Below are positions 1-31,892 of a DNA stretch of 31,892 bases, piece after piece. Under the pieces are notes generated by a model, which saw nothing but the letters and a program-made list of their open reading frames with translations, had not been told where the DNA came from and ran no database searches. Each line of letters opens with the position of its first letter. The stretch's first letter is position 1. The position numbers and the translations under genes are program-made. This DNA comes from a virus. The stretch spans positions 1 to 31,892 of the IMG/VR virus record IMGVR_UViG_3300042691_014858, one strand, 5' to 3'.

Positions 1-628
1 AACTACCTTTTCGCCCCTGCGTTCCTGTCTTGCTTCCTCTCGGTGCAGGTTGGTGATGGCAGTTTTTATTTCCATTGTGGCAAATGTTTCTCGGCTTCCA
101 GGTTTGGCTATTAGTCCAAATATCTGTGGGCTTTGCTCTATCATCTCCATATTGGCAATACCATATTGTGTGCCTTTTTAATTCCTGCATAAACGGCATT
201 TTTCTTAGCATCCCTCGTGGGTTCTCAATAAAGTAAACCATATTAGGGTTTATCCTTTCCCACTCGTTTATCAGTTCAATAAAATGCCTATTCACCTGAT
301 CGCATTTTTTAGCATAATCACTCTTTGGCTCTGTTCCGTTTCTGTGTGTGCTTATCGCTGCAATAGTGTATGTAGTGCAATCAGGTGAAGCCCACACAAC
401 ATCAGGTATAAAAGGTACATCTTCTTTTTTCATTTCGCCAATATCAATAGCCAAATCAATCCCTTCAAACATTTGCCAATCCACACTAAAAACTTTCATT
501 CCTAATTCTTCACCAACCTTTCCTACGCTTCTACTCCCTGCAAAAAGTTCCAGTAAATTACCCGTGCCAGCAGGTAACAGCACCTTTGCAAAAGTGGGGC
601 TTTCATCTATAAACAAACTTTTCTGCAT
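1..628 (-). CDS. DNA cytosine (C5) methyltransferase, 3' end cut by window edge
   Basis: An open frame of 209 codons runs from the ATG at 628 to the window edge with no stop. Residues about 28-50 read LLELFAGSRSVGKVGEELG, the SAM-binding motif I of C5 methylases. Next comes WASPDCTTYT, the motif IV region with the candidate catalytic Cys (family form PC). FIENPRGMLRKM follows (motif VI-like ENP), then TDIWTN and a Cys/His-rich stretch CHNGNKNCHH. The family methylates cytosine in DNA, and short phage versions usually act alone to shield phage DNA from host restriction. The C-terminal target-recognition part is missing. Codon use has fewer CG dinucleotides than the replication genes, suggesting separate acquisition. 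The function is well supported, but specificity cannot be read. Confidence 0.85.
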   Translation of the reverse strand, partial: MQKSLFIDESPTFAKVLLPAGTGNLLELFAGSRSVGKVGEELGMKVFSVDWQMFEGIDLAIDIGEMKKEDVPFIPDVVWASPDCTTYTIAAISTHRNGTEPKSDYAKKCDQVNRHFIELINEWERINPNMVYFIENPRGMLRKMPFMQELKRHTIWYCQYGDDRAKPTDIWTNSQTWKPRNICHNGNKNCHHQPAPRGSKTGTQGRKGS

Positions 629-670
629 CTAATTAACATTTTTGGTTTAACAAACTTTTATCTTTCTAAT

Positions 671-701
671 CCCCACCTTCGCAAAGCTGCAAACCGTTAC
701 C
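671..701 (-). repeat. attC-like half-site at the 3' end of the ASCH gene
   Basis: Read on the minus strand, this begins with GGTAACGGTTTGCAGCTTTG and continues CGAAGGTGGGG. It matches, with a few changes, the left arm of the larger element at 1061-1149 (TAACGTGTTGTGGCTTGGCG...AAGTTGC). The TAA stop of the ASCH gene lies inside it, as integron cassette stops often lie inside or next to attC. No pairing second arm was seen nearby, so it may be truncated or degenerate. Confidence 0.45.
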
Positions 702-1026
702 TGCAATTCTTCCGACCAACCTCACGACCTAATTTGATAATAAAATATGTTTCATTAGGTATAGCACCCCATTCTGTATTTCCTGTCCCCGTATCAATCC
801 CTAGACATTCCATTGTTATTTGCGGACTATTTTTATTGTAGCCATTTGTAAATTCAATTTTTGTGAAGTGTTTAAAGTAAACCTTTGTAGTTGTTTCAGT
901 ATCTACAACCTTATCAACTATTCTTTTAACCCAGTAATCTTTAATTTCTCGATACTCTTCGGTTTTAATGCCTTGCTCGATAAGGTCAAACCATTTTTTG
1001 TTTAATGTTAATTTTAATGTACTCAT
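697..1026 (-). CDS. ASCH-domain protein
   Basis: A 109-residue protein. Its N-terminus LTLNKKWFDLIEQGIKTEEY followed by REIKDYW is the typical ASCH (ASC-1 homology) opening: a basic K-W-F-D-L-I-x-x-G helix, then K21 and E24-Y25-R26, the conserved E-x-R type signature. ASCH folds resemble PUA domains and bind RNA or modified nucleotides. Several prokaryotic members are nucleases or N4-acetylcytidine amidohydrolases. Phages often carry them next to DNA modification genes, as here beside a cytosine methylase. The gene is bracketed by attC-like sequence, so it may be a cassette. The biochemical activity is not readable from the sequence. Confidence 0.85.
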   Translation of the reverse strand: MSTLKLTLNKKWFDLIEQGIKTEEYREIKDYWVKRIVDKVVDTETTTKVYFKHFTKIEFTNGYNKNSPQITMECLGIDTGTGNTEWGAIPNETYFIIKLGREVGRKNCR

Positions 1027-1060
1027 ATTTTTTTTATAATTTGATTAATAAAGAATTGCT

Positions 1061-1149
1061 GATAACAGTGGTTTGGCGAAAATTGCAAAGCCAACGCTCA
1101 ATGCCAACGCACATTTTGCAACTTCGCCAAGCCACAACACGTTATACGC
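1061..1149. repeat. attC-like palindromic element with inner direct repeat
   Basis: A non-coding block, richer in G+C than its flanks. The left arm 1068-1089 (GTGGTTTGGCGAAAATTGCAAA) pairs imperfectly with the right arm 1114-1135 (its complement reads GTGGCTTGGCGAAGTTGCAAAA). Between them GCCAACGC occurs twice (1090-1097 and 1103-1110) as a direct repeat. The outer ends read GATAAC (1061) and GTTATACGC (1141), like the AAC...GTT boxes of attC sites. The pattern recalls the cassette-associated palindromes of Bacteroidota genomes, although the boxes do not match the strict RYYYAAC/GTTRRRY consensus. It fills most of the 159-base gap between ASCH and NinG. Confidence 0.55.
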
Positions 1150-1185
1150 AAATTTAAACATAATTTTTGAATTCGCAAACAAAAT

Positions 1186-1722
1186 CTAATTATTTAACAT
1201 TTCTTTTAATTTTCCTTTGTACTTATTCGCAATGTCTATTAATTCAGCGCGTGAATATTTGTATAAACGTGTTTTGTTGGCCTCATCTTTTAGTGTTGTA
1301 TAGGCGTTTTCCCCGTATTTTTTTATAAAATTTTCCTTATATTCTAACAGATTTCCGTGCAAATTGCGGTTGCAGTAACAACAACACTTATTTACATTTA
1401 ATTCGTGAAATATAACCCCTGAATATTGTTCCGCGCTGAATAAGTGCGATCCGTCCCATTGTTTAGTTTGTTTGGTTCCGCAACTTAAACAAGGTTCTTT
1501 TTTATCGCGCTCCCGGATATACTTTTGAAATATAGTCCGCGCCACTTTTTCCAAATCTGATAATTTTTGCGATTCAATTTTCATTTCCTTAACTCTTTTT
1601 TTAACCTCTTTTTCGGAGTTAAAAACAAGGGCGCATTTAACCGAACACGTAATTTGCAACGTGCTATATGTTTGATAAAATGGTTCGGCGCAAACTTTAC
1701 ATTTTTTTATTTTTATTTTCAT
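1186..1722 (-). CDS. ninG: NinG/Rap-like recombination endonuclease
   Basis: A 178-residue protein that follows the lambda NinG pattern. An N-terminal zinc knuckle has C8/C11 and C26/C30, with STLQITCSVKCA between and after. A basic helical linker follows, then FQKYIRERDKKEPCLSCGT (C78/C81), WDGSHLFS (D90, H93), and CCCYCNRNLHGN with Cys, Asn and His residues of an HNH-like metal site. Lambda NinG (Rap) cuts branched DNA such as Holliday junctions and promotes Red-type recombination. That suits an operon also encoding an exonuclease and an annealing protein. The start ATG overlaps the stop of the upstream XRE gene (ATGA), implying translational coupling. It is the last recognised gene of the replication operon. 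Confidence 0.9.
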   Translation of the reverse strand: MKIKIKKCKVCAEPFYQTYSTLQITCSVKCALVFNSEKEVKKRVKEMKIESQKLSDLEKVARTIFQKYIRERDKKEPCLSCGTKQTKQWDGSHLFSAEQYSGVIFHELNVNKCCCYCNRNLHGNLLEYKENFIKKYGENAYTTLKDEANKTRLYKYSRAELIDIANKYKGKLKEMLNN

Positions 1723-1928
1723 AATTTTTTATTTAAAATGTCGTCAATTGAAATATTAAACTGTTTTGATATTCGATAAATATAGCATAGTTTAGGCTCA
1801 CAAACTTTGTTTTCGTAATTCCAAACGGAACTTTGCGCGTAATTAATTAATTTACCTAAATCCGAACGTTTTAATTTGTGTTTTTTTCTTATTTTAATAA
1901 GATTGTCAGCGATTAAATCTATATCCAT
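1719..1928 (-). CDS. Small XRE/Cro-family HTH regulator
   Basis: A 69-residue protein consisting of one Cro/C1-type helix-turn-helix. It reads IADNLIKIRKKHKLKRSDLG, then KLINYAQSSVWNYEN with the recognition helix, and ends in the usual ISIDDILNKKL tail. There is no dimerisation or cleavage domain, so it resembles a Cro-type or accessory regulator rather than a CI repressor. It sits three bases after the DnaB stop codon and overlaps NinG by four bases, so it is made with the replication proteins. Its operator is not known. Autoregulation or a replication-to-late switch would be a reasonable guess only. Confidence 0.8.
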   Translation of the reverse strand: MDIDLIADNLIKIRKKHKLKRSDLGKLINYAQSSVWNYENKVCEPKLCYIYRISKQFNISIDDILNKKL

Positions 1929-1931
1929 TTT

Positions 1932-3338
1932 TTAAAAATCATTTAAAAAGTTAGTATTATTTTGAATTGGTGGCAATTGTTCCGGTGTTTCGTTTTCATT
2001 TCTAAAATCTGTATATTTTCCAATAAATTTATACATATTCGTAAAAATTGCGCCGTGTCTATTTTTAGACTTTTTAATTAATGCTTTGCCGCGGACGTCT
2101 AATTCTTGACCGTCTATTAATAGCGTGTCGGCTCCGTAATATTGTGGTCTAAATAGGAAATAAACCTCGTCGGCGTCTTGTTCAATGTCCCCGGAATCCC
2201 GTAAATCCGATAATTCAGGCATACGTTTTTCGATTGGCCTTTCGTCAACTTTTCGAGATAATTGGGACAAAGATATGATTGGGATATTTAATTCCTTTGC
2301 TAATTGTTTTATTTTACGGCTAATATATCCGACTTGGTTAACCTTTTGCCCGGCGTACTCTTTTGTATTGATTAATCCAATATAATCAATGACTAATAAT
2401 TCAATGTTAAAGTCCCTTTTAAGTTTACGGGCTTTTGAACAAAGGCGCTCAATATCAATTCCGGCGGTATCGTCAATATATAATTTCGAACTTTTTAACT
2501 CGTTTATTCGCTTATATAAGTCGTTAACATCCGAGTTGTTTAATTCGCCGTTTTTTAATCGTTCGGAATCAATTTCGCATTCCGCCGACGCGATACGTGT
2601 TAATAATTGTTTTGCTGACATTTCAATTGAAAATATTGCGGCGGGGTTGTTGTTTTTAATACACTCACGTAGACAACGCAATACAAACGCCGTTTTCCCC
2701 ATTCCGGGACGGGCGGCAACTATTATCGAATCGGAATTAGTAAATTTAATATCTTTTAAACCACTTTCGACGCCGTCCGGGTGCAATCCTTGCCTTTTCT
2801 TTTCTATGTCCTCCAAAAATTCGTCCCCTATTGCCGCAATGGTTTTAAAATCTTTGTCCTCCGCTAAATCCTTTTCAATTATATTTAATTTGTTTTTTAC
2901 TTCGTCGATTAGTTCGAAAATATCCTCGTCCTCCCGGTATGCCCTAACTGTTATATTTGAGGTTAAAACAATTATTTCGCGCGCGATATACTTTTGTACT
3001 AAAATTCGGGAATAATACTCTATATTAACAGCCGACGCAATGCGATTTGTTAACGAACTAACATAATACGAACCGCCGACAATATCCAAAACGTCCATTT
3101 TTTGCAATCGTTTACAAATTGTTAAAATATCAATTGGCGACTTTTCATTTAATAGGTTTAAAATAGCTTTATAAATTTGCTCGTTGGCCTCTTTGTAAAA
3201 GTGTTCGGGTTTCAATATTGAATTTATAATATAAATCGATTCAGATTCCAATATTAGACAACCTAAAACGGCCTCCTCAATCTCAATGTCATTTGGTGGC
3301 ATTTTTTGAATTTCTGTTATTTTTTTACCCGGTTTCAT
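1932..3338 (-). CDS. dnaB: Replicative DNA helicase, DnaB family
   Basis: A 468-residue protein with the full DnaB layout. The N-terminal helical domain (about 15-125) begins PPNDIEIEEAVLGCLI. A linker helix follows (about 130-185), then a RecA-like motor domain. Walker A is ARPGMGKT at 209-216 and Walker B is LLVIDY at 314-319. SLSQLSRKVDERP lies at about 356-368 and LSDLRDSGDIEQDAD at about 376-390, the DNA-loop and arginine-finger regions of the family. It should form a hexamer that unwinds the phage fork 5' to 3'. Its start lies 14 bases inside the upstream initiator gene, a common loader/helicase pairing. Length is normal for the family. Confidence 0.95.
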   Translation of the reverse strand: MKPGKKITEIQKMPPNDIEIEEAVLGCLILESESIYIINSILKPEHFYKEANEQIYKAILNLLNEKSPIDILTICKRLQKMDVLDIVGGSYYVSSLTNRIASAVNIEYYSRILVQKYIAREIIVLTSNITVRAYREDEDIFELIDEVKNKLNIIEKDLAEDKDFKTIAAIGDEFLEDIEKKRQGLHPDGVESGLKDIKFTNSDSIIVAARPGMGKTAFVLRCLRECIKNNNPAAIFSIEMSAKQLLTRIASAECEIDSERLKNGELNNSDVNDLYKRINELKSSKLYIDDTAGIDIERLCSKARKLKRDFNIELLVIDYIGLINTKEYAGQKVNQVGYISRKIKQLAKELNIPIISLSQLSRKVDERPIEKRMPELSDLRDSGDIEQDADEVYFLFRPQYYGADTLLIDGQELDVRGKALIKKSKNRHGAIFTNMYKFIGKYTDFRNENETPEQLPPIQNNTNFLNDF

Positions 3339-4011
3339 GTTTTCCCAATTTTAAAGTATAATTTGTTGTTTGTTGTTGCGTGTCTTTTGTTTTTATGTAA
3401 GGCAAAGTATTTAATAATGTCGATTGCCAATTTACAATTTTTTTATCGTTTCCGTTTTTCCAACCGTTCGCGAACCAACTATCGTATTTTAATTTTAAAG
3501 ATTCCAAACATACGTTTTGTTTTTTAGTTAAAGCATAAATTTTAAATTCCTCAAATTCGGGGATTTTAATTTCCTTTTTATTTTTACTTTCTCTTTCTCT
3601 TTTAGTTTCTCTTTGGTTCGGTATAGGCTTTACAATTTTTTCGTCAAGGCTTTCAAAAGGCTTTAATATAGGCTTACCGTTAGGCTTTATATTAGGCTTA
3701 CTTTTTTTACCGCCGTTACGGCCTCCGCGCACTAATTTTAAACGACTTTCGCAACTTGGAATAAATAAAATATTGTCCCTAAATTCAATTAAATTTAATG
3801 CAATCAATTTATTTAAAATGAAATCCAAATCCTCAATTGTGACGCAAAATTTACGACTCCAAACGTCTTTTTTAATTTCTGTTTTATTATCGTTTAACAT
3901 TGCTAAATCGATAAATTCGCGATATAAACCTCGTTCGCTTAAATTTAATTCAAATACATTTTCTGAATTTCCCCAATCTTTTGGGTACCATGTAAAGCCT
4001 AATTTAGTCAT
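3325..4011 (-). CDS. Phage replication initiator / helicase-loader-like protein
   Basis: A 228-residue protein. Residues 5-95 (FTWYPKDWGNSENVFELNLS, then ERGLYREFIDLAML) match the DUF1376/YdaU-like winged-helix domain of phage replication proteins. A low-complexity basic linker (96-145) contains KP pairs every four residues. The C-terminal part (about 150-215) has FEEFKIYA, YDSWFANGW and NWQSTLLNTLPYI, the usual end of Bacteroidota phage replication proteins. By position, just before and overlapping dnaB, it probably binds the origin and recruits the helicase. The linker coding sequence carries a DNA repeat array that I interpret as the origin, as in lambda gene O. The domain call is solid; the precise biochemistry is inferred. 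Confidence 0.8.
   Translation of the reverse strand: MTKLGFTWYPKDWGNSENVFELNLSERGLYREFIDLAMLNDNKTEIKKDVWSRKFCVTIEDLDFILNKLIALNLIEFRDNILFIPSCESRLKLVRGGRNGGKKSKPNIKPNGKPILKPFESLDEKIVKPIPNQRETKRERESKNKKEIKIPEFEEFKIYALTKKQNVCLESLKLKYDSWFANGWKNGNDKKIVNWQSTLLNTLPYIKTKDTQQQTTNYTLKLGKHETG
3623..3701. other. Probable replication origin: iteron array inside the initiator gene
   Basis: AGGCTT (mostly within TAGGCTTTA) occurs at 3625, 3647, 3658, 3670, 3682 and 3694. Spacings are 22, 11, 12, 12 and 12 bp, about one helical turn or two. Five copies are in the same codon phase (encoding K-P), but the one at 3647 is shifted by one base and still keeps the motif, in codons for E-S-L. This suggests the DNA, not only the protein, is conserved. 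A/T- and pyrimidine-rich DNA flanks the array (about 3580-3612 and 3701-3708). Lambdoid origins lie inside the initiator gene in the same way. Confidence 0.6.
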
Positions 4012-4234
4012 TGTTAACCTCGCTTTCTTGTATTACTTTTGCTATTTCTTTTCTTAAGTGTTTACTAAATTTAATAGCTGTTTTTAAATCTAATGAAATA
4101 AAACCGAACATAAATTCGTCGTTTTTATTATAAATTGTCATGTATATTTCATTAAACTGATTTACATAACATTGCAACTCGAAATCTTTGTCCGCGTTGT
4201 CTGACGGTAAAAAAATTGTTTTTGTTTTTTCCAT
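4004..4234 (-). CDS. Conserved-looking small protein of unknown function
   Basis: A 76-residue protein with no recognised family. It opens with MEKTKTIFLPSDNADKDFEL, has a likely beta-rich middle (YVNQFNEIYMTIY, MFGFISLDLKTA), and ends in an acidic/basic helix (KFSKHLRKEIAKVIQESEVN). Its stop overlaps the initiator start by eight bases, so it is translated in the same operon. It is the first gene after the terminator-like hairpin at 4271-4296. It may be a replication accessory protein by position only. Confidence 0.65.
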   Translation of the reverse strand: MEKTKTIFLPSDNADKDFELQCYVNQFNEIYMTIYNKNDEFMFGFISLDLKTAIKFSKHLRKEIAKVIQESEVNND

Positions 4235-4270
4235 AATAATAATGGTTTTAAGGAAACCAATAACTTTAAA

Positions 4271-4296
4271 TAAAAAAAACCACGCCGTCAGCGTGT
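4271..4296 (-). terminator. Rho-independent terminator-like hairpin (partial operon stop)
   Basis: On the minus strand CACGC-TGACG-GCGTG forms a 5-bp GC-rich hairpin followed by G and eight T (complement of the A-run 4272-4279). It lies in the 141-base gap between the 53-residue ORF (4376-4537) and the gene at 4004-4234. It should end or weaken transcripts coming from upstream. A second weak hairpin (CGGAT/ATCCG, about 4341-4356) and a TATATTTG box (4367-4374) lie in the same gap, but no matching -33 TTTG was found. Confidence 0.6.
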
Positions 4297-4375
4297 GCGC
4301 GCCTCCGGCAATGGTTTTAAAAATGTTTTTTATTAAAATACGGATCGCACAATCCGAATAGTTTTACAAATATAA

Positions 4376-4537
4376 TTATTTAAGAACGATAAATCCTAAT
4401 TTTTTAACATATTCCGGTGAAAAAAATATACTTACAAAATAACCTTTATTAATTGGATCTTTGCAAAGTAACGGTTTTTTGTCCTTTGTCGTTGCTAAAT
4501 ATTCGCTGTTTGCTTTGTGTTTAGTCTTTAAATTCAT
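4376..4537 (-). CDS. Small hypothetical protein (53 aa)
   Basis: This ORF starts with ATG directly after the stop of the 64-residue gene (TAA then ATG, no gap) and ends at TAA 4378-4376. The product is basic and starts MNLKTKHKANSEYLATTKDK. It has PLLCKDPINKGYFVSIFFS in the middle and ends KLGFIVLK. No family was recognised. The exact abutment, shared strand and normal codon use support a real gene. The terminator-like hairpin lies about 80 bases downstream. Confidence 0.55.
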   Translation of the reverse strand: MNLKTKHKANSEYLATTKDKKPLLCKDPINKGYFVSIFFSPEYVKKLGFIVLK

Positions 4538-4732
4538 TTATTTACAGTTTATAATAAAATATTTTTCTAAATTATTAAAATCTTTTTTATTCATTTTTAA
4601 AATATGTTTCCAATTTACGCCAATATTAATATTTTTAGGATCAATCGGAACGCCAATTAAATCGTTTTTAAAAAGATTGTTTTGTTTTAACATTTGCATT
4701 GTTACGATTTTTTTATTTTCTGTTATTATCAT
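4538..4732 (-). CDS. Small hypothetical protein (64 aa)
   Basis: A 64-residue product beginning MIITENKKIVTMQMLKQNNL and ending KDFNNLEKYFIINCK. It has a G-V-P-I-D-P-K-N turn in the middle and no recognised family. One base separates it from the stop of the DnaQ-like exonuclease upstream, and it abuts the next small ORF, so it sits inside a tightly packed operon. Function unknown. Confidence 0.55.
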   Translation of the reverse strand: MIITENKKIVTMQMLKQNNLFKNDLIGVPIDPKNINIGVNWKHILKMNKKDFNNLEKYFIINCK

Positions 4733-4733
4733 T

Positions 4734-5345
4734 TTATACGATTTTAATTAATTCTTTTTTAAGTAATTCAAAAAAACATTTAGCGCAAATTTCGACGTCA
4801 TTTTGTGCGTCATGCGCTCCGGAAAAATCCTCATTAAATAAATACTTATGTAATTCCGTTAACGTCGGGTATTTAAACCCAAATTGTCCGGGCAACTGCA
4901 AAATGTCGGTTGTTGTTTTCATTGTGCAAATCTTAACGGGTTTGTTTTTAACCTCCAATCCTAAACGGTAAATTTCGCACGCTAAAACCGGAGCGTCGAA
5001 TCCGATATTGTGTGCGATTAAAAAATTAGCGTCGTTTATTTCTTTAATTAGGTTAATTAAAACCCCTTTTAATTCGCGCCCCTCGTTTAAACAACGTTCC
5101 GTTGACATATTGTTATCGATAAAAAAACGGGGATTTTTTGCGCCTTGTTGGATTAATTCCTCCTCCGACGGTATTTTCCAACCGTCGGGGATTATTAAAG
5201 AATTAAAAGACTTAACAAGTTTAAAATCTTTATTGTATAATTGCCACGCTAATTGAGTAATGCGCGGCCAATTTTGAACATCTGTATAACTTGCATTATA
5301 ATTTTTTGGTGTTCCGGTTGTTTCGGTGTCTATAAATAAATACAT
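4734..5345 (-). CDS. DnaQ-like 3'-5' exonuclease (DEDDh)
   Basis: A 203-residue protein with all five DEDDh residues. FIDTETTG gives D6 and E8, AHNIGFDAPVL gives D117, and SGAHDAQNDV gives H178 and D183. These bind two metal ions and remove nucleotides from 3' ends, as in DNA polymerase III epsilon or RNase T. There is no polymerase domain, so it is free-standing. It lies one base after the YqaJ-type exonuclease stop codon. A role in trimming recombination intermediates or proofreading with the host polymerase fits this place. The enzyme class is certain; the substrate is not. Confidence 0.9.
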   Translation of the reverse strand: MYLFIDTETTGTPKNYNASYTDVQNWPRITQLAWQLYNKDFKLVKSFNSLIIPDGWKIPSEEELIQQGAKNPRFFIDNNMSTERCLNEGRELKGVLINLIKEINDANFLIAHNIGFDAPVLACEIYRLGLEVKNKPVKICTMKTTTDILQLPGQFGFKYPTLTELHKYLFNEDFSGAHDAQNDVEICAKCFFELLKKELIKIV

Positions 5346-5346
5346 A

Positions 5347-6063
5347 TTATAAATTAATTAATTGGTTTGCCTTAATTACTTTATCGGTTAAAAACTGTTT
5401 ATCCTCCTCCGTTACTTCAAAACGAAAAACGTTTAAGTTTTTATATTCCGAGTTGTCCGGTAAATATGCCAATTCGGATTTGTCAACCTCCGCAATAAAA
5501 CGGTATTTCCACGGTTCGTCGGTGTCAATTGTTGCGGCCTCCTCCCTTATTTCCTCCAATTCCGATTCGTAAGGCATATAAACGATTAATTCCGCAAACT
5601 TTTTATTTGTTAAAATTGCGTTGCTTACTAATTGGAAAAAATATTCCGGGCTGTTTTCTTTTAAACTTTCTTTTCCCTCGTTACAACTTTCGATTAACTC
5701 ACAAAACGCTTTAGGTTGCGGACATTTAATGTCCGCGACTAAATTTTCCTCGTCGTTAATTAAGTCCGGGGAACCGCCCCAATAATCAAAATTAGGGTGT
5801 TTAATTGTTTCATCAAATACATATTTATATGATAAACTTAACAAGGAATGGACGCGGGACTCTAAAAATTTGCCCCAAATGATCGGGCGGGAGGTTGCCT
5901 CCGTGTTTATAGAACGTTTTAACTTGCGCTCAAATCTTTTTTCCTTAATATAAGTTAACGCTGGTGCGCCAAATTCCCCTGCTTTACGCCCCTCTTTTGT
6001 GAGTTTCCAAATTTCTGAACTTGTAAAGTTGCCTATTCGTCTATAATTTTCTGTTACTTTCAT
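5347..6063 (-). CDS. YqaJ/lambda-exonuclease-like recombination nuclease
   Basis: A 238-residue protein of the PD-(D/E)XK fold. WGKFLESRVH (E68), GSPDL (D100) and VADIKCP (D111, K113) give the full metal-binding set, followed by a Gln-containing helix (EYFFQLVSNAI). Members digest one strand of duplex DNA 5' to 3', leaving 3' single strands for an annealing partner. That partner is encoded ten bases upstream at 6074-6733, giving a Red-like pair. CG dinucleotides are frequent here, in contrast to the partner gene. Confidence 0.9.
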   Translation of the reverse strand: MKVTENYRRIGNFTSSEIWKLTKEGRKAGEFGAPALTYIKEKRFERKLKRSINTEATSRPIIWGKFLESRVHSLLSLSYKYVFDETIKHPNFDYWGGSPDLINDEENLVADIKCPQPKAFCELIESCNEGKESLKENSPEYFFQLVSNAILTNKKFAELIVYMPYESELEEIREEAATIDTDEPWKYRFIAEVDKSELAYLPDNSEYKNLNVFRFEVTEEDKQFLTDKVIKANQLINL

Positions 6064-6073
6064 TTTATTTTTT

Positions 6074-6733
6074 TTATAATGATGCTAAAAAATTTATTGC
6101 TTTTTTGTAACTACGTGTTTCTTTGCTGTTAATTATCCTTTCAAAATTCACCACCTCACTTGGTTGTAAACTATCTTTTTTCAGCTCAAATAACTCTTTT
6201 AATTCAGTTAGCATTTCATCTTTATTCAAAGATTTATCAACTGAATAGTTTAGCGTATCTTTTCGATTCAAGTCAGAACCAAATAACTTGCCTAAATGGT
6301 CGGCTGCATCTTTAATTGCTACTGATTTTGCAATAGGTAAAGCCATAGTTACAGCACCTCTATTGATATTACTCATATCTAGTTTAAGGTTTCCAGTGTC
6401 TTTTTGAGTTTGTAATTCTTGCGCTCCTACACCGTCATGATACATCCATTCATTAGTTACCGGGTGCAGATAGTGAACTCTTACAGTAACCTCGATAGCA
6501 TTTAGTAACATTCCGGTTTTTAAAACCTCAATTTTGTAAAGCTTAAATAATTTTTTGAGCAAATACTCAACCTTATCAATAGGAACATAGTTATAATCCT
6601 TAATATAAGGGTGTTTTTTTACCCATTTTTCAGGCGGATTTTGGTTTAGCAAAAAATTAAAGTTGTCGTTTTTCCATGCCATGTCTAAATCATTAGTCAA
6701 TTCGGCAATTGTTGGCAATTCTTGTTTTTCCAT
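6074..6733 (-). CDS. Single-strand annealing protein, Rad52/Sak/ERF-like
   Basis: A 219-residue protein. The core has WVKKHPYIKDYNYVPIDKVE, then a strand-rich section (LLNAIEVTVRVHYLHP), GVGAQELQ at 101-108, and a helical segment at 131-157 ending KLFGSDLNR. This is the usual arrangement of Rad52-like phage annealing proteins (an aromatic G-x-G turn, then A-x-x-x-A-x-K-x-A helices). It should coat 3' single strands made by the adjacent exonuclease and anneal them. It has its own consensus promoter 27 bases upstream. CG dinucleotides are visibly scarcer than in flanking genes, suggesting it was swapped in. The exact superfamily (Rad52, ERF) is less sure than the role. Confidence 0.75.
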   Translation of the reverse strand: MEKQELPTIAELTNDLDMAWKNDNFNFLLNQNPPEKWVKKHPYIKDYNYVPIDKVEYLLKKLFKLYKIEVLKTGMLLNAIEVTVRVHYLHPVTNEWMYHDGVGAQELQTQKDTGNLKLDMSNINRGAVTMALPIAKSVAIKDAADHLGKLFGSDLNRKDTLNYSVDKSLNKDEMLTELKELFELKKDSLQPSEVVNFERIINSKETRSYKKAINFLASL

Positions 6734-6759
6734 TTTTAGTTAAGTTTTTAAAGTTGTTG

Positions 6760-6790
6760 CAAATATAGCATTAAATATTTTAGTAACAAA
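6760..6790 (-). promoter_or_regulatory. Consensus Bacteroidota promoter for the annealing-protein gene
   Basis: On the minus strand TTTG (6787-6790), 19 bases, then TATATTTG (6760-6767). This is a full match to the Bacteroidota -33 TTTG / -7 TAnnTTTG consensus. The start codon at 6733 is 27 bases beyond the -7 box. It allows recombination and replication genes to be expressed independently of the 8114 operon start. Confidence 0.8.
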
Positions 6791-6796
6791 AATATT

Positions 6797-7045
6797 TTAT
6801 ACTTTATTTAAAAATGATAATAATTCCGCAAACGTCATTTTTTTACGTTTTAACGCTTTGTCAAGCTTAAATCGTTCCTCAATCATAACGCCGTAAATAC
6901 GTTTGTTATTCACGCCCTTAATTGTTCCTAACTTGCGTTTTTTGTTTAAATCGGACATTAATTCGGCGTGTGTGTCAAAATCAATTAAAACGTTAATTGT
7001 TTTGTCTAATTGTTCCGCGTTTTCTGTTTTTCTTGTTGTTTCCAT
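6797..7045 (-). CDS. Small hypothetical protein (82 aa)
   Basis: A highly charged, mostly helical 82-residue product. It starts METTRKTENAEQLDKTINVL and ends KRKKMTFAELLSFLNKV. A basic segment KKRKLGTIKGVNNKRIYGVM lies in the middle. No family was recognised; the basic patches would suit nucleic-acid binding. It lies six bases after the HTH-like gene stop at 7052, and its stop is seven bases from the promoter at 6760-6790. Confidence 0.6.
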   Translation of the reverse strand: METTRKTENAEQLDKTINVLIDFDTHAELMSDLNKKRKLGTIKGVNNKRIYGVMIEERFKLDKALKRKKMTFAELLSFLNKV

Positions 7046-7051
7046 GTTTTT

Positions 7052-7327
7052 TTATTTTTCTGTTTTGTTGATTACTTTATAAAATTTGTTCCCGGACACA
7101 CCTAATATAGCCGCCGCCTCGTTTATCGTTTTACCTTTGGATCGTAATTCCTCCATTTTTATTAAAAATTCTTTTTCGGATTCTTTTAGATCTAATAAAA
7201 CAAAGGGCTTGTTTAGTAGTTTTTTTGTTAGTGTCATCATTTGCGTAAATTCCACGCTCCCGGAACCTTTTTCCGCGGCTTGTTTTTCCAACAAAGCTAA
7301 ATTTCTACTGTCGACGTCTGTTATCAT
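7052..7327 (-). CDS. Small protein with C-terminal HTH-like segment
   Basis: The preferred start is the ATG at 7327, giving 91 residues from MITDVDSRNLALLEKQAAEK. The frame stays open to a TTG at 7363, but that would overlap the previous gene. The C-terminal 35 residues (EELRSKGKTINEAAAILGVS, then GNKFYKVINK) look like an Hin/MerR-type helix-turn-helix of the sort that reads DNA. A hydrophobic middle (LNKPFVLLDLKESEKEFLI) precedes it. A regulator or DNA-binding accessory protein is plausible; the family is not identified. Confidence 0.6.
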   Translation of the reverse strand: MITDVDSRNLALLEKQAAEKGSGSVEFTQMMTLTKKLLNKPFVLLDLKESEKEFLIKMEELRSKGKTINEAAAILGVSGNKFYKVINKTEK

Positions 7328-7356
7328 ATTATAAGTTTTTAAGTTTTTATATTTTT

Positions 7357-7530
7357 TTACCAATCAATTAAATCGTCGTCCTCTAATTCTAATTTTCCGG
7401 AACCTTTGCACGTCGGACACGTAACCGGGAACGGCTCGTCGTCCTCGTCCCATTCGACAATTTGTCCGTTTCCATTACAATCGTAACACGTTGTTAATGG
7501 TTTGTTTTTTTGGTATTTATCCTTTTCCAT
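7357..7530 (-). CDS. Small DnaJ-type zinc-knuckle protein (57 aa)
   Basis: ATG at 7530, stop TAA at 7359-7357. The product has two CxxCxGxG knuckles, CYDCNGNG at 15-22 and CPTCKGSG at 38-45. These are the zinc-binding unit of the DnaJ cysteine-rich domain, here without any J domain. The tail is very acidic (LELEDDDLIDW). Stand-alone knuckles of this kind can bind zinc and contact unfolded protein or DNA. It overlaps the upstream gene by 14 bases, consistent with a tightly packed early operon. Confidence 0.75.
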   Translation of the reverse strand: MEKDKYQKNKPLTTCYDCNGNGQIVEWDEDDEPFPVTCPTCKGSGKLELEDDDLIDW

Positions 7531-7705
7531 TAATTAGGTTTTTTGGAGGTTGTGTTAAACTCTTTACTTCGGCCGCTAAAAATCCCTCATTATATTTTAA
7601 ATCCCCGTAGTTTTTAATCATACGTTTAAAACTTTCTTTGGCCTCCGGGTTTATTCCGTAAATATCTAAACCGTCGATTATTAATTTTAATACTATTTCG
7701 TCCAT
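7517..7705 (-). CDS. Small hypothetical protein (62 aa)
   Basis: A 62-residue product starting MDEIVLKLIIDGLDIYGINP and ending PPKNLINGKG. A helical pattern with FKRMIKNYG and FLAAEVKSL is visible. No family was recognised. Its ATG overlaps the stop of the upstream membrane-protein gene by one base (TAATG), and it runs 14 bases into the zinc-knuckle gene, so it is part of the early operon. Confidence 0.6.
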   Translation of the reverse strand: MDEIVLKLIIDGLDIYGINPEAKESFKRMIKNYGDLKYNEGFLAAEVKSLTQPPKNLINGKG

Positions 7706-7962
7706 TATTTTATACTGTTTACAAGGTTAAAATTATCAAAAGTTAATTCGTTAATTGTTGCTTTTTGTTCCGCAATAATTGCGTCCCTTTGGCTTACTTG
7801 GTATTTTAACGCCTCTTTTTCGTTGTTGGTGTGAAATAACACAATAAGACAAATAAACGCCGTAAGGGAGGAAATAAACGTTATAAAAATCATATTGTTA
7901 AAATTGCGCGTTTTTGAATCGATTGTTTTTGCGATTCCGTTTTCTAAAATTTCTTTTTTCAT
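7705..7962 (-). CDS. Small single-pass membrane protein with coiled coil
   Basis: An 85-residue product. One hydrophobic segment spans about residues 24-44 (MIFITFISSLTAFICLIVLF). It is followed by a coiled-coil-like tail rich in heptad hydrophobics (EALKYQVSQRDAIIAEQKA). The N-terminus is charged with no signal-peptidase motif. Such early membrane proteins can serve in superinfection immunity or replication anchoring, but nothing in the sequence decides this. Coupled by ATGA to the 51-residue gene upstream. Confidence 0.6.
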   Translation of the reverse strand: MKKEILENGIAKTIDSKTRNFNNMIFITFISSLTAFICLIVLFHTNNEKEALKYQVSQRDAIIAEQKATINELTFDNFNLVNSIK

Positions 7963-8114
7963 TTTAATAAGGATTTAACAGTGAAATGATTAAAAGGTCG
8001 TGAATAATGGTTTTTAACAGCGCGTAATAAGGTTACGCCGTGGCTTAAATCAATACCGACTAATTCGGTAAACTTGTTTTTTAAATGGTTTGTTGGGTTT
8101 GTTTTTTTTGTCAT
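7959..8114 (-). CDS. First gene of the early operon, small basic protein (51 aa)
   Basis: ATG at 8114, stop TGA overlapping the next ATG (ATGA at 7962-7959). The product is basic: it starts MTKKTNPTNHLKNKFTELVG, continues IDLSHGVTLLRAVKNH, and ends FTVKSLLK. No family was recognised. It is the first gene after the early promoter (8138-8167). Small basic first genes are often regulators or host-takeover proteins, which is inference only. Confidence 0.6.
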   Translation of the reverse strand: MTKKTNPTNHLKNKFTELVGIDLSHGVTLLRAVKNHYSRPFNHFTVKSLLK

Positions 8115-8137
8115 TTTGTTAAGTTTTAAAGTTTACG

Positions 8138-8167
8138 TAAAGATATATATAATATTTTAATTACAAA
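8138..8167 (-). promoter_or_regulatory. Early-operon promoter, Bacteroidota type
   Basis: On the minus strand TTTG (8164-8167), 18 bases, then TATCTTTA (8138-8145), one mismatch from TAnnTTTG. It sits in the very A/T-rich divergent gap 8115-8230, 24 bases before the ATG at 8114. It would drive the leftward early operon. The opposite strand of the same gap serves the plus gene at 8231. Confidence 0.6.
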
Positions 8168-8230
8168 AATATTTATATAATATTTAACGTTTTTAACATT
8201 TAAGTTTAATTTGTTTTGTAATTTTGTACT

Positions 8231-8845
8231 ATGAAATTTAAATTTGACGAAAAAAACCCGGATTTAGTAATACAATTGTTATTACTTTTATTTTTTATTG
8301 CATTGTTTATTTTTGCTTTAAACCTCGATTTTTCGGAGCCTAAAAAGCCGGATAAAATCGAACCTAACATTGTTAAAACTGACCACAAAATAAAACAATC
8401 GACTGTTAGCTTAGATTCTATTAACTTAATTATTTTGAAACAATCCCTTTTTATTGATAGCTTAAAACAGAAATATAAAAAGGATCTAAACGGATTAAAG
8501 AATTATTACAGTCGATTAATTAAAACAGCCCCGGACACGTGTTCGCCGTATCTTAATGTTTTAATAAATAAATTCGACTCAATAAATAACAATTGTAATT
8601 TAATTGTTGCGGAATATACGGAAAAAGATTCTTTACACGTTTTAAAAGATAGTGCAAACAACGCCTTAATTTCGGCTTATAAGGAACAAATAAACAATTA
8701 TATGTTAATTGATAGTACTAACAAGGCCAATATAAAAGACTTGGAAAAACAAGTTAAAAAGGAAAAAAGAAAGGCGTTTTTTAATCTGTTTAAAGGCGGC
8801 GGGCTTGGTTTCGCGCTTGGGTATTTAACCGGAAAAATCATATAA
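8231..8845 (+). CDS. Lone plus-strand membrane-anchored coiled-coil protein
   Basis: A 204-residue product. A hydrophobic segment lies at about 13-32 (LVIQLLLLLFFIALFIFALN). A long periplasm-like or cytoplasmic helical region follows, rich in DSL/DSIN repeats and charged heptads, then a glycine-rich hydrophobic end (GGGLGFALGYLTGKII). The layout of N-terminal anchor plus coiled coil resembles an inner-membrane spanin, but the gene is not in the lysis operon and points the other way. A TAATTTTG box (8219-8226) ends only four bases before the ATG, with no clear -33 element. A surface, exclusion or spanin role are all possible; no family was recognised. Confidence 0.75.
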   Translation: MKFKFDEKNPDLVIQLLLLLFFIALFIFALNLDFSEPKKPDKIEPNIVKTDHKIKQSTVSLDSINLIILKQSLFIDSLKQKYKKDLNGLKNYYSRLIKTAPDTCSPYLNVLINKFDSINNNCNLIVAEYTEKDSLHVLKDSANNALISAYKEQINNYMLIDSTNKANIKDLEKQVKKEKRKAFFNLFKGGGLGFALGYLTGKII

Positions 8846-8847
8846 CC

Positions 8848-8877
8848 AAAAAAGCCCCGAATTAACGAGGCTTTTTT
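8848..8877. terminator. Bidirectional terminator between convergent genes
   Basis: AAAAAAGCC (8848-8856) and GGCTTTTTT (8869-8877) pair, with an inner CG/CG extension and one mismatch, around loop AATTAA. The plus strand ends in six T and the minus strand likewise. It closes the 8231-8845 gene from the left and the whole late operon (ending with the holin gene at 8940) from the right. Confidence 0.85.
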
Positions 8878-8939
8878 AGCTTTAAAAACTTAACTACTCA
8901 CACAAAGAACTATAAACAAAAGTAATATTTATTTTTTAA

Positions 8940-9263
8940 TTATTGGTTATTATCGTTAATTTTTTTTTCAGTTTTTCCCATTACAAAAATAAGAATAGAT
9001 TGTCCGGCGTAACCTATTGTAACAAACGACAATCCCAACCATTTTGACGCCTCCTCCAATTGTTTTATTTCATGCTTTGCGATCAACGCGCAAACCAAAA
9101 CAATAACGTTTATAAGTATGGAATAAATTTCCATTTTGAAATACTGAAATAAATTAACGTTCCCATTTTGAGAACGATTTATTTTATTTAATTGTACTAA
9201 GTTATGTAATATGATACCCAGTAACCCGAGGCCAAACAAGGCTAAATTTGTGTAATTAATCAT
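8940..9263 (-). CDS. Holin-like membrane protein
   Basis: A 107-residue product with three hydrophobic segments, at about 7-25 (LALFGLGLLGIILHNLVQL), 46-63 (IYSILINVIVLVCALIA) and 75-96 (WLGLSFVTIGYAGQSILIFV), and a charged tail KTEKKINDNNQ. Size and topology fit class I phage holins, which hold and then open the inner membrane so the endolysin can pass. It lies downstream of the M15 endolysin, with an inserted HNH gene between. The family was not identified by motif, so the call rests on topology and place. Confidence 0.65.
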   Translation of the reverse strand: MINYTNLALFGLGLLGIILHNLVQLNKINRSQNGNVNLFQYFKMEIYSILINVIVLVCALIAKHEIKQLEEASKWLGLSFVTIGYAGQSILIFVMGKTEKKINDNNQ

Positions 9264-9275
9264 TATATTTATTTT

Positions 9276-9761
9276 TTATGGTTTTATATATTCAAATTTT
9301 TTTCCGATATTATAATGTATCGTTGATATTGGTTTTTTTAACTCCCTTGCTGCCTCACTAATAGAGTAATATATTTTATTACTATTTATATGAATAATTG
9401 CTTTACTTCTATTATGTTCTTTTCCAAATTTTCCTTTATAATATGATGCCTTATATGTGTTTAATCCTAAATCGTAAGCGTGTTTTGCGTTTTCAGACCT
9501 AGTAACCCATTCTAAATTTTCAACTCTATTATCGGTTTTAATTCCATTAATATGATTTATATATGGTTTATTTTCGGGATTATCTATATAGGTTTCCGCT
9601 AAAATTCTATGTATATAAATGTTTTTTTGTTTTTTATTTATTCTTATTATTGTACAATAATATTTAAATAAATCATTTTTATACTGTTTTAATACTTTAC
9701 CGTGTTTATTTGTTACTATACCATCTTTTGTTATAAAATAACCCGTGTTTTTATATTCCAT
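9276..9761 (-). CDS. Free-standing HNH homing endonuclease
   Basis: A 161-residue product. The HNH core reads [12 protein letters not shown], then [20 protein letters not shown] with H70, N78 and N82, and [13 protein letters not shown]. It is preceded by a beta-rich N-terminus. The C-terminus (about 119-155, [20 protein letters not shown]) matches a NUMOD1-type DNA-binding repeat. These enzymes cut intronless alleles and spread themselves between phages. The gene splits the lysis cassette (endolysin 9803-10315, holin 8940-9263), has its own promoter, and has far fewer CG dinucleotides than its neighbours, all signs of insertion. Confidence 0.9.
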
Positions 9762-9765
9762 AATG

Positions 9766-9797
9766 CAAATATAATATTTCGTAAATGCATATACAAA
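9766..9797 (-). promoter_or_regulatory. Promoter of the homing endonuclease gene
   Basis: On the minus strand TTTG (9794-9797), 20 bases, then TATATTTG (9766-9773). The start codon at 9761 follows the -7 box by only four bases, so the transcript would be leaderless or nearly so. The -33 TTTG is itself part of a second TATATTTG box (9794-9801). Typical of a self-contained mobile gene. Confidence 0.6.
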
Positions 9798-9802
9798 TAT
9801 AT

Positions 9803-10315
9803 TTAAGGTTTAATGAATTGGTAATGCATAAAATCAAATCCTTTCTCACGTCCTAATGAATACCAACCATGTTTGTAAAAAATATCAATCATTGCTTTAT
9901 ATTCAGGTTTTGCAAAAGTAGCTGTTTTACTTGTTGCTTTCAATGGGTTCTTTTCAGGGTATAAATCAATAGCCAACCCCCACGCATGAGTGGATAAAAA
10001 TTGACAAGCATCTTCTTTGCGCCCGGCTTTTATTAGAGCGTTATATCGCTCCTCAGTACCTCTCATAGGTCTGTTATTATAAGCACCTCCGAATAAATTA
10101 ATGCCTAATCTGTTAATTTCGCCTAAACCATAAGTGGTTAATAACTCATTCATAATCTTTGTCATACTAGGTGCGGCTAGTTTATGAATTTGAAAACGAT
10201 TAACTGTTTTACTTTTATCCCACGCTATAACTAACGGATATGGTGTGTATAAAGTTGTTAAATTTTTAACCGCTCCGGGTTCGCCGTATTTTTCAATGAT
10301 AGTTTTAACCGTCAT
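9803..10315 (-). CDS. M15-family peptidase, probable endolysin
   Basis: A 170-residue protein with the M15 zinc site. [11 protein letters not shown] gives H110 and D117 of HxxGxAxD, and FDFMHYQF gives H164. It also has the upstream [17 protein letters not shown] strand-turn. M15 enzymes cleave peptide stems of peptidoglycan (L-Ala-D-Glu or D-Ala-D-Ala type bonds). There is no signal peptide, so it needs the holin to reach the cell wall. Its start overlaps the upstream membrane gene by four bases (ATGA). Length is normal for phage M15 lysins. Confidence 0.9.
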
Positions 10316-10638
10316 ATTAAAGAGTATTTAAATAATTTTTTCTTTTTTAACCTTATATTTTTATCCGTACAACTTACAATTAACTCCGGTTTTGTAAAAT
10401 TATTATTAGCTTGTTTTTGTGTGTCTTTTTTAAATTGCGAGTTTTTAATTTCGTCTATTCTTGTATTTATTTTTAATTCTTGGATTTTAGACTCCGCAAC
10501 GATTTGACGCATTTCGATTTTTAGCTCGTTATAATTCTCTTTTTGTTCGGCTTTGAAATCATAATATATTGAAACAACACCAATTATAAGAATTAAATCT
10601 TTTAAATTAAAGGTTATTTTATCAAATTCAAAGGCCAT
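10312..10638 (-). CDS. Membrane-anchored coiled-coil lysis-region protein
   Basis: A 108-residue product. A hydrophobic segment spans about 10-27 (FNLKDLILIIGVVSIYYDF). A charged coiled-coil-like helix follows (KENYNELKIEMRQIVAESKI), then a basic C-terminus ([14 protein letters not shown]). The layout fits a haemolysin XhlA-like or inner-membrane spanin-like lysis helper. It is coupled by ATGA to the endolysin gene. A TATATTTG box lies 14 bases before its ATG (10653-10660), but no proper -33 element was seen. The lysis role is inferred from place and topology. Confidence 0.65.
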   Translation of the reverse strand: MAFEFDKITFNLKDLILIIGVVSIYYDFKAEQKENYNELKIEMRQIVAESKIQELKINTRIDEIKNSQFKKDTQKQANNNFTKPELIVSCTDKNIRLKKKKLFKYSLI

Positions 10639-10716
10639 TTATAACGTTTTTGCAAATATAATTATTTTATTTTTTTTACCTTAATATTTCTATTTTAGTT
10701 GATATTATTTTCATGT

Positions 10717-10878
10717 TTATTTTTTTACAAATCCTTGTTTAATTTCACCATTAATCCCATCTGTTGAATGATACTCTTTAGTTATTAAAGTATCATCTTC
10801 ATAATAGTAGATATTATATTTATCTATTATTTCGCCATTAATATTTATAGGCTCATGTTTTATCTCGTATGTTTTCAT
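10717..10878 (-). CDS. Small hypothetical protein after the tail fibre (53 aa)
   Basis: ATG at 10878 overlaps the tail-fibre stop (TAATG); stop TAA at 10719-10717. The product starts MKTYEIKHEPININGEIIDK, continues YNIYYYEDDTLITKEYHS, and ends GEIKQGFVKK. No family was recognised. The coupling to the fibre gene suggests a fibre-related role such as a chaperone or cap, but this is only positional. Bases 10639-10716 after it hold no gene. Confidence 0.55.
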   Translation of the reverse strand: MKTYEIKHEPININGEIIDKYNIYYYEDDTLITKEYHSTDGINGEIKQGFVKK

Positions 10879-13007
10879 TAGCTTGTTTTTTCTATAATTA
10901 AACGAACACTCATATTTACACTTGTTGGATTAGTTGCCCATGTTGGTGTTATCCATTCAATGCAAATATCATCTGTTGCGCTGCCAGTTATATTTAATCC
11001 CGTAGCTGTATTGTTTAAAATAGCTGTTGTTGCAGTATTTGTCTTAACACTATTACTAATCAATGAGCTTGTTGCGGCTGTTATATTCCTTAAATTAATT
11101 GTGCTATCTTCTGCACTTCCAGTTGTTCCTGAGTTCGCTGCAATAATATTTGCACCAATAACTCTAAAATTATAACCTAACTTAACAGTAAAGTTACTAG
11201 CTGTTGTGTTTGGAGTTAATGCGTGCATAAAATAGTAAGTAGTTGCATCAGCTGGGTTGATGTTACCTGCTGTCGTTTGCCAAATTAACGTATCTTTCTT
11301 AGCAGCCAAAGCATCAAAAACAGCATCTTCACTAGGAGCTGAGGTAGTAACGCCGTTTGTAATTGTTTGAGTTATTCTATTACCTTCTAAAACCGTTCCC
11401 GCAGTAGTACCCAAAGCTAAGTTATAACCTGAGTTTTTAGCGACACTAATTAAATTCTTACTTGCATCTGTTTCAACTATACGCAACGCTGTTAAATCCT
11501 CAGAGAAAATGCGTCCATTTCCATTTACAGAAAATCTCTTAACCCCCGCTCCGTTTTGTATCTCGTGAACATCGTCAGTATCTAAAGCGCTACCTCTTTT
11601 AAACGTAACCGCCCCGCGTGTCGAATCTGTTACAATTTCCGGATCCGTTGAGTTGTCATACGCGTTTTGTAAATTTGAAACGCTTATCCCGGCGGATCCT
11701 CCGATATTTTCACCGAACTTAGTAACCGGAATAAAACGGGCGTTTGTTGTATTATTTAACGCTGTACAACCTTTAGTAACTGATATAATGCCTATAAGTA
11801 TTGCCGCCTCGCTAACGTTAATAAATTGGTTAAATTGTTCGTTTTGGACTCCTTGTATCGCTAATTGTAAAGTATTATAAATGGTTTGTCCGTATTGGAT
11901 TACAATGTTCCCGTTAGGAAATAAAAATACTCTTTGGTTTGTTGCTTGATTCCCTCCTCCGGAAATAGCCGTTATCGTTCCGGCGTTGTCGTATTGCGTC
12001 GGATCAATTAAGTTAACCGGCGCCGTTGTCCCTCCGGTTTGCGTTCGATACCTAAACGACGCGGCCGTTTGCGCGGGAATATTGCGTTTATTAGGTTGTT
12101 TTACATCGTTGTAATAGTTTATGCCGGAACCAAATAAAAAACCGTTTGTTTTATTTATCTGTAAATTTGCCCCGTTAGCAACTATAAAATTACCCTCGTT
12201 TATTAGTTTAATTTCATAAAACAAATCGCGTAATTGTTCAACCGGTGACGCAAAAACACTAACGTAAGGGTTTACGCTTGCAATATTAGTATTTGCGGCG
12301 TGTCCTAATTGCGCCAAAACAACAACGTCGCGGCGTTGTGCGTCCGTTGGCGCCGCTGCGTACTGTATAATATTTTGTTCTCTATCTATACAAATATAGC
12401 TCAATGTCGACGTTAACCGATTTGTTACGGTTAAACCGGTAACGCCCGGATAGTTTATTAAATACGGCGTTGGTGCGTCCGGATCGCTCCAATAATCAAC
12501 AATAACCGCGGTCAATGCCGCAATATCAACTTTTGTATTATCTAAACCGTTAATTGTTATTTCTCCGCCGTCGATTAAACCCGTTGACAAACTTTGTTTT
12601 GTGTAACTTTCTAAACCGTCTAAACGGGTGTTTTGCGTCCCTTGCTCGCTTAATATGTCATTTATTGCGGTTTCTATTGCTCCAATATCCGGTTTTACAT
12701 TTTTCCAACTTAACGTCTGTAAATCTGTTTTCCCGTCGCCTATTTTATAAGCCTCTGAAAATGCGTCCACGCCGTCAGATAAATTAACCACTTGTCCGTT
12801 TCCTAAAACAAACGTCGGATTTGCGGAAAACCACGCGTCCGGTTTATTGCCTAATAAAACCCCTATTGGTTCCGGTGCGTAACTTACGTAAGTCGTGCCA
12901 TTCCATAAAAATTGATTGTCATTTGACGCATCGACATAAATAACGTTAGCAACGCCGGAACCCGGAAACGCTGCAAAATTCGCATATACTGATCTAATTA
13001 ATGCCAT
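10878..13007 (-). CDS. Tail fibre / receptor-binding protein
   Basis: A 709-residue product, beta-rich and low in Cys. The N-terminus (MALIRSVYANFAAFPGSGVA, then NVIYVDASNDNQFLWNGTTY) is typical of Bacteroidota phage fibre N-domains that attach to the tail. The middle has NLQNAYDNSTDPEIV and VTFKRGSALDTDDVHEIQNG, a motif found in phage fibres. The C-terminal 190 residues are Thr/Ala/Asn-rich repeats likely to form the receptor-binding tip. The bases encoding roughly residues 500-709 (10878-11500) have visibly fewer CG dinucleotides than the rest, so the tip may have been exchanged. The start overlaps the upstream stop by one base. Binding target unknown. Confidence 0.75.
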   Translation of the reverse strand: MALIRSVYANFAAFPGSGVANVIYVDASNDNQFLWNGTTYVSYAPEPIGVLLGNKPDAWFSANPTFVLGNGQVVNLSDGVDAFSEAYKIGDGKTDLQTLSWKNVKPDIGAIETAINDILSEQGTQNTRLDGLESYTKQSLSTGLIDGGEITINGLDNTKVDIAALTAVIVDYWSDPDAPTPYLINYPGVTGLTVTNRLTSTLSYICIDREQNIIQYAAAPTDAQRRDVVVLAQLGHAANTNIASVNPYVSVFASPVEQLRDLFYEIKLINEGNFIVANGANLQINKTNGFLFGSGINYYNDVKQPNKRNIPAQTAASFRYRTQTGGTTAPVNLIDPTQYDNAGTITAISGGGNQATNQRVFLFPNGNIVIQYGQTIYNTLQLAIQGVQNEQFNQFINVSEAAILIGIISVTKGCTALNNTTNARFIPVTKFGENIGGSAGISVSNLQNAYDNSTDPEIVTDSTRGAVTFKRGSALDTDDVHEIQNGAGVKRFSVNGNGRIFSEDLTALRIVETDASKNLISVAKNSGYNLALGTTAGTVLEGNRITQTITNGVTTSAPSEDAVFDALAAKKDTLIWQTTAGNINPADATTYYFMHALTPNTTASNFTVKLGYNFRVIGANIIAANSGTTGSAEDSTINLRNITAATSSLISNSVKTNTATTAILNNTATGLNITGSATDDICIEWITPTWATNPTSVNMSVRLIIEKTS

Positions 13008-16000
13008 TAACTCCTAAATCTTTTTAAATTATTTATTCCCGGTTTAAAGTTCAATTTAACGGGCGCGCATTTTGTTTTCAAAGGTATTATTTCGGGCGCA
13101 TATTCCGAAATAACTTGTACGGATTTTTGATAATATTTATCAAAATTACGCGTATTATAATCTGTAATTAATACCGTGTCCGCTTGTAAAATATCCGTTC
13201 TTAGTCTGTTATGTTTAAACGCCGGTATTGGTTCCAAACTTAAAACATATTCCGGGTATTGTTCGTCGGTAACCTTTTCGTCTAATCCGTTTTCGTATCT
13301 TATATAGTCCTTTTCGTAACGGGATTTTTGATACATGAAATATCCGTCAAACCTATGGGAATTATATAAATTAAGTGTTCCGTAATCGGTTGTTAATTCG
13401 TCGAATTTTGAATCACCAATAATTCCGTTTAAATAATATTCAATTCTCACGGTTTTGTCTGCCAATGCCTCCGAATATTCTTTTACACAAAATGAATCCG
13501 ATTTTTGACTAATTACGGAACCAAAAATCGTTGTTGCCACAATTTCCAATTGATAAATTCCTGCGCCAAATTCCGCTAAAACCAACCCCCAATTTATAGT
13601 ATACCCAATAAACGAACGATTGTCCGTATTTCTGAAAAAGTCGTAAGCGTAATATTTGCCATAAGTGTCGTCTGTTAAATCTGTTTTTTTACCTCCATTT
13701 AGATATAAATAAATTTCAATAGGCGCACCGGAATCGACAATATCATTATCGAAATTTAACATATAAGTATATTTGTCGTTTTTCAGTTCGTCGTTAGGGT
13801 TTGATGCCTTGCCGAAAACACGCCAAACATAGTCAGAACAACAATCGAGTAATTTATCCGTTACGACTTCCGGCTCCTCAATGATTGGATTATCTTTTAT
13901 AACTTTAAATGTTCCGTCGATTAAATAACCTAAATTTGGGTTTAATCCCTCGTTTGAATCGTATAAACGCCCGGTTATTTTATATTGAGGTTTTGTTAAT
14001 TGAGTATGGTCTATTAACGCTTTTAACGTTGCGGTTTCGAGTGGAATATCAAAAGTTAATTCGGCTTTTCCGTTGGCTAACGTCGATATAAACCACGTGT
14101 CCGAGTCACTTGCAAACACGGACGACATACGTCGTTTACCTAAAACCCCGCCCGTCTCAAACTCCTCAATCCCTAAAACAGCGCCCAAATTAGAATATGC
14201 GCCCCAACCTTGCAAAAATTCCGCAACAACTAAAGTCGGTTTATACCCTAATATATAACGATTTCCGATTCCGTCTATTAATTCCGTTAGTGTGTCCGGA
14301 TCATAAGTTTTTAACGTTGCCGTTACATCGTCGGAGGTGTTACGCGGATTTAAATCATACGCAACCGTACCCGTATAACTGTTTAAAGTGTCGCCAATTT
14401 TAACAACAATTTCGTACGCAAACGCAATTTTCCAATCCCCGGCCGTGTATCTTATCCATTCTTGGTTAAATCCGTTGTTAGGTTCGCTGGTATTAAAAAA
14501 CGCCGCGTTAACTCCTTGTAATTGTTGCCAATATTCCCAACGGTTTAAATATGGGTATCTTAATTGATAATATCCTAATGTTACGTCGTCGGTTAATACC
14601 TTAAATTGTTTTCTTATTTCCGCCGTTGGTATATGATACGGTAAATTAACGGTTGTGTCTATTAATTGATACGTTCCGACATACGGCGTATTGGCTATAT
14701 TTAAATTCTTTTGTTCTAAAATAAAAGAGGCGCCCGTTACTGTATTAACTGCAATAACTCCGCCGGAGGCTCGAATAAATTGTTTACTTAAAACGCTTGT
14801 TTCCGCGGTTTCTTGGACTTCAAAATCCACAAATCCAACGCTTTCGTCCTCCTCGTATATTGGTAAAGTTGTGGAAAACGCGCCGGTTGTTGTGTTTATA
14901 TAGTGTGGAATAACTTTTTTAGTTATTTTTAAAAACGTTGGAAATTGCGTCGCATAAAAAAACGGCGTTTTATCTATTAATAAAGTCACGCGGTCGGCCG
15001 CTGATCCGGTTTTTGTATGGTCGCCAATACTTACGAATATTATATATCTAGGTTCCGCGGATTCCTCAAATACTGCTTTTGCGCCGGCTCCAAATTCTAT
15101 TTGTCCGGAAATTGTTATCTCACTTGCAGAGTTTCGCGTTGCAATTACATTTTTTAACGATTGTAAATTCGTGTTCCCAAACGCTTGTCCGTTAACCGCG
15201 GACGGTGACGTTGCAACCGTCAGGTCGGCATATTCCCAAACAAAATTCTGTCTTAATGTTCTATTTTTTCCAATATATTCGTTTTCGTCATTTGGTGCCT
15301 TTGCTAAATTAATCCTTACTTTAGTCGAACCGGAAACGAACGGGGAATTTGTCGGGTTTTTAACTTTAAAAGTAAACGTTTGCACGCTTGTTACTAATTT
15401 AAGTTTATCCGAGCCACTATTATAGCTTAATGTGTCAAACGTATAATTGGTTAAATTACTGTTGAAACTTTCATTAAACCAACCCGTATTCCCTAAAATA
15501 TCCTCTTTTAAAATTTCTTGTATTCTGTTTGGATCGGCGGCGGTATATCGCGCCTCAATTCGCATAATATGTTTTAAACAATTTTGATTCTCGAAATAAT
15601 CCGGCTTTATTCCCGCAAGTAAATCGTCCCATTGCGCCGCTAACATTAAAGGCGTTACACGCGTACGGTGTTTAATTACAAACGTCGATTGATAAATTGT
15701 TGTAGTTGTTAGTGAGCTTTCGTCAATTAACACACTATCGAATTGGTAATCTAAATTGCCTAACAAAGTCATCGGTAAGTTAGTGCCACCACCAGCCGCA
15801 TTTAATCCGGTTCTTACAGCTATTTGTTCGCTCCCATCTGTTTTACTTAAAAATGTTACGCCCTCGTTATTTTCAACAAAATTCCATTGATAGTAAACAG
15901 CGGTAATTGGTATCGTTACACTTATAACGTCTTGCGTTCCGCTTTGATTTGCTGTCCACGAACCAACGTTTGACGCTATTCTTATTTCGTTATCTGATAA

Positions 16001-16300
16001 CTTTTCGACAATTGTTGTCGTACCGGTTAACGTTCCCGTCGTATAATTACTTATCTGTATTGTGTCGCCTTGTCTAAAGTCCTTGAAATCACCTCCCGTT
16101 ATCCAAATCGTACTCCCTATTGGCAAATATCCGTCTTTGTTGTTTAGTATAAACGGCGCATCCGTACTCGCAATTGCGTAAGTACTAACTGTGAAATTTG
16201 TTTCAACAACAACCTCGTCGCCAACGTTAGCCAAAGCCCAATTTACAGACGTCCCGTAAAGGGTCTCAATAACATTAACGGAATTTATTTTTATAGCCAT
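13007..16300 (-). CDS. Large tail-tip/central tail protein
   Basis: A 1097-residue, beta-rich product, the longest in the window. No motif gives a firm family. It starts MAIKINSVNVIETLYGTSVN and contains many Thr/Asn-rich strands. It has a Cys pair LLDCCSDYVW (DNA about 13831-13856) before the last third. By position, directly after the hub-like and 80-residue proteins and before the fibre, it should form the tail tip or spike that joins hub to fibres. It overlaps both neighbours by one base (TAATG). Structural role is likely; details are unknown. Confidence 0.65.
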   Translation of the reverse strand: MAIKINSVNVIETLYGTSVNWALANVGDEVVVETNFTVSTYAIASTDAPFILNNKDGYLPIGSTIWITGGDFKDFRQGDTIQISNYTTGTLTGTTTIVEKLSDNEIRIASNVGSWTANQSGTQDVISVTIPITAVYYQWNFVENNEGVTFLSKTDGSEQIAVRTGLNAAGGGTNLPMTLLGNLDYQFDSVLIDESSLTTTTIYQSTFVIKHRTRVTPLMLAAQWDDLLAGIKPDYFENQNCLKHIMRIEARYTAADPNRIQEILKEDILGNTGWFNESFNSNLTNYTFDTLSYNSGSDKLKLVTSVQTFTFKVKNPTNSPFVSGSTKVRINLAKAPNDENEYIGKNRTLRQNFVWEYADLTVATSPSAVNGQAFGNTNLQSLKNVIATRNSASEITISGQIEFGAGAKAVFEESAEPRYIIFVSIGDHTKTGSAADRVTLLIDKTPFFYATQFPTFLKITKKVIPHYINTTTGAFSTTLPIYEEDESVGFVDFEVQETAETSVLSKQFIRASGGVIAVNTVTGASFILEQKNLNIANTPYVGTYQLIDTTVNLPYHIPTAEIRKQFKVLTDDVTLGYYQLRYPYLNRWEYWQQLQGVNAAFFNTSEPNNGFNQEWIRYTAGDWKIAFAYEIVVKIGDTLNSYTGTVAYDLNPRNTSDDVTATLKTYDPDTLTELIDGIGNRYILGYKPTLVVAEFLQGWGAYSNLGAVLGIEEFETGGVLGKRRMSSVFASDSDTWFISTLANGKAELTFDIPLETATLKALIDHTQLTKPQYKITGRLYDSNEGLNPNLGYLIDGTFKVIKDNPIIEEPEVVTDKLLDCCSDYVWRVFGKASNPNDELKNDKYTYMLNFDNDIVDSGAPIEIYLYLNGGKKTDLTDDTYGKYYAYDFFRNTDNRSFIGYTINWGLVLAEFGAGIYQLEIVATTIFGSVISQKSDSFCVKEYSEALADKTVRIEYYLNGIIGDSKFDELTTDYGTLNLYNSHRFDGYFMYQKSRYEKDYIRYENGLDEKVTDEQYPEYVLSLEPIPAFKHNRLRTDILQADTVLITDYNTRNFDKYYQKSVQVISEYAPEIIPLKTKCAPVKLNFKPGINNLKRFRS

Positions 16301-16542
16301 TATAACTTAATGTTTAAAGTTGATCGTAAATTTTCAACCTCTTTTTTAACCTCCTCAATCTTTTCGTCAGTCTTTGCGTTTTTTAATTCATTGATAAACT
16401 TTTCGCGCCCATCGTCGCCCATTGAGGCGACCGATTTACTAACAATGTTATTTAAATTTGACATCATGCCGTCGATACCGGTTGTTAACTGATTAATCGA
16501 GTTTAATAATTGGTTTACGTCACTATTCCCCGGTTGGCTCAT
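16300..16542 (-). CDS. Small helical tail-region protein (80 aa)
   Basis: An 80-residue product, almost all helix. It reads MSQPGNSDVNQLLNSINQLT, then DGMMSNLNNIVSKSVASMGD, and ends in a strongly charged coiled-coil (EKIEEVKKEVENLRSTLN). Its first 20 bases overlap the end of the 626-residue tail gene in another frame, and its stop overlaps the next start (TAATG). It may be a tail-tip linker or assembly factor. No family was recognised. Confidence 0.65.
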   Translation of the reverse strand: MSQPGNSDVNQLLNSINQLTTGIDGMMSNLNNIVSKSVASMGDDGREKFINELKNAKTDEKIEEVKKEVENLRSTLNIKL

Positions 16543-18403
16543 ATTCTGTAAATGTTAAATTGTTAGTGTATAATTTGTTTATTTTTATTCTTAAATCCGC
16601 CTTTTGTTCGTGTACGTTCCATTTTAAACTTAAAACTTCGGCCTCGCTCCCGTCATTTGCAAATATAATATTATTTGCCTTTACTTTCAAATAATCGGCG
16701 TAAGTAAAAGGGACTTTTTCGAATGGTTTTATAAAAAATTGGTTCCCGTTCGGTTTTTCCGAACTTGGCAAAAACGAATCTATATTATAAAAATTATCAT
16801 ATAAATATTTTGCGCTTACTAACGTCGCGTTACTTGCGTTTATCTTTGTTTGTTTTGGATTGCTCGAAACGTCAACGATTGCGATTTTAGGAACGTTAAT
16901 TATATCGGATTCTATTTTCATCATTCCAATACGATTTGATATAATTTTTGTAAAGTCCGGCGCTGTTATTAATGGTATTGTCGGTAATTGAAATTTAATC
17001 CTTATTCCTATTGTTTTAAAAGATTGTATTATTTTGTTAATTAACTTAATGATTAAATTAATGACTTTAATAACAGCGTTAACGGCTTTAATTAATGCGC
17101 CTAATATTTTCCCTATTCCTTTTAAAAACGCGTCCAAAACAGTTTCCGGGGCTGTTAAATTGTTTTTTCTTATTGCGCGGGCAAACGGGACGCGAACCTC
17201 TTTTAAACCTTTCATAAGGATTAAACGCTCGTTAACTACTCTTTGCGGTTGTATAATTAACTGATAACTATTTCCCGTAAATTCTTGGTATGTATTTTTG
17301 TCGACGGTATCTAATTGAAAAGTAATATAAAAATTCGAATTAAATTCGTCAGTATTTAAAGTAAATGCGCGGTTGTTGTCTATTGGCGGCAAAGTATATT
17401 GAGGTTGCGACGTTGTTTTGTCGCGTCTTAATAACCAAATGTCGTTACCCTCAATAACTATTTTACCGTTAATTAATAGTTTTGCGTCCCGTAATAATTG
17501 GCCAAATGTCCCCTTGTAATGTCCGATTTGTTTAATTGCCGGATCGCTAATACCTAATATTAGTTTATCATTTTTAACGTCGGTCGGGTTGTAATATTTT
17601 TGCGGTATATAAATAAGTTTCGAATACGGTTCCGTTTCGAAAACGTCGGAACGAAAATTAAGTCCTAAATGTTCCGCGCCAATTCTTAACATATCTTTCC
17701 ATAACATACCGGCATGGTATTTAATAGGTTGTATCAATGTTAATACTAACGTTTTTAATAGTTTTACCATTGCGATAATAACTAATATTAAATAAACAAT
17801 GTAAAGTATTAATTCTATTAGTGTAGTATAAACAAAGTAAGCCGCTAAACGGGCAACTAAACGCGCGATTGTTGTTATTGCCGTCCTTAACTCCCCCACT
17901 AAAACGTAAACACTAAGTAAACCAACCGCCGTTTGTGTGTAATCAGGCACCGTGCTAACTATATAAGGGACTTTAATATATTGATTATCTGTAATTTTAC
18001 CAATTGATCGTAAATAATCAAATGTAAACGAGTCCGCAATTTCATTAAGCCAATCCACTCGATTAGATTCAACGGCCTTAATTGTTGATTTTGTACGGCT
18101 AAAATCCCCGGAGGAAATATCTAAATATCCCTCGAATGGTGTTTCGGTTTGTGAATCCCTTTCGATTTCTACTTTAAACGGTAAACCCTCAAATACGCCG
18201 CGGCCGGTTGTGGTTCCGTCGTCAATGTATTTTAAAATAAGTTCGTTAATATCATTTACAAAATCGTAATTAGTTATTGACACTTGCGCCCCTTGTAATT
18301 GTTGCAAATCTTTGTCGAAATTTAATTCGATTGACGTTTCGCGCCAATTTTGCGGCGGGTTCGATTTTGTGTTATCTATATAATAATTAATTTTCGTTCC
18401 CAT
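16523..18403 (-). CDS. Distal tail/hub-like protein with two membrane-like segments
   Basis: A 626-residue product directly after the tape measure, the usual place of distal-tail or hub proteins. The N-terminal 150 residues are beta-rich (YYIDNTKSNPPQNWRETSIE, then EGLPFKVEIERD). Unusually, residues about 158-226 form a long hydrophobic stretch (LIELILYIVYLILVIIAMVK at its centre). Residues about 422-466 form a second amphipathic one (ALIKAVNAVIKVINLIIKLI). Such segments are rare in hub proteins and could form helices that enter the host membrane during DNA ejection. The hub role is inferred from gene order. Confidence 0.65.
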   Translation of the reverse strand: MGTKINYYIDNTKSNPPQNWRETSIELNFDKDLQQLQGAQVSITNYDFVNDINELILKYIDDGTTTGRGVFEGLPFKVEIERDSQTETPFEGYLDISSGDFSRTKSTIKAVESNRVDWLNEIADSFTFDYLRSIGKITDNQYIKVPYIVSTVPDYTQTAVGLLSVYVLVGELRTAITTIARLVARLAAYFVYTTLIELILYIVYLILVIIAMVKLLKTLVLTLIQPIKYHAGMLWKDMLRIGAEHLGLNFRSDVFETEPYSKLIYIPQKYYNPTDVKNDKLILGISDPAIKQIGHYKGTFGQLLRDAKLLINGKIVIEGNDIWLLRRDKTTSQPQYTLPPIDNNRAFTLNTDEFNSNFYITFQLDTVDKNTYQEFTGNSYQLIIQPQRVVNERLILMKGLKEVRVPFARAIRKNNLTAPETVLDAFLKGIGKILGALIKAVNAVIKVINLIIKLINKIIQSFKTIGIRIKFQLPTIPLITAPDFTKIISNRIGMMKIESDIINVPKIAIVDVSSNPKQTKINASNATLVSAKYLYDNFYNIDSFLPSSEKPNGNQFFIKPFEKVPFTYADYLKVKANNIIFANDGSEAEVLSLKWNVHEQKADLRIKINKLYTNNLTFTEYEPTGE

Positions 18404-20802
18404 TATATGCGCGGTTTTGGTGTCTTAAATTTTTCGCGTGTTAAAAAACCTTTTTCAATTGTGGTTTTAATATAGTCCCCGTATTTATCAAATTCGAAAC
18501 TTGTTTCCGGTTTGTTATAAATTACGTTTTTAATTTCTTGTAACTCTTTTGTTACGTTTATCAATTGCATTAAGGTTGCCGACTGTTTTATGTTTTCAGC
18601 GAAAACGTCAGGCGTTGCCCCGGCTTTAATGAATCCGTTTTGGTGCGCAAATGCTAACTTTGCAAGTTCGTCGTTTGACATATTCCCAACGAGTTTATTT
18701 TGTTCGCCGGTTAAAACGCGTTCTTGTCCGTCAACCCTAACCAAATAATCGTCCTTACCGGTATTAAATGCCGGGCTTAAATCGTTCTCGATTTTTTCGG
18801 AACCCTCGAAAAATGCGCCCGCGATTGTTTCCGCCAAAACAGTATCTCGTATTGCGTTTGTTAATGCTGTATTCGGATCCTTTTCGACATACGACGCGTA
18901 TGCCTTAAAAAATGCGATTGCCTTTTGTCGTTTAATTTCCTTTTTCTTTTCCTCCTCGCGTTCGCGTTCTAATCGCGCCTTTTCCGCCTCCTCAAACGCT
19001 AACGTATTAGCTTTGCCGGCCTCCGCAAGTCGTCTTTGTATATCGATTGCCGCCTCACGATCTGCAATCTCTTTATTATATCCCTCCTCCGCTAATCTTT
19101 GTTTTTCTTTTAGTTCGTTTTCAAATATGGTTAACATTTTAACGCTAGTTTGCGCCGCCCTATCTATTTCCTCGTCCCTTAATTTTGCACGCTTTTCGTC
19201 GTTCTTTTTTGAATTTGCTAAAACATCCTCCAAAAACTTTTCGTTGTTTTTCTTTTCGTTTTCCAAGCCTACTAATTCGGCGTCTTGCTTCTCCTCAATG
19301 TTTTTTAATTGTATATTTTGCGCTTCTATAGTTGCGCCGGAAATTACGCCTACTTTTTTCTTTTCGTGTTTTTTTAATTTATCCAATTCTGACTTTTGCT
19401 GTTCCGTTTTTATTGCGGTTATTTCGGACGATTGAGTTTTAATTAATAACGCATATTCGGTTGCATATTTTTTTTCAATTTTTGCTAATTCACGGTTAAA
19501 TCGTTTACGTTTTTCTAGTTCTTTTTTCCCGGTAAGCGTAATGGCTATGTCGTCCTCCTTAAATCTTTTTCCTTTTAATTCACTCAAATCGACCTCCAAC
19601 TCGGTGGCGAGTTTTATAATATCATCACTAAATTTCTTTTGAGCTTGTTTTCTTTCGTCTAAATTTTTCAAATCAGTCTTAACAAGTTCGCCCTGCTCCT
19701 TAGTTAACTGTCCTTGCGCTATTTTTATCCTTAACAAATAATCCAACTGCCTCTTACCTAACTCATCTATTCTTTTTTGCGAAGCCTCCAAAGCTTCGTT
19801 CACCGTCTTTGTCGTTTCAGCCAATGACGTGAAACTTGTGACTAAATCGTAAGTTATATAAATCAATCCTGATATTGCAGCCGCTATTATTGTGAATGGA
19901 TTTGTTAACAACGCTTTTCCAACGTCTAAAATTGCCGCCCCGAAACTTTTTAAACCGCTTACTATTTCAGTAAACGAAATAGATTTTACAACGTTTGCAA
20001 ACGTTTTCGCCTTTTCGGATGCTCCTTGAAAATCTAAATCCCCTAAATCTGCGGTTACCTGTCCGAATATAGTTTTTGCTTGCGTAGTCTTTGCCCCGGC
20101 TGCAAATGCTTTTGTAGCGTCTTTCGAATCGTTTATTTTATCCTTTAATTCCCCGGCTTCTTTGCTCAAACGGATAAACTCATCGGTTCCAGGCTCTAAA
20201 TCCATTAAAGCCTTTTGCATTTCTTTTAATTGCTTTGGATAATTACCAACGTTACGCTGAAAATCCCCAACGGAAGCGTCCGCCGCTCTAACTTTTTTAT
20301 CTAATTCGACAAACTGTTTATTTAAGTCCGTGTACTCTTTTGTGTTTTGTTTGCCGGCAATCGATAAGTCCTTTAATTGTTTTTTTAATTCACGTAATGC
20401 GTCGGACGATTTTTTATATTCCCCGGTTTGCGTTTGGGTTTGTTTTAATCGTTTTGCCTCTTCTTTGGCAAGTTCTTGCGTTAATTTTAATTCCTCTTTT
20501 TGCGCCTTTGCCAATTCTTGTTTTAGTTGGGCTTGCTTTTTTTCAATATCTAAAACGGCAAATTGTGTCTTTTCATATTCAGCTAACGTCGCGTTTACCT
20601 TTACAGTTTCAGCGTTTAAATCTTTTATAGATTTCGAACCCTCGATTTGTGCGTTGGAAAAATATTCCCGGCTTATTTCTAAATTAGATTTTAATTGCGA
20701 CTCCAATTCACGCGCCTTATTTAAAAATAAATCCGCGCTTTTGATCGCGTCATCAAATAAACCGGATTCAATTATATCGTCTTTACTTATTTTTTTCGAC
20801 AT
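18403..20802 (-). CDS. Tape-measure protein
   Basis: A 799-residue product. The first 270 residues are almost continuous charged coiled-coil (AQLKQELAKAQKEELKLTQE and similar). A hydrophobic segment follows at about 283-323 (LTNPFTIIAAAISGLIYITY), then more coiled-coil and a C-terminal globular part (KDDYLVRVDGQERVLTGEQN). This is the standard tape-measure plan: it sets tail length and later helps DNA cross the envelope. At roughly 0.15 nm per residue it would give a tail near 120 nm (inference). The start overlaps the preceding gene by 20 bases, and the stop overlaps the next start. Confidence 0.85.
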   Translation of the reverse strand: MSKKISKDDIIESGLFDDAIKSADLFLNKARELESQLKSNLEISREYFSNAQIEGSKSIKDLNAETVKVNATLAEYEKTQFAVLDIEKKQAQLKQELAKAQKEELKLTQELAKEEAKRLKQTQTQTGEYKKSSDALRELKKQLKDLSIAGKQNTKEYTDLNKQFVELDKKVRAADASVGDFQRNVGNYPKQLKEMQKALMDLEPGTDEFIRLSKEAGELKDKINDSKDATKAFAAGAKTTQAKTIFGQVTADLGDLDFQGASEKAKTFANVVKSISFTEIVSGLKSFGAAILDVGKALLTNPFTIIAAAISGLIYITYDLVTSFTSLAETTKTVNEALEASQKRIDELGKRQLDYLLRIKIAQGQLTKEQGELVKTDLKNLDERKQAQKKFSDDIIKLATELEVDLSELKGKRFKEDDIAITLTGKKELEKRKRFNRELAKIEKKYATEYALLIKTQSSEITAIKTEQQKSELDKLKKHEKKKVGVISGATIEAQNIQLKNIEEKQDAELVGLENEKKNNEKFLEDVLANSKKNDEKRAKLRDEEIDRAAQTSVKMLTIFENELKEKQRLAEEGYNKEIADREAAIDIQRRLAEAGKANTLAFEEAEKARLEREREEEKKKEIKRQKAIAFFKAYASYVEKDPNTALTNAIRDTVLAETIAGAFFEGSEKIENDLSPAFNTGKDDYLVRVDGQERVLTGEQNKLVGNMSNDELAKLAFAHQNGFIKAGATPDVFAENIKQSATLMQLINVTKELQEIKNVIYNKPETSFEFDKYGDYIKTTIEKGFLTREKFKTPKPRI

Positions 20803-21223
20803 TTTCCAACGCTTTTATATAATTATAATATTCGTAAACTGTAACCTCTTTTTCGTTTAATCTAAAGCCTAAAAACTTTTCGATATAAACTTTTGTTAAA
20901 TTCCCTTTACTTTCTTTTTTTTCTAGTTTCTTTTTTAGTTTAGTTTCTGTTAATTTTAACAATGCTTCCAAACTTTTTTCACCCAACGCAATATCAATTT
21001 TGTGAATTGTAATTTCGTTTTGCAATTCAATTATCCCCCTCAGTTGTTCGTTTATTCCGAACACGTCGATAAATTCTTCGTATATTAACGCAAATTGATT
21101 TTTACATTCGTTTTCATTGTAATCCTTTTGTAAAGGGTTTAAAAGTATATAATTGTACTTTTGCGCCTCTATTATTTTATTCCAATTGTAAACCGGTAAA
21201 TCCTCAATAGTTGTATAATACAT
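20783..21223 (-). CDS. Probable tail assembly chaperone
   Basis: A 146-residue, helix-rich, charged protein that starts MYYTTIEDLPVYNWNKIIEA and ends YIKALENVEKNK. It lies directly before the tape measure and overlaps it by 20 bases, the place normally held by tail assembly chaperones (lambda gpG). A second frame reached by ribosomal slippage, as in gpGT, was not seen because the tape measure starts immediately. The call rests on gene order and composition. Confidence 0.5.
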   Translation of the reverse strand: MYYTTIEDLPVYNWNKIIEAQKYNYILLNPLQKDYNENECKNQFALIYEEFIDVFGINEQLRGIIELQNEITIHKIDIALGEKSLEALLKLTETKLKKKLEKKESKGNLTKVYIEKFLGFRLNEKEVTVYEYYNYIKALENVEKNK

Positions 21224-21224
21224 T

Positions 21225-21698
21225 TTATTGCAAAAGTACGTTTTTTATGTATGGGATTAAAATTTCCAACGCCTTTTCCCTTAATATTTTTAAACTTTCG
21301 TCCGTTAGTCCTAAAATATCCTCACCGTATGCGTCCAATAAATCAATCGTCCCTTCTATTGAATCTTTTATTGTGTCGGCCTCAATGCTGAAATCTGAAT
21401 TTGAGTCCAAATTAATTTTAAAAGATTCGTAAAAGTCGCCAGTGTCGTTTAACGTAATATGATCGAACCGTTGCCCCTTTTCTTTTTTACCCTTATATAA
21501 CTTTGTTCCCTCAATTGTGTTTGCGGCATAATCCCCCAAACTCCGCCCGCGGCTGTCAATTCCTTTGTCATATAACTGATTAACTGTATTTAATTTAATA
21601 ATTAAGTCCGTAAATTCCGGGGATTCGCTTAATTCGTGAATTAAATCATTTACCGTTAACCCTTTTACTTTTTCCGCTAATTTCTTTAGTATTTCCAT
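21225..21698 (-). CDS. Phage virion morphogenesis / HK97 gp10-like tail completion protein
   Basis: The preferred start is the ATG at 21698, giving 157 residues from MEILKKLAEKVKGL. The frame stays open to a TTG at 21737, which would lengthen overlap with the neighbour. Features include YDKGIDSRGRSLGDYA, KGQRFDHITLNDTGDFYESF and a C-terminal YGEDILGLTDESLK. These match the layout of gpG-like virion morphogenesis proteins that link neck to tail. It lies between the small 60-residue gene and the chaperone-like gene. The family call is moderate. Confidence 0.6.
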   Translation of the reverse strand: MEILKKLAEKVKGLTVNDLIHELSESPEFTDLIIKLNTVNQLYDKGIDSRGRSLGDYAANTIEGTKLYKGKKEKGQRFDHITLNDTGDFYESFKINLDSNSDFSIEADTIKDSIEGTIDLLDAYGEDILGLTDESLKILREKALEILIPYIKNVLLQ

Positions 21699-21828
21699 TT
21701 GCTTGTTGTAACATTTCCCATGCCTCCGATTTATCAATGTCGATTTTTCCTTTTACTAATTCGTAAAATTCCTCACGTGTTAAATCTTTTAAGGCCTCCG
21801 GATTAAACGATATATTCCCTATTTTCAT
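21646..21828 (-). CDS. Small hypothetical protein (60 aa)
   Basis: A 60-residue product starting MKIGNISFNPEALKDLTREE, followed by FYELVKGKIDIDKSEAWEM and a basic tail (GKSKRVNGK). No family was recognised. It overlaps the next gene (ATG 21698) by 53 bases in another frame, which is long for this phage. It is the first gene after the terminator at 21843-21872, and that stretch has a TAAATTTA box without a -33 partner. Confidence 0.6.
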   Translation of the reverse strand: MKIGNISFNPEALKDLTREEFYELVKGKIDIDKSEAWEMLQQANGNTKEISGKSKRVNGK

Positions 21829-21842
21829 AATACTAAATTTAA

Positions 21843-21872
21843 AAAAAGCCCACCCAACCGGGAGGGCTTTTT
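21843..21872. terminator. Strong terminator after the tail-tube gene
   Basis: AAAAAGCCC (21843-21851) pairs with GGGCTTTTT (21864-21872) around a loop ACCCAACCGGGA. On the minus strand the hairpin is followed by a run of seven T; the plus strand has five T. Placed between the tail-tube gene and the tail completion genes, it would reduce downstream expression relative to tube protein, as is common after abundant structural genes. Confidence 0.8.
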
Positions 21873-21892
21873 ATATTAATTAACTTTTATTT

Positions 21893-22816
21893 TTATGCTA
21901 CAATATGCGTGTTCGCAATAACATTTGTGAAATCGTAAGACGCTTTAGTTGGCGTAATTCTTAACACATTTGTTAACGTTTGTGAGGCGTACGTAAATGT
22001 ATATGTCCCGGCCGGACTTTCAACGCACGTCGAAATAGTTACCGCCGCGGAACCCGTTACGTTAAACAATGCAAAGTCGGCAGCTACTAAACCGGTAACC
22101 GCAATCGGTTCCACTAAATCCCCCTCATCTAAGAATAATTTAGTTTTATGACTTGTTTGGGAAACCGCTGTATTAACTGAATAAACATCAATTAAACCGT
22201 TAACGTTTAACAAGTTTAAACCGGTAATCGAATCCGCTTTAATCATTCTTAAATACGCGTCCTCTAAATCAACATCAAACTCAAATTTTAACATTGAGTT
22301 TGTAACGGTTGCATCGGTCGCAAATTCAAAAATTGCGTCCATTGTTGACTTATTCAAAGGTACTGGATATAAAGAACCCGTTTCGCCGTACGTGTACCCT
22401 AATAAATTCCCTTTGTTGTCAACGATATAAACGCCTAATTCCGTGCATTTACCACCGTTTAACACTCCAACAAATGACGGCGTTACTGAATCTACAAACA
22501 TCATTTCGCCGGTACGAACTCCCGTTTTTACAAACTTTTTAGAACCGTCCTCAAATTCTTGGTATGTCGGTTCGCCTTTTGGGAATTTCGCATTTTTAAC
22601 CTTTGGCAACGGGTACCAACGTTTTGAACGGTCGGCTTGGTTAATTAAACCGTTAATTGTCGTATGCGTCAACACGGACGCCGTCGATACTTTATTTTTT
22701 GCGCCGGTTGAATCGTACATTGGTACAACTATAATTTTACGGGCAATAGAAAAAACCGGAACGCAATTAGCGCGGCCGGTATTACTAAACGAAATGTCAC
22801 AACTGCAATCTATCAT
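21893..22816 (-). CDS. Probable major tail tube protein
   Basis: A 307-residue, beta-rich protein followed by a strong terminator, as expected for an abundant structural product. It starts MIDCSCDISFSNTGRANCVP with three early Cys. The middle contains YDSTGAKNKV, MFVDSVTPSFVGVLNGGKC and EFATDATVTNSMLKFEFDVD. The last 80 residues (VTGLVAADFALFNVTGSAAV) look like an added Ig-like domain. Tail tube proteins of siphoviruses stack as hexamers. The call comes from position, size, terminator and fold pattern, not from a signature motif. Confidence 0.6.
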   Translation of the reverse strand: MIDCSCDISFSNTGRANCVPVFSIARKIIVVPMYDSTGAKNKVSTASVLTHTTINGLINQADRSKRWYPLPKVKNAKFPKGEPTYQEFEDGSKKFVKTGVRTGEMMFVDSVTPSFVGVLNGGKCTELGVYIVDNKGNLLGYTYGETGSLYPVPLNKSTMDAIFEFATDATVTNSMLKFEFDVDLEDAYLRMIKADSITGLNLLNVNGLIDVYSVNTAVSQTSHKTKLFLDEGDLVEPIAVTGLVAADFALFNVTGSAAVTISTCVESPAGTYTFTYASQTLTNVLRITPTKASYDFTNVIANTHIVA

Positions 22817-22835
22817 TTTCTTTTTTTTTAATTGT

Positions 22836-23789
22836 TTATATTATTGGGTTTATTATTTCTACTTTATTACTGTTTATTGTGTCTTGTATTTCGCGTAATT
22901 GTGTGACTTCATATTCTCCACCGCTTACAATTGTCGTTATTGTTGCCCCGGTTATTTTATCCTTTACAGTTACCGGTAAACACGCGCCGCCACCGGACGC
23001 AATATATATTTCGTTGGAATATAACACGGCCAATAAATTACCGTTAACGTCGTAAACGTAACCGGGTGCTGGGCGTGTATCAATTGGCAAAGAGTCGCAA
23101 CAATCGCAATCGCGTAAAAATGGTATGTTTATTTTAAGTGTATGGCCGCAAAGAAAGTCGTTAAATATATTTCGAGTTACGCCGTTTTGATCCGTATTTC
23201 CAAATATATTAAAACCCTTTACGGTTCCTAATCCTGACAATTCCCCAACTGTTGACGCTTGCGATAATGCCTTTAAAAATTCATTAACCGCCGCGCGCAT
23301 TGGTTTTAATCCTCTATTGTCCCCGTCCGCTTGCGTCCAATTCTCAAAAACGCAATCCGTAAGGAAAAATAAATTACACTCCGCGTCCGAATCAATGGAA
23401 TCGACGTCATCTAAATGGATTTTTTCGTCTAATATTTCGCGTAATACTATTAAAGGATATTTGTTTTTATACGACAATTCCGCGGTTAATTCCTCCGCAA
23501 CTTTTACAATTGTCCCGTGTTTAAACTTAAACGCGTATAAATCAAACGTTAATTGTGTCGGTAAAATAGAACCCGAAACAGTAAAACTTACGTTTGGCGT
23601 AAAGTCTATTATTGTGTAATTTTCTAATCCTATTGTGACATCGTAGCCGGGTGTTAACCATTTTGTATAATTGCATAAAAAAGTAAACGTTCCGTCGCTG
23701 TTATCGGTTACGCTCTGACAAATAACCGCCTTGTCCATTGCGTTTACAATGGGTTCCAATCGTTTATATATGTCAATTTTTTTAAACAT
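22836..23789 (-). CDS. Neck/tail structural protein of unknown type
   Basis: A 317-residue product starting MFKKIDIYKRLEPIVNAMDK. The N-terminal half is beta-rich (VTDNSDGTFTFLCNYTKWLT). A Cys cluster DCDCCDSLP lies about residues 226-234. The C-terminal part contains APGYVYDVNGNLLAVLYSNE and IYIASGGGACLPVTVKDK. No family was recognised. Its place, between the connector-like protein (abutting, next base) and the tail-tube gene, fits a neck or tail-terminator protein. Confidence 0.6.
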   Translation of the reverse strand: MFKKIDIYKRLEPIVNAMDKAVICQSVTDNSDGTFTFLCNYTKWLTPGYDVTIGLENYTIIDFTPNVSFTVSGSILPTQLTFDLYAFKFKHGTIVKVAEELTAELSYKNKYPLIVLREILDEKIHLDDVDSIDSDAECNLFFLTDCVFENWTQADGDNRGLKPMRAAVNEFLKALSQASTVGELSGLGTVKGFNIFGNTDQNGVTRNIFNDFLCGHTLKINIPFLRDCDCCDSLPIDTRPAPGYVYDVNGNLLAVLYSNEIYIASGGGACLPVTVKDKITGATITTIVSGGEYEVTQLREIQDTINSNKVEIINPII

Positions 23790-24302
23790 TTATATTGCCC
23801 AATTAGTATATTTTTTAATATTTCCGTTATATTCCGGGTAATTACCTAAATTTTGTTCAATGTATATTTGAATTGAATTGTAAGTCCTCACGGCCTCGTT
23901 GTAATTGAAATATATATTTGTGTTATTCCAATCCGATTGGGTGCTAACTTCGTTCGCTGCAATTATGTTACCAACTAAAGTATTTTTAACCGTGTTTTTA
24001 CGTACATATTCAAAGTAAATAAAACCGATTAACATTTCTTTTATCCCGTTGCTCCTAACCTCATTATTTATAAAATCAATGCTTAATGAATTGTTAATTG
24101 TTAAATACTTAGCCGTTGCCGGGTTTGAATATGCTGGGGAAATGTCGGCCAAAAATAAGTCCCCTAATTCTTTGCCCAATAAGTCATATATATACAATGT
24201 TTCGTATTTATCAATGTACGATTGCAAAACAGTTGTCGAATTACTGTTTTGACTTATTGCATATATTCCGACAAAATCGGTTGTTTTAATTATTTTCGAC
24301 AT
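23790..24302 (-). CDS. Head-tail connector-like protein
   Basis: A 170-residue, mostly helical protein starting MSKIIKTTDFVGIYAISQNS. Further segments are YIDKYETLYIYDLLGKELGD, then KEMLIGFIYFEYVRKNTV and a C-terminal amphipathic part. This resembles the DUF6712-type adaptor of Bacteroidota phages, a likely counterpart of HK97 gp6 connectors that seat on the portal. It abuts the next gene, and its 5' side holds the tRNA. The family assignment is from memory of the pattern. Confidence 0.55.
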   Translation of the reverse strand: MSKIIKTTDFVGIYAISQNSNSTTVLQSYIDKYETLYIYDLLGKELGDLFLADISPAYSNPATAKYLTINNSLSIDFINNEVRSNGIKEMLIGFIYFEYVRKNTVKNTLVGNIIAANEVSTQSDWNNTNIYFNYNEAVRTYNSIQIYIEQNLGNYPEYNGNIKKYTNWAI

Positions 24303-24316
24303 TGTTTAAATCTTTG

Positions 24317-24389
24317 TAGCGGGTGACGGGTTCGAACCGCCGGCCTTTTGATAATGAGTCAAACGGGATAACCACTTCCCCAACCCGCA
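24317..24389 (-). tRNA. tRNA with CAU anticodon (Met or Ile2 type)
   Basis: The minus strand folds into a complete cloverleaf. Acceptor TGCGGGT/ACCCGCT has six of seven pairs, with T1-T72 unpaired. D-stem GGGA/TCCC has loop AGTGGTTA. Anticodon stem TTTGA/TCAAA has loop CTCATTA, giving anticodon CAT with T33 present and an unusual T37. The variable loop is AGGCC and T-arm GGCGG-TTCGAAC-CCGTC. CCA is not encoded (ACA follows). It lies seven bases after the stop of the secreted-protein gene and 14 before the connector start, so it must be cut out of the head-gene transcript. No GC-rich anticodon stem is present, so it is not an initiator tRNA. If CAU is lysidine-modified, it would read AUA. Confidence 0.85.
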
Positions 24390-24396
24390 ATATAAA

Positions 24397-25170
24397 TTAC
24401 TTTTTATTAGGCATTAAGTAACCGCGGTGCGAACATGACATTGTCCCATTACCGGTATAACTTAAACGATAATATCTATAAGGCGAACCCGTCACCTCAA
24501 ATATATAGGTATTAGTTGCTGTATTTGTTACGGTATAACTTGCTGCGTTCGCGTAACTTGTACTTACTGTACTGTAATTAGTGCCGTCAATAGAACCTTG
24601 TAATGTAACCGTCCCGGCGGCTGTACCGCTTATTTTTGTAACAACTGACTGAATAATTACTTGATCATACCAACGTTGAACTCCAAAAGTTAAAAATGAC
24701 GTTCCGCTGTTATCGGTTGTGTCGCTTACTGCACTGAATGGACTTAACATATTATTTATTGCGTGTTTATTTGTAGAACCACTTATAAATAAAAATGCGT
24801 TTGGTGTTACAACTTGCGTTCCCGAACCAACAAACGAAACACGCCAAAACATATACTCGTTATTTGTAAATTCAAATACTTTATTTTGGGTTGCAACGTC
24901 AGTTAATACAAACGTTGCCGTTGGAATAGACACGTAATTTACGCCGTCCAAAGAACCCGCAACCGTTACCGTTCCCGCAACTGTTCCCGTGCTTTTTGTT
25001 ACAACCGCTTGGATTGATACATTTTCGCAAACTGATTGAGTTTGTAATGTAGCCGTTACCGTTGCCGCGTTTGTTAACGTCACCGCTGACTTAACCATTG
25101 TCGAAACGATTTGCCCTTTAAGGCTAGCCGCAAATATTGCAAAAAATGCAATTAAAATTAATTTTTTCAT
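24397..25170 (-). CDS. Signal-peptide protein with duplicated beta domain
   Basis: A 257-residue product with a clear N-terminal signal sequence (MKKLILIAFFAIFAASLKGQ). Two copies of one domain follow, at about 51-118 (VVTKSTGTVAGTVTVAGSLD) and 172-241 (VVTKISGTAAGTVTLQGSID). Each ends in a Y/F-R-x-S-F/Y motif. The domain type is a beta-sandwich seen in phage structural or surface proteins. There is no lipobox. It sits between the major capsid protein and the connector, where a decoration or neck protein would be expected, so a cleavable export signal is odd. Alternatives are a membrane-tethered protein or an N-terminus mimicking a signal. Confidence 0.65.
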   Translation of the reverse strand: MKKLILIAFFAIFAASLKGQIVSTMVKSAVTLTNAATVTATLQTQSVCENVSIQAVVTKSTGTVAGTVTVAGSLDGVNYVSIPTATFVLTDVATQNKVFEFTNNEYMFWRVSFVGSGTQVVTPNAFLFISGSTNKHAINNMLSPFSAVSDTTDNSGTSFLTFGVQRWYDQVIIQSVVTKISGTAAGTVTLQGSIDGTNYSTVSTSYANAASYTVTNTATNTYIFEVTGSPYRYYRLSYTGNGTMSCSHRGYLMPNKK

Positions 25171-25174
25171 TTTC

Positions 25175-25423
25175 TTATTGTTTTAAACGGGCAAAACCCT
25201 TTTTTATTAATACTTTGGCAATATTCCCCCCAACCTCTTTTTCGGTTTCCTTTTTTACCATTCCGGAAATTGGCAATAAAATGATTTTAAACTCTTTTTT
25301 ATCGTCTAAATCTAAAACCTCAACGGATATTAATTCCGTTTTTAGCTCGTTAACTTCGACGTTTTCAATCGTTTTAACCTCTTTTATTTTGGTGGCTTTT
25401 GCCTTTTTATTTTGTTTTTCCAT
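25175..25423 (-). CDS. Small head-region protein (82 aa)
   Basis: An 82-residue, Lys/Glu-rich product starting MEKQNKKAKATKIKEVKTIE and ending AKVLIKKGFARLKQ, with a compact segment FKIILLPISGMVKKET. The C-terminal V-G-G-N-I-A-K pattern is found in small proteins next to capsid genes of Bacteroidota phages. It lies after the hairpin that follows the capsid gene and four bases before the secreted-protein start. No function can be assigned. Confidence 0.55.
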   Translation of the reverse strand: MEKQNKKAKATKIKEVKTIENVEVNELKTELISVEVLDLDDKKEFKIILLPISGMVKKETEKEVGGNIAKVLIKKGFARLKQ

Positions 25424-25436
25424 GCTTTAAATATAA

Positions 25437-25458
25437 CCTCCCGGAATTACCCGGGAGG
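25437..25458 (-). terminator. Hairpin after the major capsid gene
   Basis: CCTCCCGG (25437-25444) and CCGGGAGG (25451-25458) form a perfect 8-bp GC-rich stem with a six-base loop. The following minus-strand bases TTATATTT form only a weak U-tract. It lies between the major capsid gene and the 82-residue gene. It may partly terminate or stabilise the 3' end of abundant capsid mRNA. Confidence 0.6.
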
Positions 25459-25468
25459 ATTAATTATA

Positions 25469-26704
25469 TTATACTTGTAATAAAGCCGCTTTTGCTGTTG
25501 CAAAGTCACCCTTAACAATAACCGGCGCGTCATTAGCCGAAACGAATTGTACTAAACGAGATTCAACCAAAATTGTTTTCGTGTTGTTAATAAAATCGTT
25601 TCCGTCTAAACCAACTTGTACGTTTAACTCCTCACGGAATAACACGTTTGCAACCGAACCGTCGCCACCGATAAATTCGCCCGCTGTTACCGCTGTTGTT
25701 GAAACTACTTTCATACCGCTAACGATTAATTCACCGTTTCCGTCAACGTATTTTTTCCATAACGGGCTGCCGTCTTGGTCTTTTACGGCTTTCATTGCTT
25801 GCAATGTACGAGGATGAACAAATACAACGTTTGGAATACCGTTCGCGATTTCCACTTGCGTAGCGATTGCGTCTAATACGTCCCATTCGTTCGCGTATGC
25901 GATTGTATTTTCCGCCTCCGCTGCATCGAATGCTGTTGCAACTGTTTTCAATCCGTTTAAGTTGTCGCCGATATTGTCACCGGTTAATAACTGATCCTCG
26001 ATTTTAACGCCTAAACGTTTAACAAGGTTGTTTTGGATATACGAAATTAATTGAGGTAAATCCGCTAACATTTCGGTTGTTACTTTTCCGTAAACCGCAA
26101 TTTTGCGAACGTTTGCCGTTTTTTCAACGTACAATACCGACAATTTAGTTTTACCCGAACCCTCCGCAATAAATACCGGTGCGCCTTGCTCGTCTGTTTC
26201 CTCGATCCACATTGCGCGGTTCCCACTAATTGATCCAACGCTAACGTTTGCGAAATATTTTTCCGCACGTTTACGGATTGCCGAAATAATCCCAGTGTCC
26301 TCTGTTAAACTTACTTGCGTCGTTCCCGCTCCGATTGTGTTAACCGTTGACATATCAACCGCAGATTTAACTTCGAAAACTAAAGGCGCATTTTGTTTGC
26401 CTCCGTTTGCGATTATCGATTTAATTTCCTCCGCTTTTTCTTCGATTGCTGCTTTTAACGCACCCTCGAAATTTACCGGGTTTGATTTTCTTGACTCTTT
26501 AGATTCTGTTAATTCAGCGGCTAATCTAATAACCTCCGATTTAATAGCTTCTAAATCCTCTTTTTTACTTACGCCGTTTAATTGGCCTTTTAACGATTCG
26601 ATTTCGTTGTTTTTTGCAAATCCTTTTTCGTTGATTAATTGTTCAACTTCCGATTTTAACTTCGCAATTAATGCGTCGTTTGCTGCTTTTTCTTGTTCCG
26701 TCAT
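25469..26704 (-). CDS. Major capsid protein, HK97 fold
   Basis: A 411-residue product. The N-terminal 80 residues are coiled-coil (AKLKSEVEQLINEKGFAKNN), the delta domain removed by the prohead protease. The mature part has TQVSLTEDTGIISAIRKRAE, AVYGKVTTEMLADLPQLISYI and VEIANGIPNVVFVHPRTLQA, with the usual ANDAPVIVKGDFATAKAALL end. These match HK97 gp5-like capsid proteins. It is preceded by the protease (one-base overlap) and followed by a strong hairpin. Length is normal. Confidence 0.95.
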   Translation of the reverse strand: MTEQEKAANDALIAKLKSEVEQLINEKGFAKNNEIESLKGQLNGVSKKEDLEAIKSEVIRLAAELTESKESRKSNPVNFEGALKAAIEEKAEEIKSIIANGGKQNAPLVFEVKSAVDMSTVNTIGAGTTQVSLTEDTGIISAIRKRAEKYFANVSVGSISGNRAMWIEETDEQGAPVFIAEGSGKTKLSVLYVEKTANVRKIAVYGKVTTEMLADLPQLISYIQNNLVKRLGVKIEDQLLTGDNIGDNLNGLKTVATAFDAAEAENTIAYANEWDVLDAIATQVEIANGIPNVVFVHPRTLQAMKAVKDQDGSPLWKKYVDGNGELIVSGMKVVSTTAVTAGEFIGGDGSVANVLFREELNVQVGLDGNDFINNTKTILVESRLVQFVSANDAPVIVKGDFATAKAALLQV

Positions 26705-27546
26705 TACTTTAATTTTAAATTGTTTAATAAATAATAAATTGATTCTGTTTTATTGGTTTGAGTGTCGGCGTCTGACGGCTCGTTATTTTTTGAGGTGGCG
26801 TTATTGCCGGCCTCGTTGTTTTTTGATTGTTCAATGGTTAACACGGGCGTTGCATAATTCGAACCCTTAACAACGGCCGAACCCTCAATTATTTTTGCCT
26901 CCGTTACCGCCCAAAAATACCCGTTTTCGTTTGCTTTGTCCGGGTTTGCAACTTGGTTAATATATTTGTCCCAATTTTCGCGCTCCTCACGGTAATATTT
27001 ATCCTCACTATTAACGCATAAATAGAGGTTAACATAAGCCATGCCGACACTATGTTCTTTTACGTACCCTTTTAAATATTGTTCGAACATAAATTTATTA
27101 CGTTCCGAATCAATAACCGCGTCAAAAACCAACGCTTGCGTTTGCCCTTGTAATTCATTAAAACCTAAATCCGCCCAATTAAATAATTTAACAGACGGTT
27201 TAATATTGTCCGTAATTATTTTGTCGAATTGCATTTTGTGTTCTTGCAATAAGTATAAGTTTTTCGCCTCGTTTACTGATTTGTTCCAAATTCCGGGAAT
27301 ATGTACGTCGGAATGCGAATCCATTAAATTAGTCGTATTAATTACAACGGATATTTTTAATTTATTTGGATCTAAATTCGTGTCGGTTTCCTCTTTAGTT
27401 GTAAACGCTTTGTTAGGTTCCGTATAGTTAAAAACTATTGAATCGGAATGTTTAACGTTATATTTTTTTTCAGCAATTAACGCGCTTTTGTTTTCCTTGA
27501 GGAATTTAAACAAATCGCTTTTATTTTCAAAATTCGGAATTGTCAT
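26704..27546 (-). CDS. HK97-family prohead protease
   Basis: A 280-residue product. The protease core has VVINTTNLMDSHSDVHIPGI, LLQEHK with H103, and KEHSVGM with S166, the His and Ser of the prohead protease family. An acidic residue nearby (TEAKIIEGS, E216) completes the usual end of the domain. The last 45 residues are Asn/Ser-rich and probably disordered. It processes the capsid delta domain inside the prohead. It directly precedes the capsid gene, as expected. Residue numbers are my count from ATG at 27546. Confidence 0.85.
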   Translation of the reverse strand: MTIPNFENKSDLFKFLKENKSALIAEKKYNVKHSDSIVFNYTEPNKAFTTKEETDTNLDPNKLKISVVINTTNLMDSHSDVHIPGIWNKSVNEAKNLYLLQEHKMQFDKIITDNIKPSVKLFNWADLGFNELQGQTQALVFDAVIDSERNKFMFEQYLKGYVKEHSVGMAYVNLYLCVNSEDKYYREERENWDKYINQVANPDKANENGYFWAVTEAKIIEGSAVVKGSNYATPVLTIEQSKNNEAGNNATSKNNEPSDADTQTNKTESIYYLLNNLKLK

Positions 27547-27663
27547 TTACTTTTTAATTACTGAATTATTTTTAATTGCTTTTTCCTTAGTCTTAATTGA
27601 CGCATTAAGCAACTCAATGTTAACGTCCGGTTTTTCTTTTGCTTTTTTTAATTCTAAATTCAT
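27547..27663 (-). CDS. Very small hypothetical protein (38 aa)
   Basis: ATG at 27663 and stop TAA at 27549-27547, which abuts the protease ATG. The product is all helix and basic. It starts MNLELKKAKEKPDVNIELLN and ends KNNSVIKK. It is the first gene of the leftward head operon, about 30 bases beyond a good promoter at 27696-27727. Such short leaders may be real or merely couple translation. No family was recognised. Confidence 0.5.
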   Translation of the reverse strand: MNLELKKAKEKPDVNIELLNASIKTKEKAIKNNSVIKK

Positions 27664-27695
27664 TTTAATTTTTATTAAATGCAAAAACAATACGC

Positions 27696-27727
27696 CAAAT
27701 TTAAACACAATTTGTAAATATTGCAAA
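27696..27727 (-). promoter_or_regulatory. Leftward head-operon promoter, Bacteroidota type
   Basis: On the minus strand TTTG (27724-27727), 20 bases, then TAAATTTG (27696-27703), a good fit to the TTTG / TAnnTTTG consensus. The first ATG is 32 bases beyond. It lies in the divergent gap 27664-27791 between the portal (rightward) and head genes (leftward). Confidence 0.7.
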
Positions 27728-27745
27728 TAATTATAAAAATAATTG

Positions 27746-27753
27746 TATTTTTG
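27746..27753 (+). promoter_or_regulatory. Rightward -7 box for the portal gene
   Basis: TATTTTTG matches the Bacteroidota -7 TAnnTTTG box. The expected -33 TTTG is only approximated by TTGC at 27721-27724 (spacer 21). The portal ATG is 38 bases downstream, a normal leader length. It supports independent expression of the inverted portal gene, though less strongly than the opposite promoter. Confidence 0.45.
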
Positions 27754-27791
27754 CGTTTATTGCAACTAATATAAATTTTAATTATTAAAAA

Positions 27792-29018
27792 ATGCAAGAC
27801 ATTAATTTCCTCCCGGAATGGGTAAACCGTTTTTTTGGTGGCAAAAAGCAACAAAGAAAGTATTATTTTGAATCAAAAGTAAATTATCAAATTAACAAAG
27901 GGGCATTATATATAGACACGTCCGTGCCTTACGATTTATATAATACAATTCCGCAACTTCGAACGGTTGTCGATAAATTGGCCTCAATGTTTAGTAACGG
28001 CGTTTTCAAAATTGAGAACATTAAAACAAATCAAATCGAACCTTTGCCGGAGGATTTGCAAAAGTTATTAGAAAACCCCAACCCGTTACAACCTCAAAAC
28101 GAGTTTTTAAAACAGTATTTAACGCAATTGATCGTTTACGGTAATCAATTTATTTATAAAAATAAGCCGTCCAAATTGCAAAAATACCCGTCGTCAATGT
28201 TAAATGTTTCGCCGGCAAATATAAAACCTATTTTAACGGGAAAAGTTTTCGAGCAATTAGATATTAAAGGTATTGTAAAAGAGTACGAATATACGGAGGG
28301 TTTAAGTTATAAGCGTGTATTTGACGTTAGTACTGTATTATGGTCTAAAATTGCGGATTTAGACAACCCCGTTGCGGGATATTCCCCATTAAAGGCTATG
28401 AAATACCCGTTATCCAATACGGTGGCGGCTTATCAATATCTTAACGTTATATCCTCCGAAAAGGGCGCGATTGGTGTTTTGTCAACTAGCAACAAAGACG
28501 CAATGGGAGCGTTACCAATGACGGCGGACGAAAAGGCGGAAATCGAACGAATTTATAGGGAGGAAAACGGAATTGAGGACAATCAAAAAAAGATTCATAT
28601 AACAACGGGTTCCGTTACTTGGGCGCCTATGTCGTACCCGACAAAGGATTTATTATTAATGGAACAAATCGACGCTAATTTCCTAATTATTTTAAATATA
28701 TTAGGCGTTAACCAAAATTTGTTTATTAATTCGACTTACGAAAATCTTAAAAATGGTTTAGTTCAAACGCATAACGACACGGTTGTTCCATACGCGGACG
28801 GATTTACGCAAGCCCTGACAAAGTTTTTAGAAATCGAACCGGGTAAACGTTTAATATTAGACTATTCACATTTACCGTATTTACAAGTTGACGAAAAAAT
28901 AGAGGGGGAAAAACTGACAAATGTCATCAATAACGTTAACAGTTTATTAAATACCGGCATTATAACGCCAACGCAAGCAAACGAAATTATACAAAATAAT
29001 ACAACGCTATTGAGTTAA
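27792..29018 (+). CDS. Portal protein, HK97 family, on the opposite strand
   Basis: A 408-residue product. It contains LPEWVNRFFGG, YDLYNTIPQLRTVVDKLASM, LIVYGNQFIYKNKPSKLQK and LGVNQNLFINSTYENLKNGL, the family's crown-to-stem pattern. The C-terminal part is helical and Asn/Thr-rich. The portal forms the dodecameric DNA channel at one vertex. In most HK97-like phages it lies between terminase and protease on one strand. Here it has that place but is reversed, with its own -7 box (27746) and terminator (29047-29071). No frameshift was seen. Function is firm; the orientation is unusual. Confidence 0.9.
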   Translation: MQDINFLPEWVNRFFGGKKQQRKYYFESKVNYQINKGALYIDTSVPYDLYNTIPQLRTVVDKLASMFSNGVFKIENIKTNQIEPLPEDLQKLLENPNPLQPQNEFLKQYLTQLIVYGNQFIYKNKPSKLQKYPSSMLNVSPANIKPILTGKVFEQLDIKGIVKEYEYTEGLSYKRVFDVSTVLWSKIADLDNPVAGYSPLKAMKYPLSNTVAAYQYLNVISSEKGAIGVLSTSNKDAMGALPMTADEKAEIERIYREENGIEDNQKKIHITTGSVTWAPMSYPTKDLLLMEQIDANFLIILNILGVNQNLFINSTYENLKNGLVQTHNDTVVPYADGFTQALTKFLEIEPGKRLILDYSHLPYLQVDEKIEGEKLTNVINNVNSLLNTGIITPTQANEIIQNNTTLLS

Positions 29019-29040
29019 TTTTATCCATTTTTTAACTCAA
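29010..29040. repeat. Inverted repeat overlapping the portal stop
   Basis: TTGAGTTAA (29010-29018, including the portal stop) and TTAACTCAA (29032-29040) are perfect inverted copies with a 13-base loop. It is not followed by a T-run and is more A/T-rich than the true terminator immediately downstream. It may add to bidirectional termination between the convergent portal and terminase genes. Confidence 0.5.
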
Positions 29041-29046
29041 TCAATT

Positions 29047-29071
29047 AACCCGGCTTTGTTCCGGGTTTTTT
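29047..29071 (+). terminator. Terminator of the portal gene
   Basis: AACCCGG (29047-29053) pairs with CCGGGTT (29061-29067) around loop CTTTGTT, followed by T29066-T29071 on the plus strand. The large terminase stop codon (29073-29075) lies immediately beyond, so the same stem may also end leftward transcripts, although the minus strand has a poor U-tract. Confidence 0.85.
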
Positions 29072-29072
29072 G

Positions 29073-30317
29073 TTAAACAAATAAGTGTTTTAGTATTCCA
29101 CGTATAAATATAGCTAATCCCGTTGCGGAATCAATCGCGTCGTCGTGTTTTGCCTTACCGTCTTTAGTATAGGAACACATTTGATTTATTGCGGCCTCGT
29201 ACATAGGCGTTGTATTTTCTTTAAAATAAAAGTGTTCTTGTATGAAACAAGCGTCCATAATTATACGCGTGTGTTTGTGAGTTGTTGACGTTGCGGGTAA
29301 ACAATTTGTATTTGGGACTAATTTTTGTAAATTTCGATTATACATTGCCCCTAATGAATTTGCCTCCGTTCGGCAATATTTAACGTTATTTCGTTTTAAC
29401 GATTCGGCAATTAAAGGCAACGTTATATCCGTGTTTCCGTCGCTAAATATTATATCAACAATATGAATAGTTGTTCCTATTGTTTTTGCCACAAACATAC
29501 AAGTATAGTCGGTTCCTTCGTCGGCCACGTCGATATACGCCAAACTAGAATCGTAATTATAATTCCCGTCTTTGTACCTTTTTAAATCTTTTTTACTTAA
29601 TAACGCACCCTCCGAAACTCCGTTCCATTGCCCAATAATTTTAAACCCGTAATTTTTAGGAAATTTTAATTTTGTTTCGTTAACCGTATTTAAAAATGAT
29701 TTATCTAAATATTTTAGATTATCTAAATAAGTAGTGTGTATATGTAAAACGTCCGGGTGTGTGCTTATTTCAATAGGGTAACCGTCGATATATTCTATTT
29801 TATTATTGTCCCTTATCCAACGCTTATAAATCCAATGATCGGTATTACTTGGATTCATAACTAATATAATTCTGTTTTGTGTGTCTAATGTTCTAATTGA
29901 CAAATCAATGTCGTCGAATAAACTTTCGTCCGTAAACTCCTCACATTCGTCGTTTACCCAACACGTCGCGTCAACCCCTTTTAGTTTTGCCGTTTGTATT
30001 CCGCTGCTAGCTTTTATACCACTAAAAACAATTTGAGAATTTGTTAGTTTATTGGTTATTTCGTAACTGTTTAATTGAAAATGGTGCGCAACCTCTAATC
30101 CCTCTACTTTTTTTCTAAATTCCGGAATAATTGACGTTTCAGCGCTTGTTAACGTGTACCTTGTAAATAATATCCTTTGCTTTTGTTCGTACGTTAAAAG
30201 GCATAAAAACGCCGCAACGTTGAACGACTTACTACTTGCACGGCCTCCGGTTAATAGTATATACCGTTTTTTAGTAGTGTATAATTCCTTAAATACTGGG
30301 TTTAGTTGAATTGCCAT
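29073..30317 (-). CDS. terL: Terminase large subunit
   Basis: A 414-residue product with both domains. The ATPase has Walker A GGRASSKS (24-31), Walker B WVNDECEE (D123, E124) and coupling motif VMNPS (153-157). The nuclease domain has YIDVADEG (D263), TEANS (E318) and HDDAIDS (D392/D393). It belongs to the PBSX/SPP1-like Terminase_3 group, which usually packages by headful or pac-type mechanisms. That suggests the phage has terminally redundant ends, but the sequence alone does not prove it. Its start lies two bases after the small-subunit stop. Length is normal. Confidence 0.95.
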   Translation of the reverse strand: MAIQLNPVFKELYTTKKRYILLTGGRASSKSFNVAAFLCLLTYEQKQRILFTRYTLTSAETSIIPEFRKKVEGLEVAHHFQLNSYEITNKLTNSQIVFSGIKASSGIQTAKLKGVDATCWVNDECEEFTDESLFDDIDLSIRTLDTQNRIILVMNPSNTDHWIYKRWIRDNNKIEYIDGYPIEISTHPDVLHIHTTYLDNLKYLDKSFLNTVNETKLKFPKNYGFKIIGQWNGVSEGALLSKKDLKRYKDGNYNYDSSLAYIDVADEGTDYTCMFVAKTIGTTIHIVDIIFSDGNTDITLPLIAESLKRNNVKYCRTEANSLGAMYNRNLQKLVPNTNCLPATSTTHKHTRIIMDACFIQEHFYFKENTTPMYEAAINQMCSYTKDGKAKHDDAIDSATGLAIFIRGILKHLFV

Positions 30318-30318
30318 T

Positions 30319-30576
30319 TTATTTATCTTTCATCCAAAACGCAACGGGAATATTTGTTAAGTTGTCGCCGTTTGTTGTAACGTCAATCATTTGTTTTGGT
30401 TTTCCGTGTCTATACTCATAAAACAGTTTTAAATGATTAAACGAACCCTCTATTACGCCCTCGATTAGTTTTTCTTGGGCTATTTTGTCGTAAGGTGTTA
30501 ACGCGTCTATTAACTCCAATTCCTTAGTTTTTGGTTTGCGTCCGCTCCCTTCTCTTTTTCCGCCTTTTGCTTTCAT
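30319..30576 (-). CDS. terS: Probable terminase small subunit
   Basis: An 85-residue product. The basic N-terminus GGKREGSGRKPK is the hallmark of many small phage terminase and DNA-binding proteins. A helical body follows (ELIDALTPYDKIAQEKLIEG, then NHLKLFYEYRHGKPKQ). It lies directly before terL with a one-base gap, the standard place for the DNA-recognition subunit. It is shorter than many TerS proteins. The 30-base gap upstream holds a palindrome TTGATTAATCAA (30588-30599). Confidence 0.75.
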   Translation of the reverse strand: MKAKGGKREGSGRKPKTKELELIDALTPYDKIAQEKLIEGVIEGSFNHLKLFYEYRHGKPKQMIDVTTNGDNLTNIPVAFWMKDK

Positions 30577-30587
30577 ATTGAAAAAAT

Positions 30588-30599
30588 TTGATTAATCAA
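30588..30599. promoter_or_regulatory. 12-bp palindrome before the terminase genes
   Basis: TTGATTAATCAA is a perfect palindrome in the 30-base gap between the lipoprotein stop (30607) and the TerS start (30576). A regulator or TerS binding site is possible, but AT-rich palindromes of this length also arise by chance. No promoter boxes were found in the gap. Confidence 0.3.
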
Positions 30600-30606
30600 T
30601 AGTATG

Positions 30607-30957
30607 TTATTTTATTATTTCACTTACTTGGAATTGTAAAGATACAAAAATATTTGAACAATTAAGGGCTTTTTGACTTGTCACTCCGTTGTAAGTTACT
30701 TTAAGGTTTAACGAATCGTTGTTTTGTTTTGAGTTGTTTTTAATTAGTATTACGTTGTTTTTGTTTTTTCCGTATAGGTTAACGTTTACAACTTCGTAAT
30801 TGTTTGAACTTGTTTTTTGTCCGTTGTCGTCTGCTTTGTTATAAGTAAAATTGCCTTTTTTGTGGTAAAAAGTAATGTTAACTATTTGCTCCGGTTCCTT
30901 TTCTGTTTTTTTGCAGCCTACTAAGGTTATGAGGCTTAAAATAATTAGTTTTTTCAT
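30607..30957 (-). CDS. Phage-encoded lipoprotein
   Basis: A 116-residue product with a textbook lipoprotein signal (MKKLIILSLITLVGC, lipobox LVGC, Cys15). The mature part starts KKTEKEPEQIVNITFYHKKG and is beta-rich with many Asn/Lys. There is no acidic CSDDD-type signal for surface export, so it is likely periplasm-facing. Phage lipoproteins beside packaging genes often block superinfection or mask receptors. That role is inference; no family was recognised. It starts one base before the stop of the DUF4406 gene upstream. Confidence 0.7.
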   Translation of the reverse strand: MKKLIILSLITLVGCKKTEKEPEQIVNITFYHKKGNFTYNKADDNGQKTSSNNYEVVNVNLYGKNKNNVILIKNNSKQNNDSLNLKVTYNGVTSQKALNCSNIFVSLQFQVSEIIK

Positions 30958-30958
30958 T

Positions 30959-31351
30959 TTATTGATAAATTATATTAAAATCTAAAGTTAACGCTAAATT
31001 TCGTTCGATTGTTGCCCCTTTTGATTGTTGCCAATTGGTTAACATAAATATAGTGTCGCAAGTTAACATTGCTTTTAGATCCTCGCGCATATATTCAACC
31101 CATGTTTTACCGTGTTCGTGTGGTATTGTCATAGGGTTTACAACTTCAAAACCTTGTTTTTTTAACTCCGTTTCGGCCTCCTTAAACAATTCTAATGCCT
31201 CTTTTTCTGTTAATCCGGTTATTTTCCCGCTAATATAAACGCGGTTTTTCTTTAATACGCTTTTTAAAAATTCACATTCAATTTTAACGGCGTTTCCTAA
31301 TATTTCGGAACATTCGTTTAATGCCTTACTTTTATTTGTTAATTTATCCAT
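30959..31351 (-). CDS. DUF4406 (nucleoside 2-deoxyribosyltransferase-like) protein
   Basis: A 130-residue product. Residues about 37-130 read NRVYISGKITGLTEKEALEL, then GFEVVNPMTIPHEHGKTWVE and CDTIFMLTNWQQSKGATIER. This is the DUF4406 pattern: a Y-I-S/A-G-K/P-I-T-G start, V-N-P, and S-x-G-A-x-x-E as in nucleoside deoxyribosyltransferases. Family members may act on nucleotides or nucleotide-derived signals. The N-terminal 36 residues are an added helix. Its start overlaps the stop of the 52-residue gene (ATGGATAA). Common in phages; role not known. Confidence 0.8.
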   Translation of the reverse strand: MDKLTNKSKALNECSEILGNAVKIECEFLKSVLKKNRVYISGKITGLTEKEALELFKEAETELKKQGFEVVNPMTIPHEHGKTWVEYMREDLKAMLTCDTIFMLTNWQQSKGATIERNLALTLDFNIIYQ

Positions 31352-31502
31352 TTTTATACTCGTTTAACTTGTTTTTTATTACTGTTTTTAATTCCGTGAC
31401 TTTTGACTCCGGGCAACGAAAAGCAATCGTTTTTGTTTTTTCGTTATACTTTAGTTTTGCCCCGGCGTTTTTTCTTTTCCCGCCCCTATTATCTTTTTTC
31501 AT
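31344..31502 (-). CDS. Small basic protein with GGKR-type N-terminus (52 aa)
   Basis: ATG at 31502, stop TAA at 31346-31344. The product starts MKKDNRGGKRKNAGAKLKYN, then EKTKTIAFRCPESKVTELKT and a basic end. The GGKR(x)AGxK head plus K-T-I-A-F-R-x-P-E-S-K strand-helix is seen in small ribbon-helix-helix-like DNA-binding proteins of Bacteroidota plasmids and phages. It shares the GGKR head with TerS, so it may bind DNA during packaging or regulation. It overlaps both neighbours by a few bases. Confidence 0.65.
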   Translation of the reverse strand: MKKDNRGGKRKNAGAKLKYNEKTKTIAFRCPESKVTELKTVIKNKLNEYKNG

Positions 31503-31784
31503 TTTAAATTAAATACGTTGTTTAGATTTATTTGATCGTACCATTGCAAACAACTTACGTCTATTTTTACGGGTTCGTTAATTAATAGTTCCTTTGCTTT
31601 TTTTACTGTTAATTGTTTTCTGTTAATTATCCAACAATTAGCGTTATTGTTAAACTCAACCAATTTAGGAACGTTTGTTATATTAAATAATTCCTTTTTT
31701 TCTAAAAGCTAACGTTTGATTTTCAAATATTAGATAATTAGAATAAGTTATAAAATACTCGTTGTTTGGTTTTTCCATATTCAT
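31499..31784 (-). pseudogene. Small gene broken by one base in an A7 run (about 94 aa if repaired)
   Basis: Frame 1 starts at ATG 31784 (or 31778) and reads MNMEKPNNEYFITYSNYLIF, continuing to AFRKKGII and a stop. The next frame, entered at the seven-A run (31695-31701), continues KKELFNITNVPKLVEFNNNA, then CWIINRKQLTVKKAKEL, to TGA at 31501-31499. That TGA overlaps the next ATG (ATGA), as do many gene pairs here. Removing one A joins the frames. It may be a sequencing error, a true frameshift, or programmed slippage; the second frame has no good start of its own. Family unknown. Confidence 0.55.
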
Positions 31785-31853
31785 AATCAATAAGTTAAGT
31801 TAATTGTAATACTTAGCGAGTAGTTACCAGTAATAGTTTGCCTACGCACGGTT

Positions 31854-31892
31854 TAACTCAATAAATTCATAATCGGTCAAATCAGCATCTGC
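31854..31892 (-). CDS. Possible C-terminal end of an upstream gene
   Basis: The minus strand is open from the window edge for 12 codons (ADADLTDYEFMS) to TAA at 31856-31854. It could be the tail of a gene lying beyond the window. The piece is too short to identify, and an open stretch of this size can occur by chance. The bases 31785-31853 hold no clear gene or promoter. Confidence 0.25.

Follow-up and report, generated by a model that had tools for sequence, protein, structure and literature searches.

A frame-independent iteron ladder inside a phage initiator gene as the predicted core of the replication origin

Iterons placed within an initiator gene are already known from lambda O, SPP1 gene 38 and pSK41 rep. 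In Stx phages and lambda, the iterons of O lie in the middle of the initiator gene and adjoin an A+T-rich unwinding tract, and among lambda-type O genes the number of iterons varies (4 or 6), which alters the length of the protein (PMC7466680). In SPP1, gene 38 encodes the origin-binding protein and contains oriL with its direct repeats and A+T-rich unwinding element, and the helicase genes belong to the same replication set (PMC6316719); SPP1 differs in having a second origin, oriR. The Rep protein of pSK41 uses a winged-helix amino-terminal domain to bind boxes in the central part of its own gene, rep; the linker that the origin encodes can be dispensed with at the protein level, and the carboxy-terminal domain contacts the replication machinery; in pPR9, the amino-terminal domain and the origin have been swapped as one block (PMC5703833).

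We analyzed a viral record of 31,892 nt (IMGVR_UViG_3300042691_014858; referred to as the window, with position 1 as its first letter). The likeness to lambda gene O that had been claimed for this locus was confirmed, in that iterons and an A+T-rich tract lie inside the initiator gene here too. The locus resembles the pSK41-type RepA_N system in having a modeled winged helix, a linker encoded by the putative origin and a carboxy-terminal domain. When 29 members of the family were compared with Pfam-A, none matched Phage_rep_O, RepA_N (PF06970) or the replisome-organiser families. RepA_N structures (4pt7, 4pql and 5kbj) were among the top Foldseek matches, with nonsignificant E values of 0.02 to 0.14. 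In the literature searched, which included few subscription journals, we found no description of this initiator family, of a dense 6-bp ladder, of its frame independence or of a coupling between arm and motif.

The initiator gene and its iteron ladder

The features of the locus are collected in Table 1. The start of the helicase gene and the end of the initiator gene share 14 nt. In the AlphaFold2 model of the initiator, residues 153 to 214 are helical and residues 103 to 145, which bear the array, are disordered (pLDDT below 50), in agreement with the original placement of the array in a linker between two domains. Conservation among homologues is strongest in the winged-helix domain. The window initiator itself gave no Pfam or NCBIfam match above the cut-off. 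In the Pfam-A scan of the 29 members, DUF7833, a domain of unknown function, was matched by 9 in their carboxy-terminal part (best E value 6e-11), and DUF1376 was matched weakly, below the cut-off, by 6 (best 0.023). Searched alone, the amino-terminal domain matched predicted phage DUF1376 structures (Foldseek viral E values of 2.2e-4 to 8.8e-4), and the modeled window initiator has the same fold as the DUF1376/Lin1244_N superfamily. A sequence profile search of the PDB with the initiator returned nothing relevant and matched no initiator; fold matches in the PDB were to functionally diverse winged-helix proteins, including RepA_N; none was significant, and they were not taken as evidence of family membership. 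Searches of the named phages in INPHARED by tblastn with the window initiator or with two homologues (L077 and L082) matched nothing.

Table 1. Features of the initiator locus in the window
Feature	Coordinates	Strand	Basis or remark
DnaB-type replicative helicase gene	1932..3338	minus	Pfam DnaB_C 7e-76, DnaB 3.5e-28
Replication initiator gene, 228 aa: winged helix, linker, helical carboxy-terminal domain	3325..4011	minus	ORF, AlphaFold2, Foldseek
Carboxy-terminal domain, residues about 153-214	3370..3555	minus	AlphaFold2; exchanged among homologues
Purine-biased A+T-rich tract, candidate DNA-unwinding element	3553..3612	minus	77% purine, 75% A+T (coding strand)
Iteron 6 AAGCCT, in frame (K-P)	3625..3630	minus	
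Iteron 5 AAGCCT, out of frame (E-S-L)	3647..3652	minus	11 bp from iteron 4, 22 bp from iteron 6
Iteron 4 AAGCCT, in frame (K-P)	3658..3663	minus	
Iteron 3 AAGCCT, in frame (K-P)	3670..3675	minus	
Iteron 2 AAGCCT, in frame (K-P)	3682..3687	minus	
Iteron 1 AAGCCT, in frame (K-P)	3694..3699	minus	
Basic arm RGGRNGGKKSKP, residues 95-106, candidate specificity element	3694..3729	minus	
Winged-helix DNA-binding domain, residues about 16-91	3739..3966	minus	AlphaFold2 secondary structure H-H-H-H-E-E-H

The original prediction listed six AGGCTT motifs, and all six are present (the lower coordinates of iterons 1 to 6 in Table 1), reading AAGCCT on the coding strand. Five of them were correctly described as in codon phase, with AAG CCT encoding K-P, and the copy at 3647 is out of phase as GAA AGC CTT. 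Helical spacing had also been proposed. It holds roughly, with steps of 22, 11, 12, 12 and 12 bp in order of increasing position, and exact phasing is absent in the window: in-frame copies stand 12 bp apart, a distance bound to the codons, and steps of 11 or 22 bp occur only around the out-of-frame copy. Lambda iterons are units of about 18 bp and thus longer than the 6-bp cores found here, one per helical turn. When codons were shuffled with the protein kept, 0.37 copies of AAGCCT were expected against the 6 observed (p=0.0003, the floor of the test). No 6-mer of the window other than AGGCTT and the overlapping GGCTTT reaches four copies within 60 bp.

An array of this kind might regulate transcription, as an autoregulatory operator for the initiator or as an operator for another phage protein, rather than serve as an origin. 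Binding sites alone prove no origin, and a gene for a Cro/C1-type HTH protein lies close by (1719-1928). However, the array lies about 310 to 390 nt inside the initiator gene, away from its start; it is always found in the initiator gene and is followed by the purine/A+T tract; and the class of its motif is tied to the basic arm of the same gene. An operator is, on these grounds, an unlikely explanation of the ladder. In a promoter scan, the count of promoter-like sites was at chance expectation, and GC skew around 3.6 kb followed the coding strand and gave no origin signal.

Several other features of the window were recorded. Right where the initiator gene begins (3990-4002) lies an inverted near-copy of the iteron plus its flanks (13 nt, 92% complementary), perhaps by chance, as homologues there encode G-Y and not G-F. 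Upstream of the initiator operon, AATGGTTTTAA occurs in two copies 69 bp apart (4241-4320) with a terminator-like hairpin between them (4281-4295, minus strand). The portal protein gene (27792-29018, plus strand) runs in the opposite direction to almost every other gene of the phage, including those for terminase, capsid and replication.

The motif and its codon frame among homologues

Pattern scans yielded homologues at more than 100 viral loci, of which 50 were non-redundant. Had the K-P repeat been what selection preserved, its codons should have been free to drift, and such synonymous drift of the motif was not seen: in linkers of the AAGCCT type, the proline codon of the K-P pairs is CCT in 160/162 cases and the lysine codon is AAG in 161/162, whereas CCT encodes just 9 of the 41 spacer prolines in the same linkers. 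The out-of-frame copy is kept in 24 linkers, where GAA, GGA or GTA is followed always by AGC and then by CTT, CTA or CTC; in the out-of-frame copy of two near-copies, AGA precedes AGC. The preceding residue and the last base thus vary while the six motif bases are constant, and the spacing of 11 and 22 bp around this copy is preserved in nearly all cases. In three homologues (L125, L128 and L133), the whole ladder stands in another codon frame and encodes K-A and E-A repeats. The claim that the DNA itself is selected, with the motif constant while the codon frame drifts, is therefore upheld across the homologues.

Codon shuffling gave p=0.0003 in most members. Pooled p-values overstate the significance because the relatives are not independent, and a test on each representative, reported below for all families, is the safer measure given that the members are related. 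Motif clusters are confined to the initiator gene in 228/230 cases, and the other two lie just after a broken copy of the gene in L080, a homologue in which the reading frame of the initiator is broken and the motif cluster is still present downstream. A further homologue (L070) retains K-P with AAA CCT; all of its copies have changed together and the invariant TCG is present, so that in sequence comparison the codon change reads as a motif switch, like that of its K-P/E-P class.

These data bear on the possibility that the KPxx linker is selected as protein, as a flexible or DNA-coating tail, and that the DNA repetition follows from repeated residues or from slippage. Most copies are indeed in frame and encode K-P, and a protein repeat alone would partly yield the 12-bp lag of the first family (222 of 627 matches expected). 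It would not, however, account for a motif that persists in other frames, for the replacement of K-P by K-A, E-A, E-P or K-G, for synonymous sites that are fixed in the motif and free in the spacers, or for the 11-bp period of the second family described below, which is not a multiple of the codon. Among the 50 homologues, no K-P member has freely drifting, uncoordinated codons. We consider selection for the protein repeat highly improbable. Tandem slippage as a cause was rejected, since the spacers vary while the cores do not. The homologues show that the DNA motif and its spacing are under selection, and the ladder yields the K-P repeat as a by-product. The dual use of a KPxx repeat as an iteron ladder, which the original prediction had put forward, is contingent, as other members encode KA, EA, EP or KG repeats.

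Basic arm, purine tract and exchanged domains

Most of the 50 non-redundant homologues carry AAGCCT (class A), four mix AAGGGT with AAGCCT, and eight carry CG[A/G]AACCT (class B, CGGAACCT). In class B, all copies have switched together to CG[A/G]AACCT, and the serine codon is TCG in 29/29 cases within the arrays against 4/135 elsewhere. The basic arm beside the DNA-binding domain differs accordingly in form: R[G/A/S]GxxGG is found in 42/42 members outside class B, and a shorter arm, SRGGKx.., in all 8 class-B members and in 0/42 others. On the tree of the DNA-binding domain, class B requires four changes by parsimony, at least two of them on well-supported branches, the number of independent changes being uncertain. 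We infer that arm and array are co-adapted, though adjacent elements may simply travel together.

Every array is followed by a purine-biased A+T-rich tract, and the purine maximum of the gene falls at or near the end of the array in the members. Within the tract, arginine is encoded by AGA or AGG in 79/82 cases against 174/335, and isoleucine by ATA in 125/154 against 232/620, both showing a synonymous lean to purines. The K/E-rich composition of the linker explains part of the purine content of the tract but not these arginine and isoleucine codon choices.

The carboxy-terminal domains encoded behind the array form 10 clusters, with no similarity detectable from one cluster to another. The downstream gene varies as well and encodes DnaB-like, primase-helicase-like or small proteins, as judged in the relatives from length and first residues. 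In the pair L051 and L057, the amino-terminal domain (identical in the tree) and the motif class are common to both and the carboxy-terminal clusters differ. From this pair and other carboxy-terminal exchanges, it follows that the binding domain forms a single module with the array and the tract: the array and the purine tract go with the DNA-binding domain, and the carboxy-terminal domain is exchanged behind them. That the carboxy-terminal domains change just after the array, as in L051 and L057, would also suit a repeat that merely aids module exchange as a recombination junction and has no binding protein, but such a junction is very unlikely, as it leaves unexplained the helical period, the concerted changes of motif and arm and the purine-biased tract.

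Further families and the proposed origin

A second family includes a cultured phage, Cellulophaga phage phi19:1, whose gp031 (L148:10713-11456) is annotated as a hypothetical protein and lies two genes before a primase/helicase. Its linker contains AAACC units at offsets 337, 348, 359 and 370, exactly 11 bp apart and in frames 1, 0, 2 and 1. This DUF1376/Lin1244-type protein resembles the window family in its winged-helix type, by structure, in its embedded ladder and in its purine tract, and differs in iteron sequence. Most of its viral relatives (L155 to L196) have AAA[C/G]C units laddered at exactly 11 bp and rotating through all three frames, and here too a purine tract follows the ladder. 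A "longest chain" statistic computed gene by gene had too little power when arrays were short, and lag counts were used instead. In the second family, self-matches of 5-mers numbered 130 at a lag of 11 bp (8.4 expected) and 118 at 22 bp (9.0 expected), and no other lag was comparable in this motif-blind count. Relatives of Flavobacterium phage morran9-1 form a third family, with peaks at 10 to 11 and 22 bp and another motif. When each representative of the three families was tested separately (33 representatives with less than 75% identity in the binding domain), p was below 0.01 in 29/33, compared with 1/311 control stretches from other genes; the signal was weak in L138 and L324. Homology between the second and third families is supported by hhalign (99.9%), whereas the window family and the second family gave a nonsignificant hhalign probability of 6 to 8%, and the proposed link between the window family and the other two is drawn from the predicted fold, not from sequence. 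In Cellulophaga phage Nekkels_1 (L203:2501-3337), whose initiator belongs to the second family, an unrelated sequence stands in place of the linker and the second-family motif is absent; this phage may use another iteron or another origin.

One genome belonging to the Flavobacteriaceae group around Aestuariibaculum contains a copy of a homologue, indicating that at least one member resides there as a prophage. Aestuariibaculum marinum (L082:4001-4744) carries a distant homologue with five AAACCC in the linker, in all three frames and followed by a purine tract; codon shuffling gave p=0.0012 for AAACCC and 0.024 for any 6-mer. In 299 genomes of the Flavobacteriaceae group, a non-exhaustive search for generality returned 3 matches to DUF1376 (L149 to L151) and 3 to Lin1244_N. 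No significant ladder was detected in the two Lin1244_N genes examined, L152 and L153, and the ladder is thus not universal in the wider superfamily.

The original prediction of a probable origin is supported by DNA-level selection and by anatomy, the origin itself being read from anatomy and comparison. The array is probably the ladder to which the initiator itself binds and, embedded in the initiator gene, the core of the phage origin. We infer binding of the initiator to these units, melting of the tract and a start of replication at the array. Mechanistically, the winged-helix domain and the basic arm would bind the AAGCCT units, one molecule per helical turn (11 to 12 bp), and the bound initiators would build a nucleoprotein filament on the ladder. 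The filament would strain and open the adjoining purine/A+T-rich tract, and the carboxy-terminal domain, via the linker encoded by the ladder, would recruit the next-door phage helicase or primase. Beyond the window, we lean slightly towards a general reading, in which at least three families of winged-helix initiators in Flavobacteriia phages would have a linker written by a frame-blind ladder of sites roughly one helical turn apart, the basic arm would set specificity, and DNA-binding domain, arm, ladder and unwinding tract would form an exchangeable origin cassette.

These findings allow origins to be predicted in a large group of phages, most of them uncultured, in which the initiator genes are still annotated as hypothetical, and the ladder can be used for finding origins in raw sequence. 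The paired changes of iteron and arm make the specificity between initiator and origin directly testable. The locus is also a natural experiment in which one stretch of DNA has to serve as both origin and protein: the DNA takes precedence, and the repeat in the protein is its consequence.
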